Source: Serinibacter arcticus
GTDB taxonomy: Bacteria; Actinomycetota; Actinomycetes; Actinomycetales; Beutenbergiaceae
NCBI RefSeq assembly: GCF_003121705.1
Contig: NZ_PYHR01000002.1
Coordinates: forward strand, 1,426,001-1,490,000
Reading direction: 5' to 3'
DNA: 64,000 nt
Position numbers and translations under genes: made by a program. The stretch's first letter is position 1. Each line of letters begins with the position of its first letter. Shown in pieces: positions 1 through 64,000 of the stretch. A model generated the notes under the pieces. That model worked only from the letters and a program-made list of their open reading frames with translations. It was not told the origin of the DNA and ran no database searches.

Positions 1-683
1 GCCTCGACGTCGATGTCCCCGTCGTCCGTCCGCGGCCAGTCCCGGGCGCCGGTCATCTCGCGGAAGAGGGTCAGGTCGTCGTCGCCGAACGTGGCGCCGT
101 CGAACATCAGCTCGGTCAGCGTGATCTCGTCGGGACCGTACGTCGCCGCCAGGTGCCCGACCATCGCGACGAGCGCCTCGCCCACCTCGCCGTCGTGCAG
201 CGCCGACGCCGAGGCGAACAGCCCCGACCGTGCGCCGTCGACCTCCTCCCCCGCGAGCGCGGGGTCGGCCGCGAGCGTCTCGGGCGCCAGGGCGTCGACG
301 GTCAGCACGACCCGTCTCACCCGGCCGTCCGCGTCGGTCGCGACGGCGTCGATCGCCTCGGCGAGGAAGTCGCGTCCCGTCCGCGCGACGGCGGCGGACT
401 CGCGCTCGCTGCTGCCTGGCCACGGGAACGCGCTCCACTCCGGACGGCCGGCAGCGAGGTGGACCGCGTTGGCGTTGACACGGTCCAGCTCGGCGGCGAT
501 CTCGTCCCAGTCGGCGTCCTCGACCACGACGTCCTCGAAGCCGAGGCTCACCGCCCTGGTCCGTGCGTCGACGAGTGCCGCCACGGCGTCCTCCTCGCGG
601 TCGGGGGTGCACGCCGCGAGCGCGACGGGCAGCAGGAGGGCGAGCACGAGGGCGGTGCCGGGTCCCGGCCGCGCGTACCTCAC
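1..683 (-). CDS. Secreted lipoprotein, 3' part outside window; possible glycoside-hydrolase-like domain
   Basis: The gene runs off the left edge, leaving 227 residues. It starts with GTG inside the stop of the upstream glycosyltransferase gene (GTGA overlap), so the two are translationally coupled. Residues 1-25 form a signal peptide with lipobox VALAAC; Cys25 should be lipidated and the protein anchored outside the membrane. The mature part begins with an acidic helix and then a region (about 50-90) with W-D-E-I-A-A-E-L and a G-R-P-E-W...F-P-W pattern that resembles the first strand of TIM-barrel hydrolase-like lipoproteins. That is an impression only. Last of four polysaccharide genes, it might trim or bind the exported polymer. 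Lipoprotein status is firm; the function is not. Confidence 0.75.
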   Translation of the reverse strand, partial: MRYARPGPGTALVLALLLPVALAACTPDREEDAVAALVDARTRAVSLGFEDVVVEDADWDEIAAELDRVNANAVHLAAGRPEWSAFPWPGSSERESAAVARTGRDFLAEAIDAVATDADGRVRRVVLTVDALAPETLAADPALAGEEVDGARSGLFASASALHDGEVGEALVAMVGHLAATYGPDEITLTELMFDGATFGDDDLTLFREMTGARDWPRTDDGDIDVE

Positions 684-1948
684 GAGCGCACCGACGGCAG
701 TGAGACGACGCCGGTGCGCTCCAGCTTGTTCCAGCGCTGCGGTGCCCGGCGCACCTCCAGGTCGAGCGCCTTGAGGAAGACGGCGCTCATGAGGATCGAG
801 TAGAGCGGCCAGAGCGTGAGCGTCCAGGCGAACCGCAGGTCGCGCCAGGCCCCGTTGAGGGCGATCGCGACCAGCAGGAACAGCAGCGAGACCGGGACAC
901 CGAGCCACAGCACGACCTGCCAGGCGGCCACGGCGGCGGGCGGCAGGTCGTCGAGCCCCTGCGCCAGGGAGGCCAGGACGAACAGCAGCACGGCGATCTG
1001 TGCGACCGGCAGGACGAGCGCGTTCAGGGCGAGCAGCGGCAACGAGAGCCCGAACGTCCCGTGGCGCGGGTTCCCGACCATCGAGCGGTGCCGCGCGAAC
1101 GTCTGCAGGAGTCCGCGGCCCCAGCGCACCCGCTGGCGCCACAGCCCGCGCAGCGTGGAGGGTGACTCGGCGTAGACGATCGCCGACGGGGCGAACACGA
1201 CGCGGTAGCCGGCCCGGTAGATGCGCCAGGTCAGCTCGAGGTCCTCCCCCAGCGTGTCCTCGTGGAGCCCGCCCGTGCGCTCGAGCACGTCGCGCCGGAA
1301 CGCCCCGATGTTTCCCGACACGATCGGCAGGCAGCGCAGCACGTCGAGAGCCCGGCGCACGAGACCTGTGCCGACGTGCGAGATCACGGCGAGGAACCGC
1401 GTCTGGACCCGGTCCAGGTTGACCGGCCGGTCGTCGCCGCACACGGCCCCGACGCCGTCGTCGACGAACGCCTCGACCATCCGTCCGATCGCCGCGGGCT
1501 CGAACACGCCGTCGGAGTCGCTGAGCAGGAGCACCTCCCCCGTCGCCAGGGCGATCCCGGCGTTGAGCGCCGACCCCTTGCCGCCGTTCGGCTTGGTGAT
1601 CGCGCGGACGCGCGGGTACCGGGCGGCGAGGTCCTGCATCTGCCGGTAGGTGTCGTCCGTGGAACCGTCGTCCACGAGGATCACCTCGAAGTCGGGGTAG
1701 GTGCTGCGCATCAACGAGCTCACGCAGCCCTCGAGCACGTTGCCCTCGTTGTAGGCGGGCACGACGACGCTCACCGGCGGCCGACGCGCGCCGTAGATCG
1801 ACGTCCGGGCCCGGCGGGGCGCCCGGGCGCGGGCCCGGGCACGCACCTCGAAGCCGAGCGCCAGCGGCAGGAAGGCGAGCTTCAGCACGCCGAGGACGAG
1901 GGCGCCGAGCCCGACGAGCTCGGCGCTCGCCACGAGGGCGCCGGTCAT
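680..1948 (-). CDS. Membrane family 2 glycosyltransferase (IcaA/PgaC-like polysaccharide synthase)
   Basis: This 422-residue protein fits processive GT2 synthases. It has an N-terminal membrane helix (about 5-35), then the GT-A catalytic domain: VVVPAYNEGN near 58, DDGSTDDT near 90 (nucleotide-sugar binding), DSD near 143 (metal), GEDLEL near 233 (catalytic acid) and QRVRW near 271, the QxxRW motif of processive synthases. Two or three C-terminal membrane helices follow. The ATG overlaps the stop of the ATP-grasp gene by ATGA, which fixes the start; longer in-frame starts would run through that gene. By family it should polymerise a UDP-sugar, possibly GlcNAc, and pass the chain across the membrane. 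A deacetylase in the same operon suggests a partly deacetylated amino-sugar polymer (inference). Confidence 0.88.
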   Translation of the reverse strand: MTGALVASAELVGLGALVLGVLKLAFLPLALGFEVRARARARAPRRARTSIYGARRPPVSVVVPAYNEGNVLEGCVSSLMRSTYPDFEVILVDDGSTDDTYRQMQDLAARYPRVRAITKPNGGKGSALNAGIALATGEVLLLSDSDGVFEPAAIGRMVEAFVDDGVGAVCGDDRPVNLDRVQTRFLAVISHVGTGLVRRALDVLRCLPIVSGNIGAFRRDVLERTGGLHEDTLGEDLELTWRIYRAGYRVVFAPSAIVYAESPSTLRGLWRQRVRWGRGLLQTFARHRSMVGNPRHGTFGLSLPLLALNALVLPVAQIAVLLFVLASLAQGLDDLPPAAVAAWQVVLWLGVPVSLLFLLVAIALNGAWRDLRFAWTLTLWPLYSILMSAVFLKALDLEVRRAPQRWNKLERTGVVSLPSVRS

Positions 1949-2856
1949 GACGTCGCGAGCTCCGCCCGACCCAGGTCCCGCAGCACCGAGCGCAGCAGCT
2001 CCGGCGCGCTCGCCGAGTTGGCCCCGAAGCGCGCGTTGACCTCCAGCACGACGGGCAGACCGTCCTCGTCCCGACGGATGTCGAGGTCGACCGGCCCCGA
2101 CAGGTCGAGGGCGACGACGGCGGACTCCGCCAACCACGCGACGTCGGCCGCCTCGTCCGCGTCCAGGCGCACGGTGCTGACGGCGTTCCCGATGCGCCCC
2201 TCGCGCATCTCGGTCTTCTCGAGCACGACCACCGTCACGGCGCCGGTGCGCGGCGAGCGGTAGACCTGGGGCGAGTACTCGGTGCCAGGCGCGAACGACT
2301 GCAGGATCCAGGAGTCGTCGATCCCCCAGGGCGCCGCCGCGTCCTCGACGAGGCGCACGCCACGCCCTCCGCGGGAGACCCGAGGCTTGGCGATGACGGC
2401 GCCGTCGAAGTGGGCCAGCGCCCCGGCGGCCGACGGACAGCTGCCCCCGGGGGCGAACCGCGGGACGGACACCCCGGCCGCGTCCAGCGCCCACATCGTG
2501 TAGAGCTTGTCGGCGCAGATCGCGGCCGAGGTGGTGCTGGTGACGACGACGTCGGGGCCGGCCACGCCGTCGCCGAGCAGGTCCGCCAGCCCCGCCACCA
2601 GGGCGAGCTCCTCGGCCACCGTGGGGATCACGACGTCGGCACGCACCCGACCGACCAGGTCGCGCAGCGCGACGGCGTACTCCGGAGCGTCCACCCGGGG
2701 CAGCGTCGTGGTGAGGGCGAAGCTGGCGTCCGCGATCGGCAGCATGTCCGCACCGATCGCGATGAGATCGGGCTCGCTCTCGCGCAGCTGCGCGAGCTGG
2801 GCTCCCAGCGCCCGTCCGGCGGGTCCGCCCGCCCCGGTGACCAGAACCGTCGTCAT
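1945..2856 (-). CDS. ATP-grasp family ligase
   Basis: A 303-residue protein. The N-terminal third is a Rossmann-like pre-ATP-grasp domain starting TTVLVTGAGGPAGRALG. The ATP-grasp fold follows: a lysine-bearing strand (VIAKPRVSRGGRGVRLV, about 145-160), a hinge strand, and the metal-binding end VDLDIRRDEDG...VLEVNARFGANSA (about 260-285) with the D, E and N expected to bind Mg-ATP. It looks like carbamoyl-phosphate-synthase-type ATP-grasp proteins found in polysaccharide and nucleotide-sugar loci. By family it joins a carboxylate to an amine or similar acceptor with ATP; the substrate cannot be read from sequence. ATG is fixed by overlap with the PIG-L stop. It may modify the polymer or its precursor. 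Confidence 0.82.
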   Translation of the reverse strand: MTTVLVTGAGGPAGRALGAQLAQLRESEPDLIAIGADMLPIADASFALTTTLPRVDAPEYAVALRDLVGRVRADVVIPTVAEELALVAGLADLLGDGVAGPDVVVTSTTSAAICADKLYTMWALDAAGVSVPRFAPGGSCPSAAGALAHFDGAVIAKPRVSRGGRGVRLVEDAAAPWGIDDSWILQSFAPGTEYSPQVYRSPRTGAVTVVVLEKTEMREGRIGNAVSTVRLDADEAADVAWLAESAVVALDLSGPVDLDIRRDEDGLPVVLEVNARFGANSASAPELLRSVLRDLGRAELATS

Positions 2857-3794
2857 CCGATGAACTCCTTCACGTTCTGCAGGTAGCGCACGGGCTCGAA
2901 CCCCTCGGCCGCCGGCACCTTCGCCTGCGCCCCGCGGAACGCCGCGATGCCCTTGACCCGGCTCGCGGTCATGTACGGCTTGCCCGACTGGTCGCGGTGC
3001 GTCTGCACCGCCCTGATCTTCAGGTCGACGAAGTCCGAGATGTCGACGAACACGCTCGGGCTGAACGAGCGCGTGACGGACGGCGACTCGAAGCACAGGA
3101 TCGAGTGCGCCTGGCGCCCGGCCCGCAGCACCGCGCGGTGCACGGCCTGGTGGTCCTGGTGCTGGTCGTGCTCGGAGTGCGTGAGGATCGTGCCCGGCCG
3201 GAACGCGGTGATCGCCGCCTCGATGACCTCGATCATCGCGCCGTTCGCGTCCGCGAGGAACGTGTCAGGGAAGTCGTGCACCGTGACGTCGGTGGTGCCG
3301 AGCATCCTGGCGCCGGCGACGGCCTCCTCGCGGCGAGCCGCGGGATCACCGCCGCGGGTCCCCCGGCTCATGACGAGCACCTTGACCTCGTGGCCGCGGC
3401 GCGCCAGCGAGGCGACGGTCCCGCCGCACGCGAGCTCGAGGTCGTCCGGGTGGGCACCGACGACCAGCACCCGGCGCGGCTCGTCGCGGCGAGGCGCCGC
3501 GCGGAAGCCGTGGTGCAGCACGAGGCCGACCAGCCCGGTGAGCACGACCAGCACCCCGGCGTCGACGATCTCGCCGACCGTGTGCGGGTGCGGGTCCCGC
3601 ACGTGGCGGGCGACGAGCACCACGTACGCGGTCAGGATCGCGGCGTACGCGGCGAGGATCACCAGGCGCACGCGACGCCGTCCCCGGTCGTCGGAGCGCT
3701 GGTCGGGCGAGGAGCGCCCCACCTCGCGCTCGCTCACCACGAGATACACCAGCATTGCTAGGGCGACGCACGCGCCCACGGCCGAGACAGCCAT
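2853..3794 (-). CDS. Membrane-anchored PIG-L (LmbE-like) deacetylase
   Basis: 313 residues from an ATG preceded by GGGGGAAG. Three hydrophobic segments near the N terminus (about 5-23, 45-63, 78-98) anchor the protein. The LmbE/PIG-L domain begins about residue 110: VLVVGAHPDDLELACGG carries the His and two Asp that bind zinc and act in catalysis, and HSEHDQHQDHQAVHRA supplies the further His ligands. Family members hydrolyse N-acetyl groups from GlcNAc conjugates (GlcNAc-PI, mycothiol precursor, bacillithiol precursor). Here the membrane anchor and coupling to a GT2 synthase favour action on a polysaccharide or lipid-linked amino sugar rather than mycothiol synthesis. First gene of the operon; its promoter should lie in 3795-3981. 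Confidence 0.85.
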   Translation of the reverse strand: MAVSAVGACVALAMLVYLVVSEREVGRSSPDQRSDDRGRRRVRLVILAAYAAILTAYVVLVARHVRDPHPHTVGEIVDAGVLVVLTGLVGLVLHHGFRAAPRRDEPRRVLVVGAHPDDLELACGGTVASLARRGHEVKVLVMSRGTRGGDPAARREEAVAGARMLGTTDVTVHDFPDTFLADANGAMIEVIEAAITAFRPGTILTHSEHDQHQDHQAVHRAVLRAGRQAHSILCFESPSVTRSFSPSVFVDISDFVDLKIRAVQTHRDQSGKPYMTASRVKGIAAFRGAQAKVPAAEGFEPVRYLQNVKEFIG

Positions 3795-3925
3795 CGTCTT
3801 CTTCCCCCTGGCACGGGTTACCCCATGTACCCCGCCCCGAGGGAGTCTAGCCGCGCGAGCCGGTGATGAAACCACGCCCGGGCCGATCCCGCACGTCGGG
3901 ACGGCCTCGCTCCGCACCCGTTGTC

Positions 3926-3943
3926 CACAGATCGGGATCTGTG
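3926..3943. promoter_or_regulatory. Perfect 8-bp inverted repeat between divergent genes
   Basis: CACAGATC and GATCTGTG flank a GG centre, in the 187-bp gap between the PIG-L operon (leftward) and a small hypothetical gene (rightward, ATG at 3982). Size and position fit an operator for a dimeric regulator acting on one or both promoters. The regulator is unknown, and no convincing -35/-10 pair was identified. Confidence 0.4.
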
Positions 3944-3981
3944 ACTTCCGTCGGCCGCCAACCTGTCGTCACAATCGACCC

Positions 3982-4470
3982 ATGACACCCTCACATCGCT
4001 CCGAACCACCCGATAGCTTCCCCCGAGACCGTGGCCGACCGCCGCCCGAGACGCGCGGCCGGATCGACCCGTCCGCTCCGCTGCTGACCGATGACGACGT
4101 GCTGGACAGGGTCGGCGCCCTGGTCCAGACCGCCTACCGCCGTCAGTGGTGGCTCCTGCTGCTCGACGACGAGGGGGCGCAGCTCCCGGTCCTCCCCCAG
4201 GTCGAGATGCCGCCGCACCTCGGGGAGATGCAGGTCGAGCGGCTCGCGGAGGCCCTCGTCGAGCTCCTGCACGACGGCGTGGGCCTGGTGCTCGTGTGGG
4301 AGGAGCCGTCGCTGCCCGAGCTCACCGATCTCGAGGATCTGCCGGGACCGAGCATGGTGGCCGCCGCCGTCGCCCGGACGGGGCACGCGCTGCGCGCCCA
4401 GGTGGTGGTGCGCCGCGGTCACCGGGTCGCGCTGTGGACGCCGCCGACGCCGGCGGGCCGGGCTGGGTGA
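3982..4470 (+). CDS. Hypothetical protein, 162 aa
   Basis: Not recognised. The first 35 residues are rich in Pro, Arg and Ser and look disordered. A compact alpha/beta part follows (about 36-160) with a WWLLLLDDEG strand near 52-61, an amphipathic helix (VERLAEALVELLHDG) and a second strand GLVLVWEEP. There is no signal peptide or membrane helix. The ATG lies 187 bp from the divergent PIG-L start, and codon use matches the neighbours. It is convergent with folD. Coding appears real because the frame keeps strong third-position GC bias from the ATG to the stop. Confidence 0.6.
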   Translation: MTPSHRSEPPDSFPRDRGRPPPETRGRIDPSAPLLTDDDVLDRVGALVQTAYRRQWWLLLLDDEGAQLPVLPQVEMPPHLGEMQVERLAEALVELLHDGVGLVLVWEEPSLPELTDLEDLPGPSMVAAAVARTGHALRAQVVVRRGHRVALWTPPTPAGRAG

Positions 4471-4525
4471 GCACCGGGGCCGGGTCGGCGGCGTCTGCGC
4501 TGCGGCTGCGTCTGCAGCCGGACGG

Positions 4526-5398
4526 TCAGGCGGTCGGGCGTCCGGCCGCCCGGCGCTCCGCCGCCTCGACGGCGTTGCGGAACAGCAGGGCGATCGTCGT
4601 CGGGCCCACGCCGCCGACGCGCGGCGTGATCGCGCCGGCGACGTCCTCGCACGACTCGTCGACGTCGGGCAGGAGCTTCTTGCCCTCGTACCTGACCCCG
4701 CCGCCGACCACGGTCACGCCGGGCGTGAGGTGCTCGGGGCGCAGGATCCCGGGGACCCCGACCGCCGCGATGACGACGTCGGCGCGGCGGGTGTAGTCGG
4801 CCCAGTCCGGCACCCCGGTGTGCACCACGGTGACGGCGGCGTTCGCCGTCGGACGCTTCTGGCTCAGCAGCAGCGCCAGCGGGCGCCCCAGCGTGGTGCC
4901 GCGCCCGAGGATGCAGACCTCCCGACCCGAGACGGGGATCTCGTAGTGCGCCAGGAGCGCCTCGATCCCGGCCGGGGTGCACGGCACGGGACCGGGCATC
5001 CCGAGGGCCAGCCGGCCCATGTTGACCGGGTGCAGGCCGTCCACATCCTTGTCGGGGTCGAGGGCCAGCAGCGCGACGTCGAAGTCGATCTGCGGCGGGG
5101 TCGGGTGCTGCAGCAGGACCGCGTCCACGTCGTCGGCCTCGTTCATCTCGCGCACCGCCGCCAGCACGTCCGCCTGCGAGGCGTCCTGGCCGAGGTGGAT
5201 GTGCGGCGAGGTGAGGCCGAGCTCGGCGGCCTTGGTCTGCTTCATCCGGATGTACCCGGCGCTGGCCGAGTCCTCGCCCACGAGGATCGTCCCGAGACCG
5301 GGGCGGTGCCCGGCCGCGACGAGCGCGTCGATCCGCGGCGCGAGGGAGGTCAGGACGGCTTCGGCCACGGGCCGACCCGCCATCATCAGGGCTGCCAC
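4526..5398 (-). CDS. folD: Bifunctional methylene-THF dehydrogenase / methenyl-THF cyclohydrolase
   Basis: FolD interconverts 5,10-methylene-THF, 5,10-methenyl-THF and 10-formyl-THF using NADP in the cytoplasm, feeding purine synthesis. At 290 residues it has family length. Visible signatures: GYIRMKQTKA near 50 with the catalytic Tyr and Lys, DKDVDGLHPVNMGRL near 120, PCTPAGIEALL near 140 and the dinucleotide loop GRGTTLGRP near 165. The usual QLPLP is QHPTP here, and the last glycine-rich strand is GVTVVGGGV, both mild variants. The gene starts 10 bp after the glyA stop, so it shares the riboswitch-controlled transcript. A GTG start at 5398 is used here; a downstream ATG ATG pair is possible. 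Confidence 0.95.
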   Translation of the reverse strand: MAALMMAGRPVAEAVLTSLAPRIDALVAAGHRPGLGTILVGEDSASAGYIRMKQTKAAELGLTSPHIHLGQDASQADVLAAVREMNEADDVDAVLLQHPTPPQIDFDVALLALDPDKDVDGLHPVNMGRLALGMPGPVPCTPAGIEALLAHYEIPVSGREVCILGRGTTLGRPLALLLSQKRPTANAAVTVVHTGVPDWADYTRRADVVIAAVGVPGILRPEHLTPGVTVVGGGVRYEGKKLLPDVDESCEDVAGAITPRVGGVGPTTIALLFRNAVEAAERRAAGRPTA

Positions 5399-5408
5399 GT
5401 CCGCGGCC

Positions 5409-6704
5409 CTACTGCGCGAGGCCGGGGTAGAGCGGGAAGTCGGCCGTGAGGCGGTCGACCCGCGCGTGCAGCGCCTCGACGTCGGCGCCGGTGCCCTGGA
5501 TCAGCGCCGTGGCGATGATCTCGGCGACCTCGGTGAACTCCGCGGCACCGAAGCCGCGGGTGGCGAGCGCGGGCGTGCCGATGCGCAGGCCGGAGGTGAC
5601 GCGCGGCGGGCGCGGGTCCCACGGCACGGCGTTGCGGTTCACGGTGATGCCGGCGGTGTGCAGGAGGTCCTCGGCCTGCTGGCCGTCGAGCGGGGAGTGA
5701 CGCAGGTCGACCAGCACGAGGTGGACGTCGGTGCCGCCGGTGAGGACGGAGACGCCCGCGGCGGCGACATCGGGTGCGTTCAGGCGGTCGGCGATGATCT
5801 GCGCGCCCTCGAGCGTGCGGGCCTGGCGGTCCTTGAACGCCTCGCCGGCGGCGACCTTGAACGCGACGGCCTTCGCGGCGATGACGTGCATCAGCGGGCC
5901 ACCCTGCTGGCCCGGGAAGACGGCGGAGTTGAGCTTCTTGCCCCACGGCTCCTCGTCGCGCGCCAGGATCAGGCCCGAGCGGGGGCCGCCGAGCGTCTTG
6001 TGCACGGTGGTGGAGACGACGTCGGAGTACGGCACCGGGTTGGGGTGCAGGCCCGCGGCCACGAGGCCCGCGAAGTGCGCCATGTCGGTCCACAGCAGCG
6101 CACCGACCTCGTCGGCGATGGAACGGAACGCCTCGAAGTCGAGGTGGCGCGGGTAGGCGGACCACCCGGCGATGATGACGCGCGGCTTCGACTCGAGCGC
6201 CTTGGCGCGCAGCGCGTCGTAGTCGATCCGGTAGGTCTCCGGGTCGACCTCGTAGGCGGCGACGTCGTAGAGCCTGCCGGAGAAGTTGATCTTCATGCCG
6301 TGCGTGAGGTGGCCGCCGTGCGCCAGCGAGAGGCCGAGGATCGTGTCGCCCGGCGTGGCGAGAGCGTGCAGCACGGCCGCGTTCGCCGTCGCGCCGGAGT
6401 GCGGCTGGACGTTGGCGTAGCCGGCGCCGAAGAGCGACTTCGCGCGCTCGATGGCGAGGTTCTCCGCGACGTCGACCTCCTCGCAGCCGCCGTAGTACCG
6501 GCGGCCGGGGTAACCCTCGGCGTACTTGTTGGTCAGGACGCTGCCCTGGGCCTGCAGCACGGCGCGCGGCACGAAGTTCTCGCTGGCGATCATCTCGAGC
6601 GTCTCGCGCTGGCGCGCGAGCTCACCCTCGAGGACGGCGGCGATCTCGGGGTCGAGGTCCGCGAGGGTCGCGTTGGCGATCTCGGCGTTCGTCAGTTCGG
6701 ACAC
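5409..6704 (-). CDS. glyA: Serine hydroxymethyltransferase
   Basis: GlyA is a PLP enzyme that converts serine and THF into glycine and methylene-THF. The 431-residue protein shows [15 protein letters not shown] (about 48-62), [10 protein letters not shown] (about 93-102), the [12 protein letters not shown] strand and the PLP lysine in [14 protein letters not shown]. The GTG at 6704 is chosen because AAGGAG lies five bases upstream; the in-frame GTG seven codons earlier has no such site and sits next to the leader RNA. The ZTP riboswitch ends about 55 bp upstream. glyA and folD therefore form a one-carbon operon induced when ZTP signals folate shortage. Confidence 0.96.
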
Positions 6705-6757
6705 GGGGAGCTCCTTGGTCGGCACTCAGGACGTGCGGATGCACACCTGCGTGACCG

Positions 6758-6842
6758 CGAGACCCAGGCGGGCGACCCCGTGGCCGGCTAACCTCATCGC
6801 TCCCCGGTGGTTCGTCCACCTGGCGCCAGTCGCGACGTCGTC
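6758..6842 (-). promoter_or_regulatory. ZTP (pfl) riboswitch upstream of glyA-folD
   Basis: Read on the minus strand, the leader contains GCGACTGGCGCC, then a short hairpin GGTGG-ACGAA-CCACC running into CCACCGGGGAGC, a spacer hairpin, and CCCGCCTGGGT. These are the conserved blocks of the pfl motif: the GACUGGC strand of the first stem, the ACCACCGGGGAGC block, and the C-GCCUGGG arm that forms the pseudoknot and ligand pocket. The family binds ZTP/ZMP, the alarmone of low 10-formyl-THF, and turns on folate and purine genes. It sits only a few bases after the GNAT stop codon and before glyA, a classic target. Boundaries are approximate. Confidence 0.9.
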
Positions 6843-6846
6843 GAGC

Positions 6847-7443
6847 CTACCCGAGGGAGGACCGGCGGGCCGAGTCGTCCGCGGGAGCGACGTCGTTCTC
6901 GACGGCGTCGGCCTCCGCGTCGTCACCGTCGCCGTCGCCGTCGCCATCGCCATCGCCATCGCCATCGCCGAGGATCTTCTTGAGGTAGGCATAGGTCAGC
7001 TCGCCCGTGTGCTGGTCGTAGGCGTGCTCGAAGCCCTGGCCGGCGTACAGCGACAGGTTCTGCTTGGAGTCCTTGCCCGTGAAGACCCAGACCTCCTGGG
7101 TCTGCTCCGGCAGGTACTGCAGCACCGCCATGAGCAGCTGCGTACCGATGCCCGTGCCCTGCAGGTCGGGCACGACGGCGAGCCGGCCGAGCGTGGCCTT
7201 GCCGCCCTCGAGCTCGACGCGGATCGAGCCGACGAGGCGGTGGCCCTGCCAGCCGCCGAGCGTGACGACGTCGCTGCGGTCCAGGTCGGTCAGCAGCTCG
7301 TCGATGGTCTGGGTCAGGGGCGGGATGTGGGGATCGCCGTACCGCTGGGCCTCGGTCACGAACGCCGCTCGCCTCACGGTGAGCAGCTCCCCCGCGTCCT
7401 CGGCCTCCACGACGTCGATGCGCAGGCCCTCGTTGGTGCTCAT
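6847..7443 (-). CDS. GNAT family N-acetyltransferase with acidic DG-repeat tail
   Basis: The first ~160 residues are a complete GNAT domain: VTLGGWQGHRLVGSIRVEL strand, LGRLAVVPDLQGTGIGTQLL with the acetyl-CoA-binding R/Q-x-x-G-x-G/A loop, and FTGKDSKQNLSLYAGQGFEHA with the usual Y-x-x-x-G-F end. A tail of eight DG pairs and further Asp/Glu/Ala follows, almost certainly disordered. The tail is encoded by a run of hexamers (see repeat). The start ATG is at 7443, 41 bp from the divergent purU. The stop abuts the glyA riboswitch, so transcription from this gene could read into glyA. Acceptor substrate unknown. Confidence 0.88.
   Translation of the reverse strand: MSTNEGLRIDVVEAEDAGELLTVRRAAFVTEAQRYGDPHIPPLTQTIDELLTDLDRSDVVTLGGWQGHRLVGSIRVELEGGKATLGRLAVVPDLQGTGIGTQLLMAVLQYLPEQTQEVWVFTGKDSKQNLSLYAGQGFEHAYDQHTGELTYAYLKKILGDGDGDGDGDGDGDGDDAEADAVENDVAPADDSARRSSLG
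6925..6969. repeat. Hexamer microsatellite encoding a DG tract
   Basis: About seven tandem hexamers, CGCCGT then CGCCAT on the plus strand, lie inside the 3' end of the GNAT gene and code for alternating Asp-Gly. Slippage would change tail length in steps of two residues without breaking the frame. Confidence 0.8.
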
Positions 7444-7484
7444 GACTCGATCATGGCAGACCCGGGCGCGATCGGGCCGGTACC

Positions 7485-8336
7485 GTGGCCGCCGTGACCA
7501 GATGGGTACTCACGCTCTCCTGCCCCGACCGACCGGGCATCGTCGCGGCCGTCGCCGGGGCGCTCGCCGACCTCGCGGGCAACATCACGGAGTCCCAGCA
7601 GTACGGGGACGCGGACTCCGGCCTGTTCTTCATGCGGGTCGAGGCCGAGGCCGACGTCGAGCGCGAGGCGCTCGAGGAGGCGCTCGCCGGCGTGACCGAG
7701 CAGTTCGACATGACGTGGGAGCTCGACGTCGTCGGTCGCCCCGTGCGGACCGTCGTCATGGTCTCCACCGCCTCGCACTGCCTGCACGACCTGGCCTACC
7801 AGCAGCGCTCCGGCCGGCTGCCGGTCGACGTCGTCGCCGTGGTGTCCAACCACACCGCGCTGCAGGGCATCGCCGACTTCTACGAGCTGCCGTTCCACCA
7901 CGTCCCCGTCACGCGCGAGACGAAGGCCCGGGCCGAGGCCGAGCTGCTCCGGATCGTGCGGGAGACCGACGCCGAGCTGGTGGTGCTCGCCCGGTACATG
8001 CAGATCCTGTCGGACGACCTGTGCCGCGAGCTGGCCGGTCGGGTCATCAACATCCACCACTCGTTCCTGCCCTCGTTCAAGGGGGCCCGCCCCTACGCGC
8101 AGGCCCACGCCCGCGGCGTCAAGCTCATCGGGGCGACGGCGCACTACGCCACCGCCGACCTCGACGAGGGCCCGATCATCGAGCAGGACGTCGAGCGCGT
8201 CGAGCACGACGACGCCGTGAGCGAGCTGCAGGCGATGGGCGAGGACGTCGAGCGACGGGTCCTCGGCCGCGCCGTGCGCTGGCACGCCGAGCACCGCGTG
8301 CTGGTCGACGGCCGCCGGACCGTCGTCTTCCGCTGA
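7485..8336 (+). CDS. purU: Formyltetrahydrofolate deformylase
   Basis: PurU hydrolyses 10-formyl-THF to THF and formate, balancing the one-carbon pool. The 283-residue protein has an N-terminal ACT domain (about 5-80, LTLSCPDRPGIVAAVAG) and a C-terminal formyltransferase-like domain. The latter shows SNHTALQGIADFYELPF, VLARYMQILSD, INIHHSFLPSFKGARPY (catalytic Asn/His) and YATADLDEGPIIEQ (catalytic Asp). Two GTG starts nine bases apart (7485, 7494) are possible. It is divergent from the GNAT gene and near glyA and folD, which make and use the same folate forms. Confidence 0.94.
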   Translation: MAAVTRWVLTLSCPDRPGIVAAVAGALADLAGNITESQQYGDADSGLFFMRVEAEADVEREALEEALAGVTEQFDMTWELDVVGRPVRTVVMVSTASHCLHDLAYQQRSGRLPVDVVAVVSNHTALQGIADFYELPFHHVPVTRETKARAEAELLRIVRETDAELVVLARYMQILSDDLCRELAGRVINIHHSFLPSFKGARPYAQAHARGVKLIGATAHYATADLDEGPIIEQDVERVEHDDAVSELQAMGEDVERRVLGRAVRWHAEHRVLVDGRRTVVFR

Positions 8337-8357
8337 CGCGCAGCCGCGGGGCAGCGC

Positions 8358-9155
8358 TCAGCCGCGGCGGTAGCCCTCGAGCGCGTCGCCCGAGCGGAAG
8401 GCGCCCGTGATGGCGGCGATGAGGTCCTCGTTGGTGGCCTCGCGGCCGAGGAAGGACCCGTTGTTGCGGCCGTGCCGCAGCACCTCGATGCGATCGGCGA
8501 TGGCGCGGACGTCGTTGAGGTTGTGGCTGATGAAGATCACGCCGAGCCCCAGCTCGCGCAGCTTCTCGATGTGGTTGAGGACCTCGGCCGTCTGCGCGAC
8601 CGAGAGGGACGCCGTCGGCTCGTCGAGCACGACGATGCGCGGGTTGCCGATGAGGGTGCGCGCGATCGCGACCGCCTGCCGCTGACCGCCCGAGAGCTCA
8701 CCGAGCCGGGTGCGGATCGAGGGGATGCGGGCGCCCAGGTCCGTCAGGATGCGGCGGGCGGCGAGGTCCATCTCGCCCTCGTCGAGCAGGAAGCTGCCGC
8801 GCTTGCGCTGCTCCCGGCCGAGGAAGAGGTTGGCCGTCACGTCGAGGTTGTTGGCGACCGCCAGGTCCTGGAAGACGGTGGCCACGCCGAGCTGCTGGGC
8901 CGCCGACGGCGAGGGGATGGCGACCTGCTCACCCTCGATCTCGATGAGGCCCGAGTCGGGCTGCAGGACGCCGGCGACGATCTTCGCGAGCGTCGACTTG
9001 CCCGCGGCGTTGTCGCCGACGATCGCGACCACCTCGTGCGCGTGCACGGTGAGGCTCGCCCCCACGAGCGCCTCGACGGCGCCGAAGTTCTTCTCGATCG
9101 ACTCCAGGCGCAGCAGCGGGTTCTCGCGCGGGTCGACGGCGGCGTGCTGCGTCAT
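8358..9155 (-). CDS. Single-domain sugar ABC transporter ATPase (FrcA-like)
   Basis: 265 residues with one nucleotide-binding domain. Walker A is GDNAAGKST near 47 (the usual second Gly of GDNGAGKST is Ala, not harmful), the signature is LSGGQRQAVAIARTL near 155, Walker B is VVLDEPTASL near 178, and the switch His is in FISHNL. It matches the short ATPases of CUT2 (ribose/fructose/xylose) importers. The start overlaps the ROK regulator stop by ATGA. The locus already has a full double-domain ATPase, so this may be an alternative motor for the same permease or serve a distant one. Convergent with purU. Confidence 0.9.
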   Translation of the reverse strand: MTQHAAVDPRENPLLRLESIEKNFGAVEALVGASLTVHAHEVVAIVGDNAAGKSTLAKIVAGVLQPDSGLIEIEGEQVAIPSPSAAQQLGVATVFQDLAVANNLDVTANLFLGREQRKRGSFLLDEGEMDLAARRILTDLGARIPSIRTRLGELSGGQRQAVAIARTLIGNPRIVVLDEPTASLSVAQTAEVLNHIEKLRELGLGVIFISHNLNDVRAIADRIEVLRHGRNNGSFLGREATNEDLIAAITGAFRSGDALEGYRRG

Positions 9156-10351
9156 CGCTCCCCCTCCCGCTCTCGCGTTCCCCGATCGACCGTGTCGGCG
9201 ACGTCGGTGTTCTCCAGCACGGTCGCCAGCGCTCCCATCACCTCGGCCTGCTGCCCCAGCGCGGCGGGCACGATCTCGACGGGAGCGATCAGGTTGGGAA
9301 GCATCCCACGCCTGAGCTCGCGCCGCATGGGGTCGAGCAGCATCTCCCCCGTCTCGGCGAGCTCGCCGCCCACCACGATCACCTGGGGGTTGAGGGCCTG
9401 ACAGGTCGCGGCGAGCACGGCCCCGATCTTCTCACCCGCGTCGGCAACCACGCGAGTGCAGCCCGGGTCGCCCGCGAGGGCGCGGTTCATCACGTCCCGC
9501 AGCGTGAGGGGTCCGTGGCTGACGACGAGGGGGGCGAGCAGCGCCTCGGCCCCGACGACGGTGTCGAGGCAGCCGCGGGAGCCGCAGCGGCAGATGGCGC
9601 CCTGGGGATCGATCTGGACGTGCCCGATCTCTCCGGCGGTCCCGGCGAAGCCGCGGTGCAGCTGTCCGCCGATGACGATGCCGGCCCCGACACCGTGCGA
9701 GGCGCGGACGAAGAGGACGTCCGCGTATCCCCGGCCGGCGCCGAGCGTGGCCTCGGCGAGCGCCCCGAGGTTGGCGTCGTTGTCGACCCAGACGGGTTTG
9801 CCCAGACGCTTGGACATCACCTGGGCGACGTGCGTGTCGTCCCAGCCGCGCAGCACTCCTCGGACCGAGATGAGCCCGGTGGCGGTGTCGACGGGGGCCG
9901 GGATCCCGATGGCGATCCCGACGAGCTCCTCGAGCGTGGCACCGACCCGCTCCAGCATGTCGACGACCAGGAGGGCCGTGCGGTCGAGGGTCGTGTCGAG
10001 GCGGTGCTCCGAGGGGAGCGGAAGGGTCTGGTCGGCGACGACGTCGCTGCCGAAGTCGCCCAAGGCCACCCGGAGGTGGCGGTGGCCCACCTGGACGCCG
10101 GCCGCGAGGCCCACCCGCCGCGCGACCGTGACGAGCTGGGCTCGTCGGCCGCTGCGGGAGGTGGGCTTGACCTCGACGAGGCCGGCGGAGGTGAGCTCCT
10201 TGACGATGGTCGAGACGGTGGCGGCGGACAGACCCGTCGAGCCCACGAGCTCGACCTGGGTCAGTCCGCCGTACCGCTTGACCGACTCGAGGATGGAGGC
10301 CCGGTTCGCCTCACGCAGCGATGTCTGCGAACCGGTCGCCCATCCACTCAC
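9152..10351 (-). CDS. ROK family transcriptional regulator
   Basis: A 399-residue regulator. Residues 10-75 form a winged helix-turn-helix (GLTQVELVGSTGLSAATVSTIVKELTSAGLVEV), and the rest is a ROK (sugar kinase-like) fold with the zinc site CRCGSRGC near 250. Family members (NagC, XylR, Mlc) repress sugar genes and release DNA on binding the sugar. It starts with GTG about 50 bp after the permease stop on the same strand and is translationally coupled to the ATPase below. It probably controls the adjacent sugar transporter; a paired repeat upstream of the binding-protein gene (14521-14636) is a candidate target. Confidence 0.92.
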   Translation of the reverse strand: MSGWATGSQTSLREANRASILESVKRYGGLTQVELVGSTGLSAATVSTIVKELTSAGLVEVKPTSRSGRRAQLVTVARRVGLAAGVQVGHRHLRVALGDFGSDVVADQTLPLPSEHRLDTTLDRTALLVVDMLERVGATLEELVGIAIGIPAPVDTATGLISVRGVLRGWDDTHVAQVMSKRLGKPVWVDNDANLGALAEATLGAGRGYADVLFVRASHGVGAGIVIGGQLHRGFAGTAGEIGHVQIDPQGAICRCGSRGCLDTVVGAEALLAPLVVSHGPLTLRDVMNRALAGDPGCTRVVADAGEKIGAVLAATCQALNPQVIVVGGELAETGEMLLDPMRRELRRGMLPNLIAPVEIVPAALGQQAEVMGALATVLENTDVADTVDRGTREREGER

Positions 10352-10402
10352 AGCTGATCACCCTAGGGGTGGATCGTGGTCGTCACGTCGCCACCACCCG
10401 CG

Positions 10403-11581
10403 TCAGCGGGCGATACCGGCGCGACGCTTGTTGAAGATGTCGAATGCGACGGCGAGCAGCAGGACCAGGCCCTTGACGATCTGCTGGAACGACTGGTCCA
10501 GACCCATCAGCTGCATGCCGTTGGACATCACGGCCATGATCAGCGCACCGATCATGGCGCCGGTGACGCGACCGACACCACCCGTGGTCGAGGCGCCACC
10601 GATGAAGCAGGCCGCGATCGCGTCGAGCTCGAACATGTTTCCGGCGGACGGCTGGGCGCCGTTCATGCGGGAGGAGTACACGACGCCGGCGAGGCCCGCG
10701 AGCGTGCCGATGTTGATGAAGATCCACATGTTGACCTTCTTGACCTTCACGCCCGAGAGCTCGGCGGCGTGCAGGTTGCCACCGATCGCGTAGACGTGGC
10801 GGCCGAAGACCGAGCGCTGCGTGATGACCGAGTAGGCCAGGATCAGGACGGCCAGGATGATGAGGATGATCGGCAGGCCGCGGCTGTTGGCCAGCTGCCA
10901 GGCGAACCACATCACGACGGCGGCGATCAGCACCAGCTTGAGGACGAAGAGCCAGATCGACTCGACGGCCTGCTGGTAGCGGATCTTGCCCTGACGGGCG
11001 CGCCACTGGGAGAACGCGAGCCCCACGACGGCGATGGCGAACACCACGAGGGTGAAGACGTCGTACCCGTTGCCGCCGAACAGCCCGTTGAGGAAGCCAC
11101 CGGCGATGTCCGTGTACGGCGTGCCGAACGGCGAGAGCGAGATGTTCTCGAGCACGCGGGCGGCGAGACCGCGGAAGAGCAGCATGCCCGCCAGCGTCAC
11201 GATGAACGCGGGGATCCCGACGTACGCGACCCAGAAGCCCTGCCAGACACCCACGAGGAAGCCGACGGCGAGAGCGGCCAGCACGCCGACCCACCACGGC
11301 ATGCCGTTCTTGATGACCAGGATTCCCGAGACGGCACCCGCGAGCGCCACCACCGATCCGACCGACAGGTCGATGTGACCCGCGATGATCACGATCACCA
11401 TGCCGATCGCGAGGATCAGGATGTAGGAGTACTGCAGGACGATGTTCGTGATGTTGCCGGGAGAGAGGAAGTTCGAGTTCAGGAACGCGAACAGCGCGAC
11501 GATCGCGACGAAGGCGACGAGGATGCCGCTCTGGCGCAGGTTGCGCTGCGCCAGCTCCCACACGTTGGCGATGGCGGTCAT
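10403..11581 (-). CDS. mmsB: CUT2 sugar ABC transporter permease (MmsB/GguB-like)
   Basis: 392 residues with about ten hydrophobic segments. Family marks include [14 protein letters not shown] near 66 (the conserved EAA-like cytoplasmic loop of ribose/xylose permeases), [11 protein letters not shown] near 120, and the C-terminal [14 protein letters not shown] and [17 protein letters not shown]. The length fits the multiple-sugar-binding MmsAB/GguAB and XylH group. ATG overlaps the ATPase stop by four bases. With the ATPase and the ChvE-like protein upstream it makes a complete importer. Confidence 0.93.
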
Positions 11582-13131
11582 CGGACGGTCTCCTTCTGAT
11601 CAGACTTTTCCTGGGTCATGAGCTCCATGAGGCGCTCCTGAGATGCTTCCGCCACGGGCACGTCACCGGTGATGCGGCCGTAGGCGAGGGTGTAGACGCG
11701 GTCGCACGTCCCGAGGATCTCGGGCAGCTCCGAGGAGATGACCACGACGGCCTTCCCGGCGGCGACCATGGTGTTGATGAGCTGGTAGATCTCGAACTTC
11801 GCGCCGACGTCGATGCCGCGGGTGGGCTCGTCGAGGATGAGCACCTCGGGGTCGGTGTACAGCCACTTCGCCAGCACGACCTTCTGCTGGTTACCGCCCG
11901 AGAGCTTGCCGACCAGCGCCATCACGCTCGGGGTCCGGACGCCGAGGTCCTTGCGGTAGCGCTCGGCGACGGCGAGCTCCTCGTTGCCGTTCACCCAGCC
12001 GTTGCTGGAGAGCTTGCCGAGGGCCGCCGCAGAGATGTTGCGGCGGATGTCCTCGATGAGGTTCAGGCCGTAGACCTTGCGATCCTCCGTGGCGTAGGCG
12101 ATGCCGGCCTTGATGGCCTTCGGGACGGTCGAGGTGTCCGTGGGCTTGCCGTGGACGTAGACCTGGCCCGAGATGTCCTTGCCGTAGGAGCGGCCGAAGA
12201 CGCTCATCGCCAGCTCGGTGCGACCGGCACCCATGAGCCCGGCGATGCCGATCACCTCGCCGGCGCGGACGTAGAAGTTCGCGCCGTCGACGACCTTGCG
12301 GCCGGTCTGGGTCGGGTGGTGCACGGTCCAGTTCTCGACGCGGAGGATCTCCTCGCCAGGGCTGGAGTCGCGCGCCGGGTAGCGGTGCTCGAGGTCGCGG
12401 CCGACCATCCCGCGGATGATGCGGTCCTGGATGCCGGTGTGCTCCGACATCACGAGGGTCTCGATCGACTTGCCGTCACGGATGATCGTGGTGGAGTCGG
12501 CGATGTCCTCGATCTCACCCAGCTTGTGGGAGATGATGATCGAGGTGATCCCGTGGTCGCGCAGCTGCCGGAGCAGGTCGAGCAGGTGCTCGGAGTCGGT
12601 GTCGTTCAGCGCGGCGGTGGGCTCGTCGAGGATGAGGAGCTTCACCTCCTTCGACAGCGCCTTCGCGATCTCCACGAGCTGCTGCTTGCCGACGCCCAGC
12701 TGGCTGATCGGGGTGGTGGGGTTCTCCGACAGACCGACGCGGGCCAGCAGCTTCGCGGCCTCGGCGTTCGTGTGGTTCCAGTCGATGAGGCCGCCGCGTC
12801 CACGCTGCTCGTTGCCGAGGAAGATGTTCTCGGCGACGGAGAGGTAGGGGCTGAGGGCCAGCTCCTGGTGGATGATCACGATGCCCTTGGCCTCGGAGTC
12901 GTTGATCGTGGAGAACGCGACGGTCTCGTCCTCGAACACGATGTCGCCCTCGTAGCTGCCGTGCGGGTAGACCCCGGACAGCACCTTCATGAGCGTCGAC
13001 TTGCCTGCCCCGTTCTCGCCGCAGATCGCGTGGATCTCGCCGCGCGCGACGCTCAGGGACACATCCTGAAGCGCCTTGACCCCGGGGAAGGTCTTGGTGA
13101 TTCCACGCATCTCGAGGATGGGTGGGTTCAT
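11578..13131 (-). CDS. mmsA: CUT2 sugar ABC transporter ATPase, two NBDs (MmsA/GguA-like)
   Basis: 517 residues with two ATPase domains, normal for this class. The first has GENGAGKST near 39, a signature [15 protein letters not shown] near 143 and [11 protein letters not shown] near 165. The second has a shortened P-loop, GLMGAGRTE near 293, typical for the second half, plus [15 protein letters not shown] near 413 and [13 protein letters not shown]. It powers sugar uptake with the downstream permease. A strong hairpin separates it from the binding-protein gene upstream, which probably lowers its expression relative to that protein. Confidence 0.94.
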
Positions 13132-13158
13132 GTCCAGCTCCTTACTTCACGACGCGGG

Positions 13159-13196
13159 GTCGTGCCGGCCCCACCCGGAGGTGGGACCGGCACGAC
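13159..13196 (-). terminator. Intra-operon hairpin between binding protein and ATPase genes
   Basis: A 16-bp stem with one mismatch and a six-base loop (GTCGTGCCGG...CCGGCACGAC). It lies 25 bp after the binding-protein stop and about 30 bp before the ATPase ATG, without a T run. Such hairpins in sugar importer operons usually give partial termination or protect the 5' message, so the binding protein is made in excess. Confidence 0.75.
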
Positions 13197-13221
13197 GGTG
13201 AGCTGCGGTGAGCGGGGAGGC

Positions 13222-14412
13222 TCAGCCAGCCTGGCCGGACGCGACCTCGTCGGCCGTCCAGTAGCCCGAGTCCACGAGGAGCGACTCGATGTTGTCGGCG
13301 TAGACGATGTCCGACTCCAGGAGGTAGGACGGGACGACGAAGACGCCGTTGTCGTAGTCCGTGGTGTTGTTGGCCTCGGGCTCCTCGCCGGCGAGGATCT
13401 GGTTGCCCGTGGCGACCGCCTGGTCGGCGAGCTTGCGGGTGTCCTTGAAGATCGTCGCGAACTGGACGCCGTCCGCGATGAGCTTCACCGAGGCGATCTC
13501 GGCGTCCTGGCCGGAGACGATCGGCAGGCCGTCGGCGATCGTGGTGCCGTAGCCCGCGTTCTGCAGGGCCGTGATGATGCCGCGCGAGATGCCGTCGTAC
13601 GGCGAGAGCACGCCGTCGACCTCGGCGTCGCCCGAGTAGGACGCCGTCAGCAGGTCCTCCATGCGCTTCTGGGCGACCTCCTGCTGCCAGCGCAGCGTGG
13701 CGACCTGGTCGATCGAGGTCTGGTTGGACGGGACGACCAGCACACCGGAGTCGATGTACGGCTGGATGACCGACATGGCGCCGTCGAAGAAGAACTTCGC
13801 GTTGTTGTCGTCCAGCGAGCCGGCGAACAGCTCGATGTTGAACGGCCCGGTCTCCGTGCCCTCGGTGCCGTCGGCGTTGAGGACGCCGAGACCGACGAGG
13901 AGGGACGTGCCCTGCTGGACGCCGACCTCGAAGTTGTCGAACGTGACGTAGAAGTCGAGGTCCTCGGTGTCGCGGATGAGGCGGTCGTAGGAGATGACCG
14001 GGATGTCGGCGGCCGCGGCGGCGGCGAGCTGACCCGAGAGGGCCGTGCCGTCGATGGCGGCGATGATGAGCAGGTCGACGCCGCTCGTGATCATCTGGTC
14101 CACCTGCTGCGACTGGGTGGGGATGTCGTCGTTGGCGAACTGCAGGTCGACGGTGTAGCCCTCGTCCTCGAAGCCGGCCTTGACGGCGTCGCCGTCGGCG
14201 ATCCAGCGCTCGGACGTCTGGGTCGGCATCGAGACGCCCACCGTGATGTCGCCGGCCGCGGGGGCCTCGCCACCGTCGGAGCTGGACTCGTCGGTGCCAC
14301 CGGCGGAGGACGTCGACTCGCTCGAACCGGCGCCACCGCCACCACAGGCGGACAGGACCAGCGCGGTAGCGGCGGCGACAGCCACGGCGGAACCGTACTT
14401 ACGAACACGCAT
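13222..14412 (-). CDS. chvE: Sugar-binding lipoprotein of CUT2 importer (ChvE-like)
   Basis: 396 residues. The lipoprotein signal LVLSAC gives Cys23, followed by a Gly/Ser/Glu linker of about 30 residues and a periplasmic-binding type-1 fold. The domain begins DITVGVSMPTQTSERW near 55 and contains GVDLLIIAAIDGTAL, DIPVISYDRLI and the C-terminal AYxDNI-like region, all close to ChvE/multiple-sugar-binding proteins. It captures aldoses outside the membrane and delivers them to MmsB. A GGAG sits eight bases before the ATG. The long leader (14413-14690) holds candidate regulator sites. Confidence 0.93.
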   Translation of the reverse strand: MRVRKYGSAVAVAAATALVLSACGGGGAGSSESTSSAGGTDESSSDGGEAPAAGDITVGVSMPTQTSERWIADGDAVKAGFEDEGYTVDLQFANDDIPTQSQQVDQMITSGVDLLIIAAIDGTALSGQLAAAAAADIPVISYDRLIRDTEDLDFYVTFDNFEVGVQQGTSLLVGLGVLNADGTEGTETGPFNIELFAGSLDDNNAKFFFDGAMSVIQPYIDSGVLVVPSNQTSIDQVATLRWQQEVAQKRMEDLLTASYSGDAEVDGVLSPYDGISRGIITALQNAGYGTTIADGLPIVSGQDAEIASVKLIADGVQFATIFKDTRKLADQAVATGNQILAGEEPEANNTTDYDNGVFVVPSYLLESDIVYADNIESLLVDSGYWTADEVASGQAG

Positions 14413-14520
14413 GAAAAACTCCTTCGCGTCATTGCCAGGATCAACGGCCCGGGCTGCTTCGCCCGATCCCCGTTGCGGTGCGGTCCGAGCGTCTTGCTCG
14501 GATCCGATGGCACGACTCTC

Positions 14521-14636
14521 TTGTCTTCGGTTCTCAAAGTCAAGCCGAGCGGGAGCGCATCCGGTTACGGTTTGGTCACGAATTTTGGCCGCTGAACCGC
14601 CTCGGGCTCAGGATTGAGTTTGGATCTCGAAGACAA
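14521..14636 (-). promoter_or_regulatory. Promoter region of sugar importer with inverted pair of related sites
   Basis: TTGTCTTCG...CAAA at 14521-14539 recurs in opposite orientation at 14618-14636 (15 of about 20 aligned positions match), about 80 bp between them. The minus strand also has TTGACT at 14538-14543, a possible -35, but no clear -10. The sites lie 110-225 bp before the binding-protein ATG and after the terminator of the upstream gene, as expected for operators bridged by one regulator, possibly the ROK protein. Confidence 0.45.
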
Positions 14637-14690
14637 CGCTTGCCGACTTGGAACGACGCCGTTCGGAGGTCAGGCGAGGGCGTTCGCGCA

Positions 14691-14725
14691 CCGCAGCCCC
14701 CGGGAGGGGCTCCCGGGGGCTGCGG
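14691..14725 (-). terminator. Strong terminator hairpin after the SLH protein gene
   Basis: A perfect 16-bp stem (CCGCAGCCCCCGGGAG) with a three-base loop, 20 bp after the stop at 14746. There is no T run, as usual for high-GC actinobacteria. It insulates the sugar importer from the large surface-protein gene. Confidence 0.88.
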
Positions 14726-14745
14726 CCGTGCTGGTCGTGCTGGTG

Positions 14746-17700
14746 TCAGCGCCTCTGGTCGAGACGGAACAGGAACGCCGCCATGGCGTCCCGGTTGACC
14801 GGGTTGAGCGGACGGAAGATGTCCCTGCCGTCGTTGCCCTCCCCGATCCACCCCGTCGCGATCTTGCTGTCGGCGAGCCAGGCGATCTCGGCGTAGAACT
14901 GGTTGCCCGTGCTCACGTCGCTGAACGGCGAGACCACCGGCGGGGTCCACCCCTGGTCGACCAGACCCGCACCCTCGGCGTAGCGGTGCAGGAACGCCGC
15001 GATGGCATCACGCGCGATCGGCTCCAACGGACGGAAGCTCGCCGTCCCGTCACCGTTGTCCCAGCCCGTGGAGATCTCCGCCTCGGCCAGCCACGCGATC
15101 TCCTCGTAGAACTGGTTGTCCGTGGCCACGTCGCTGAACGGCGAGACCTCCGGCGCCGTGAAGTCCGGCGAACCCGCGAACCGGTACAGGAACGCCGCCA
15201 TCGCATCACGCGCGATCGGCGTCACCGGGCGGAACTCCGTGCTGCCGTCCGGCAGCGTCCACCCCCGGGTGATGCCGCGCCCGGCCAGCCAGGTGATCTC
15301 GTCGAAGAACAGATCACCCTCGGCCACGTCCACGAACGTGATCGGCTCCGGCGGCACGTCCGCCTCGACGACGGTGATCGTGGCCGTACCCGCCACCGCA
15401 CCGTCGGCGACCGAGGTCGCCGTGACGGTCGCCGTCCCCGGCGCGACCGACGTCACCAGACCGCTCTCCGACACGGTCGCCGCACCGACGGCCGAGCTCG
15501 ACCAGGTCACCTCCTGAGGAGCCCCGGCCGGAACCACCGCAGCCGAGAGCTGGACGGTCTCACCGACCTCGAGCTCCGCCGTCGCCGGCGTCACGATCAC
15601 CGCGGCCGGAACCACCGGCTCCTCGACGGGCGTGGCCGTCACCGTGAGGTTGCGCAACCGGCCCGTGTTGTCGAACGAGCCGAAGCCCACGCGACCCTCG
15701 GTGAACGTGGAGTCGGTGGCCGTGAGCAGCGGCTGGGAGAGTCCGTCGACCTGGACCGAGATCTCGCCCGTCTCGACGCAGTGCGTCAGCCGGACCTGGT
15801 GCCAGTCGTCGTCCGTCACGGCCGGCGGCGCGCCGATCGTGCCGTTCCACTGGTCGTCGATCCGCTCCCGGTCCACGCCGTCGACCTTGAAGATGCCGTT
15901 GTGGGCGTAGATCGTGTTGTCCTGCGAGAGGTGGGCGTAGTAGTACTCCGTGTCCGACGTGTGGCCGAACACCAGGATGACGTCCCGGTTGTTGACGTCG
16001 GGCGGGGCGTCGAGCTTCACCTCGGCCTCCATCACCACGTCCCCCAGCACCGGACCCTCGCTGAGCACCGCGTACTCGAACGGGCGACGGATGCCGTCGT
16101 TCGGGTTCGTGCCGGCCTCGGCGAGGATGACCTCCCCGTTCGTGAACTGCCACTTGGACGGCGTGCGCGGTGCCCAGTTCCCGGCGCCGGCGACGTCGGT
16201 GATGGTCAGCTCGTCCGGCGAGCACGCCGCGGGCGCGGTGGGCGTCGGCTCCTCGACGGCGTACCGGGCGTACTGCGCCGCCACCTGCTCCGGCGTCACC
16301 GCCGTGTCGAGGAACATCAGGTCGTCCATCCGACCGTTGAACGGGTTCTGCTCGCGGGTGTTCTGCGGGTAGCTGCCGCCGATCTTGATGCCGCGCGGAT
16401 CGGTGTCGCTCGAACCGCCCGCGCCCCACGGGTTGGCGACGGGGCTGTAGAAGCCGTCGAGCGGCTCACCGTTCATGTACAGCGCCATGGTGCCGCCCAC
16501 GAAGTCGAACGAGGCGGACAGGTGCACCCACTCCCCCTTGCGGAGGATCTCGTCCCAGGGCAGCTCGGCCGCGTAGGTCCACGAGCTGCCCGTGTCGACG
16601 CGGCGGGCCAGGCCCACCACGTGCGGCTTGCCGTTGACGTTGATGACCTCGAGCAGCGATCGCACCGCGTGGCCGTCGGAGCTGCCGGACAGGATGCCCG
16701 CCAGACCGATGGCGTTGTAGCGGTCGGAGAGGTCGGCCGTGTTGGAGTTGAGCGCCGGCATCTCTCCCGTGGGCTTGAACCAGCCCATGATCGAGGTCGC
16801 GTCGGCGCCGTTGAACGGCCGCAGGGTCTCGACGCCGGCGGCGTTGTACACACCCGCCTTCCAGTCGTCGTTGGTCGCGGCGTTCTTGCTGAGCTGCTGG
16901 GTCTGGAGCGCCCGGCCGGCACCGGGGTACGCGGCGTCGTGCACCCGCATCTCCCGACCGCCGTTCACCAGGTCGATCGTGGTCCCGGACTGCCCGAGGT
17001 CAGCCTCCTTCGTCAGGTCGCCGGCCGCGGGGGTGTCGAACGCGTAGTGCGCCACGAGGTTGCTCGCGAGCTCGGGCAGCACCTGCGGGGCCGCCTCGAA
17101 GGGCGGCTCGACGTCGCCCTCGCGGGCGCCGACGACCTTCCAGATCTTTCCGTCGGCCTTCGAGACCAGGTAGAGCTGGTTCTCGCCGTCGGAACCGAAA
17201 CGCAGGTCGACCCGCTGGCTGCCGACCAGCTCGGAGAACGTGGTCTCCTCGCCGTCGACGAAGACCTTCAGCTGCGAGATCTCCGCGAGGTCGGCGGGGT
17301 CGCCGTCGTTGCGGATCATCTCGTCGGCCTCGGTCGAGAGCACCCAGCCGCGCACGAGATCCGTGAACAGGTACTTGCCCTGCAGCGCCTCGATGTCGCC
17401 CCGGTAGACGAACCCGCCGTTGACGGCCACGCCCGCGTCGCCGGTCTGGCCGGGGTCGCGGTTGTGGTCGTAGGCGGCCACGGGGTAGGTGAAGTCGAAC
17501 TCCGTCGCGTCGTCGGCCGGGAGGGGGAAGATCTGGCGGTCGCGGGCGACGAACGAGCCCTCGCGCTCGGACCAGCCGAAGTTGTCCCCCGGCTCGACGG
17601 CGTAGACGGACTCGACCTGCCACTCACCGATGTGGGCCATGTAGAGGGTGTGGTCACCCTCGAGGTCCCAGCTGATGCGGTGCGGGTCGCGCATGCCGAC

Positions 17701-19290
17701 GGCGTAGATCTCGGGCAGCGCACCCGCCGTGCCGACGAAGGGGTTGTCGGCCGGGACCCCGTAGGAGCCGTTGGCGCTGTCGGTGCCGAGCGGGTTGATC
17801 CGCATGATCGTGCCCTGCGGCGTGGCCAGGTTCTGCGGGTTGGCGTTGTTCACGCCGTTGCCGCCGTCACCGACCAGGAGGTACAGGTTGCCGTAGTCCG
17901 CGTCACCCGGCTCCACCGTCGGGTTGAACGCGATCTGCTGCATCGTGTGGACGCGTCCGTTGAACGGCACGCGCAGCACCTCGCGGTTGGTGCCGGCGAA
18001 ACGCTCGGCCGCCGGGTCGGTCGCCGTCCACTCCGTCAGCACGCTGTGGAACCCGGTCGAGCCGTAGGCCGGGAAGTCCGGGGTGTCCTGCGTCAGGGCC
18101 GTGCCCGCCTCGGTGTGGACCGTGTAGAACTTCCCGTTCGTGGCGAAGTCCGGGTGGAACTCGGCGAAGCCGAGACCCGTCCCCAGGCCGGCGTGGTTGT
18201 GGAAGTTGTCGATGAAGGCGTTGCGCACGTTGAGGTAGTCCACGTACTCGCCCGTGTCCTCGTCCACGAGGTAGAGGATCGCGTTCATGTCGGGGACGGC
18301 CAGGCGGCCCGAGCCGTCCGGCACCTCGTCGACGTGCTGGACGCGGTTGTGCCGGATGAGGCGCTGGTCCTGCGTGGCCGGCGTCGTGGTGGAGGCGGGC
18401 AGCTGCGCGAGCTCCTCGACCTCGATGCCGAGGGAGACGGGTGTCGGGTCGGGAAGCGGGTTGAGCAACGGCTGCTCGACGACGGGCACGGTCTCGCAGT
18501 CACCGGGGTTGCCGGTCGGGAGCGCGAGGTTGGCGCCGGTCGGGTCGATGGCGAGGTCGTCCATCATGATCCGGCCGTTGCTGTTGCCTCCGTTGATCCA
18601 GAAGAACCGGTCGAGGGCTCCGTTGACGGCCTCGCGGAAGCCGAAGGTCTGCTCGGCACCGGCCGGCAGTCGGGTCTGCGAGGCGTAGATGCCGCCCTGG
18701 CTGTAGACGGTGACGCGGTCGGCGGCGTTGTCGGCGACGATCCACACGCACTGCCAGACGTCCTCCGACCAGGTGCCGACGTCGGCGAACGCGCCGCCGT
18801 TGCGGACCTTGAGGATGTCGTTGTTCTGGTTGTTGACGTAGGCGCGGCTGTGGCTCGTGGTCGAGGGGGCGTCGACGTCGGTGACGCCGAAGGAGTTGTC
18901 CGAGAGGGCGTCCCGGCGCATCCGGAGGAAGACGGTGCCGGTCTCGCCGTCGGGGATCTCCGTGATCGCGCGGTAGGCCGACCGGTTGGGACCGGTGAGC
19001 TCGAGCGCGCGGTTGTTCTGGTTGACCGGGTCGAGGACGACCTGGGCCGAGGAGTGGGCGGTCCAGCCGTCCTGGCCGGACAGCGGTCCGACCGTGTACC
19101 CCTCGAAGGTGAGGTGCTCGGTGAACCCCTCGACGGCGGCTGCCGCGAGGGACTCGTCCGCCGGGGGTGGCGGGTTCTCGTCCGGGACGGCGGACGCGGG
19201 GACGGCGGCCATCGTGGCCCCCAGCGCCACGGACAGGCCGAGCGCAAGGCCCGCCCTGACACGCCTGGATCTGGATCGTGCTGACGTCAT
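14746..19290 (-). CDS. Secreted SLH-anchored PQQ-type sugar dehydrogenase with LamG, DUF1080-like and Ig-like domains
   Basis: A 1514-residue surface protein. Order: signal peptide (1-33, cut after ASA); LamG-like beta-sandwich (about 50-245); glucose/sorbosone-dehydrogenase beta-propeller (about 300-720) with HNHAGLGTGLGFAEFHP, GMRDPHRISWD and GDNFGWSEREG signatures; second LamG (about 745-1005); DUF1080/3-keto-disaccharide-hydrolase-like sandwich (about 1025-1217); Ig-like domain (about 1230-1307); and three SLH repeats (1317-1514) each with F-x-D-V...I-x-W-L-A...F-R-P...R-D-A. SLH repeats bind pyruvylated wall polymer, so the enzyme should sit on the cell surface. By family the propeller oxidises aldoses using PQQ. 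GAGGAG precedes the ATG, and a LacI-type operator lies 18-35 bp upstream. Confidence 0.88.
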   Translation of the reverse strand: MTSARSRSRRVRAGLALGLSVALGATMAAVPASAVPDENPPPPADESLAAAAVEGFTEHLTFEGYTVGPLSGQDGWTAHSSAQVVLDPVNQNNRALELTGPNRSAYRAITEIPDGETGTVFLRMRRDALSDNSFGVTDVDAPSTTSHSRAYVNNQNNDILKVRNGGAFADVGTWSEDVWQCVWIVADNAADRVTVYSQGGIYASQTRLPAGAEQTFGFREAVNGALDRFFWINGGNSNGRIMMDDLAIDPTGANLALPTGNPGDCETVPVVEQPLLNPLPDPTPVSLGIEVEELAQLPASTTTPATQDQRLIRHNRVQHVDEVPDGSGRLAVPDMNAILYLVDEDTGEYVDYLNVRNAFIDNFHNHAGLGTGLGFAEFHPDFATNGKFYTVHTEAGTALTQDTPDFPAYGSTGFHSVLTEWTATDPAAERFAGTNREVLRVPFNGRVHTMQQIAFNPTVEPGDADYGNLYLLVGDGGNGVNNANPQNLATPQGTIMRINPLGTDSANGSYGVPADNPFVGTAGALPEIYAVGMRDPHRISWDLEGDHTLYMAHIGEWQVESVYAVEPGDNFGWSEREGSFVARDRQIFPLPADDATEFDFTYPVAAYDHNRDPGQTGDAGVAVNGGFVYRGDIEALQGKYLFTDLVRGWVLSTEADEMIRNDGDPADLAEISQLKVFVDGEETTFSELVGSQRVDLRFGSDGENQLYLVSKADGKIWKVVGAREGDVEPPFEAAPQVLPELASNLVAHYAFDTPAAGDLTKEADLGQSGTTIDLVNGGREMRVHDAAYPGAGRALQTQQLSKNAATNDDWKAGVYNAAGVETLRPFNGADATSIMGWFKPTGEMPALNSNTADLSDRYNAIGLAGILSGSSDGHAVRSLLEVINVNGKPHVVGLARRVDTGSSWTYAAELPWDEILRKGEWVHLSASFDFVGGTMALYMNGEPLDGFYSPVANPWGAGGSSDTDPRGIKIGGSYPQNTREQNPFNGRMDDLMFLDTAVTPEQVAAQYARYAVEEPTPTAPAACSPDELTITDVAGAGNWAPRTPSKWQFTNGEVILAEAGTNPNDGIRRPFEYAVLSEGPVLGDVVMEAEVKLDAPPDVNNRDVILVFGHTSDTEYYYAHLSQDNTIYAHNGIFKVDGVDRERIDDQWNGTIGAPPAVTDDDWHQVRLTHCVETGEISVQVDGLSQPLLTATDSTFTEGRVGFGSFDNTGRLRNLTVTATPVEEPVVPAAVIVTPATAELEVGETVQLSAAVVPAGAPQEVTWSSSAVGAATVSESGLVTSVAPGTATVTATSVADGAVAGTATITVVEADVPPEPITFVDVAEGDLFFDEITWLAGRGITRGWTLPDGSTEFRPVTPIARDAMAAFLYRFAGSPDFTAPEVSPFSDVATDNQFYEEIAWLAEAEISTGWDNGDGTASFRPLEPIARDAIAAFLHRYAEGAGLVDQGWTPPVVSPFSDVSTGNQFYAEIAWLADSKIATGWIGEGNDGRDIFRPLNPVNRDAMAAFLFRLDQRR

Positions 19291-19307
19291 CGTCTGGCTC
19301 CTCGTCG

Positions 19308-19325
19308 TTGGGAAGCGCTTTCACG
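19308..19325 (-). promoter_or_regulatory. LacI-type operator in leader of SLH dehydrogenase gene
   Basis: On the minus strand TGAAAGCGCTTCCCA, a near-palindrome with the central CG and A/T-flanked halves of LacI-family sites. It begins 18 bp before the ATG at 19290, where a bound repressor would block transcription. A near copy (TGGGAAAGCGCATTC) lies in the LacI/Liv divergent promoter region. Confidence 0.65.
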
Positions 19326-19657
19326 CGGGGACAGCGTTGCATGGCTGGCCTTGCTCGACAAGAGGTGCGATCCGAGTTGGAAACCGCTCTCCGTTCTGCG
19401 GGGCCCCGCCTGCCTCCCGAACCGCGGCAGCGGCACCCCGATCCGATCCAGCGGCAATCCTCGGTCGGCCAGGCGCTCGCACGCCCGTGACCTGCGACGA
19501 CGTCGCGGACGTCCCCCGCGACGCGCACGATCGTCGCCGCTCGGGTTCGGGGTGCCGCTCGAGTGGTCGCGGCGGCGGCGCGCCGGCCAGCGGTGGCGGG
19601 CGGCGGGCCGGCGGGCCGGTGGCAGCGGCGGGCGACGACGGGCGCCGGCGGGCGGCG
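19326..19657. other. Intergenic stretch between LacI gene and SLH protein gene, no gene seen
   Basis: About 330 bp. No frame here has both a plausible start and coding-like codon use. It should contain the promoter of the SLH gene. TTGTCG on the minus strand, about 60-80 bp upstream of the ATG, could be a -35, but the -10 is unconvincing. The part next to the LacI stop is extremely G-rich on the plus strand. Confidence 0.5.
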
Positions 19658-20701
19658 TTACGCGGGCGGCGGGGCCGTCGAGGACCGGACCACCAGCTCC
19701 AGCCCGACCTCCACGAACGTCGGCCCGCCCGCGGGCGGCTGCAGCGCGAGCAGCGCCGCCTGCCGCCCCATCGCGGCCATCGGCAGCCGCACGGTGGTGA
19801 GCGCGGGCGCGAGGTCCTGCGCGACCTGGATGTCGTCGATCCCGGTCACGGACACGGCCCCGGGCACGTCGATCCCCCGGTCCCGCAGCACCGACAGGGC
19901 ACCGATCGCCATGGTGTCGTTGAGCGCGATGATCGCGGTGAGGTCGGGGTGGGCGTCGAGCAGCCGCGCGGCGGCGAGCCGTCCGCCGTCGCGCGTGAAC
20001 GCCGCGTGCTCCCAGGCGACGTCGACGCCGTCGGCGGCCGCGGCGGCCAGCTCGATGCCCGTGCGCCGGTCCGCGACCGTGGTCAGGGAGTCCGGGCCGG
20101 AGACGACGCCGAGACGCCGGTGCCCGAGCGCGATGAGGTGCTCGGCCGCCGCGCGGGTCGCGCCGACGTTGTCGGGCAGCACCGAGTGGCAGTCGATGTC
20201 GCGGTGGCCGATCGCCACGAGTCGGCCACCCGACGCCGCGAACGCCTCCAGCTCGCGGTTGACGGTGGCGTTCTTGGTCGGGTCCCGGTAGCCCGAGCCG
20301 GCGATCACGATCGCGCCCACGCGCTGACTCCGCAGCAGCCGCACGCCGGCGAGGTCGCTCGCGGCCTCGCGGTCCTGGTGGCTGACCTGGACGCTCCAGC
20401 CGTGCTCGGCGGCCACCTGGATCACCCCGCCCGCGATCTCGCCGAAGTAGGGGTCGTCGATCTCGTAGACCATCAGCCCGATGACCGAGCTGAAGCCGCC
20501 CGCCAGCGAGCGCGCGTGCGGGTTGACGACGTAGCGCAGCTCGTCGGCGGCTTGCATCACCCGGCGGGTCAGGCCCTCCGAGACGGTGCCGGTCCCGGAC
20601 AGGGCGCGCGACGCCGTCGCGATGGAGACCCCGGCCAGGACGGCGACGTCCGTGAGCCGCGGAGTTGCAGGCCCGTCGCCGTCCTTCAGTCGTACCGTCA
20701 C
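19658..20701 (-). CDS. LacI family transcriptional regulator
   Basis: 347 residues from the GTG at 20701, which has GGGAG upstream; a longer in-frame start at 20731 is possible. The N-terminal HTH reads RLTDVAVLAGVSIATASRALSG with the hinge helix NPHARSLAGG, followed by a full periplasmic-binding-like effector domain (SSVIGLMVYEIDDPYFGEIAGG onward). Such proteins repress carbohydrate genes until a sugar binds. It is divergent from the Liv-type operon and upstream of the SLH dehydrogenase; LacI-type sites occur on both sides, so it most likely controls both and itself. Confidence 0.92.
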   Translation of the reverse strand: MTVRLKDGDGPATPRLTDVAVLAGVSIATASRALSGTGTVSEGLTRRVMQAADELRYVVNPHARSLAGGFSSVIGLMVYEIDDPYFGEIAGGVIQVAAEHGWSVQVSHQDREAASDLAGVRLLRSQRVGAIVIAGSGYRDPTKNATVNRELEAFAASGGRLVAIGHRDIDCHSVLPDNVGATRAAAEHLIALGHRRLGVVSGPDSLTTVADRRTGIELAAAAADGVDVAWEHAAFTRDGGRLAAARLLDAHPDLTAIIALNDTMAIGALSVLRDRGIDVPGAVSVTGIDDIQVAQDLAPALTTVRLPMAAMGRQAALLALQPPAGGPTFVEVGLELVVRSSTAPPPA

Positions 20702-20746
20702 GAGCCGCTCCCTCGCCCTCGCCGTGCGCAACCCACGAACGTGGTG

Positions 20747-20775
20747 TTGCGTAGATCACATCGGCAGCATACGGT
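20747..20775 (+). promoter_or_regulatory. Predicted promoter of the Liv-type operon
   Basis: TTGCGT and TACGGT with exactly 17 bp between them, about 93 bp before the GTG of the binding-protein gene. The LacI-type operator starts four bases after the -10, so it covers the expected transcription start. Confidence 0.6.
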
Positions 20776-20778
20776 GCG

Positions 20779-20806
20779 GTAACCGCTTACGAATGCGCTT
20801 TCCCAA
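20779..20806. promoter_or_regulatory. Two adjacent LacI-type operators in divergent promoter region
   Basis: GTAACCGCTTAC (20779-20790) is a near-perfect LacI-family palindrome with central CG. Immediately after it, on the minus strand, TGGGAAAGCGCATTC (20792-20806) resembles the operator before the SLH gene. They lie between the predicted Liv promoter and its gene and upstream of the divergent lacI-type gene, fitting autoregulation plus repression of the transporter. Confidence 0.7.
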
Positions 20807-20867
20807 ACTCACCCGGCGCAGCGGTCCCTCAGTGGCTGTCTTCTTACGACGAGGTAGGAGCAATCCC

Positions 20868-22138
20868 GTGGCACGACTTCCCCGCCGCACCCGCGGCACC
20901 GGCACGAACCGACGCAGAACCGTCATCGCCAGCATCGGCGTCGCCACCATGGTCACGCTCGCTGCGTGCTCCGGCGGCCCCGGCGACGGCGGCGGCGACG
21001 ACTCCGAGGACGGCGGGTCCGACGACCCGATCGTCATCGGCATCTCCCTCCCCTGACCGGCGACTTCTCCGAGCCCGGCAAGGGCGTCCAGCGCGGCTAC
21101 GAGGCCTGGGCCCAGATCGTGAACGAGAACGGCGGGCTGCTGGGCCGCCAGGTCGAGCTGAAGATCCTCGACGACCAGAGCAACGCCGACCGCGTGGTGG
21201 CGGACTACGAGGTCCTCATCGCCCAGGACGAGGTCGACCTGGTCTTCGGCCCCTTCTCCACCCGCCTGGTCGTGCCCTCGGCACGCATCGCGCAGGAGTA
21301 CGGCATGCTCTTCGTCGAGCCGGCCGGTGCCGCCCAGGAGGTCTTCGAGCAGGGCTTCGACAACCTCTTCTACGCCGCCCCGGCGATCGCGGACGACCAC
21401 TACAACTACCTGGCCGAGCACATCCTGGCGATGCCGGAGGCCGAGCGCCCGCAGACGGTCGCCGTCGCCTCGATGGACGACCCCTTCGCCCAGGGCACCG
21501 CCTACGGCCTGCGGGACAAGCTCGAGGAGGGCGGGCTGGAGATCGTCGTCGACGAGGTCTACCCCCCGAACACCACGGACTTCTCCCCCATCGCCGCGAA
21601 GATCAGCGACTCGGGCGCCGACGTCGTCATCGGCGGCACGCAGTACCAGGACGCGGTCAACCTGATCGTGGCGCTGCAGCAGCTGAACTACCAGCCCAAG
21701 CTCGCCGCCTTCTCCACCGCGCCGACGAACCCGGAGTTCTCCGAGGCCATCGGCTCCAAGACCGAGGGCATCCTCTCGCCGACCGGCTACACGCCGGACG
21801 CGACCTGGCCCTCGAACGTCGACTTCGTGGAGGCCTACACCGAGATCCACGGCAACCCCCCGGGTGAGGACGAGGCCAACGCCTACACGACCGGCCAGGT
21901 CGTCGCGGCCGCCGTCGAGGCCGTTGGCTGCGCCGAGCAGGGCGACTGCCAGCAGCAGCTCATCGACTGGCTGCGCGAGAACGAGGTCGAGACCGTCGTC
22001 GGGCCGCTGACCTGGGACGAGACGGGCAAGCCGCAGGGCGCCCACCTCATCCAGCAGTACGTCGACGGCGCGATCGAGATCGTGCTGCCGGACGAGGCCG
22101 CCGAGGCCGCGTTCATCTACCCCAAGCCCGAGTGGTGA
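20868..22138 (+). pseudogene. Liv-type ABC substrate-binding lipoprotein, frameshifted by one base
   Basis: GTG at 20868 with GTAGGAG upstream. The first 62 residues contain a lipoprotein signal (MVTLAAC) and an acidic linker and end at TGA in CTC CCC TGA (21048-21056). The next frame continues at once with LTGDFSEPGKGVQRGYEAWA and runs as a complete type-1 periplasmic-binding protein to 22138. One extra C in the CCCC run at 21050-21053 restores SLPLTGDFS, the normal family start. The intact protein would be about 423 residues. By family it binds amino acids, amides or other small ligands; the LacI context hints at a sugar-related ligand. A sequencing error is likelier than decay, since four intact transporter genes follow. 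Confidence 0.85.
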
Positions 22139-22145
22139 CGGGGGC

Positions 22146-23030
22146 ATGAGCGGATCGCTCCTCGTCCAGAGCCTCATCCTCGGCGTGCTGCTGGGAGGGC
22201 TCTACGCCCTCCTGGCAGCGGGCCTGACGCTCTACTTCGGCGTCATGCGCGTCGTCATGATCGCCCACGCGTCGTTCCTCGTGCTGGCCGCCTACCTCGC
22301 CTGGTTCGCGAACTCCCGACTCGGGATCGACCCGCTGCTCACGCTGGTGGTGACGGTGCCGCTGTTCTTCGGGATCGGCGTCGTCATGCAGCGGCTGCTG
22401 ATCCGCCGGCTCAGGCCGGCGACGCTCACGATGATGTCGGTGCTCCTCACCTTCGCGATCGCGCTGTTCCTCGAAGGACTCATCGGCTTCATCTGGGGCG
22501 GCACGCAGCGCCGCATCCAGCTGTCCTACTCCGGCTCGAGCATCGAGCTGTTCGGGGCCCAGATCGCCGTCGTCAAGCTCATCGCCTTCGGCCTCGCCGC
22601 CGTCTCGCTCCTGGGCCTGTACGTGCTGATGAAGCACACCCGCTTCGGTCAGGCGCTGCGCGCCACGATCCAGCACCCGGAGGCCGCCCAGCTGGTCGGC
22701 ATCCGGACCGACCGCGTGGCCGGCCTGGGCTTCGGCCTCGGCCTGGCCACGGCCGCCATCGGCGGCACGGCCCTCTCGCTGGACGCGACCATCTACCCGT
22801 CGCTGCACTGGCACTGGATCGGACCGCTGATGGCGATCATCGTCGTCGGCGGCCTGGGATCGATCCCCGGCGCCGCGATCGCGGCCCTCGTGCTCGGGGT
22901 GGGCCAGAGCCTGCTGCAGGTGCCGCTCGGCACCACGTGGGCCCAGACCATCTTCTACGTCGCACTGTTCGTGACGCTCATGGTGCGTCCGCAGGGGTTC
23001 TTCGGAGGTCGCCTTGCCCAACGCTTCTAG
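22146..23030 (+). CDS. livH: LivH-type ABC transporter permease
   Basis: 294 residues with about eight membrane segments. It begins LLVQSLILGVLLGGLYALLAAGLTLYFGVMRVV, the characteristic LivH N terminus, and has GGLGSIPGAAIAALVLGVGQSL near 240, the coupling-loop region. It forms the membrane pore with LivM. The start lies eight bases after the binding-protein stop, so they are co-transcribed. The gene name marks the family only; branched-chain amino acids as substrate are not shown. Confidence 0.9.
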   Translation: MSGSLLVQSLILGVLLGGLYALLAAGLTLYFGVMRVVMIAHASFLVLAAYLAWFANSRLGIDPLLTLVVTVPLFFGIGVVMQRLLIRRLRPATLTMMSVLLTFAIALFLEGLIGFIWGGTQRRIQLSYSGSSIELFGAQIAVVKLIAFGLAAVSLLGLYVLMKHTRFGQALRATIQHPEAAQLVGIRTDRVAGLGFGLGLATAAIGGTALSLDATIYPSLHWHWIGPLMAIIVVGGLGSIPGAAIAALVLGVGQSLLQVPLGTTWAQTIFYVALFVTLMVRPQGFFGGRLAQRF

Positions 23031-24219
23031 CACTCTCACCTCTCCCGACGCCCCCGCGCGCAGCACCGCCCGCACCGCGTCGGCGGGCCGTTCCCGACGG
23101 CGGATCGCGGCAGGCGTCGCGATCCTCCTCGGACTCGCGGTCGTGGCCTTCTTCCCCTCGGCCGCCCCCAACGCCTACGTGCTCTCCGCGGGCGTCGTCA
23201 TCCTGTCCTACGCCTGCACGGCCACCTCGTGGAACTTCATGGGCGGCTTCACCGGCTACATCTCGCTCGGTCACGCGGCCTGGTTCGGCCTCGGCGCCTA
23301 CGGCACCGGCCTCATCGTGCGGGACCTGGGACTGCCGTCGTTCGTGGCGTGGGCCCTGTCCGGCGTCGTCGTCGCGATCATCACGGTGCCGATCGGTATC
23401 GCGGCCCTCCGGGTCCGCGGCGCCTCGTTCGTGATCGTCTCGATCTCGTTCGTTCTCATCCTGCTGCTGGTCTTCCAGGGCTGGGGCAGCTTCACCGGCG
23501 GCTCCAACGGCCTCGTCGTGCCGCGCCCCTTCCCCGACCTGATGCGGCCCGAGCACCACCGGGTGTTCTTCTACCTGTTCGCGGCCCTCCTGATCGTCAT
23601 GCTCGTGCTGTGGTGGGCGATCAACCGCTCCCGCTTCGGCATCGGCCTCAAGGCGATCCGCGAGGACGAGGACAAGGCGGAGGCCCTGGGCATCCCCACC
23701 CGCAACTACAAGCTCGTCGCCTACGTCATCTCGGCCACCCTGACGGGCCTGGCCGGCGGGATGTACGCGCTGTGGTTCGGCGACCTCGACCCGATCTTCC
23801 AGTTCTCGATCCTGCTCGGCTCCTACATGGTGCTGATGGCGCTGCTCGGCGGCATCCGCAACCTGTTCGGCCCGCTCGTGGGCGCCGTGATCGTCGGCGT
23901 CGGCCTGGAGGTCTTCAAGCTCGAGTTCGGTGACACGCAGTTCCACCTCGTGGCCACGGGCCTGCTGCTCGCGCTCGTCGTGCTCTTCATGCCCGACGGA
24001 ATCATCCCGGCGGTGACGGCAGGGCTGAAGCGGTTCGGCCCGCAGTCCTCCTCCATCCGGGAGATGACGGCGGCCGAGCTGGCCGAGCGCAACGCCAAGG
24101 CGGGTGTGAGCGGGGCGTCGGTGTTCTCGGGCGGGAAGGCCGCTGCGCCGTCGACCGCGACACCGTCCCCCCGGTCCACCCCCGACCCCGACGAGACCAC
24201 CCGCGAGGAGGAACGATGA
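23014..24219 (+). CDS. livM: LivM-type ABC transporter permease
   Basis: 401 residues from a TTG at 23014 preceded by GGAGG; it overlaps the livH end by 17 bases. About ten membrane segments; signatures include FTGYISLGHAAWFGLGAYG near 83 and AIREDEDKAEALGIPTRNYKL near 215, the coupling loop. The last 50 residues are Ala/Pro/Ser/Thr-rich and probably disordered, longer than usual. It pairs with LivH. Confidence 0.9.
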   Translation: MPNASSTLTSPDAPARSTARTASAGRSRRRIAAGVAILLGLAVVAFFPSAAPNAYVLSAGVVILSYACTATSWNFMGGFTGYISLGHAAWFGLGAYGTGLIVRDLGLPSFVAWALSGVVVAIITVPIGIAALRVRGASFVIVSISFVLILLLVFQGWGSFTGGSNGLVVPRPFPDLMRPEHHRVFFYLFAALLIVMLVLWWAINRSRFGIGLKAIREDEDKAEALGIPTRNYKLVAYVISATLTGLAGGMYALWFGDLDPIFQFSILLGSYMVLMALLGGIRNLFGPLVGAVIVGVGLEVFKLEFGDTQFHLVATGLLLALVVLFMPDGIIPAVTAGLKRFGPQSSSIREMTAAELAERNAKAGVSGASVFSGGKAAAPSTATPSPRSTPDPDETTREEER

Positions 24220-24962
24220 CGCAGGGCACGGGCACCAACCTCACCACCCGGGGTCTGACGAAGACCTTCGGCGGCGTGCGCGCCGTCGACGGTGCCGACG
24301 TCACCTTCCACGAGGGCAAGATCAACGCCCTCATCGGCCCGAACGGCTCCGGCAAGACGACGTTCTTCAACTGCGTCACCGGGATGATCAAGCCCGACAG
24401 CGGGACGGTCACCTTCCGCGGCAAGGACATCACGGGCAAGGCACCGCACTCGATCGCCAACGCGGGGATCGGGCGCAGCTTCCAGCTCTGCCGGATCTTC
24501 CCGCGCATGACGGTCCTGGACAACGTGCTCGTGGCGGTCCCCCGCACCGGGTTCCGGGCCCTCCTGGGGCCGGCGCGCACGGACGCGGAGGTCGCCAAGG
24601 CGCGGCAGCTGCTCGTCAGGGTCGGGATCGACCACCTCGAGGACACCGAGGCGCGCGACCTGTCCTACGGCCAGCAGAAGCTCCTCGAGCTGGCCGGCGT
24701 GCTCATGGGCGACCCCGACACGATCATGCTGGACGAGCCGGCGGGCGGCGTGAACCCGTCCCTCATCGGCCGGATCGGCTCGCTCGTGCAGGAGCTCAAC
24801 GCGGAGGGGACGACGTTCCTCATCGTCGAGCACAACATGGATCTCGTGATGAGCCTGAGCCACCACGTCATCGTGTTCGACCGCGGCCGTCCGATCGCCG
24901 AGGGCACCCCCGACATCGTCCAGTCCGACCCTCGCGTCCTGGAGGCCTACCTTGGCGTCTGA
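24216..24962 (+). CDS. livG: LivG-type ABC transporter ATPase
   Basis: 248 residues. Walker A is GPNGSGKTT near 42, the Q loop is in RSFQLCRIFPRMTVLDNV, the signature is the degenerate LSYGQQKLLELAGVL normal for LivG, Walker B is TIMLDEPAGGVNP, and the switch His is in IVEHNMDLVMSL. ATG overlaps the livM stop by four bases. It pairs with LivF to drive import. Confidence 0.93.
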   Translation: MTQGTGTNLTTRGLTKTFGGVRAVDGADVTFHEGKINALIGPNGSGKTTFFNCVTGMIKPDSGTVTFRGKDITGKAPHSIANAGIGRSFQLCRIFPRMTVLDNVLVAVPRTGFRALLGPARTDAEVAKARQLLVRVGIDHLEDTEARDLSYGQQKLLELAGVLMGDPDTIMLDEPAGGVNPSLIGRIGSLVQELNAEGTTFLIVEHNMDLVMSLSHHVIVFDRGRPIAEGTPDIVQSDPRVLEAYLGV

Positions 24963-25728
24963 CACCACACCCCAGTCCTCCGGCGACGGCGACCTGCTCG
25001 TCCTCGACGACGTCCAGGCCGGCTACGGCCGTGCCGCGATGGTCCTGCGCGGCCTCACGATCCGGGTCCCCGCCGGCAAGGTCGTCTGCCTGGTCGGACC
25101 GAACGGCGCCGGCAAGTCCACGGTGCTCAAGGTCGCGAGCGGTCTGCTCAAGCCCGCCTCCGGGCGGATCCTCGTGGCTGGGGACGACGTCACCGGCCAG
25201 GGCCCGCAGCAGATGCTCACCTCGGGCCTGGCCCACGTGCTCCAGGGACACAGCGTGTTCCGGGAGATGACGGTCGCCGAGAACGTGCTGCTCGGGTCGT
25301 ACACGCTGCGCGAGAGCGCCGTCATCAAGGAGCGGGTCGAGTTCGTGCAGAACCTGTTCCCGATCGTCGGCGAGCGGTGGAAGCAGCTCGCCGGCCTCCT
25401 CTCGGGCGGCCAGCAGAAGCAGGTCGAGTTCGCGCGGTCGCTCATGGTGAGCCCGAAGGTCGTGCTGCTGGACGAGCCCTCGATGGGGCTCGACCCGAAG
25501 ACGACCTCGGTCGTGTTCGAGCAGGTGGTGCGCATGCGCGACGCCGGCGTCGCCGTCCTCCTCGTGGAGCAGAACGCCCGCCGGGCGCTGGAGACGGCGG
25601 ACATCGGCTGCGTGCTCGACCTCGGCCGGGTGCACATCACGGGCCCGGCACGCGAGCTGCTCGCGGACCCGCAGCTGTCCGAGCTCTACCTCGGCGGCCG
25701 CCCGGGCGAGGCGAAGGCCTCGGCCTGA
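24952..25728 (+). CDS. livF: LivF-type ABC transporter ATPase
   Basis: 258 residues from a TTG at 24952 with GGAGG upstream, overlapping livG by 11 bases. Walker A is GPNGAGKST near 49, the signature is LSGGQQKQVEFARSLM near 153, Walker B is VVLLDEPSMGLDP and the switch His position holds Gln in LVEQNARRAL, as is normal for LivF. Last gene of the operon, followed by a strong terminator. Confidence 0.93.
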   Translation: MASDTTPQSSGDGDLLVLDDVQAGYGRAAMVLRGLTIRVPAGKVVCLVGPNGAGKSTVLKVASGLLKPASGRILVAGDDVTGQGPQQMLTSGLAHVLQGHSVFREMTVAENVLLGSYTLRESAVIKERVEFVQNLFPIVGERWKQLAGLLSGGQQKQVEFARSLMVSPKVVLLDEPSMGLDPKTTSVVFEQVVRMRDAGVAVLLVEQNARRALETADIGCVLDLGRVHITGPARELLADPQLSELYLGGRPGEAKASA

Positions 25729-25764
25729 GAACATCACGACGACGGCGAACCGCGCGTTCTCCCT

Positions 25765-25794
25765 CGGCCCCGCCCTCCTGCGAGGGCGGGGCCG
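25765..25794 (+). terminator. Terminator after the Liv-type operon
   Basis: A perfect 13-bp stem (CGGCCCCGCCCTC) with a four-base loop, 37 bp after the livF stop. It separates the transporter operon from icd. Confidence 0.9.
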
Positions 25795-25826
25795 CGTCGT
25801 GCGTCCGCGGCGACCACGCCCACTCA

Positions 25827-28089
<2,263 letters not shown>

Positions 28090-28130
28090 GCCGGGCGGTC
28101 CGAGCCCCGTAGGACGCCAGACGCACGACG

Positions 28131-28171
28131 GACGACGCGCCGGCACCCCTCGTGGGTGTCGGCGCGTCGTC
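28131..28171. terminator. Bidirectional terminator between icd and mdh
   Basis: GACGACGCGCCGGCACCC pairs with GGGTGTCGGCGCGTCGTC, an 18-bp stem with one mismatch and a five-base loop, between the convergent icd (stop 28089) and mdh (stop 28205). It can serve both genes. Confidence 0.88.
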
Positions 28172-28204
28172 GTCGGTGGCCCTGGCGCCGTTGCCTCTGG
28201 GGCG

Positions 28205-29214
28205 TCAGAGGAGGCCGAGGGCGCGCACGGCGTCGCGCTCCTCCAGCAGCTCCGCCACGGAGGCGTCGATGCGCCCCCGGGAGAACGCGTCGATCTCGAG
28301 GCCCTCGACGATCCGCCAGGCCTGCTCGTGCGCGACGACGGGGAACGAGCAGACGATGCCGTCGGGAACGCCGTAGGCGCCCGTCGAGACGAGGCCCGTG
28401 GAGGTCCAGTCCCCGCGGGCACGCCCTCGCGGCGCAGCCGGACCTGGTCGATGATCGCCGTCGCGGTCGAGGCCACGGACGAGCCACCGCGGGCCGCGAT
28501 GATCGCCGCCCCGCGCTGGGCCACGACGTCGATCAGCTCGCCCTCGACCCACGCGCGGTCGAGCACCTCCAGCGCCGGCCGGCCGGCGATCTCCGCGTGC
28601 CGCAGGTCGGGGTACTGCGTGCGGCTGTGGTTCCCCCAGATCGCCACGCGCCGCACCTGGTCGGGCGAGACGCCGGCGCGCCGGGCCACCTGGGCCACCG
28701 CGCGGTTGTGGTCCAGGCGCGTGAGCGCGGTGAAGCGGTCGGCCGGGACGTCGGGGGCGTGCGCGTGCGCGATGAGGGCGTTGGTGTTCGCCGGGTTGCC
28801 GACCACGAGGACGCGCACGTCGTCGGCGGCGTTGTCGTTGATCGCGCGACCCTGCGGTCCGAAGATCCCGGCGTTGGCCGCCAGGAGGTCGGAGCGCTCC
28901 ATCCCGGCCGAGCGCGGACGGGCGCCGACCAGCAGGGCCACGTTCGCGCCGTCGAACGCCCGGGCCGGATCGGCGGTGACCTCGACGTCGAGCAGGTGCG
29001 GTGAGGCGGCGTCCTGGAGCTCGAGCGCGACGCCGTGGGCCGCGCCGAGCGCGCCCTCCACCTCGAGCAGGCGCAGCCGGACCGGGGTCCCCTGACCGAA
29101 CATCTCCCCGCTCGCCACGCGGAAGAGCAGCGAGTACCCGATCTGACCGGCGGCCCCGGACAGGGTGAGCGTGACGGGGGCGGTCGGGGCGGGGTCGGTC
29201 GTGGCGGGGGCCAT
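28205..29214 (-). pseudogene. mdh: Malate dehydrogenase, frameshifted by one base
   Basis: MDH oxidises malate to oxaloacetate with NAD in the TCA cycle. From the ATG at 29214 the frame encodes [21 protein letters not shown] (NAD loop), [21 protein letters not shown] (catalytic Asp) and [11 protein letters not shown] (catalytic His), then [18 protein letters not shown]. At the CCCC run at 28411-28414 it leaves frame; the continuation [18 protein letters not shown] to GLL at 28205 lies in another frame. One added base restores the usual GVPAGDWTS and a protein of about 336 residues, close to family length. Because this is a core enzyme, base-calling error is more likely than true loss. Confidence 0.92.
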
Positions 29215-29409
29215 GGCACTTCCTTCGACGGTGAGGACGGGCGCTTCACCCTAGCGAGCGCCCCGCCGTCGCCCGGTCCCGACCGCCTGTCTCAGCGGGC
29301 GGGCGACCGCGGCGCGCCTGTGGCCGCTCCCAGGATTCGGTGCAAGGATGCACCGCGGCGTCACGAGGGCGCTGAAGGAACCAATGACGCCCTGTGAAGG
29401 AGCTGACCC

Positions 29410-30549
29410 ATGTCCACAGTTAGCTCGGCAACCGCCGAGAACGTCGATCCCGTCGAGGCAGAGATCCTCGAGGAGACCGACGTCACCCCCGAGTACAGCC
29501 TGCTGGCCCGCCTGGGCGCCGAGGCGTTCGGGACGTTCACGCTCGTGCTCATCGGCGTCGGCATCGCGCTGTTCGCCGCCGTCAACGGCGTCGCGGGCAA
29601 CGGCCTGGCCGTTCCGCTCGGCTTCGGCATCGCCGTCCTGGGTGCCGCGAGCGCCGTCGGGCACATCTCGGGCGGTCACTTCAACCCGGCCGTGTCCCTC
29701 GGTGGCGCCATCGCCGGCCGCATCTCCTGGGCCGACCTCGCCCCGTACTGGCTCGCCCAGCTCGTCGGCGGCACCGCCGCCTCGGCGATCCTGTTCTTCA
29801 CGGTGCCGTCCGGCCTTCCCTCGATCCTGTCCCCGACGGGCGAGGGCACCACACGCTCCCTCTTCTCCGGCACGAGCAACGGCTTCGCCGAGAACTCGCC
29901 GGTCTACGGCCTGTTCAGCCGCAGCCAGATCGACCCGGCGATGGCGGCCGACGCGAGCTTCCCGCTCCTGACCGCGCTGATCGTCGAGGTCGTCGCGACG
30001 GCCGTGTTCGTCGGCGTGATCCTCGGTGTCACCGACAAGCGCTCGCGCATCTCCTACGCGCCCGCCGCGATCGGCCTCACGCTCGCCGTGCTCATCGCAC
30101 TCGCCGCGCCGATCACCAACGGTTCGCTGAACCCGGCGCGCTCGACCGCCACGGCGATCTTCTCCGAGGGTTGGGCCCTGCAGCAGCTGTGGGTCTTCTG
30201 GGTCGCGCCGCTGCTGGGTGCCGCCATCGCCGGTCTGATCTACCTCCTCGCGACGCCGGCCCCCGCCGCCGTCCAGGAGTGGCCCGAGGTCGAGCCGACG
30301 CACGAGGCCGAGGCCGCTGCCGCTGCCGCTGCCGCTGCCGAGTCCGCCGAGGAGGAGGCCGACGTCGACGCGATCGACGCGCTCCTGGCTCGCCAGAGCG
30401 CCGCCGCCACGGTGCCGAGCGAGACCGTCGTCGTCGAGGAGGTCCCGGCCACGCAGTCCGAGGCCGCCGCTGCCGAGGCCGCTGCCGCCGAGGCGCAGGC
30501 CGAGGTCGAGGGCGACGAGGGCGACCGCGGGACCACCCCGCGCGCCTGA
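29410..30549 (+). CDS. Aquaporin / MIP family channel with long acidic Ala-rich tail
   Basis: The MIP channel domain (about 30-285) has six membrane helices and both pore motifs, HFNPAVSLGG near 96 and SLNPARS near 242, with a His in the second helix as in AqpZ-type water channels. Total length is 379 residues against about 230-250 for AqpZ. The extra is a 20-residue acidic head and an approximately 90-residue tail of Ala, Glu and Val, probably disordered and cytoplasmic. GAAGGAG precedes the ATG. It is divergent from mdh and ends at a very strong terminator. Water versus glycerol selectivity is not settled from sequence. Confidence 0.9.
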   Translation: MSTVSSATAENVDPVEAEILEETDVTPEYSLLARLGAEAFGTFTLVLIGVGIALFAAVNGVAGNGLAVPLGFGIAVLGAASAVGHISGGHFNPAVSLGGAIAGRISWADLAPYWLAQLVGGTAASAILFFTVPSGLPSILSPTGEGTTRSLFSGTSNGFAENSPVYGLFSRSQIDPAMAADASFPLLTALIVEVVATAVFVGVILGVTDKRSRISYAPAAIGLTLAVLIALAAPITNGSLNPARSTATAIFSEGWALQQLWVFWVAPLLGAAIAGLIYLLATPAPAAVQEWPEVEPTHEAEAAAAAAAAAESAEEEADVDAIDALLARQSAAATVPSETVVVEEVPATQSEAAAAEAAAAEAQAEVEGDEGDRGTTPRA

Positions 30550-30555
30550 TCCACC

Positions 30556-30605
30556 AACGCCGAACGGGCGCCGGGAGCTGATGCTCCCGGCGCCCGTTCG
30601 GCGTT
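30556..30605 (+). terminator. Terminator after aquaporin gene
   Basis: A perfect 23-bp stem with a TGAT loop, beginning seven bases after the stop codon at 30549. The longest hairpin in the window. Confidence 0.93.
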
Positions 30606-30630
30606 CTCGTGGGCGGTGCGTCGCCGCCCC

Positions 30631-30772
30631 ACCGCGCCCCTGAGGTCGACTCGCCCTTCTACCGCGCCCTTGTGGTCGCGATCCCGACGCGAGGGCGTCC
30701 TTGTGGTCGCCACAACCCAGTCGGCACGACCACAAGGGCGCGCCCACCGACCCGGCACGACCACAAGGGCGC
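30631..30772. repeat. Cluster of five direct and inverted copies of a ~15-bp motif
   Basis: CGCGCCCTTGTGGTCGC-like copies occur forward at 30631 (degenerate), 30661 and 30693, and inverted (GGCACGACCACAAGGGCGCG) at 30724 and 30753. Copies two and three can pair with five and four to form nested hairpins. No open frame with coding character covers them. They lie between the aquaporin terminator and the DUF3017 stop. Confidence 0.8.
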
Positions 30773-30839
30773 GGTCGGCGCACAGACAAGGCGAGCGCGA
30801 GTCCGGGCACGACGGCGACCGGCCCGCCGTCGCCGGCCC

Positions 30840-31091
30840 CTACAGCCCGGGGCTGAAGGACAGGTAGGCGATGAGTCCGCCCAGCAGCACCAGGAGCGCG
30901 ACGTCGAAACCGCGCGACCGCGCCATCAGCACCCGGTCCGGACGGCCGAACGCGCGGGCGACAGCGAGTCCCAGGAGCACCAGGGCGAGCAGCTGCAGAC
31001 CGATCCGGACCGAGGCGATGGTCAGCAGACCGGCCGCGACCACGCCCGCGAGCGCGACGAGCTGCACCGTGTTGACCTTGATCCGCTCCAC
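30840..31091 (-). CDS. DUF3017 small membrane protein
   Basis: 83 residues with three hydrophobic segments (about 10-28, 30-46, 62-80) and a short basic loop GRPDRVLMARSRG. Size, topology and position after purH match the actinobacterial DUF3017 family, which is usually found by folD/mdh/purH. Function unknown. The ATG lies 25 bp after the purH stop, so the two are probably co-transcribed. Confidence 0.75.
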   Translation of the reverse strand: MERIKVNTVQLVALAGVVAAGLLTIASVRIGLQLLALVLLGLAVARAFGRPDRVLMARSRGFDVALLVLLGGLIAYLSFSPGL

Positions 31092-31116
31092 CCGGGAACC
31101 CTAACCGCGCCGGACG

Positions 31117-32760
31117 TCAGTGCGCGAAGTGCCGCGTGCCCGTCAGGTACATCGTCACGCCGGCGGCGGCCGCCGCCTCGACGACCTCGGCGTCGCGCAC
31201 CGACCCGCCCGGCTGCACGATCGCGCGCACACCGGCGTCGATGAGCACCTGGGCTCCGTCGGCGAACGGGAAGAACGCGTCGGACGCCGCAACGGCCCCG
31301 CGGGCGCGCTCGCCCGTCTCCCCCGCGTTCGCGCGCTCGACGGCGAGGCGGCACGAGTCGACGCGGTTCACCTGGCCCATGCCGACGCCGACCGACGCCC
31401 CGGTGTCCGCCAGCAGGATCGCGTTCGACTTCACGGCCCGCACCGCGCGCCAGGCGAACGCGAGGTCGCGCAGCGTGGCCTCGTCGGCCGGCTCGCCCGC
31501 GGCCAGGGTCCACGACGTCGGGTCGTCGCCACCGCCGTCGACCACCGCGTCGATCGCGTCCCGCGCCTGGAGCAGCACGCCGCCCGAGATCGGACGCAGC
31601 TCCACGCCGTCGCGCACGGGCGGCTCGACGACGAGCAGGCGCACGTTCTTCTTGCGCTGCAGGATCTCGAGCGCCTCGCTCTCGTAGGACGGGGCGAGCA
31701 CCACCTCCGTGAAGACCTCCGCGACCTGCGCGGCCATGGCGGCCGTGACCTCACGGTTGGCAGCGATGACACCGCCGAACGCCGAGACCGGGTCGCACGC
31801 GTGCGCCGCGGCGTGCGCTGTGGCGATGTCGTCACCGACCGCGATCCCGCACGGGTTGGCGTGCTTGATGATCGCGACGGCGGGCGCGGGGTGGTCCCAC
31901 GCGGCACGCCACGCGGCGTCGGCGTCGACGTAGTTGTTGAAGCTCATCTCCTTGCCGTGCAGCTGCTCCGCCTGGGCCAGGCCCGGGTGGGAGCTGCCGC
32001 CGACGTAGAGCGCCGCGCGCTGGTGCGGGTTCTCGCCGTAGCGCAGCACCGCGGCGCGCTCCCAGGTCGCGCCGACCCAGCCGGGGAAGCCGGTGGCGAC
32101 GTCGCCGCCCTCGCGCGCGACGACGTCGTCGGGCGCCACGACGCTGCCCATCCAGGAGGCGACGTCGACGTCGTAGCTCGCGGTGTGGCGGAACGCGCCG
32201 GCCGCGAGGCTGCGGCGCTGCGTGAGGGTGAAGCCGCCATCCGTCACGGCCGTGACGACCTCGGCGTAGGAGGCGGGGTCGACGACGACGGCGACGCTCG
32301 CGTGGTTCTTCGCGGCGGCGCGCACCATCGACGGGCCACCGATGTCGATGAGCTCGACGCACTCGTCCTGGCCGGCGCCGGAGGCGACCGTCGCGGCGAA
32401 CGGGTACAGGTTGACGACGACGAGATCGAACGCGTCGATGCCGTGCTCGGTGAGCGTGGCCACGTGCTCGGGGATCCGGCGGTCCGCGAGGATGCCGGCG
32501 TGGACGCGGGGGTGCAGCGTCTTCACGCGGCCGTCGAGCATCTCGGGGAAGCCCGTGACGTCCTCGACGCCGGTGACGGCGACACCGGCCGCGGCGATGG
32601 TGGAGGCGGTCGAGCCGGTCGAGACGATCTCGACGCCGGCGGCGGCCAGCGCCGTCGCGAGCTCGACGAGGCCCGTCTTGTCGTAGACGGAGACGAGGGC
32701 GCGACGGACGGGGACGACGTCGGGCGTGGTCAGCGGGGTGGCGGGCGCGGGGTGAGTCAC
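31117..32760 (-). CDS. purH: Bifunctional AICAR formyltransferase / IMP cyclohydrolase
   Basis: PurH does the last two steps of IMP synthesis: it formylates AICAR (ZMP) with 10-formyl-THF and closes the ring. The 547-residue protein has an N-terminal MGS-like cyclohydrolase domain (about 15-160; [26 protein letters not shown]-type strand) and a formyltransferase domain with [14 protein letters not shown] near 300, containing the catalytic Lys and His. GTG at 32760 is preceded by AGGAG; in-frame codons further upstream lie in the riboswitch and should not be read as protein. ZMP is both its substrate and the riboswitch ligand. Confidence 0.96.
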
Positions 32761-32798
32761 GGGGTGCTCCTGGGGACGGGTGCGTCGGTTCAGGTCAC

Positions 32799-32912
32799 AC
32801 GCCCAGGCGATCGGCGGGTGAGGTCGTTGCCAGCACTGGGCCGCTCCCCGGTGGTTGTCCACCTCGTGCCACGGGCACCTCGCGGGTGCCCGGGCGTTCG
32901 CCAGTCACGGCC
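32799..32912 (-). promoter_or_regulatory. ZTP (pfl) riboswitch upstream of purH
   Basis: On the minus strand: GTGACTGGCG, a long GC hairpin (GGGCACC...GGTGCCC), GAGGTGG-ACAA-CCACCGGGGAGC, a loop, then CGATCGCCTGGGCG as the pseudoknot arm. These are the conserved pfl blocks, shared with the glyA leader here, with a longer variable stem. It ends about 38 bp before the GTG of purH. The family activates expression when ZMP/ZTP rises. Confidence 0.92.
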
Positions 32913-32952
32913 CGCACCGAGTCTACCGGGCCGGGCGCTGGCGGGTTCCGGA

Positions 32953-33040
32953 GGTGCGCAACCCCCTCGCCGAGGGTGCGCAAACCCCTCGCCGAGGGTG
33001 CGCAACCCCCTCGCCGAGGGTGCAGAAACCCCTCGCGGAG
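32953..33040. repeat. Four tandem 22-bp repeats between purN and purH leader
   Basis: The unit GGTGCGCAACCCCCTCGCCGAG occurs four times head to tail (starts 32953, 32975, 32997, 33019); units differ by one to three bases, and the last is the most diverged. Each junction forms a small CCCTC-GCC-GAGGG hairpin in RNA. The array ends 13 bp before the purN stop and begins about 40 bp before the purH riboswitch. Confidence 0.9.
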
Positions 33041-33053
33041 GTGGGTCGGCGGG

Positions 33054-33692
33054 TCAGCCGATGAGGACGCGGCGGCCCTCGACGCGCCAGCCCTCGCGGG
33101 CGAGGCGTCCGACGACCTCGACGAGCTGCGCCCGCTCCGCGACCTTGATGCGCTCGGTGAGGGTGTCGAGGTCGTCGTCGTCGAGGACGGGGACGGCCGT
33201 CTGAGCGAGGATCGGGCCGGCGTCGACCCCCTCGTCCACGACGAACAGCGTGGCGCCGGCGATCTTCACCCCGTGCGCGAGGGCGTCCGCGGGCGCCTGC
33301 ATCCCCGGGAACGCCGGCAGCAGCGAGTTGTGCGTGTTGAGGTAGCGGCCCTCGAACGCGGCCAGGAAGTCCGCCCCGACGAGCTTGAGGAAGCCGGCCG
33401 AGACGACCAGGTCGGGCTCCAGCGCCGCGACCTGCGCCGTGAGGGCGCGGTCGAAGTCGACGCGCTCGGCGTGGTCGCCGACCCGCTCCACGAACGTCGG
33501 GATCCCCCGGTCGCCGGCGAGCGCCAGCCCGGCGGCCGAGTGCCGGTCGGCTCCGACGCCGACGATCTCGACGCCGTAGGCGGGATCGTCGGAGGCGGTC
33601 AGGAGGGCGGCGAGATTGGACCCGCCTCCCGAGATGAGGACGACGACACGGGTGGGGCGGTGGGGGCTCACCCTGCGAGGGTAGTCGGGCAT
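33054..33692 (-). CDS. purN: Phosphoribosylglycinamide formyltransferase
   Basis: PurN transfers formyl from 10-formyl-THF to GAR in purine synthesis. The 212-residue protein shows VVLISGGGSNLAAL (phosphate loop), LVVSAGFLKLVG, the active-site strand YLNTHNSLLPAFPG and the catalytic Asp in DEGVDAGPILAQ. The usual N-x-H-P-S-L-L-P is N-T-H-N-S-L-L-P, a mild variant. ATG at 33692 is preferred; a GTG eight codons later is also possible. Upstream of purH on the same strand, but with its own tandem-repeat spacer and the purH riboswitch in between. Confidence 0.93.
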   Translation of the reverse strand: MPDYPRRVSPHRPTRVVVLISGGGSNLAALLTASDDPAYGVEIVGVGADRHSAAGLALAGDRGIPTFVERVGDHAERVDFDRALTAQVAALEPDLVVSAGFLKLVGADFLAAFEGRYLNTHNSLLPAFPGMQAPADALAHGVKIAGATLFVVDEGVDAGPILAQTAVPVLDDDDLDTLTERIKVAERAQLVEVVGRLAREGWRVEGRRVLIG

Positions 33693-33784
33693 CGCGCACA
33701 ATGGTCCGGGGCGGGTGCCCGTCCGCGCGGTGCGCCGACGTGGTCGGAGGCACCGACCCGGACGACCAGGCGACGGAGGAACGA

Positions 33785-34462
33785 GTGACCGACCACGAGG
33801 TCCGCGAGGACGAGCAGCCCACGACGCCGGAGACCCCGGGCGATCGGGGCGCCGACGTGGCCTACCCCGCGCCGCAGGAGGTGCGCGGAGCCGTCGGGGC
33901 TCCCCCGCGCGGCGTTCCCCCGCAGCAGCCGCAGCACCAGCAGCCGCCGCAGCCCGGCCCCCAGCACCACCACAACCCGCAGCAGCCTCCCCAGGGTTCC
34001 GGCCCGCAGCAGCCGCGGCGTCCGGGCTCGAACCCGCGGCCCGACGGCGCTCACCGCACCGCGGACTCCCGCGCCGCCGACCCGCGCCCCGAGATCGACA
34101 AGGAGTCGCGCCGCGATCTCGGCCGCTACCTCCTGCTGGTGCTGGCCGCCGTCGTGGTCACGATGCTGCGCGTGCCCTGGAGCCTCGCGGCCCTCGCGCT
34201 GGCGGCGGTCGCCGTCGTCGTCGGGATCCGGATGATCCTGGCGGCCCGCAGGACGCCCCGGGCGATCTGGAACCCGCTGCTGGTGGCGAGCATCGCCATG
34301 AGCGGTTTCGTCGCCTTCACGAGCATCGCGACGCTCGTGACCCTGCCGGCCCAGCTCGCCCTCCAGGAGTGCTCCGACCGGGCGCTGACCGTCTCGGCCC
34401 AGGCCGCCTGCGACGCCGAGTTCAGCGACACCCTGACGGGCTTCCTCACCTCCGGCGGCTGA
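33785..34462 (+). CDS. Membrane protein with Pro/Gln-rich cytoplasmic head
   Basis: 225 residues from a GTG with GGAGG five bases upstream. The first ~105 residues are Pro-, Gln-, His- and Gly-rich with QQP and PQQ runs and look disordered. Three hydrophobic helices follow (about 115-133, 137-155, 170-192), then a C-terminal segment with two Cys (ECSDRALTVSAQAACDAEF) that could form a disulfide outside. No family recognised. It is divergent from purN and overlaps the convergent DUF6350 gene by 17 bases. Confidence 0.75.
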   Translation: MTDHEVREDEQPTTPETPGDRGADVAYPAPQEVRGAVGAPPRGVPPQQPQHQQPPQPGPQHHHNPQQPPQGSGPQQPRRPGSNPRPDGAHRTADSRAADPRPEIDKESRRDLGRYLLLVLAAVVVTMLRVPWSLAALALAAVAVVVGIRMILAARRTPRAIWNPLLVASIAMSGFVAFTSIATLVTLPAQLALQECSDRALTVSAQAACDAEFSDTLTGFLTSGG

Positions 34463-35948
34463 ACCGCCGCAGCACCCGGGGCGCCGCCAGGCCGGCCCGC
34501 AGCCGGCGTCCGGCGGCGGCCAGGTCACCCAGCACGGGGTACCGGCCGGGGAGGTCCAGGCGCCGCGCCCCCAGGACGAGCACCCACGCGACCGCCGCGG
34601 CGACGGCGGTGACCCACGCCGTCGTGCCGGCGACCTCGGCCGTCCGGGTCCCGACGGCCGCCAGCGGGCCGATCGTGGCGCCGTCGACACCGCCGGACAG
34701 TCCGGCGAGGACCGTGACCACGGCCGTCGTCGCGACCACGGCCGAGACGAGCGCGAGGACCTGACCGCGCCAGTCGGCACCCGCCCGCCGGACGACCCCC
34801 GCGAGCACGAGGGTGAGCAGCGCGATCGGGACGAGCACGACGGCGGCGCCCGGCCCGGGTCCGGCCTCGGGCAGCGCGGCGAGGATCGGGACGACCGGGA
34901 GCGGTCCGTCGGCGACCCCGCTCGGCGCGACGTCGACCATCCCGATGGAGAAGCCGGGGCCGAGCCACCAGGCGAGGGCCCAGACGGCGAGCGTGGGGAC
35001 GGCGAGCAGCTGCCCGACGACGAGGACGACGAGGCTCAGCGGGTCGGCGTCGAGCGCACGCTGGAGCTCCAGCACCGCACCGGACCGGGCGAGCACGAGG
35101 CCGACCACGGTGACGGCGCCGAGCACGACGAGGGTCGTCACGGCGCGCAGGCCGCCGCGCAGTCCCACGACGGCGGCGGTCACGGTGTCGGAGGCCGGCA
35201 GCGCGGGCAGCGCCCGCGATCGCGCGGCGCCGACGAGCACCGAGACACCGATCACGACGGCGGTGGTCCCCACCGCGCGCGGGCTCGGGGTCTGCTCGGC
35301 CAGGGCGTACGCCAGCACGACGACCCCCGCGGCGGCGAGGGCCGCGACGGCGAACGCCCCGGGGTGCGTCAGGCGCGCCCGGCGGACCGACCCGGCCAGC
35401 AGCGCGCAGGTGACGAGGGTGAGCGCGAGCGGTGCCAGCGTGACCGCCGTCGTCGACCCGTCGACGCCGAGGACGGCCATCTCCTGACCGAGGCCGAGCA
35501 GCCAGCCGGCGCTGCCGTTCCGCGCGGCGTCGAGCCAGCTCGCCTCCCCCAGCACGGGCGAGGCGACGGTGGCGACGTAGGCGGCGATGACCGGGACGGT
35601 GATCAGCAGCCAGGAGATGACGACGGACTCGAGCCCCGCCCGGAGCGCGCGCAGCGCCTCGGTCGGCAGGACGCTGCGGCCGGCGGACGGCTCCGGCTCG
35701 AGCACCCGGGCCCGCCGGGAGGACGCGCCGTGCTCGCTGGTGCCACCGGGCGCGAGGAGCTCCAGCGCCTGGGTGTCGGTGAGGTCGTCGAGGTCGCGAT
35801 CGTCGTCGTCGCGGAACGGGCCGCGACGGGCGCGCGGGGCAGGGTCGAGGATCTCGACCTCGATCTCCTGCGCGTCGAGCTCCGCCGTGTCGGTGGAGCG
35901 CGGCGTGAGTCGGGGGCGGGAGGTCTGGCCATCCCGACCATGGTGCAA
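34446..35948 (-). CDS. DUF6350 multi-pass membrane protein
   Basis: Up to 500 residues: an acidic head (about 1-85, Asp/Glu-rich), then roughly ten to twelve hydrophobic segments and a basic end (RRLRAGLAAPRVLRRFSRRR). Topology and position between sucD and purN match actinobacterial DUF6350, sometimes called a cell-division membrane protein; function is not established. The only available start upstream is a TTG at 35948, three bases after a terminator hairpin and without a clear ribosome site. An ATG in another frame (ATGGCCAGACC) could be the true start if one C is missing in the CCC run that follows. Confidence 0.8.
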   Translation of the reverse strand: MHHGRDGQTSRPRLTPRSTDTAELDAQEIEVEILDPAPRARRGPFRDDDDRDLDDLTDTQALELLAPGGTSEHGASSRRARVLEPEPSAGRSVLPTEALRALRAGLESVVISWLLITVPVIAAYVATVASPVLGEASWLDAARNGSAGWLLGLGQEMAVLGVDGSTTAVTLAPLALTLVTCALLAGSVRRARLTHPGAFAVAALAAAGVVVLAYALAEQTPSPRAVGTTAVVIGVSVLVGAARSRALPALPASDTVTAAVVGLRGGLRAVTTLVVLGAVTVVGLVLARSGAVLELQRALDADPLSLVVLVVGQLLAVPTLAVWALAWWLGPGFSIGMVDVAPSGVADGPLPVVPILAALPEAGPGPGAAVVLVPIALLTLVLAGVVRRAGADWRGQVLALVSAVVATTAVVTVLAGLSGGVDGATIGPLAAVGTRTAEVAGTTAWVTAVAAAVAWVLVLGARRLDLPGRYPVLGDLAAAGRRLRAGLAAPRVLRRFSRRR

Positions 35949-35950
35949 CG

Positions 35951-35986
35951 CGACGACGGCGTGGCTCGTGAGCCACGCCGTCGTCG
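35951..35986 (-). terminator. Terminator after sucCD
   Basis: A perfect 17-bp stem (CGACGACGGCGTGGCTC) with a two-base loop, about 37 bp after the sucD stop and directly before the presumed DUF6350 start. Confidence 0.9.
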
Positions 35987-36023
35987 GTGCTGCCGGGAAA
36001 CCCGGCGGTGGTTCCTCCCGGGC

Positions 36024-36911
36024 TCAGCCCAGCAGGTCGCGGACCAGCTGCGCGGTCTCGCTCGGGGTGGTGCCGACCTTGACGCCGGCGGCCTCGAGGG
36101 CCTCCTTCTTGGCCTGCGCGGTCCCGGCGGAGCCGGAGACGATGGCTCCGGCGTGGCCCATCGTCTTGCCCTCGGGGGCCGTGAAGCCGGCGACGTAGCC
36201 GACGACCGGCTTCGTGACGTTGGCCTTGATGAAGTCGGCGGCCCGCTCCTCGGCGTCGCCACCGATCTCGCCGATCATCACGATGATCTCGGTGTCGGGG
36301 TCGGCCTCGAACGCCTCGAGGGCGTCGATGTGCGTGGTCCCGATGATGGGGTCACCGCCGATGCCGATGGCCGTGGAGAAGCCGTACTCGGCCAGCTCGA
36401 ACATCATCTGGTAGGTCAGGGTGCCGGACTTCGACACGAGGCCGACCTTGCCGGGGCCCGTGATGTTGGCCGGGATGATGCCGACGTTGGACTTGCCTGG
36501 GCTGATGATGCCGGGGCAGTTCGGGCCGATGAGACGCGAGCCCCTGGCCTGAGCCAGCGTGAAGAACTCGGCGCTGTCGGCGACCGGGACGCCCTCGGTG
36601 ATGATGACGACGAGCGGGACGCCCGCCTCGATCGCCTCGACCACGGCGCCCTTGGTGTGGGCCGGCGGCACGAAGATCACGGAGACGTCGGCACCGGTGG
36701 CCTCGACGGCCTCGGTGACCGAGCCGTAGACGGGGACGTCCACGGCGTTCTCGCCCTCGCCGAAGGCGACGGACGTGCCGGCCTTGCGGGGGTTGACGCC
36801 GCCGACGACGGTGGTGCCCGAGGCGAGCATGCGCGTGGTGTGCTTCATGCCCTCCGAGCCGGTCATGCCCTGGACGATGACGCGCGAGGCGTCGTCGATG
36901 AAGATGGCCAT
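36024..36911 (-). CDS. sucD: Succinyl-CoA synthetase alpha subunit
   Basis: SucD binds CoA and carries the phosphohistidine in succinyl-CoA/succinate conversion with substrate-level phosphorylation. The 295 residues show [13 protein letters not shown] (CoA loop) near 14, [15 protein letters not shown] near 125 and the active-site [14 protein letters not shown] with the phosphorylated His. The ATG lies 34 bp after the sucC stop, so the two form one operon. Confidence 0.96.
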
Positions 36912-36945
36912 GTGAGGTTCAGTCCTTAGTGTCGGGAGCCGGGGC

Positions 36946-38112
36946 TCAGGCGTTGGCCAGCTCGGCAGCCTTGTCGGCGCCGCCGTCCATCGTGTCGGCG
37001 AGGGTGACGAGGGGGTGCGCGGCCTCGGCGAGGATGCGGCGACCCTCCTCCACGTTGTTGCCGTCGAGACGGACGACGAGCGGCTTGGAGGCCTCGCTGC
37101 CGAGGATCTCCAGCGCCTTGACGATGCCGTTGGCGACCTCGTCGCACGCGGTGATGCCGCCGAAGACGTTGACGAACACGCTCTTCACCTGCGGGTCGCC
37201 GAGGATGACGTCCAGGCCGGCGGCCATCACGGCCGCGGAGGCGCCGCCGCCGATGTCGAGGAAGTTGGCCGGCGTGACGCCGCCGTGCTTCTCGCCCGCG
37301 AGGGCGACGACGTCGAGCGTGCTCATCACGAGCCCCGCGCCGTTGCCGATGATCCCGACGCTGCCGTCGAGCTTGACGTAGTTGAGGTCGTGCTCGGCGG
37401 CCTTGGCCTCGAGCGGGTCGACCGCCGAGGCGTCCTCGAGGTCCGCGTGGTCGGGGTGGCGGAAGCCGGCGTTCTCGTCGATCGAGACCTTGCCGTCCAG
37501 CGCCACGATGCGGCCGTCGCCGGTCTTGACCAGCGGGTTGACCTCCACCAGCGTGGCGTCCTCGGCCTGGTAGACCGTCCAGAGCTTCTGGAAGACGTCG
37601 GCGATCTGGTCGGCGACGTCGGGCGCGAACCCGGCGGCCGCGACGATCTCGGCGGCCTTGGCCGCGTCGATGCCGACGGTCGGGTCCACGGCGATGCGCG
37701 CGAGGGCTTCGGGCCGCTCGACGGCGAGGATCTCGATCTCCATGCCGCCCTCGACGCTGGCCATGGCCAGGTAGGAGCGGTTCGCGCGGTCGAGCAGCAC
37801 CGAGAAGTAGTACTCCTCGGCGATGTCGGCGCCCTGCGCGATCATCACGCGGTGGACGGTGTGGCCCTTGATGTCCATGCCGAGGATCGCGGCCGCGTGG
37901 TCGTAGGCCTCCTGCGGGGACTTCGCGAGCTTCACGCCGCCGGCCTTGCCGCGTCCGCCGGTCTTGACCTGGGCCTTCACGACGACGACGCCGCCGCCCA
38001 GTGTCTCGGCCGCCGCGCGGGCTTCCTCGGGGGTGGTCGCCACGATGCCTCCGAGCACGGGGACGCCGTGCTTCTCGAAGACGTCACGTGCCTGGTACTC
38101 GAACAGGTCCAC
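36946..38112 (-). CDS. sucC: Succinyl-CoA synthetase beta subunit
   Basis: 388 residues, family length. It begins [22 protein letters not shown] and has the ATP-grasp domain ([21 protein letters not shown] near 47; [25 protein letters not shown] near 195 with metal-binding Glu/Asn) and the CoA-ligase domain with [12 protein letters not shown] near 255 and [17 protein letters not shown] near 315. The GTG start is preceded by AAGGA. A palindrome like that before icd lies about 50 bp upstream. Confidence 0.96.
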
Positions 38113-38160
38113 TACGGGTCCTTCCGTATCACGCCGGGTCTCGGCGCTCGAATGCCGACA

Positions 38161-38180
38161 TGTCTCGACGTAGAGACATC
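38161..38180. promoter_or_regulatory. Palindromic candidate operator upstream of sucC
   Basis: TGTCTCGACGTAGAGACATC, a near-perfect inverted repeat about 50 bp before the sucC start and 80 bp before the divergent VOC gene. It matches the icd site at 14 of 18 core positions. Confidence 0.6.
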
Positions 38181-38259
38181 GCCGCCCAGCCTAGCCGTCG
38201 GCGGCGCCGCGGCGGCACACTGCTCAGGACCCGGAACGCCCACGACCCAGGGGACGACG

Positions 38260-38664
38260 ATGACCGAGACCAGCGCGACCGACGACGGCGAGGACTACGG
38301 CACCGTCACGTGGTGGGAGATCCCCGCGACGAACCTCCCCGACTCCGTCCGGTTCTACCGCGAGGCGTTCGACTGGGAGTTCGAGGCGATGGACGCCGAC
38401 TACGAGATCGTGCTCCACCGCGGGCGGATGGTCGGCGGCATCTACGCCCACGACACCGACACCGGGCAGCTCGGTGACGGAACCCGGCTGACGATCAACG
38501 TCGCCGACCTCGAGGCGAGCCTGTCCCGCGTGACGGCGGCCGGCGGGCGCGTGGTGCACGGCCGCGCCGCGATCGGCGAGGGCTTCGGGTGGTGGGCGCT
38601 GTTCACCGATCCGAGCGGGCTGACGATCGGGCTCGCGAGCCCGCACCCGCCCGTCGAGGACTGA
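38260..38664 (+). CDS. VOC (glyoxalase-like) family protein
   Basis: 134 residues with one vicinal-oxygen-chelate domain: TVTWWEIPATNLPDSVRFYREAFDWEFE at the front, GGIYAHDTDTGQLGDG in the middle and GEGFGWWALFTDPSGLTIGL at the end. This group of small PhnB/YdcJ-like proteins binds metals or small ligands; the catalytic role is unknown. ATG is preceded by a weak GGG. It is divergent from sucC and convergent with a small membrane protein. Confidence 0.85.
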   Translation: MTETSATDDGEDYGTVTWWEIPATNLPDSVRFYREAFDWEFEAMDADYEIVLHRGRMVGGIYAHDTDTGQLGDGTRLTINVADLEASLSRVTAAGGRVVHGRAAIGEGFGWWALFTDPSGLTIGLASPHPPVED

Positions 38665-38682
38665 ACCGGCGAGCCGCCGTCG

Positions 38683-39072
38683 TCAGACTCTCGCGCCGAC
38701 GCCGACGAGCCCCGCGGCGACCACCAGCAGGACCGTCCCGAGCACGACGGAGACCACGCCGAGGATCCGGAGCGAGCGGGGGGCGGCTCCGATCCAGGCG
38801 ATCTTCCGGAGGGCGTCGAGCACCACCTCGCGCTCGGCGCCGATCTCGACGTCGGGGTCCGCGAGCGTCGTGCGCGCCGGTACCCGGACGTCACCTCCCG
38901 GCGTGGGCACGTCGAGGTGGAGGACGAGGAACGTGGCCTGGGGGACGACGCTCGCGACCACGGCCCGGTAGCGGCGCGACGGCGAGGACCGCCAGAGCGC
39001 GACGACGCCGTTGGCGAGCGCTGCCAGGCCGAGCACGCCGAGGACCAGTCCGAGCAGGGTCGCGAACTCCAT
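38683..39072 (-). CDS. Small membrane protein with two TM segments
   Basis: 129 residues from ATG. A helix at about 5-25, an extracytoplasmic or cytoplasmic beta-rich middle (about 40-95, VVASVVPQATFLVLHLDVP) and a second helix near the C terminus (about 105-126). No known family recognised. It lies 57 bp after the pcrA stop on the same strand (pcrA is upstream in the transcript), so it could be co-transcribed with pcrA. Confidence 0.65.
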   Translation of the reverse strand: MEFATLLGLVLGVLGLAALANGVVALWRSSPSRRYRAVVASVVPQATFLVLHLDVPTPGGDVRVPARTTLADPDVEIGAEREVVLDALRKIAWIGAAPRSLRILGVVSVVLGTVLLVVAAGLVGVGARV

Positions 39073-39129
39073 GGGCCCACGGTAGGTGTCGGCCGGGCTC
39101 CCCGCCGCCGGCGACGCCGGCGACACCGG

Positions 39130-41750
39130 CTAGAGCTTGGTGACCGGCGAGTACCGCAGCAGCAGGCGCTTGGTGCCGCCGCTGCCGAAGTCGATCTTCG
39201 CGACGGCGCTGGCGCCCGCGCCCTCGATCGCCACGACGGTGCCCATCCCGTAGGAGTCGTGGGTGACGCGCTCCCCCACCGCGAGCGTCGGCACGTCGAC
39301 CTGCGGCTTGGCCGAGCCGAAGGTGCCGCCGGTCCGCGGCTGCCCCTGCCGGCTCGTGAGGTCGGACCGGCCGCCGCGCGTCCCTGTGCCGCCGCTCTCG
39401 CCGCGACGGCCGCTGCCGTAGGCGGGAGAGAAGTCGTCGTCGTTGCTGCGGGGCCGACCCCGGCCGCCGTAGCCCCCGGAGCCGTAGCCGCCGCCCCAGC
39501 CCCCGCGCAGCGTCTGCATCGAGGACTCCTCGCGGCGCCAGTCCAGGACCTCGGTGGGGAGGTCGTCGATGAACCGGGAGGCGGGGAGCTCGTTCGGGAC
39601 GCCGAACGCGGTGCGGACGGCGGCGCGCGTGATGTAGAGACGGTTCCGGGCGCGGGTCAGGGCCACGTAGGCCAGGCGACGCTCCTCGCTCAGCTGGTCG
39701 GGGTCGGCGAGCGAGCGCTGGTGCGGGAAGGTCCCGTCCTCCAGCCCGGTGACGAAGACGACCGGGAACTCCAGACCCTTGGCCGTGTGCACGGTCATCA
39801 GCGTGACGACGCCGCCCCGCCGTCCTCGGCCGGGATCTGGTCGGAGTCGGCGACCAGGGCGACCCGCTCGAGGAAGTCCGCCAGATCGCCGTCGGGGTCC
39901 GACGCCGCGAACTCGGCCGCGACGGCGTGGAGCTCGGCGAGGTTCTCCACCCGGGAGGCGTCCTGCGGGTCGTCGCTCGCGCGGAGCTCGGCGAGGTAGC
40001 CGGAGCGGTCCAGCGCTGCGTCGAGCACCTCGGCCGGGGTCGCCCCGGCCTCCAGCAGCTCCCGCAGCCCGGTCATGAGGTCGGCGAACTCCTTCACCGC
40101 CCCCGCGGCGCGGGCCGGCATGCCGATCTCCTCGTAGCGGTCGACCGCGGCGCCGAACGAGATCCGCTCGCGCTCGGCGAACCACGCCAGCGCGCCCTCG
40201 GTGCGGTCGCCGATCGCACGCTTGGGCACGTTGAGGATCCGGCGGATGTTCACCGAGTCGTCGGGGTTGGCGACGGCGCGAAGGTAGGCGATCGCGTCCT
40301 TGACCTCGCGGCGCTCGTAGAACCGCGTACCGCCGACGACCTTGTAGGGGATGCCGGAGCGGACCAGCACCTCCTCGAGCGAGCGCGACTGCGCGTTGGT
40401 GCGGTAGAAGACGGCGACGTCACCCGGCTTGACGCCGTCGGAGTCGCCGAGCGCGTCGATCTCGTCGGCGACGAACCGTGCCTCCTCGTGGTCGGAGTCG
40501 GCGACGTAGCCGACGACCTTGGGACCGTTGCCCTCGGCCGTCCACAGGTTCTTGGCGCGGCGGCCGGGGTTGCGGGAGATGACGGCGTTGGCGGCCGTGA
40601 GGATGTGCTGCGTGGAGCGGTAGTTCTGCTCGAGCAGGATCGTCCGCGCGTCGGGGTAGTCCTCCTCGAACTCCAGGATGTTGCGGATCGTCGCGCCGCG
40701 GAAGGCGTAGATCGACTGGTCGGCGTCGCCGACGACCGTCAGCTGCGCGGGCGGGACGCGGGCGGCCGAGGCCCGCGCGTCGGCGTCGGGACCGACGGCG
40801 GCGGCGTCGCCCTCCGGCACCTCCCAGCCCGTCGTGGCGACGCCCGCGAGCTCCTTCACGAGGATGTACTGGGCGTGGTTGGTGTCCTGGTACTCGTCCA
40901 CCAGCACGTTCCGGAACCGGCGACGGTAGCTCTCGGCGATCGCGGGGAAGGCCTGCAGCAGGTGGACGGTGGTGGCGATGAGGTCGTCGAAGTCGAGCGC
41001 GTTGGCCTGGCGCAGCCGGTCCTGGTAGCCGCGGTAGGCGGCGGCGAGGTTGGCCTCGTAGACGTTGGTCTCGGTCACCGTCCGCGCGAAGTCGTCCGGG
41101 TCGACCAGCTCGTTCTTGAGGTCGGAGACCCGCTTGGAGAACGCCTTCGGCGGGAACCGCTTGGGGTCGAGGTCCAGGCCCCGACAGACCAGCTGCATGA
41201 GTCGCTGGGAGTCGGAGGAGTCGTAGATGGAGAAGCTGGAGCGCAGGCCGAGGGCGGCGTGCTCGCGGCGCAGGATGCGCACGCACGCGGAGTGGAACGT
41301 CGAGACCCACATGCTGCGTGCGGGCGGTCCGACCAGCTCCTCGACGCGCTCCCGCATCTCCGCCGCGGCCTTGTTGGTGAAGGTGATCGCGAGGATCTCG
41401 CCCGGACGCGCCTGCCCGGTGCCAAGCAGGTAGGCGATGCGGTTCGTCAGGACGCGGGTCTTGCCGGAGCCGGCCCCCGCGATGATCAGCAGCGGACCCC
41501 CGCGGTGCTCGACGGCCTCGCGCTGCTGCGGGTTCAGGCCCTCGAGGAGCGAGGACGGCGAGCGGTCCTGACGACGCGACCGGCCCGCGCCGACCGCAGC
41601 CTCGGAGCCCTCGGCACCCGGCTGCTGGCTCCGCGCCAGCGGGACGATGCCGGGGAGTCGTGCGCCCGGGGCCGTGACGGCGAGCGCGCCGAGCGACGAC
41701 GAGGCGTCGCGGCCGTCACCGAGGGGGAGGTTGTCGAAGAGAGTCGTCAT
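39130..41750 (-). pseudogene. pcrA: ATP-dependent DNA helicase PcrA/UvrD, frameshifted by one base
   Basis: PcrA is an SF1 3'-5' helicase in repair and replication. From ATG at 41750 the first frame covers a 65-residue head, the Q motif GLNPQQREAVEH, Walker A IIAGAGSGKTRVL, VDEYQDTN (motif II), GDADQSIYAFRGA (III) and ILLEQNYRSTQHI (IV). It breaks at the CCCC run at 39815-39818. The other frame resumes with VTLMTVHTAKGLEFPVVFVTGLE (V) and VALTRARNRLYI (VI), and ends with the Gly-rich linker and Tudor-like tail AVGERVTHDSYGMGTVVAIEG to KL. Restoring one base gives about 873 residues with all motifs. An intact copy in the cell is expected. Confidence 0.92.
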
Positions 41751-41903
41751 GGCCCCTCAAGCGTAGGTCGCGCCACCGACATCCGGGTCCGTCGTCCCCA
41801 GCCCCGTCGCGCGGCGCGCGCCACGCTCCGCCGCGCGGCGGAGGCGGGTGTCGGCGGTCGTCGCTAGCGTGGCCTGCGTGACCAGCGACCCGGAGCTCTC
41901 GAC

Positions 41904-43190
41904 GTGGCGCCGCCCGGCCCCACCACCGGCGAGCGGCGCGCCGACCTGGCCATCGCCGTCGTGCTCCTGGTCCTGGCCGTCGGATCGCTCACGCTGACGC
42001 GAGCGGCCAGCGACATGACGGGCACGGCACCGGTGTGGCTGTCGATGGTCGTGATCGCCGCGCTGACGATCCCGCTGGCCTGGCGCCGCAGCCACCCGAG
42101 CCTCGTGGCCGGGATCGCGGCGGTGGCCTTCGTGGTGCTCGGCGAGGCGCGGGTGCCCGAGCTCACGATCTCGAACGTCGCCGTGTTCATGGCGCTGTAC
42201 ACGGTCGGGGCGTGGGAGTCCGACCGGCGGCGTGCGACCTGGGTGCGCGGGGCGATCATCGGCGCGATGTTCGTCTGGCTCCTGACGTCCTTCTTCCGAG
42301 CGAGCACCGCCGACCTCGACCTCGGTGGCGCCGGCGTCGGTGCGATGACACCGGTGGCCGCACTGATGCTCCAGCAGGTGCTCGTCAACGTCCTCTACTT
42401 CGCGGGGGCGTACTGGTTCGGCAACCACGCGTGGAACGCCGCGCGGCAGCGCGCCGTCGGCGAGGCTCGCGCCGTCGAGCTCCAGGCCGAGCGCGCCCGT
42501 CTCTCGCGCCAGGCCGTGACGATCGAGCGCCTGCGGATCGCCCGGGAGCTGCACGACGCCGTGGCGCACCACGTCTCGCTGATGGGGGTCCAGGCCGCGG
42601 CCGCGCGGGCGCTGCTGACCCACGACACCGACGCCGCCCGGACCCAGATCGAGGCGTTGGAGGACTCCTCCCGCGCCGCCGTCGCCGAGCTCTACGAGCT
42701 TCTCGGCACGCTGCGCGACGACGAGGCGGTCGATCCCGACTCCGCCCCGGGAGTCGCGGAGCTGCCTGCCCTGGTCGCCGAGTCCCGCACCGCGGGCCTG
42801 CGCCTGGACCTGCAGACGGTCGGCCACCCGCGTCCGCTGCCCCCGCTCGTCTCGCTCAACCTCTACCGGATCGCGCAGGAGTCGCTGACGAACGTCGTCA
42901 AGCACGCCGGGCCCGGGGCGCGGGCCTCCGTCCGCCTCCGGTACGACGTCGACACGGTCGAGCTGGAGGTGTCCGACGACGGCGCGGGCCGCCCCTCGCG
43001 CGCCCCCGGCGCCGGCCTCGGCCTCCTGGGCATGCAGGAGCGCGTGAAGACGCTGGCCGGCACGCTCGTCACCCAGCCCCGCCTGGGCGGCGGCTTCGTC
43101 GTCCGCGCCAGCGTCCCGCTGCCCTTCGCCGCCGTCACCCCCGGCCGCTCCGACACCGTCCCGACCCCCGCCGTGGAGGCCGCCCGATGA
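41904..43190 (+). CDS. Two-component sensor histidine kinase (HisKA_3 type)
   Basis: 428 residues: five hydrophobic segments (about 15-160), then a dimerisation helix with IARELHDAVAHHVS near 218 (phospho-accepting His) and an HATPase domain with NVVKHAGPGA near 332 (N box) and LEVSDDGAG / GLGLLGMQERV (G boxes). It is a DesK/NarX-like sensor without an obvious ligand domain, so it probably senses something in the membrane. The GTG at 41904 has GGAG nine bases upstream; a GTG at 41878 in another frame would need a frameshift. Overlaps the response regulator by ATGA. Confidence 0.9.
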   Translation: MAPPGPTTGERRADLAIAVVLLVLAVGSLTLTRAASDMTGTAPVWLSMVVIAALTIPLAWRRSHPSLVAGIAAVAFVVLGEARVPELTISNVAVFMALYTVGAWESDRRRATWVRGAIIGAMFVWLLTSFFRASTADLDLGGAGVGAMTPVAALMLQQVLVNVLYFAGAYWFGNHAWNAARQRAVGEARAVELQAERARLSRQAVTIERLRIARELHDAVAHHVSLMGVQAAAARALLTHDTDAARTQIEALEDSSRAAVAELYELLGTLRDDEAVDPDSAPGVAELPALVAESRTAGLRLDLQTVGHPRPLPPLVSLNLYRIAQESLTNVVKHAGPGARASVRLRYDVDTVELEVSDDGAGRPSRAPGAGLGLLGMQERVKTLAGTLVTQPRLGGGFVVRASVPLPFAAVTPGRSDTVPTPAVEAAR

Positions 43191-43876
43191 CCGACTCCGT
43201 CCGGATCGTCCTGGTCGACGACCACGCCCTCATGCGCGAGGGCATCCGCACGATCCTGCAGCTCCAGGGCGACCTGGAGGTCGTGGGCCAGGCCGGCAGC
43301 GGCGAGGAGGCGCTCGAGGTCGTCCGGCGCGAGCAGCCCGACGTCGTCTGCATGGACGTCGAGATGCCCGGCATCGGCGGGCTCGAGGCGACGCGGCAGC
43401 TCGTGGCCGACCCCGACGTGTGCTCGCGCGTGCTGGTCCTGACCACGTTCGAGCGCGAGGACTACCTGCTGGCGGCGCTCACGGCGGGTGCGAGCGGATT
43501 CCTCCTGAAGAACTCCCGCCCGGAGCAGCTCGCCGAGGGGATCCGCACCATCGCCGCCGGCGACTCGCTGCTCTCCCCGGAGGTCACGCGCGCCGTCATC
43601 GAGCGCGCGGTGGCGGGCGAGGGCCGGGCCGAGGGCCGCCCCGCCGTCCCCGACGCCACCGGGTCCGCGGCCGTGGCCGGCCTCACCGAGCGGGAGCTCG
43701 AGGTGCTGCAGCTGCTGGCGCTGGGCCTGTCCAACGACGAGATCGCGCAGCGCCTGTTCGTCGGCCGCGCCACCGTGAAGACCCACGTCTCCAACGTGCT
43801 GATGAAGCTCGCGCTGCGCGACCGCGTGCAGGCCGTCGCGTACGCCTACCGCCACCAGCTCGTCGACCTCGGCTGA
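43187..43876 (+). CDS. LuxR/NarL family response regulator
   Basis: 229 residues. Receiver domain 1-120 with VDDH (acidic pocket), the phospho-Asp in CMDVEMPG near 58, the Thr in VLTTFE and the Lys in FLLKNSRPEQ. The NarL/LuxR HTH is at about 165-225 (LTERELEVLQLLALGLSNDEIAQRLFVGRATVKTHVSNVL). It is the partner of the kinase and probably controls the ABC-2 exporter genes that follow. Confidence 0.94.
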   Translation: MTDSVRIVLVDDHALMREGIRTILQLQGDLEVVGQAGSGEEALEVVRREQPDVVCMDVEMPGIGGLEATRQLVADPDVCSRVLVLTTFEREDYLLAALTAGASGFLLKNSRPEQLAEGIRTIAAGDSLLSPEVTRAVIERAVAGEGRAEGRPAVPDATGSAAVAGLTERELEVLQLLALGLSNDEIAQRLFVGRATVKTHVSNVLMKLALRDRVQAVAYAYRHQLVDLG

Positions 43877-43877
43877 C

Positions 43878-43905
43878 CGCGTCTCCCCCACGAGGGGGAG
43901 ACGCG
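43878..43905 (+). terminator. Hairpin between response regulator and ABC exporter (terminator and/or operator)
   Basis: A perfect 12-bp stem (CGCGTCTCCCCC) with ACGA loop immediately after the regulator stop, 76 bp before the ATPase start. As DNA it is also a perfect palindrome placed like an operator of the exporter promoter. Confidence 0.8.
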
Positions 43906-43981
43906 GGTTCGCCCTCGTGGCCGAGGCGCCGCCGTCGCCCGCTGCCTAGCGTGGAGTCATGGACGAGCGGAAGGAACGGCG

Positions 43982-44920
43982 ATGATCAGCCTTCGCGGAG
44001 TGAACAAGTCGTTCGGCAGCCACCAGGTGCTGCAGGACGTGACCTTCGACGTCGCGCGCGGCCGACTCACGGGATTCGTGGGCGGGAACGGCGCCGGCAA
44101 GACCACCACCATGCGCATCATCCTCGGGGTCCTGTCGGCGGGGTCGGGCGAGGTCACCCTCGACGGCCGCGCTGTCGACGGTGACGCGCTGCGCGGCTTC
44201 GGCTACATGCCGGAGGAGCGCGGCCTCTACCCCAAGATGGAGATCGCCGAGCAGCTGACCTACCTCGCCCGGCTGCACGGCATCGACAAGGCCGGCGCCA
44301 CCAAGCGGTCCGACGCCCTGCTGGAGCGCCTCGGCCTCGGCGAGCGCCGCTCGGACAAGCTCGAGACCCTCTCGCTCGGCAACCAGCAGCGCGTCCAGGT
44401 CGCCGCCGCGCTCGTGCACGAGCCCGACGTGCTGATCATGGACGAGCCGTTCTCCGGCCTCGACCCGCTCGCCGTGGACGAGGTCGTCGCCGTGATCGGC
44501 GAGCACGCCGCCCGCGGCATCCCCGTCCTGTTCTCCTCCCACCAGCTCGAGGTCGTCGAGCGGCTGTGCGACGACCTCGTGATCATCGCCGGCGGCCAGA
44601 TCCGGGCCACCGGCAGCCGCGAGGAGCTGCGCGCCGCCCACAGCGGCGACCGCTGGGAGCTCGTGGCCCGCACCGACGCCGGCTGGGTCCGGTCCGTGGG
44701 AGGCGTCGACGTCGAGGAGCTCGCCGGCGACACCACGGTGTTCCGCGCCTCGGAGTCCGTGGCCCAGCAGGTGCTGCGCGACGCCGTCGGCCGCGGCGAC
44801 GTCAGCTCCTTCCGCCCGGTGCGTCCCACCCTGGGCGAGATCTTCCGCGACATCGTCGTGGACGTCCCCCGCAACGACGGCGAGCCCGAGCTCGCGAGCA
44901 GCAAGGAGGCAGCGGCATGA
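43982..44920 (+). CDS. ABC-2 type exporter ATPase (NatA/DrrA-like)
   Basis: 312 residues. Walker A GGNGAGKTTT near 35, Q loop in GYMPEERGLYPKM, signature LSLGNQQRVQVAAALVHEP near 127, Walker B LIMDEPFSGLDP near 147, switch His in FSSHQLEVVERL. A C-terminal domain (about 215-290) of the DUF4162 kind follows. GGAAGGAA precedes the ATG. It works with the permease below and follows a two-component pair, as in drug or bacteriocin efflux operons. Confidence 0.93.
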   Translation: MISLRGVNKSFGSHQVLQDVTFDVARGRLTGFVGGNGAGKTTTMRIILGVLSAGSGEVTLDGRAVDGDALRGFGYMPEERGLYPKMEIAEQLTYLARLHGIDKAGATKRSDALLERLGLGERRSDKLETLSLGNQQRVQVAAALVHEPDVLIMDEPFSGLDPLAVDEVVAVIGEHAARGIPVLFSSHQLEVVERLCDDLVIIAGGQIRATGSREELRAAHSGDRWELVARTDAGWVRSVGGVDVEELAGDTTVFRASESVAQQVLRDAVGRGDVSSFRPVRPTLGEIFRDIVVDVPRNDGEPELASSKEAAA

Positions 44921-46092
44921 GCACGCAGACCACGCCGGCCACCACCGGCACGAACCCCGGCACCGCCCCCGGCAGCACGTCGGGGCCGCGCGGGAGCCGC
45001 CTGTCGTTCGGCCGCGCCAGCCTGCTGGTGGCCGAGCGCGAGATCAGCACGCAGGTCCGCACGAAGTCGTTCATCATCTCCAACCTCGTGACGCTGCTGC
45101 TGATCCTCGGCGGCATCGTCGGGGCCAACCTGATCGGCGACCGGCTCGCCTCCGGGGGCGAGGAGGCGACGCGGGTCGCCGTCGTGAGCCAGACGCAGGA
45201 CGCCGTCGCCGGCATCGACACCCTCGAGGGGGTCTCGGTCGCCGACCGCGCCGCCGCCGAGGAGCTCGTCCGCTCGGGCGACGTCGAGGCCGCGCTGATC
45301 CCCGACCGCGCCGCTCCCCTGGGCTTCACGGTCCTCGCCCTCGAGGAGGCGCCCGGCGCCGTCGTCTCCCAGCTGTCGGTGAGCCCCGAGGTGGAGCTCC
45401 TCGAACCGCAGCCCACGTCCTCCGCCCTGCGGTCGCTGATCCCGCTCGCGTTCGGTCTCGTGTTCATGATGGCCGCGCTGGGCTCCGGCGCCGTGATCAT
45501 GCAGAACACGGTCCAGGAGAAGCAGTCGCGGGTCGTGGAGATCCTGCTCGCGGCCGTCCCGGCGAAGGCCCTGCTGGCCGGCAAGATCCTCGGCAACAGC
45601 GTGATCGGCGTCGCGACGGCGGCCCTGACTGCCGCGACGGCTGCCCTCGGTCTCGCGATCACGGGTCAGACCGCGCTGCTCGACGTCCTGAGCGCGCCGC
45701 TGATCTGGTTCGTCGTGTTCTTCCTCGTCGGGTTCGTGCTCGTCGCCTCGATGTTCGCGGCCGGCGCCTCGCTGGTCTCGCGGCAGGAGGACACCGGTGC
45801 CGTCATGATGCCGGCGATGACGGTCCTGATGGTCCCGTACTTCGGCGTCATCTTCTTCGCCGACAACGCCACGGTGATGACCGTGCTGTCCTACGTCCCG
45901 TTCAGCGCCCCGGTCGCGATGCCGGTGCGACTGTTCTTCGGCGAGGCCACCTGGTGGGAGCCGCTGCTCGCGCTCGGCATCCTGGCGGCGACGACGGCGC
46001 TGGTCATGGTGCTGGCCAGCAAGATCTACACGAACTCGCTGCTGCGGATGGGCTCGCGGGTCCCGCTGCGCGAGGCGCTGCGCGGGAGCTGA
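44917..46092 (+). CDS. ABC-2 type exporter permease (NatB-like)
   Basis: 391 residues, ATG overlapping the ATPase stop. Topology is one N-terminal helix (about 52-70), a large external loop of about 110 residues (TRVAVVSQTQDAVAGIDTLEG...), then five helices (about 175-375), typical of ABC2_membrane_3/NatB proteins. QNTVQEKQSRVVEILLAAVPAKALLAGKILG is the family coupling motif. Substrate unknown; Na+ or antimicrobial peptides are options by family. Confidence 0.9.
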   Translation: MSTQTTPATTGTNPGTAPGSTSGPRGSRLSFGRASLLVAEREISTQVRTKSFIISNLVTLLLILGGIVGANLIGDRLASGGEEATRVAVVSQTQDAVAGIDTLEGVSVADRAAAEELVRSGDVEAALIPDRAAPLGFTVLALEEAPGAVVSQLSVSPEVELLEPQPTSSALRSLIPLAFGLVFMMAALGSGAVIMQNTVQEKQSRVVEILLAAVPAKALLAGKILGNSVIGVATAALTAATAALGLAITGQTALLDVLSAPLIWFVVFFLVGFVLVASMFAAGASLVSRQEDTGAVMMPAMTVLMVPYFGVIFFADNATVMTVLSYVPFSAPVAMPVRLFFGEATWWEPLLALGILAATTALVMVLASKIYTNSLLRMGSRVPLREALRGS

Positions 46093-46108
46093 GCCCGGCC
46101 CTCGCCGT

Positions 46109-46144
46109 CGAACCCCGTCCGGACCCTGGTCCGGGCGGGGTTCG
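46109..46144 (+). terminator. Terminator after ABC-2 exporter
   Basis: CGAACCCCG-T-CCGGACC / GGTCCGG-G-CGGGGTTCG, a 17-bp stem with one internal T/G mismatch and a two-base loop, 17 bp after the stop. Convergent with the DUF456 gene. Confidence 0.85.
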
Positions 46145-46170
46145 CCGCGTCGGGGCGGGACGGCGCCGCG

Positions 46171-46659
46171 TCAGCCGCGGGTGAGGAGCAGCCCGGCGAT
46201 CCAGGCGACCGTGACCAGCAGGGCGGCCAGGAGCTCGATGACGATCGTCAGGCCCGTGGCCTTGAGCGAGAGCACCGTCGAGCGCCACGCGCCGTCGTGC
46301 TGCTCGAGCCGGACGCGCTCGGCGAGGTAGACCCCCAGCGGGAAGCCGATGAAGACCCCCACCACCGGGATGACGAAGAACCCGACGATGCCGAGGAGGC
46401 CGCCCCACACCATCGCGGCGGTGGGCACCCCGCCGCGTTTGAGGTAGCGCCCCGCCAGCAGGTACTTCACGAGCTGGCCCGCGGCCGTGAGCAGAACGGC
46501 GAGCGCGGCGACCGTCCACCCGACCGCTCCCCGCTCCAGCAGGCCCCAGACAAGAACGGCGCCGCCCACCAGGAGGGCGCCGGGCAGCACCTGCACGACG
46601 ACGCCGACCAGGCCGACGAGCACGGCGAGGCCGACCAGCACCTCCCCCCAGAGCGGCAC
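46171..46659 (-). CDS. DUF456 membrane protein
   Basis: 162 residues with five hydrophobic segments. The glycine-rich core GVPTAAMVWGGLLGIVGFFVIPVVGVFIGFPLGVYLAE, two glycine-zipper-like helices, identifies DUF456. Function unknown. It lies three bases after the stop of the large fusion gene, so the two are co-transcribed. Confidence 0.85.
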   Translation of the reverse strand: MPLWGEVLVGLAVLVGLVGVVVQVLPGALLVGGAVLVWGLLERGAVGWTVAALAVLLTAAGQLVKYLLAGRYLKRGGVPTAAMVWGGLLGIVGFFVIPVVGVFIGFPLGVYLAERVRLEQHDGAWRSTVLSLKATGLTIVIELLAALLVTVAWIAGLLLTRG

Positions 46660-46662
46660 GGC

Positions 46663-48999
46663 CTAGCGTCGGTTCCGCCGGTCGCGCAGCGAGGTGCGCG
46701 CGCTCCAGTACTTGCGACGGGCGAGGCCGACGAACCCGGCGTCGCGGGTCGCGACCTCGATCGCCTCCACGGCTCGGCCGAGACGCTCCTCGAGGGCGGC
46801 GTTCTGCTCGACGACCTCCGTCAGGCGTCGCTCCATGCCGAGGAGGTGGCCCGCCAGCTCCTCGTGGCGCTCGTGCATGAAGCGCGTGAGGTAGAGCAGG
46901 TCGCCGTCACCCTTCTCGGCGATGCGGCGGCGCAGCCGCTCGTCGCGCAGCCGCAGGTCGACGTCGAGGTGCTCGTCGGCCGCGACGATGACGCTGTTGC
47001 CGAGCACGCCGGTGCTCGCCCGGCGCTGGTGCCAGAACGCGAGCGGCGGTCCGGGCAGCACGGTCACGGGACCGAGCGCGGCGAGCCGGAGGTTGAACTC
47101 CCAGTCCCCGACGACCCCGAACGACTCGTCGAAGCTACCGATCTCCTCGAGCACGGAGCGGCGCAGCAGCAGGCTGATCGGAACCATGCGGTTGTAGCGC
47201 AGGAGGTCGGAGACGGTCACGATGCGGACCCGCGGCTCGAACACCTCCCGGCTCTCCTCGACGGCGAGGCCTGTGTCGGGATCGATGCGCTCCCAGACGA
47301 TCTCGGTCCGGGCCGCGACGGCTCGCTGCTCCGGGTGCCGATGCAGGTGCGCGACGGTGCGGGCGAGGAACTGCGGGTCCCAGGTGTCGTCGTCGTCGTG
47401 GATGGACACGAGCTCGCCGTGCGCGAGCGCGATGCCGGCGTTGGAGGCCGCCTCCATCCCGGTGGAGACCTCGCGGTGCAGCACGCGGACCCGTCCGGCG
47501 AGGCCGACGGTGGCCGCGACGACCTCGTCCACGGCGTCCCGGTCACCGGCGTCGTTGACCACCACGACCTCGAGCGAGGGGAACGTCTGGGCGGCGATGT
47601 CGTCCAGCGCCCGCCCGAGCATGTGCGGGCGGTCCTTCGTGCGGACCACCACGCTGACGACGGGCGCCGCGGGGGCGTCGCCGTCGGCGGGCGTCGCGTG
47701 CGGCGCCGGGGCACCCGGCACCGGGATCCGCGGCACCGTGGGCAGCGACGGGGCGGGCGACGGCGACGTGGCGGACCCGAGCGCGGCCACCACGACGTCC
47801 CAGAACTCGTCGGCCGCCGCCGCCAGGGCGGGCCGGGCGGCGCGCAGGCCGTCGGCGACGGCATCGCGTCCCTCCCAGAGCGCGAGCAGCCGGCGGGTCA
47901 GGAGGCCGGGGGTGCCCGCGACGTCGTCGACGAGCAGGACGGACTCCTCACCGACTCCCCAGTTGTCGAGCGCACCCACGAGCCGGACCGAGGTGTACGC
48001 GTCCGCTGCGAGGCCGAGCACCGGCACGGCACCCTCCAACGCGAAGACGGCGGGGTGGTAGCGCGAGGTGATGACGATCGCGGCCTCACGGGCCCGGCGG
48101 GCGGACACGAGAGCGTGCTCGACGTCGAGCACCACGGCGGGCACCGTGAGCGAGTCGGCCAGGGCGTCGTGGATCTCGAGGTCGATGTGGCGCTCGCCCG
48201 GGACCACCATGTGCGGCACCAGGTGGACGGGGGCACCGGTCGACGTCGCCAGCGCGTCGATCGCCGCGGCCAGCTCCGGCAGCGCGGCGTCGTCGATGCC
48301 GAGGCTGCCGTGCGCGACCGTGACGACGATCGCACCGTCGGAGGAGGCGTGGTCCGCAGCCTCGCCGGGGACCCCGGGGGCGGCGTCGGGCAGCGGCACG
48401 AGCGACAGGAACGACGCGTCGTCCAGAACTCTCGCGACGCGCTCCGGTGCCGTCAGGGCCGCGGCCAGCCGGCGGGTGGGCTCCTCGCGGGCCGCCACCC
48501 CCAGCGTGTTCGCGAACGCCTCGCGGAGCGTGGCGGCGTCCCGGCGGGTGAGCGCCGGACCGATCGTCTGGCCCGTGACGTAGGTCGGCAGGCCGAGGTG
48601 GTGGGCGACGGCGAGGGCCGCGGCGCGCTCGTGCAGGAGCCAGCCGTAGCGCGAGTTGAGGTTCCCGCCGCCGGCGACGACGAGGGCGTCGCACGAGCGG
48701 ACCGCCTCGACGAACGCGTGGATCTGGTCGTCGGCGGGGAGCGCCCGGGGATTCCCGGCCAGCACGTCCTGGATCTCGCCCAGGTAGCGCTCGCGGTCGA
48801 CGGGCGGCCACGGGAAGACGAGGGTGCCGGCCACGTCGACCTCGCCGCCGAAACGCGCCCGCGAGTCCGCGAGGTCGCGCGTGAGGAGGACCGGGGTGTG
48901 GCCGCGAGCCGTGAGCGCGTGCGCCACGGCGTGGGTCATGGCCTCGTCACCCACGTGGTACGCGTGCTGCCCGATGTCTCCGACCACCGCGACGCGCAT
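46663..48999 (-). CDS. Fusion: polysaccharide pyruvyl transferase domain plus GT2 glycosyltransferase
   Basis: 778 residues. Residues 1-370 form a PS_pyruv_trans (CsaB/WcaK-like) domain: VVGDIGQHAYHVGDEAMTHAV at the front, ALVVAGGGNLNSRYGWL near 110, TGQTIGPAL near 150 and VITSRYHPAVFALEGAVPVLGLA near 305. A Pro-rich linker (about 420-455) leads to a GT-A domain: SVVVRTKDRPHMLGRAL, VVVNDAGDRD, IHDDDDTWDP (the DXD metal site) and GDWEFNLRL (acid), and a coiled coil (about 690-760). CsaB pyruvylates wall polymers, which is the ligand of SLH repeats. Acting on both steps of one polymer is an inference. Confidence 0.85.
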   Translation of the reverse strand: MRVAVVGDIGQHAYHVGDEAMTHAVAHALTARGHTPVLLTRDLADSRARFGGEVDVAGTLVFPWPPVDRERYLGEIQDVLAGNPRALPADDQIHAFVEAVRSCDALVVAGGGNLNSRYGWLLHERAAALAVAHHLGLPTYVTGQTIGPALTRRDAATLREAFANTLGVAAREEPTRRLAAALTAPERVARVLDDASFLSLVPLPDAAPGVPGEAADHASSDGAIVVTVAHGSLGIDDAALPELAAAIDALATSTGAPVHLVPHMVVPGERHIDLEIHDALADSLTVPAVVLDVEHALVSARRAREAAIVITSRYHPAVFALEGAVPVLGLAADAYTSVRLVGALDNWGVGEESVLLVDDVAGTPGLLTRRLLALWEGRDAVADGLRAARPALAAAADEFWDVVVAALGSATSPSPAPSLPTVPRIPVPGAPAPHATPADGDAPAAPVVSVVVRTKDRPHMLGRALDDIAAQTFPSLEVVVVNDAGDRDAVDEVVAATVGLAGRVRVLHREVSTGMEAASNAGIALAHGELVSIHDDDDTWDPQFLARTVAHLHRHPEQRAVAARTEIVWERIDPDTGLAVEESREVFEPRVRIVTVSDLLRYNRMVPISLLLRRSVLEEIGSFDESFGVVGDWEFNLRLAALGPVTVLPGPPLAFWHQRRASTGVLGNSVIVAADEHLDVDLRLRDERLRRRIAEKGDGDLLYLTRFMHERHEELAGHLLGMERRLTEVVEQNAALEERLGRAVEAIEVATRDAGFVGLARRKYWSARTSLRDRRNRR

Positions 49000-49044
49000 G
49001 CCCCCAGGCTACCAATCCTTGACCGGGCGCAGTCCTGCCGGTTG

Positions 49045-49386
49045 CTACTTCCAGAGCACCGCGAGGAAGACGTTCACGACGATCAGGCCGGCGGTCCCGC
49101 CGAGGTAGCCCGTGGTCACCTTCTCGGGACGGTTCTTCCCGACGATCGCGAGGGCGACGACGGCGAGCGCCACGACCAGCTTGACGCCGATCTTCACGTA
49201 GTTCAGGTCCCAGTCCTGGGCGCCGGCGACACCCGTGATCGCGAGCCCGGTCACGAGCGCCAGGTAGAGACCGTGCAGCACCCCGGCGAGGATCGTCGGC
49301 TTCTTCATGGTGGCCACGAGGCCACCGAGGGCAACGGCCCAGCCGATCAGGTGCAGGGCGAGAAGGACTCCGACGAGGACGCTCAC
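49045..49386 (-). CDS. Small four-helix membrane protein
   Basis: 113 residues with four hydrophobic segments (about 3-24, 32-50, 64-82, 92-111). The spacing LLALHLIGWAVALGGLV...VLHGLYLALVTGLA resembles small integral membrane proteins with conserved His in helices one and two. No function can be given. It stands alone between the fusion gene and the response regulator. Confidence 0.75.
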   Translation of the reverse strand: MSVLVGVLLALHLIGWAVALGGLVATMKKPTILAGVLHGLYLALVTGLAITGVAGAQDWDLNYVKIGVKLVVALAVVALAIVGKNRPEKVTTGYLGGTAGLIVVNVFLAVLWK

Positions 49387-49457
49387 GTTTCTGACACTAC
49401 GTCAGGTGGATGCCCGCTCGCACATCGTCGGACCAGCTCCCCGAGGCCACCGGTCCC

Positions 49458-50189
49458 TCAGAGCAGCCGACGTGCCGCCGCCCACCGCGTGAGCTCGTGC
49501 CGCGAGGACAGCTGCAGCTTGCGCAGCACCGCCGAGACGTGCGTCTCGACCGTCTTGACCGAGATGAACAGCTCGCCCGCGACCTCGCGGTAGGACCGGC
49601 CCCGCGCGATGAGGCGCATGACCTCGCGCTCGCGCGCCGTGAGGCGGTCGAGCTCGTCGTCGCCGGCCGCCTGCTCGGCCGCGCCCGCTCCCCCCACGGC
49701 GCCGAACGCGTCCAGCACGAAGCCCGCCAGGCGCGGCGAGAACACGGCGTCGCCGCCGGCCACGCGCACGACGGCGTCGCACAGCGCCGTCGGGCTGATC
49801 GACTTGGTGACGTACCCGCGCGCCCCGGCGCGGATGACGCCGACGACGTCCTCGGCGGCGTCGCTCACCGAGAGCGCGAGGAACCGGACGCCGGGCGCCA
49901 GGTCGGCGCACTGCCGCGCCACCTCAGCGCCCCCGCCCCCGCTGCCGCCGGGCAGGTGGACGTCCAGGAGCACGACGGCGGGCCGGGTGCGTCGGACGAC
50001 CTCGATCGCGCTGGGCACGTCGGCGGCCTCGCCGACGATCTCGATCCGCTCGTCCAGCGACGCCCGCACCCCGGTGCGGAACATGTCGTGGTCGTCGACC
50101 AGCACCACCCTCACCCGGCCGTCACCGGCGGCCGCGCCGTCGGGCCCGGGGGTCGTGCTCGTGCTCGGAAGACCTGCTGCCTGCGTCAT
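49458..50189 (-). CDS. LuxR/NarL response regulator of the PspC module
   Basis: 243 residues. Receiver domain about 25-145 with VDDHDMFRTGV, phospho-Asp in VLLDVHLPGG near 77, Ser in LALSVSDAAEDV and Lys in YVTKSISP. HTH at about 178-240 (LTAREREVMRLIARGRSYREVAGELFISVKTVETHVSAVLRKL). The ATG lies next to the kinase stop, so the two are coupled. It likely acts at the ATCAGGG repeats between the kinase and pspC genes. Confidence 0.93.
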   Translation of the reverse strand: MTQAAGLPSTSTTPGPDGAAAGDGRVRVVLVDDHDMFRTGVRASLDERIEIVGEAADVPSAIEVVRRTRPAVVLLDVHLPGGSGGGGAEVARQCADLAPGVRFLALSVSDAAEDVVGVIRAGARGYVTKSISPTALCDAVVRVAGGDAVFSPRLAGFVLDAFGAVGGAGAAEQAAGDDELDRLTAREREVMRLIARGRSYREVAGELFISVKTVETHVSAVLRKLQLSSRHELTRWAAARRLL

Positions 50190-50190
50190 C

Positions 50191-51510
50191 TCACTCCTCG
50201 CCCTCGCCCCGGGACGACCGGGGCAGGTAGATCCGGACCTCGGTGCCGCCGTCGGGCACCTCGCGCACGCTCGCCTGGCCGCCGCGGCGCCTGACCCGAC
50301 CGAGGATCGACTCGCGGACCCCGAACCGGTCGGGCGAGACGTCGTCGAGGTCGAAGCCGTCGCCGTGGTCGCGCACGAACACCTCGACCTCGTTCTCGGA
50401 CGCCTCCAGGTACACCGAGACCGGCGGCCGGCCGTGCGCGATCGCGTTCAGCAGCGCCTCGCGGGTGGCGGCCAGGACGGCGTGGGTCTCCTCGCTCGGG
50501 ACGACGTCGCCCACGACGACGGTCTCGATCTGGGGCGCCGTGCCGTCCGAGTGGGTGCGCGTGTCCTCGATCTCGGCGACCACCTCCTTGACCTGGACGG
50601 CGAAGGACGTCGCCGCGAGAACCCGGTCGTCGTACAGCCAGGACCGCAGATCACGCTCCTGCGCGCGGGCCAGGCGCACCACCTCGGGCTCGGTGGAGCG
50701 GGTGCGGATGAGGGCGAGCGTCTGGAGCACGGAGTCGTGCAGGTGGGCGGCGATGTCGGCGCGCTCGGACTCGCGCTCGCGCTCGGCGCGGGCGTCGCCC
50801 AGCTCCCGCACCAGCCGCAGCCACCACGGCGCCAGCACGAGCGCGACGCCCGCGAGCACGGCGACGGCGGCCAGCGCCGACTGCACCATCACGACGGGCT
50901 CGGCGCGCTGGCCGACCAGGAGGAAGACGCCGATCGCGGTGATGGCGATGCCGCCCGCGAGCCGGATGATGCGCACGCGGCCGTTCGAGGCGGTGCCGCT
51001 CGCGCCGTTCGCGCCGCCCGACCCGGGGCGTCGGGCGTCGAGCTCGCTCCACGTCAGCGCGGCTCCCGCGAGGAGCAGCAGGGTCGGCACCACCCAGCTC
51101 TGGGTCGGGCGCTCCCCCAGGCGGGAGGCGAGCAGCAGCGCGGCCACCGCGAGGAGGCCGAGGGCGACGACGACGTCGCTCACCTTCACGCCCCGGTGCG
51201 GTCCGCCGTCGCCGTGCGTGGTGAGCGGTCGGGCGAGGCGGGACCAGGCGGGGGCGGCCGGCTCACGCCCGGGCACCCCGGGCGGCACGGTGACCCACCA
51301 GAAGAGGTACGCGAGCGCTCCCACGCCGCCGAGCAGCGTCGCGACGACGAACGCCGTCCGCACGATGCGGGGATCGACGCCGAGGTGCGTGGCGAGCCCC
51401 GAGGCGACGCCGGCCACCCAGCGGCCGCGCACCGGGCGCACGAAGCGGGGGCGCGCCGCGGGAGCGGGCACGCCCGGCTGCGTCTGGCCCTGCGGCGCCG
51501 AGGTCGTCAC
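50191..51510 (-). CDS. PspC-domain sensor histidine kinase
   Basis: 439 residues. An N-terminal PspC domain (about 20-80; RWVAGVASGLATHLGVDPRIVRTAFVVATLLGGVG) replaces a normal input domain, and several more membrane helices follow (about 120-215). The kinase core has ADIAAHLHDSVLQTLALIR near 236 with the phospho-acceptor His and a C-terminal HATPase (DHGDGFDLDDV, RFGVRESILGRVRRRGG). PspC domains sense or stabilise a stressed membrane. The arrangement with a LuxR regulator and a separate PspC protein resembles LiaRS/MacRS-type envelope-stress systems. Confidence 0.92.
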   Translation of the reverse strand: MTTSAPQGQTQPGVPAPAARPRFVRPVRGRWVAGVASGLATHLGVDPRIVRTAFVVATLLGGVGALAYLFWWVTVPPGVPGREPAAPAWSRLARPLTTHGDGGPHRGVKVSDVVVALGLLAVAALLLASRLGERPTQSWVVPTLLLLAGAALTWSELDARRPGSGGANGASGTASNGRVRIIRLAGGIAITAIGVFLLVGQRAEPVVMVQSALAAVAVLAGVALVLAPWWLRLVRELGDARAERERESERADIAAHLHDSVLQTLALIRTRSTEPEVVRLARAQERDLRSWLYDDRVLAATSFAVQVKEVVAEIEDTRTHSDGTAPQIETVVVGDVVPSEETHAVLAATREALLNAIAHGRPPVSVYLEASENEVEVFVRDHGDGFDLDDVSPDRFGVRESILGRVRRRGGQASVREVPDGGTEVRIYLPRSSRGEGEE

Positions 51511-51560
51511 CCCCCGATCGTGGCACGCCGCTCCTGCCTCGGGGAGCGCCCGGGGCGAAG

Positions 51561-51600
51561 ATCAGGGTCGCGACGGGCGGGAATCAGGGGGCTCCCTGAT
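51561..51600. promoter_or_regulatory. Candidate operator of PspC module: ATCAGGG direct plus inverted repeats
   Basis: ATCAGGG at 51561 and again at 51583 (22 bp apart, two helical turns), then its inverse CCCTGAT at 51594-51600, so 51583-51600 is a perfect 7-bp palindrome with a GGCT centre. The 125-bp gap separates the divergent kinase and pspC genes, the natural target of the regulator. Confidence 0.65.
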
Positions 51601-51635
51601 GGCTGCCGGCGTGTCTCGAGGGCCAGGCTGGAGCC

Positions 51636-53210
51636 ATGTCCACACCACACGAGAGCCAGCCGGGTCCGCCGTCCGGTGAGAACGCCGGCGCGTCGCAGCC
51701 GTACTCCTCCGGCTCGTCGAGCCCGGGCGGACCGACCGGGTCGCCGAACCCGTACGGCACGCCCGGTCCGTACAGCCCGTCCGGATCCCCCCGGCCGTCG
51801 GGCGCCCCGGCCTTCTGGGCCTGGCTGCGCGACCTGGGCGTGACCCGCAGCTCCGAGCGCTGGATCGGCGGCGTCGCCGGCGGCGTCGCCGCGCGCTTCA
51901 ACCTCGACCCGCTGGTGGTGCGCGGCCTGTTCGCCGCCTCGCTGCTGCTCGGCGGCATCGGCTTCCTGCTCTACGGCGTCGCCTGGGCCCTCCTGCCCGA
52001 GCCCGACGGCCGCATCCACGCCGAGCAGGCGCTGCGCGGCCACGGGGACTCCGCGATGGTCGGCATCGTGCTTCTCGTCGTCGCGGGGATCGGCCCGGCC
52101 AGCTGGATCGGGGCCCCCTGGGCCGACGGCGGCGTCTGGGACGGCCTCAAGGGCGTCGGCTGGCTCGTGATCGCGGCGCTGGTCGTCTACTACCTGCGGC
52201 AGCGCAGGTCGGGCAGGGGCTGGGCGGGGGGACCGGGTCAGCGCACCTCCAGCTCCTCCTCCGGTGCGACGACGACCCCGGCCCCGCCGCCGCCCGGGAC
52301 GCACCCCGGCCCCGCCGGCCCGCTGTGGGGCTCGGCGTCGACGGCGTCGACGTCGCCCGCCCCGACCGTCCAGGACCTCACCACCCCCTACCCGGAGGTC
52401 GGGTCGGAGGGGACGGTGCACCGCAGCGGCAGCCTGCCGCCGCTCGAGCCGCTCCCCCCGCTGACGGGTTCCGGCGCCGCCGGCTCCACCACGCCGGCCT
52501 ACGCCACCGGCGCCACCGGCGCGAGCGCACCCGCCCGCCCCAAGCCTCCGATCGTGCGGGGCCCGGGAACGGCGATGATCGCCGTCGTCGCCGCCCTCGC
52601 GATCCTCACCGTGGCCGCGCTCCTGCTCGCCAACCGCACGGGCGCCGTCGGCGGCATCGGTTGGGGCCTGACCCTCGGCATCCTGGTGGCCCTCATCGGT
52701 TCCGCGATCGTCGTCACCGGGCTCCGCGGCCGGCGCAGCGGCGTGCTGACCCTGTTCGCGATCGTGGGGATGCTGGCGGCGTCCTCCGCCGTCTCGAACT
52801 CGCAGGGCTGGGACTGGGACTGGGAGGCCACGCAGCTGGTGGGCGAGGTCGACATCACCCCCACCTCGCGCGAGGAGGCCGCCGCGGCCGTCTCCATCGG
52901 GGCCGGGAACGCGACCGTCGACCTCACGCAGGTCCCGCTGACGGCCGAGACGCTGACCGTCCCGGTCAGCGTCAACGCGGGCCAGATCGAGATCGTGGTG
53001 CCCGCGGGCGCCGACGTCCGCGCGGACATCGACATCTTCGCCGGCGAGGTGAGCTGGACCGTCGACGGCCAGGACGAGACCGCCTCCGGGCGGCTGACCC
53101 AACCCCTGACCTACTCCACCGACAGCGTCACCGACGGCGCCGAGCCGCAGCTCGTGCTCGACATCTCGGTCGGCGCCGGCGACATCACGATCACGGAGGC
53201 CACCTCATGA
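51636..53210 (+). CDS. PspC domain envelope-stress protein
   Basis: 524 residues. A Gly/Pro/Ser-rich head (1-55), a PspC domain (about 65-135; SERWIGGVAGGVAARFNLDPLVVRGLFAASLLLGGIGFLLYGVAWALLPE), two further helices, a Pro/Thr/Ser linker (about 200-305), three helices (about 310-390), then an extracytoplasmic beta-rich end with repeated GAGNATVDLTQ / VNAGQIEIVVPAG / VGAGDITITEA turns. This tail is like LiaF/DUF4097-type beta-helix domains. ATG is at 51636. Transcribed away from its likely regulators. Confidence 0.9.
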   Translation: MSTPHESQPGPPSGENAGASQPYSSGSSSPGGPTGSPNPYGTPGPYSPSGSPRPSGAPAFWAWLRDLGVTRSSERWIGGVAGGVAARFNLDPLVVRGLFAASLLLGGIGFLLYGVAWALLPEPDGRIHAEQALRGHGDSAMVGIVLLVVAGIGPASWIGAPWADGGVWDGLKGVGWLVIAALVVYYLRQRRSGRGWAGGPGQRTSSSSSGATTTPAPPPPGTHPGPAGPLWGSASTASTSPAPTVQDLTTPYPEVGSEGTVHRSGSLPPLEPLPPLTGSGAAGSTTPAYATGATGASAPARPKPPIVRGPGTAMIAVVAALAILTVAALLLANRTGAVGGIGWGLTLGILVALIGSAIVVTGLRGRRSGVLTLFAIVGMLAASSAVSNSQGWDWDWEATQLVGEVDITPTSREEAAAAVSIGAGNATVDLTQVPLTAETLTVPVSVNAGQIEIVVPAGADVRADIDIFAGEVSWTVDGQDETASGRLTQPLTYSTDSVTDGAEPQLVLDISVGAGDITITEATS

Positions 53211-53494
53211 GCGCCACGCCCACCCCGCCCGCCTCGTCCGACCCGTTCGGCCCCGGTGCGCCGCCCACGGCGACGCCGGAGCCGCCCCGCGAGATCGCTC
53301 ACGGTCCCCGGCCGGGCACCGTGGTGTGGGGGCTCATCGTGATCGGCGCCGGGATCGTCGCGATCGTCGCGGCGACCGACGTCGCGCTCGACCTCGAGCT
53401 GACCGCGATCGTGGGGCTCGCCGTCGCCGGTGCGCTCCTGCTGGTGACGGCGCTGGTGAGCTCCGCCCGCCACCGGGGCCGCTCCAGGGACTGA
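53207..53494 (+). CDS. Small membrane protein downstream of pspC
   Basis: 95 residues, ATG overlapping the pspC stop. A Pro-rich head (1-37) and two helices (about 40-58 and 64-85) with a basic end. Not a recognised family. The coupling suggests it is part of the PspC membrane-stress complex. Confidence 0.8.
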   Translation: MSATPTPPASSDPFGPGAPPTATPEPPREIAHGPRPGTVVWGLIVIGAGIVAIVAATDVALDLELTAIVGLAVAGALLLVTALVSSARHRGRSRD

Positions 53495-53508
53495 TCGCCC
53501 GGCGGATC

Positions 53509-53536
53509 GCCCGCTCACCCCTGGGGGTGGGCGGGC
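53509..53536 (+). terminator. Terminator after PspC operon
   Basis: GCCCGCTCACCCC pairs with GGGGTGGGCGGGC (13 bp, one wobble position) around a two-base loop, 14 bp after the stop; convergent with the GT4 gene. Confidence 0.8.
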
Positions 53537-53575
53537 GTCGTCGCGTCCCGGGCACACCTCCCCGGGAGAGGAGAG

Positions 53576-54741
53576 TCAGGGGACGAAGCGGACCAGGCGG
53601 CGGGCGCGGGCGTACTCGCGCTCGGCGGCCGCGAGCACGTCGCTCCAGTCGGCGGCCGGCGGCACGGTGCGGTTGTGGTCCGCGATCGCCCCGCGCAGCG
53701 CGGCGTCCTGGGCCAGGCGCACGACGGCGGAGATCAGGGCGGCGTCGTCGACGGCGAGCAGGCCGTCCACCTCGTCCGTGACGAACGACGTGATGCCCGT
53801 GCCGTCCAGCGCCACCACGGGCAGCCCCGACGCGCGGGCCTCGAGGGCTGCGATCCCGAACGCCTCCAACCGCGCCGGCGAGACGAAGACGTCGTGCCTC
53901 GCGTACAGCGCAGGGAGCTGCGCACGCGGCACCCGCCCCAGCAGGTGCACCGCGTCGGCCACCCCGAGGCGCTCGGCCTCGCGCCGGACGGCGGCCGCGT
54001 CGGGCCCGTCGCCGGCGATCGTCAGCTCGACGCGCCCGGCTCCCAGCACGGCGCGGGCGCCGGCGAGCGTCTGCACGAGCGTCCGGGTGCGCTTGCGCGG
54101 GGCGACCCGCTGCGTGGCGACCAGCCGCAGCACGCCGTCGGCCCCCCGCGGCGGGCCGGTCGGGGCCCACGCCGCGACGTCGAGCCCGTTGGGCAGCACC
54201 CCGACGTCGGCCGGCCCGCCCTCGACGGGGAACGCGCTCGCGACCCGGCGCGCGGCGACGTCGCTGACGGCGGACAGCGCGGCGCTCTCGCCGTCCCACC
54301 CGAGGACGCGGGCGCCGGCGCGCAGCGGCCGCTCGACGCCGTCGAGCATGCAGTGCCACGTGATCGCGAGCGGCAGGTTCGCGGCCCGCGCCGCGCGCGC
54401 CCCCTGGAAGGCGAACGGCGAGAGGACGCCGGCCTGGACGTGCACGACGTCGGGGGCCAGGGCGCGCAGCCGCCGGGCGATCAGGGCGGAGCCGCGCGGG
54501 TGCACGGGGAGCCCCCCGACGAGCCGCGAGGCGAGGCGGTGCACCCGGACGCCGTCCGCCGTCGTCGTGACGGAGGCGTGGCGCGAGCGCGCGTCGCCGC
54601 CGTCGCGGGGGTCGGCCGCGGTGGCGGTCAGGACGTGGACCTCGTGGCCGGCCGCGACCTGGTGCGCGGCGAGGTCGCCGACCTGGGTCTCGATCCCCCG
54701 ACGCGGGGCGCGAAGCAGTCGGAGACGTGGACGATCCTCAC
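53576..54741 (-). pseudogene. Family 4 glycosyltransferase, frameshifted by one base near the start
   Basis: The true start is GTG at 54741: MRIVHVSDCFAPRVGG, the classic N-terminal strand of GT4 enzymes. The frame is lost in the CCCCC run at 54695-54699; adding one base continues GIETQVGDLAAHQVAAGHEVHVLTA into the long frame. That frame has HVQAGVLSPFAFQGARAA, VGVLPNGLDVAAW, LVATQRVAPRKRTRTL, LTIAGDGPD, VHLLGRVPRAQLPALY and PARLEAFGIAALEARASGLPVVA, the E-x7-E nucleotide-sugar motif. Repaired length is about 388 residues. By family it adds a sugar to a lipid or glycan at the membrane. It lies just after guaA on the same strand. Confidence 0.88.
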
Positions 54742-54778
54742 GGCGCGCCGTCCCCCGCCGACCTCAGGCCCACCCGGT

Positions 54779-56361
<1,583 letters not shown>

Positions 56362-56418
56362 GCCCCCAAGGATAGGTGCTCCGGTCGGGGGCGCCGGGCG
56401 GTGTCCGGCGCCGCGCGG

Positions 56419-56808
56419 TCAGACCCGCCGCGACGCCACCGGCCAGCGCGAGGCCCTGGCCTCGACCACGAACGACAGCACCGGCACGACGCCGCCGAGG
56501 ACCATCACGACGAGGCGGCCGAGACCCCAGCGCGCCTTCGACCAGACGTCGAAGGCCGTGACGATGTAGACCACGTAGATCCAGCCGTGCACGAACGGCA
56601 CCCAGCCCAGCGCGGAGTCGACCCAGGCGACCTGGAGGACGTACTTCAGCACCATCTCCACGCACAGCACGAGCAGCATCACGCCGGTGACGAACGCCAT
56701 CACGCGGTAGCGGGCGAACGGCTTGCGCGTGCGCTCGGCGTCCTTCGCCAGGGCGCTCCCGGCGGCCTCGGGGACGGCGGTGGGCGAGGACGGGGCGGGC
56801 TGGCTCAT
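56419..56808 (-). CDS. DUF3817 membrane protein
   Basis: 129 residues from an ATG with GGAAGGAAG upstream. After a hydrophilic head (1-33), three or four helices: RYRVMAFVTGVMLLVLCVEMVLKYV, WVPFVHGWIYVVYIVTAFDVW and LGRLVVMVLGGVVPVLSFVVEARA. The HGWIYVVYIVTAFD motif is the DUF3817 core. This family commonly sits beside guaA in actinobacteria; function unknown. Confidence 0.9.
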   Translation of the reverse strand: MSQPAPSSPTAVPEAAGSALAKDAERTRKPFARYRVMAFVTGVMLLVLCVEMVLKYVLQVAWVDSALGWVPFVHGWIYVVYIVTAFDVWSKARWGLGRLVVMVLGGVVPVLSFVVEARASRWPVASRRV

Positions 56809-56899
56809 GGACTGCTTCCTTCCGAGGGCGGTGCCCCCATCCTCCCGCACCGGCGGGGCGGTCGAAAGCCGGCCGCCCGGCTCCTGGCAGCATGGGCGC

Positions 56900-57925
56900 A
56901 TGTCCTCGTCCGACGAGACGCGCCGGCCGGCCGCGAGCACCCCCGACTCCCCGGGCGGGCCCCGCCGGTCCCGCCGCCTCCTCGTCCGGGGCACCGCCGT
57001 CGGCGTCGTCGTGGTGCTGCTCGGCGTCGCGGCGCTGCTCCTGCACCAGCGCTCGACCGCCCTCACGCTCCAGGCCGCGCAGGTCGCGGAGTGGACCGAG
57101 GAGGTCGACGCCTGGCAGCTCGACGCCCTGGCGGTCGTCCCGGAGCCGACGGTCCGCCTCGGCCCGCTCGTGTCCGGCGCCGCCACCGAGACGGCCGAGG
57201 GCATCGCGGCCGTCACCGCGGAGTGCGACCGGGTCGCGAGCGCCGCCACCGCCGCGGCCGATCCGCCGGACGCCCCCGAGGCCCCGGCCGGCCTGGACCG
57301 CGCCGCCGCCGGGTACGACGCCGTCGAGAACCGCCTGGCGACGTCGTCGGAGTCGCTGACCGGTTACGCGACGGCCGCCGCCGGCGCCGCGGACGCGCTC
57401 GCCGACCTGTGCGCCGTCTACCCCGCGCTGGCGCAGATCAACCTCGACCAGGCGGGCGCGATCGAGGGTCTGAGGGCCCAGCTCGGGGCGTGCGACCTCG
57501 CCGACGTCGGCTGCCTCCCCCGGGACCGCGCCGCGTGGCCCGCGATCGCCGACTCCGTCGACGCCGCCTACACCGAGCCCGAGCGCCGACGGGCGGAGCT
57601 GTTCGGCGGGTCGTGCCCCTCCGACGCCCTCACGGACGTCTGCGCCACCCTCGCGGCGAACGCGAGCGCCGTCGTCCCGCTGTACGAGCAGGTCGCCCAG
57701 GCGATCCGCGACGCCTCCGGCGGCGGGATCACGACGGCGCGCGACGCGCTCGCCGCCCAGCTCGACACCAACGCCGGCGCGCTCGCGGCCACCGCGGCGC
57801 CGTTCCTCACCGGCGACGTCACCGATCCGGAGGTCGCCGTGGCACAGGCCTACCGCCAGATCGCCCTCGACGCCGACGCCGCGTGGCTGAGCGCCGACGG
57901 CACCCTCATGGTCGCGCTGGACTGA
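56900..57925 (+). CDS. Hypothetical single-pass membrane protein, 341 aa
   Basis: A basic Pro/Ser head (1-33), one helix (about 34-52, AVGVVVVLLGVAALLL), then about 290 Ala-rich, mostly helical residues with paired cysteines (AECDRVA, LADLCAVYP, LGACDLADVGCLP, GGSCPSDALTDVC). The even number and pairing suggest disulfides outside the cytoplasm. No family recognised. ATG at 56900 follows an overlapping out-of-frame ATG. Divergent from DUF3817. Confidence 0.75.
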   Translation: MSSSDETRRPAASTPDSPGGPRRSRRLLVRGTAVGVVVVLLGVAALLLHQRSTALTLQAAQVAEWTEEVDAWQLDALAVVPEPTVRLGPLVSGAATETAEGIAAVTAECDRVASAATAAADPPDAPEAPAGLDRAAAGYDAVENRLATSSESLTGYATAAAGAADALADLCAVYPALAQINLDQAGAIEGLRAQLGACDLADVGCLPRDRAAWPAIADSVDAAYTEPERRRAELFGGSCPSDALTDVCATLAANASAVVPLYEQVAQAIRDASGGGITTARDALAAQLDTNAGALAATAAPFLTGDVTDPEVAVAQAYRQIALDADAAWLSADGTLMVALD

Positions 57926-57996
57926 GCCGGGAGATGCGCGTCACCCGGACCGAAAACCGTTAGGTCGGCCCACCCGGCACTCCTACCCTGGAGCAC

Positions 57997-59852
57997 GTGC
58001 TCGATCTCCACCGCCCCGCCACCTCGCCCGCCCCACCACCGGGGTCGGGCGCTACCTGTGGTGGCGCGCCGGCCAGCAGCGCGGTCTCGTCGTCGCCGGT
58101 GTCGGGCTCGGCATCGTCAACGCGATGACGCAGGCCGCCGCCCCCTACGTGCTCGGACGCGCCGTCGACGACGGCCTCCGCACCGGCGTGATGTCCGCGC
58201 TCGTGACGTGGAGCGGCGTGCTGCTCGGCCTGTGGGTGCTGCGCTCGCTCAGCGGTGTGCTCGCACACCGCGTCGACGTCGCCAACTGGCTGCGCGCGTG
58301 CCTCGGCACCATCCACCTCATGGGCGACACGGTCGCGACCAAGGGCGAGTCCGTGCGGCGCACGATCGCCACCGGCGAGGTGGTGGCCACGGTCGCCTCC
58401 GACTCCCCCCGCATCGGCGAGGTCTACGCGTTCGTCGGCCGCTTCCTCGGTGGCCTCGTCGCCTACGTCGCCGTCGCCGTCATCCTGCTGAACGCCTCGG
58501 CCACCCTCGGGCTGGCGGTGCTGCTGGGCATCCCCGTGGTCGCCGGCATCCTCGCGCTCATCGTCAAGCCCCTGCAGGCACGCCAGTCCGAGCACCGCGA
58601 GCAGAACGGCCGCCTCACCGTGCTCGGCTCCGACACGGTCTCGGGCCTGCGGATCCTGCGCGGCATCGGCGGCGAGGAGGCCTTCACCGCCCGCTACCGC
58701 GCGCAGTCGCAGCGCGTGCGGGAGGCGGGCGTGCGGGTCGCGGGCACGCAGTCGCTGCTCGACATGATGCAGACGCTGCTGCCCGGGCTCTTCCTGGCCG
58801 GTGTCCTCTGGTACGGCGCCAGGCTGGCGATCGCGGGCGACATCGAGCCCGGCCAGCTGGTGGCGTTCTACGGCTACGCCGCGTTCCTCACCACCCCGCT
58901 CAACGACGCCACGCAGGGTGTGCAGATCCTCACGCGCGCCCGCATCGCCACGGCCCGGGTGCTCACGGTGCTGCGGACCACGCCCGCCGTGTCGGAGTCC
59001 GCCTCGACGACGCCGCTCCCGACGGAGCCCTCCGACCTGGTCGACCCCACGAGCGGGCTGCGCGTCGAGCCCGGCCGGCTCGTCGCGCTCGTCGCGGCGG
59101 ACCCGGACGAGACGGCGGCCATCGCCACGCGCCTGGGGCGGTTCGAGGACGCCTCCGAGCTCCCGAGCCCGACCTACGGCGGGGTCCCGCTGACCACCGC
59201 CCCCCTGGCGGAGGTCCGCCGTCGCATCGTCGTGTCCGAGGCCACGCCCAGCATCTTCACCGGGGTGCTCGCCTCCGAGCTCGACGTCCGCGACAGCGGG
59301 GACCGGTCGCGCATCGAGGCCGCGGTCAGGGTCGCCGACGCGGGCGACGTGCTCGACTCCCTCCCGGGCGGCCTCGACGGCGCCGTGGCGGAGAAGGGCC
59401 GCACGCTCTCGGGCGGGCAGCGGCAGCGCGTCTCCCTCGCGCGGGCCCTCCTCACGGACGCCGAGGTGCTGGTCATGATCGAGCCGACCTCCGCCGTCGA
59501 CGCCCACACCGAGGCACGCATCGCGAGCCGGCTCAGGCCGGCGCGCGAGGGGCGCACCACGGTCGTCGTGACCGCGAGCCCGCTCGTGCTGGACCGGGTC
59601 GACGAGGTCGTGCTCGTCGTGGACGGGAAGGTCGCCACCCGCGGCGCCCACCACGACCTCATGCACGACGCCGAGCTCGCCGCCCGCGGCGACCTCGTCG
59701 GGGCCAGGGCCCGCGCCGCGATGGCCTACCGCCGCGTCGTGAGCCGGAGCGTGGACGACTACGCCCCGGCCGAGACCCCCGGCACCCCTCCCCCGACAGC
59801 TCCCCCGACCCCGACCACCGGAACCACGACCCCCGCAGGAGGTGCCCGATGA
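57997..59852 (+). CDS. ABC exporter half-transporter with degenerate ATP site (probable N-terminal frameshift)
   Basis: From ATG 58125 the frame gives 575 residues, but it already encodes the first membrane helix upstream of that ATG (VGRYLWWRAGQQRGLVVAGV) with no start. A GTG at 57997 with GGAG upstream joins this frame if one C is added in 58027-58034. Six membrane helices precede the NBD, which has lost its P-loop (ALVAADPDETAAIA instead of GxxGxGKS) and the Walker B Asp (VLVMIEPTSAVD), while LSGGQRQRVSLARALL is intact. The next gene is the reverse, so the two form an asymmetric heterodimer. AGGAGG near the end serves the partner. Confidence 0.87.
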
Positions 59853-61588
59853 GCACGACGCTCCCCATCGCCGAGGCGCCCCAGCTGCGGCGCGACGCCG
59901 CCGCCCTGCTGCGCCGGCACTCGCGCGGCTTCACCAAGGTCGGACTGCTGCAGGCCGTCGCCGCGACCGCCGGGCTCGCGGGACCGTTCCTCCTGGGCCG
60001 CATCGTCGACGACGTCGCGGGCGGCGCCGGCCCCTCCGCCGTCGACCAGGCCGTGATCATCCTCGTGGTGGCCGTCCTCGCCCAGTCGGTCACGGTCCGG
60101 TACGCGCAGAAGGCCTCGATGGTGCTGGGCGAGACGATCTTCGCCCAGCTGCGCGAGGAGTTCATCGCGACCATCACCTCGCTGCCGCTCTCGACCGTGG
60201 AGAAGGCCGGCACCGGCGACCTCGTCGGCCGCACCACCAACGACATCGATCGCGTCCAGCACACCGTCCGGTTCGGCATCCCCCGGGTGCTCGTGGCCGT
60301 CACGACGATCCTGCTGACGATCGTGGCAGCGGCCCTGACGAGCTGGATCGTGGCGCTCGGGATCGTCGTCGGCGTACCGATCCTGCTCGCGGCCGTGCGC
60401 TGGTACCTGCGGCGCGCGACGACGGCGTACCTGCGGGAGTCCGCCGCCTACACGGCCATGAACGGCACGTTCACCGAGACGGTCGAGGGGGCCCGCACGG
60501 TCGAGGCCCTCGCGCTCGCGCACCGCCGGCGACGCCGCACCGACGACGACCTCGTCGAGACCGTCGAGGCCGAGTGGGCGACGCTCAAGCTGCGCCAGGT
60601 GCTGTTCCCGGCCGTCGACATGGCCTTCGGCCTGCCCAGCGTGGTCGTCCTGCTGTGGGGCGGCTGGCTGGTCGCCCAGGGCGAGGTGACCATCGGCGCC
60701 GTCACGACCGTGGCGCTCTACACGGTCCAGCTGATGGGCCCGGTCTGGGACCTCATCTTCTGGGTGGACGAGATCCAGGTCGCCACCGTCTCGCTCGCCC
60801 GCATCTTCGGCGTCAGCGAGGTCAGGCCGGACCGCACGGAGTCGGGCGAGGAGCCGACGGACGAGCACATCGTCGCCGAGGGCGTCACCTACGCCTACCG
60901 CGAGGGTCACCCCGTGCTGCACGGCATCGACCTCGACCTCGCGGTCGGTGAGCGGCTCGCGATCGTGGGCCCGTCGGGCGCCGGGAAGTCGACGTTCGGC
61001 CGCATGCTCGCCGGCGTCCACCCGCCGTCGGGCGGCACGGTGCGCGTCGGCGGCGTCCCGCTCGTCGACCTCCCGCTCACCGACCTGCGCGGTCACGTCG
61101 CGCTCGTCACCCAGGAGCACCACGTCTTCGTGGGGACGCTCGCGGACAACCTGCGGCTGGCCAAGGCCGCGGCGGACGACGCCGAGATCGCCGCGGCGCT
61201 CGGCGCCGTCGACGCGCTCGGCTGGGCCCGCGCGCTGCCGCAGGGCCTCGCCACCGAGGTCGGGTCGGGCGGGTTCGAGCTGAGCCCGGCGCAGGCGCAG
61301 CAGGTGGCGCTGGCTCGGCTCGTGCTGCTCGACCCCCACACGCTGGTGCTCGACGAGGCCACCTCGCTCATCGACCCGCGTCAGGCGCGCGACCTCGAGG
61401 CCTCGCTCGCCGGGGTGCTCGAGGGGCGCACCGTCGTCGCGATCGCGCACCGCCTGTACACGGCGCACGACGCCGACCGGGTCGCCGTGATCGACGGCGG
61501 ACGGATCACGGAGATCGGCCCGCACGCCGACCTGGTGGACCGGGGCGGGGAGTACGCCAGCCTCTGGCACTCCTGGCAGAGCGAGTAG
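59849..61588 (+). CDS. ABC exporter half-transporter, catalytic partner
   Basis: 579 residues, ATG overlapping the partner's stop, with AGGAGG upstream. Six helices (about 25-310) with the intracellular loop GDLVGRTTNDIDRVQHTVRFG. The NBD has an intact Walker A GPSGAGKST near 374, Walker B TLVLDEATSLID with catalytic Glu near 502, and switch His in AIAHRLYTAHDAD. Its signature is LSPAQAQQVALARLVL instead of LSGGQ. The dimer would thus have one good site (this Walker A/B plus the partner's LSGGQ) and one dead site. Substrate unknown. Confidence 0.92.
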   Translation: MSTTLPIAEAPQLRRDAAALLRRHSRGFTKVGLLQAVAATAGLAGPFLLGRIVDDVAGGAGPSAVDQAVIILVVAVLAQSVTVRYAQKASMVLGETIFAQLREEFIATITSLPLSTVEKAGTGDLVGRTTNDIDRVQHTVRFGIPRVLVAVTTILLTIVAAALTSWIVALGIVVGVPILLAAVRWYLRRATTAYLRESAAYTAMNGTFTETVEGARTVEALALAHRRRRRTDDDLVETVEAEWATLKLRQVLFPAVDMAFGLPSVVVLLWGGWLVAQGEVTIGAVTTVALYTVQLMGPVWDLIFWVDEIQVATVSLARIFGVSEVRPDRTESGEEPTDEHIVAEGVTYAYREGHPVLHGIDLDLAVGERLAIVGPSGAGKSTFGRMLAGVHPPSGGTVRVGGVPLVDLPLTDLRGHVALVTQEHHVFVGTLADNLRLAKAAADDAEIAAALGAVDALGWARALPQGLATEVGSGGFELSPAQAQQVALARLVLLDPHTLVLDEATSLIDPRQARDLEASLAGVLEGRTVVAIAHRLYTAHDADRVAVIDGGRITEIGPHADLVDRGGEYASLWHSWQSE

Positions 61589-61630
61589 CGGGACCGTCAG
61601 CAGGGGGCCGGTCTCGCCGGCCGGGACGCG

Positions 61631-62146
61631 TCAGAGGAGTCCGGCGATGCGGCGCTCGAGCTCGGCGGCGGAGGACTCGACGTCGAGCTCGCGGCTGATC
61701 ACGTGGACGTCCAGCACGTCGCGCCCCGGCCCGTGGAGTCGGGCCGAGAGCGTGCCGGGCATCAGGTTGAGGACGAACGCGAAGACGATCCGCGAGGTCT
61801 CGCCCGGCAGCGAGCAGGTGTAGGTGGTCCAGACCGGATCGATGTCGGTCCGGGGCAGCCTGAGCGCCCGGCGGGCGACGTCGATCCCGCCCACCACCGA
61901 TCGCCCCGCCACCCAGCCGGCCAGCGCGAGCGCGCGGCCGGTCCGTCGCAGCGCGCTCGCCCGCCCGGGGGCCGGCGATCCCGGCCCCCCGGTCACGACG
62001 AGGCTGACGGCGGTGGCGACCGCCACGGCGACCGGCGCGTAGCCCGGCGAGGCGTCGGCCTCGGTGACGGCGATCCAGAGGAGCGCGAGCAGCACCGCGC
62101 GCACCGCCACGGACCTCAGCCACACCGTCACGCCCGGTCGTCCCAC
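61631..62146 (-). CDS. mnhE: Na+/H+ antiporter subunit MnhE/MrpE
   Basis: 171 residues. GTG at 62146 is chosen because AGGGGAGGA lies six bases before it; an earlier GTG at 62173 overlaps the mnhD stop. Two or three helices (about 8-50) are followed by a conserved soluble end: VVGGIDVARRALR, VWTTYTCSLPGETSRIVFAFVLNLMPGTLSARL and DVHVISRELD, all MnhE marks. It supports assembly of the Mrp cation/proton antiporter. Convergent with the ABC exporter; no mnhF or mnhG follows. Confidence 0.9.
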   Translation of the reverse strand: MGRPGVTVWLRSVAVRAVLLALLWIAVTEADASPGYAPVAVAVATAVSLVVTGGPGSPAPGRASALRRTGRALALAGWVAGRSVVGGIDVARRALRLPRTDIDPVWTTYTCSLPGETSRIVFAFVLNLMPGTLSARLHGPGRDVLDVHVISRELDVESSAAELERRIAGLL

Positions 62147-62169
62147 GCCTGCTCCTCCCCTGTCCGCGC

Positions 62170-63966
62170 TCACGACGCGCCCCGTCCGACGGCCCACACC
62201 AGCGCCACCGCGGCGGCGACCAGGAGGAGCAGCCCCGAGCCGATCCACGTGCCGACCGCGCCCTGCGCCCGCTCGAGCAGCGCCGAGGGTCGCGGTCCCG
62301 CCGCGATCCGCTCCCCCGCGCGGGCCCGGGCCCGGCCCAGCCCTCGGAAGGCCGACTCCGTCGCCCGCACCGCGGCGCGGACCGCGCGCTCCTCGACGGC
62401 CACGACGTCGCCCGGCGGCACGAGGTCGCCGCGCGGGTGCGCGAGCCGCGAGTCGGCGAAGCGGGGACGCGCCGCCAGCACGACGGCCGCGGCGCCGAGC
62501 GCGAGCCCGGCGACCACCGGCCACGTCTGCGCGCCCAGCGCCGCGGGATCCAGCAGACCGGGCACCGACAGCACGTCGGCGTGACGCTGCGCGAGCACCG
62601 TGACCGGCACCACTGCCCCCACGCACAGGGCGACCCACGCGACGTCGCGCGTGAGGGGCGTCGGGCGCACGTCGCGCTCGCGCCGTCGCATCACGACGGC
62701 GAGGCGCACCAGCAGCAGCGTCGACCCGAGCCCGATGAGCGGGAGCACGTCCGCGAGCGGCAGCGCGGTGAACGGGACGACGGCGTCGCCCACCGCCTCC
62801 TTGGCCACGTACTTGGCCACGAAACCGCTGGTGAGGGGCAGCCCGGCCAGCGAGGCGCCCGCGACCGCCATCGCGGTCGCCACCACGCGGCGCGGCAGCC
62901 GCTCCGCGTCCCACGCCTGGACCCCGAGGAACAGCGCCCCCTTCACCAGCCCGTGGTGCACGGCGTAGACGACCGCGGCCAGCGCGCACGCGGCCGCGAG
63001 GTCGGGCTCGATCAGGGCCGCCCCCACGAGCGCCGTGATGAACCCCATCTGGCTGATGCTGCTGTACGCGAGCACCACCTTCGGGTCGTCCTGCAGCAGC
63101 CCCACCGGCACCGCCAGGAAGCCGCCGACCAGCGCCAGCAGCAGGAGCAGGGAGCCCCAGCCGGGCTCGCCGTCGCCCTCGCCCAGCGGGAGGAACCGGA
63201 GCCAGCCGATCAGGCCGGCCTTGAGCATGACGCCGGAGAGCACGGCGCTCGCGGGCGTGGGCGCCGCGGGGTGGGCCAGCGGCAGCCACACGTGCAGCGG
63301 CACGGTACCCGCCTTCACGCCGAACCCGGCGATCAGGAGCCCCACGATCAGCCCGCCCGACGGCGAGTCCGCCACCGCTCCCGGCACGTCGGCCACCGTC
63401 GTCGCCCCGGCGGCGGCCACCAGGAGCAGCGCGCCGAGCACGGCGGCCTCGCCGAGCACGGTCAGGACGAGGTAGATGCTCCCGGCCCGACGCGAGAGGG
63501 AGGTGCCGGTGTGGATGACGGCCGCGTACCCGACGAAGCTCACGAGCGTGAAGCACAGGTAGAACGTCACGACGTCGTCGGCCACGAAGACGCCGACGTT
63601 GCCGACCAGGCACAGCAGCAGGAACGCGCTCAGCACCTCGGGCCGCCGGGTCTTCGCGCGGGGCACGAACGCGAGGGCGAGGGCGTAGAGCGCCGCCGCG
63701 AGCCCCACGAGGGGGCGCCCCAGATCGTCCAGCCGCGCGCTCGATCCGAGCAGGAACCAGTCGGCGCGGTGCACGGCGTCGTCGCCCAGGAGCGCGAGCA
63801 GCCCGGCGGGGACGGCGGCGAGCCAGGCCCAGCGACCGAGCCCGGCGTGCACCGACGCCGTCCGCGGCGTCCGTGCCCGGCCGGTGACGCCGATGAGGGC
63901 GGCGACGAGCAGCGGGACGCCGACGACGGCGACCCACAGGACGTCCTGCGAGGCGGCGGCCGTCAC
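62170..63966 (-). CDS. mnhD: Na+/H+ antiporter subunit MnhD/MrpD (proton-translocating)
   Basis: 598 residues, 14 or more helices, homologous to the NuoL/M/N antiporter-like subunits of complex I. Marks: FYLCFTLVSFVGYAAVIHTG, the proton-channel Lys in FGVKAGTVPLHVWLPLAHPAAPTPASAVLSGVMLKAG near 212-245, and AYSSISQMGFI and HHGLVKGALFLG. It is about 100 residues longer than usual, with an Arg/Ala-rich C-terminal stretch and a last helix. GTG at 63966 overlaps the mnhC stop. It exchanges cytoplasmic Na+ for H+. Confidence 0.9.
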   Translation of the reverse strand: MTAAASQDVLWVAVVGVPLLVAALIGVTGRARTPRTASVHAGLGRWAWLAAVPAGLLALLGDDAVHRADWFLLGSSARLDDLGRPLVGLAAALYALALAFVPRAKTRRPEVLSAFLLLCLVGNVGVFVADDVVTFYLCFTLVSFVGYAAVIHTGTSLSRRAGSIYLVLTVLGEAAVLGALLLVAAAGATTVADVPGAVADSPSGGLIVGLLIAGFGVKAGTVPLHVWLPLAHPAAPTPASAVLSGVMLKAGLIGWLRFLPLGEGDGEPGWGSLLLLLALVGGFLAVPVGLLQDDPKVVLAYSSISQMGFITALVGAALIEPDLAAACALAAVVYAVHHGLVKGALFLGVQAWDAERLPRRVVATAMAVAGASLAGLPLTSGFVAKYVAKEAVGDAVVPFTALPLADVLPLIGLGSTLLLVRLAVVMRRRERDVRPTPLTRDVAWVALCVGAVVPVTVLAQRHADVLSVPGLLDPAALGAQTWPVVAGLALGAAAVVLAARPRFADSRLAHPRGDLVPPGDVVAVEERAVRAAVRATESAFRGLGRARARAGERIAAGPRPSALLERAQGAVGTWIGSGLLLLVAAAVALVWAVGRGAS

Positions 63967-64000
63967 GGGAACGCCTGCCCGGCGATGATCTGGGCCAGCG
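63963..64000 (-). CDS. mnhC: C-terminal end of MnhC/MrpC-like subunit (partial)
   Basis: Only the last 12 codons lie in the window: ALAQIIAGQAFP then TGA overlapping the mnhD start. The assignment rests on position upstream of mnhD in Mrp operons; the residues alone are too few. Confidence 0.45.
   Translation of the reverse strand, partial: LAQIIAGQAFP

Follow-up and report, generated by a model that had tools for sequence, protein, structure and literature searches.

The four genes at the left edge of the window (the whole analysed stretch of 64,000 nucleotides from Serinibacter arcticus) code for a PIG-L deacetylase, an ATP-grasp ligase, a GT2 polysaccharide synthase and a lipoprotein. The reading we favour, with reasonable though far from full confidence, is that this operon represents a synthase-dependent exopolysaccharide system in its Gram-positive form, with deacetylation and probably ATP-grasp re-acylation of an amino sugar taking place before export. 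It looks like an undescribed kind of surface-sugar system with a deacetylase that is probably intracellular.

Operon structure and protein features

All four genes are located on the minus strand and are transcribed in the order PIG-L, ATP-grasp, GT2, lipoprotein (Table 1). They had been described in the sequence-only reading as joined by 4-base overlaps, and base-by-base reading confirms this for all three junctions. The lipoprotein is present as the fourth gene, as that reading had it, but is truncated by the window edge, its 3' end lying 504 bases further left. The PIG-L reading frame is directly backed by codon-position GC (0.74/0.50/0.92), while the other three genes were called with a GC-frame gene caller. 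A consensus scan, a method of low power in GC-rich actinobacteria, found no sigma-70-type promoter or terminator around the operon. The same reading had suggested looking further left for a known pathway, such as mycothiol, that could explain the genes. The left flank consists of an exonuclease (the next gene) and an ABC exporter, with no mycothiol genes. The operon has four genes, then the exonuclease, and no small PgaD/IcaD-like fifth gene.

Table 1. Features of the four-gene operon (window positions)
Feature	Position	Strand	Evidence and remarks
Lipoprotein, 395 aa	1..683 (window part)	-	GTG start at 683, lipobox LAAC; full ORF L007 11496-12683
Lipoprotein/GT2 junction	680..683	-	GTGA, 4-base overlap, base-by-base reading
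GT2 polysaccharide synthase, 422 aa, PgaC/IcaA/NodC-like	680..1948	-	PF13641 (Glyco_tranf_2_3), 126.5 bits
GT2/ATP-grasp junction	1945..1948	-	ATGA, 4-base overlap, base-by-base reading
ATP-grasp ligase, 303 aa, CarB/PRK12767-like	1945..2856	-	PF02655 (ATP-grasp_3), 48.5 bits
ATP-grasp/PIG-L junction	2853..2856	-	ATGA, 4-base overlap, base-by-base reading
PIG-L deacetylase, 313 aa	2853..3794	-	PF02585, 97.2 bits (cut-off 28.2)
Possible ribosome-binding site, purine-rich GGGAAGAAG	3798..3806	-	Directly before the PIG-L ATG; sequence

The GT2 protein had been proposed to be a processive synthase, and this is borne out. Its best NCBIfam match is the PgaC/IcaA family TIGR03937 (186 bits, far under the cut-off of 422.3), and the D, DxD, ED and QxxRW motifs are all present (D93-D94, D144xD146, E235-D236, Q272xxRW276) in columns invariant across 9 aligned sequences. 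Hydropathy indicates membrane helices at the N- and C-terminus. Processive motifs together with membrane helices are what is generally expected of the synthase in synthase-dependent exopolysaccharide systems.

PIG-L belongs to the PIG-L/LmbE superfamily, scoring over the PF02585 cut-off and carrying both metal/catalytic motifs, AHPDD and HSEHDQHQDH (HxxxDxHxDH), which are invariant in 14 aligned relatives. Three predicted transmembrane helices (about residues 1-23, 41-65 and 71-100) precede a complete catalytic domain. Hydropathy and charge place 8 K/R residues in loop 1, 5 after the third helix and 1 in the outer loop. This topology, combined with the TPR-3TM-PIG-L and REC-PIG-L fusions described below, suggests that the catalytic domain probably faces the cytosol. 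Such a cytosolic enzyme would be expected to have a precursor, a primer or the chain end as its substrate, and not the exported polymer.

The ATP-grasp protein retains the metal/ATP motifs KPRVSRGGRGV and E-x-N-x-R in the alignment. Its closest solved relative is 2pn1, and it scores 75.7 bits against NF009402, under the cut-off of 218. The families that match it best are generic, which we count against our preferred explanation.

No Pfam or NCBIfam match was found for the lipoprotein. The AlphaFold model of a homologue (L069, pLDDT 93.7) has the barrel fold characteristic of GH153, and VIA-align ranks PgaB C-terminal domains first (Z 27.6 and 26.4, about 315 residues), with 4p7q aligned over 317 residues at Z 27.6 and rmsd 3.1. 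The top PgaB score exceeds those of other barrel hydrolases (Cwp19, 25.4; GH42, 24.3) by only 2 to 4, and Foldseek places Cwp19 and two beta-amylases ahead of PgaB. E177 of L069 is invariant across 44 rows and sits at a barrel-strand end; the three GlcN-binding aspartates of PgaB are not all conserved. On the strength of this model the lipoprotein is predicted to be a PgaB hydrolase-like (GH153-like) barrel domain, so the tie to PNAG-type systems is stronger than the earlier reading knew. Sequence comparison gave no proof of kinship to GH153 (hhalign with E. coli PgaB gave a non-significant E of 0.14, and there was no relevant Pfam match). A beta-propeller was considered as well, from phmmer matches to PknD (0.0035) and a designed propeller over a stretch of about 77 residues; it was discarded, as a profile search did not reproduce these matches and the fold is a barrel.

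Conservation and fusions in related loci

Related loci were retrieved with the ATP-grasp profile only, and the best 80 of at least 298 were analysed with up to 9 kb of flank on each side, using HMM score limits set by eye (e.g., PIG-L >120 and ATP-grasp >100 bits). PIG-L was found in 72 and GT2 in 74 of these 80 loci. Six loci where GT2 was not seen (L121, L122, L124, L125, L130 and L148, some of them cut by a contig end) are scored as misses in the latter count. The search for conserved co-occurrence, which the sequence-only reading had recommended, therefore shows that PIG-L, ATP-grasp and GT2 are a conserved set. About 0.02 PIG-L genes per locus would be expected by chance, judging from the roughly five PIG-L genes (six matches, two of which are probably one gene) in the 4.06 Mb S. 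arcticus genome. The gene set ranges from Actinomycetota to Chloroflexota, Myxococcota, Acidobacteriota and Pseudomonadota. Gene order recurs; in the majority of loci with the three genes running together, ATP-grasp is the middle one, flanked by PIG-L and GT2.

Among these best 80 of at least 298 loci, strict patterns for both PIG-L motifs match 71 of 75 PIG-L ORFs (failing on 4), all four GT2 patterns (D, DxD, ED, QxxRW) match 52 of 58 GT2A ORFs (failing on 6), and the ATP-grasp and hydrolase-domain patterns are absent from 10 of 68 and 3 of 45 ORFs, respectively.

In the same sample, the hydrolase domain accompanies the GT2A branch only (43/43), and PHP the GT2B branch only (10/10). GT2 and the hydrolase domain form one polypeptide in six Gram-negative loci; this flag was limited to the six where the fusion was visible, L118 being cut by a contig end (28 bits). 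The outer domain is not obligatory, as 12 of the 80 loci have PIG-L, ATP-grasp and GT2A without it and it is also missing in four relatives from the family of S. arcticus (G008, G012, G018 and G019). Two weak lipoprotein matches, G169 and G354 (E 7e-4), were dismissed as chance; the G354 neighbourhood (L066) has none of the genes.

All ten Gram-negative loci of the GT2A branch among the best 80 of at least 298 have a TPR-barrel gene (nine strong HMM matches and one weak). The modelled porin (pLDDT 83.9) has 16 strands, so these members possess the TPR and beta-barrel porin typical of synthase-dependent exopolysaccharide systems. VIA-align matched the model to PelB (Z 19.0), PgaA (16.2) and BcsC (15.7), but also to BamA (18.6); PgaA is the first-ranked Foldseek match.

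PIG-L itself takes part in fusions. Signal peptide-TPR-3TM-PIG-L proteins occur among related loci, and REC-PIG-L fusions were found in 23 of the best 80 of at least 298 loci, 20 of them with a histidine kinase. The REC domain of one such protein matches Pfam with 85 bits. Five REC-PIG-L proteins escaped the strict motif pattern by having I before the phospho-acceptor D, which is visible by eye. Since PIG-L serves as a response-regulator output domain in several actinobacterial families, the histidine kinase probably switches deacetylation there. The gene set, its conservation, the folds, fusions and motifs given above are direct results of computation.

In open-licence papers we found neither a response regulator with a PIG-L output domain nor PIG-L together with ATP-grasp and a glycosyltransferase. 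None of the open-licence papers matched for PIG-L and exopolysaccharide appears to describe the PIG-L/ATP-grasp/GT2 system. The main text of PMC7112194 names neither PIG-L nor ATP-grasp, the cluster in PMC6414854 is an ordinary pga-like one, and PMC12613277 has a C. difficile pig-L mutant with a biofilm effect, for which no gene context was found.

Comparison with known systems and alternative explanations

PNAG and Pel are known cationic biofilm polymers whose deacetylation follows the exit of the chain from the cytosol. With the PNAG systems pgaABCD/icaADBC the operon shares a PgaC-like GT2, a PgaB hydrolase-like outer domain and a de-N-acetylase, and the Gram-negative loci also share the TPR/16-strand porin. 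In PNAG systems, the hydrolase domain is joined to the deacetylase, which is an extracytoplasmic CE4 enzyme, whereas here it is a separate lipoprotein or is fused to the synthase, and the deacetylase is a PIG-L predicted to be cytosolic. The ATP-grasp ligase is extra. The system would work like PNAG yet falls outside it: GT2 scores under the PgaC cut-off of TIGR03937, the PgaD/IcaD-like small gene is lacking, and none of the four operon proteins matches PF01522 (CE4 polysaccharide deacetylase), the two PF01522 genes of the genome being located away from the operon (C2:817231 and C2:2772848). The earlier suggestion that PIG-L replaces the usual deacetylase stands as regards gene content. A simple swap does not: PgaB/IcaB act outside the membrane, so PIG-L, with its domain predicted to be cytosolic, is not merely PgaB/IcaB with another fold.

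An ordinary PNAG-like system, with PIG-L replacing PgaB/IcaB outside the cell and ATP-grasp as a bystander, appears quite unlikely. The PgaC-like GT2 and the PgaB-like hydrolase domain agree with it, as does the statement in PMC5933820 that GH153 enzymes require a deacetylated substrate. PIG-L topology and the REC fusions point to the cytosol instead, the ATP-grasp gene is mostly flanked by the other two where the three run together, and the TIGR03937 score is far under its cut-off. Nod factor synthesis offers another logic. There the nodCBA products, a GT2, a cytosolic deacetylase and an N-acylating enzyme, act in sequence; by analogy, GT2, PIG-L and ATP-grasp would correspond to NodC, NodB and NodA, and the product would be an oligosaccharide or glycolipid deacetylated at its end and then N-acylated. 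The predicted cytosolic deacetylase and ligase fit this, GT2 matches the NodC equivalog TIGR04242 with 80 bits (under the cut-off of 550), and the closest solved relatives of PIG-L, diacetylchitobiose and BshB-type deacetylases, act on short substrates. In E. coli, yaiS-yaiP adjoins the gene of an LbetaH-domain protein whose K-12 annotation is putative acyltransferase, a further point in favour. The Nod deacetylase and acylase are from other families, though, and the outer hydrolase-like domain and porin belong to our loci; a large export porin resembling PelB, PgaA and BcsC, and a synthase fused to a GH153-like outer domain, are more in keeping with a long chain, and we regard a Nod-like product as unlikely.

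A small-molecule pathway related to mycothiol or bacillithiol synthesis, with GT2 adding GlcNAc to a metabolite, is highly improbable. Deacetylation followed by ligation is the logic of thiol cofactors, and BshB1 is the top NCBIfam match of PIG-L (90 bits). Still, PIG-L misses the curated cut-offs for BshB (TIGR04001 and TIGR04000, 90 and 50 bits against 182.5 and 195) and for MshB (TIGR03445, 27 bits against 224), and a better MshB candidate is located elsewhere in the genome (C2:3719700, 200 bits, itself below 224). A membrane-bound GT2 of processive type, an outer lipoprotein and a porin do not fit such a pathway either, and it was rejected. As to Pel, VIA-align gives PelB as the top fold match for the Gram-negative porin, while the synthase there is of the Pel type and here PgaC-like.

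Proposed mechanism and the E. coli yaiS-yaiP locus

We infer the chain chemistry, the cytosolic substrate, the ligation and the phosphorylation control of our preferred exopolysaccharide system as follows. GT2 would polymerise and probably extrude a hexosamine chain, most likely of GlcNAc type, through the membrane. PIG-L, working on the cytosolic side, would deacetylate an amino sugar that belongs to the nascent chain end, to a lipid primer or to a sugar-nucleotide precursor. Also in the cytosol, ATP-grasp would most likely couple the freed amine to an acyl or aminoacyl group. On the outer face, the lipoprotein would bind or trim the chain as it emerges, much as deacetylated PNAG is handled by the hydrolase domain of PgaB, and in Gram-negatives the chain would be exported via the TPR/16-strand outer-membrane porin.

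We also put forward, tentatively and as something well short of probable, a new class among the synthase-dependent exopolysaccharide systems, present in at least five phyla. It would combine cytosolic PIG-L de-N-acetylation with ATP-grasp re-acylation before or during export, so that the chain or its end would consist of N-aminoacyl glucosamine. In many actinobacteria a histidine kinase would switch the REC-PIG-L directly. To our knowledge, nothing exactly like a cytosolic deacetylase paired with a processive synthase has been described before, which counts against our favoured explanation. If true, the combination of cytosolic PIG-L, ATP-grasp and PgaB-like outer domain would imply that the chemical steps run in another order and that the product is probably an N-substituted polymer not known so far, and REC-PIG-L fusions would make deacetylation directly switched, as opposed to control by gene expression or c-di-GMP.

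The E. coli yaiS-yaiP-LbetaH(yaiX)-yaiO locus is a plausible distant cousin of the operon. It likewise groups PIG-L, a PgaC-like GT2 and an outer-membrane barrel in neighbouring genes, and with the profiles built here yaiS scores 148 bits and yaiP 130. It differs in having the LbetaH protein instead of ATP-grasp (its gene, yaiX, is disrupted in K-12 laboratory strains), in lacking the hydrolase domain and in its barrel, YaiO (TIGR04390), whose sequence is unlike the TPR-barrel of our Gram-negative loci. Two of these porins, from L117 and L122, did not match TIGR04390/PF19413, for which E. coli YaiO itself scores 182 bits, and a sequence relationship between these porins and YaiO was discarded. 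GT2 alone is no proof of kinship to YaiP, as the GT2 profile gives PgaC 176 bits and YaiP 132. No kinship is claimed from the GT2-domain tree either (32 rows hand-picked from loci retrieved with ATP-grasp, plus the window, YaiP and PgaC), since the YaiP and PgaC branches are very long, their meeting was flagged as long-branch, and the nodes that join them are poorly supported or suspect. The comparison provides a testable frame for this uncharacterised locus, and yaiS-yaiP DNA, counted at a coverage of ≥80%, occurs in 4791 of the 5426 complete E. coli genomes.

Organisation of the operon and properties of its products

The overlap of four genes noticed in the sequence-only reading is confirmed: PIG-L, ATP-grasp, GT2 and lipoprotein genes are joined by exact 4-base overlaps at all three junctions. 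The left flank, a possible place for a known pathway such as that of mycothiol, contains instead a gene resembling exonuclease III, on the strand of the operon, and an ABC export system on the opposite strand. A small plus-strand gene, folD and glyA are located to the right of PIG-L (all these identities were read from the sequence). Since the best MshB candidate of this genome sits elsewhere (C2:3719700; 200 bits, below the cut-off of 224) and the window spans C2:1426001-1490000, the four-gene set is not the mycothiol locus. A GNAT-like acetyltransferase gene, also read from the sequence, is found at 6847-7443 of the window (minus strand); the C-terminal part of its product includes a Gly-Asp repeat run (DGDGDGDGD...).

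Genes of the operon (window coordinates)
Gene	Position	Strand	Remark
PIG-L	3794-2853	minus	first gene of four
ATP-grasp	2856-1945	minus	second gene
GT2	1948-680	minus	third gene
Lipoprotein	from 683 leftwards	minus	fourth gene; 395 aa; stops 504 bases beyond the window's left edge

The PIG-L protein (PF02585, 97 bits) carries AHPDD and HSEHDQHQDH motifs and has three hydrophobic segments N-terminal to the catalytic domain. Judging by the distribution of lysines and arginines (8 in the first loop, 1 in the second and 5 after the third helix), the catalytic domain is predicted to be cytosolic. The CarB-like ATP-grasp protein scores under the cut-offs of all named NCBIfam families, and its nearest solved relative, 2pn1, is named merely carbamoylphosphate synthase large subunit. 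The top NCBIfam match of GT2 is PgaC/IcaA (186 bits, cut-off 422); its D, DxD, ED and QxxRW motifs are invariant in nine aligned sequences. The lipoprotein has a LAAC lipobox and matches no family in Pfam or NCBIfam.

Structural models and the Gram-negative form

Sequence comparison of the lipoprotein domain with PgaB gave no significant similarity. A model of the Pseudoclavibacter homologue (alignment A4, 44 sequences; pLDDT 93.7) was matched best by VIA-align to PgaB hydrolase domains of E. coli (Z 27.6) and Bordetella (Z 26.4), then to Cwp19 (Z 25.4) and GH42 enzymes (Z 24.3 and less); Foldseek placed Cwp19 and beta-amylases slightly above PgaB. A glutamate at the end of a central barrel strand is invariant in the 44 aligned rows and appears to lie near the PgaB catalytic aspartate region. 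The PgaB aspartates that hold GlcN (PMC5933820) have no constant counterpart in alignment A2, by eye. The modelled fold is thus that of the PgaB hydrolase domain; the invariant glutamate is a plausible candidate for the active carboxylate, and the sugar pattern may differ from that of PgaB.

In the Gram-negative form, GT2 and the lipoprotein domain make up one polypeptide in six loci, the latter being C-terminal, after the membrane helices. In five loci, the region ahead of PIG-L begins like a signal peptide and continues with TPR repeats and three membrane helices (by eye); both TPR and PIG-L were confirmed by Pfam in locus L126. All ten Gram-negative loci of the branch with the window-type GT2 (GT2A) include a gene for a TPR plus beta-barrel protein, matched strongly by the HMM in nine of them and weakly in one. 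Modelling of this protein (A5, nine sequences; pLDDT 83.9) gave a structure with 16 strands that is closest in VIA-align to the exopolysaccharide porin PelB (Z 19.0, 321 residues). BamA (Z 18.6), BcsC (Z 15.7) and the polysaccharide outer-membrane secretin 4y25, which we take to be PgaA (Z 16.2, rank 1 in Foldseek), are also among the matches. The larger family thus has the architecture of a synthase-dependent exopolysaccharide exporter.

Distribution and receiver domain fusions

PIG-L was used to search 59 relatives; the best-matching genomes (G006, G008, G012, G018 and G019) share with the window the order PIG-L, ATP-grasp, GT2. Loci were further retrieved with the ATP-grasp profile alone, and gene presence in the best 80 of at least 298 was scored by HMMs built in this analysis. 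Co-occurrence is conserved in this set, with PIG-L in 72/80, GT2 in 74/80 and the lipoprotein domain in 43/80. The commonest order, PIG-L/ATP-grasp/GT2/lipoprotein, is seen in 16 of these loci and in 4 more with a second ATP-grasp gene downstream; 12 have the same order without the lipoprotein. Record titles and lineages place the hosts in Actinomycetota, Chloroflexota, Myxococcota, Acidobacteriota and Pseudomonadota. The spread within the window's order is patchy: ATP-grasp was found at E 1e-25 or better in 32 of 392 genomes and the lipoprotein in 8 of 396 (6 strong), and both are missing from the two same-genus genomes searched. Arthrobacter horti (L088, 7936-17422) has two tandem PIG-L/GT2/lipoprotein sets downstream of a single ATP-grasp gene, and an additional weak ATP-grasp match ahead of the two sets.

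A second branch, GT2B, is composed of PIG-L, ATP-grasp, a PHP-domain protein and GT2. Among the best 80 of at least 298 loci, PHP is confined to GT2B (10/10) and the lipoprotein domain to GT2A (43/43). This sister module, (REC-)PIG-L/ATP-grasp/PHP/GT2B, often with a histidine kinase, was observed in loci L044, L045, L046, L047, L134, L137-L141, L143, L144 and L146.

PIG-L is fused to a response regulator receiver domain (REC) in 23 of the same best 80 loci, 20 of which have a histidine kinase. In 15 of the 23, found in Cellulomonas, Promicromonospora, Isoptericola, Nocardioides and other hosts, the fused gene faces an opposite-strand ATP-grasp/GT2/lipoprotein operon; in 8 it is part of GT2B. 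Pfam recognised Response_reg (85 bits) and PIG-L (90 bits) in one such protein, and HisKA/HATPase_c in its neighbour. The conserved lysine is present in all 24 fused ORFs, the phospho-acceptor aspartate in 19 by pattern and in the other 5 by eye, and PIG-L motifs in 23. As the receiver domain is cytosolic, REC-fused PIG-L must be cytosolic as well. Examples are L043 (6278-9090) and L064 (10122-13003), where PIG-L is the output domain of a response regulator beside a histidine kinase; no description of such an enzyme-output fusion was found in the literature searched.

Proposed mechanism and relation to known systems

We propose that the PgaC-like synthase would make and extrude a hexosamine chain, PIG-L would deacetylate on the inner side of the cell, and the ATP-grasp enzyme would most likely re-acylate or aminoacylate the freed amine. 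The outer PgaB-like domain, tethered via lipid or the synthase itself, would handle the emerging chain. The earlier interpretation as a polymer operon stands in part. The operon resembles PNAG-type systems in working, but is not a member of them by synthase, deacetylase and partner-gene tests. The case for a distinct class of system is uncertain but attractive. The nearest precedent for inside deacetylation and N-acylation of a GT2 product is the Nod factor, made in this way by NodC, NodB and NodA.

The E. coli yaiS-yaiP-LbetaH-yaiO locus (L149, 4570-9117, in K-12; also L151) combines PIG-L and GT2 with an LbetaH protein and an outer-membrane barrel; no characterisation of it was found in the literature searched. 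yaiS-yaiP DNA is present at 80% coverage or more in 4791 of 5426 E. coli genomes. In K-12, IS2 interrupts yaiX, the LbetaH gene; the annotation of strain M37H gives yaiX as whole and the PIG-L gene as incomplete.

An adhesin-like surface protein is encoded directly before the PIG-L operon in three relatives from the window's family, G008, G018 and G019 (L039, 5830-6918; L040, 5768-6886; L041, 5330-6670), which is compatible with a surface role. The one checked, from L041, has Big_8 and Collagen_bind domains by Pfam and an LPHTG-like tail.
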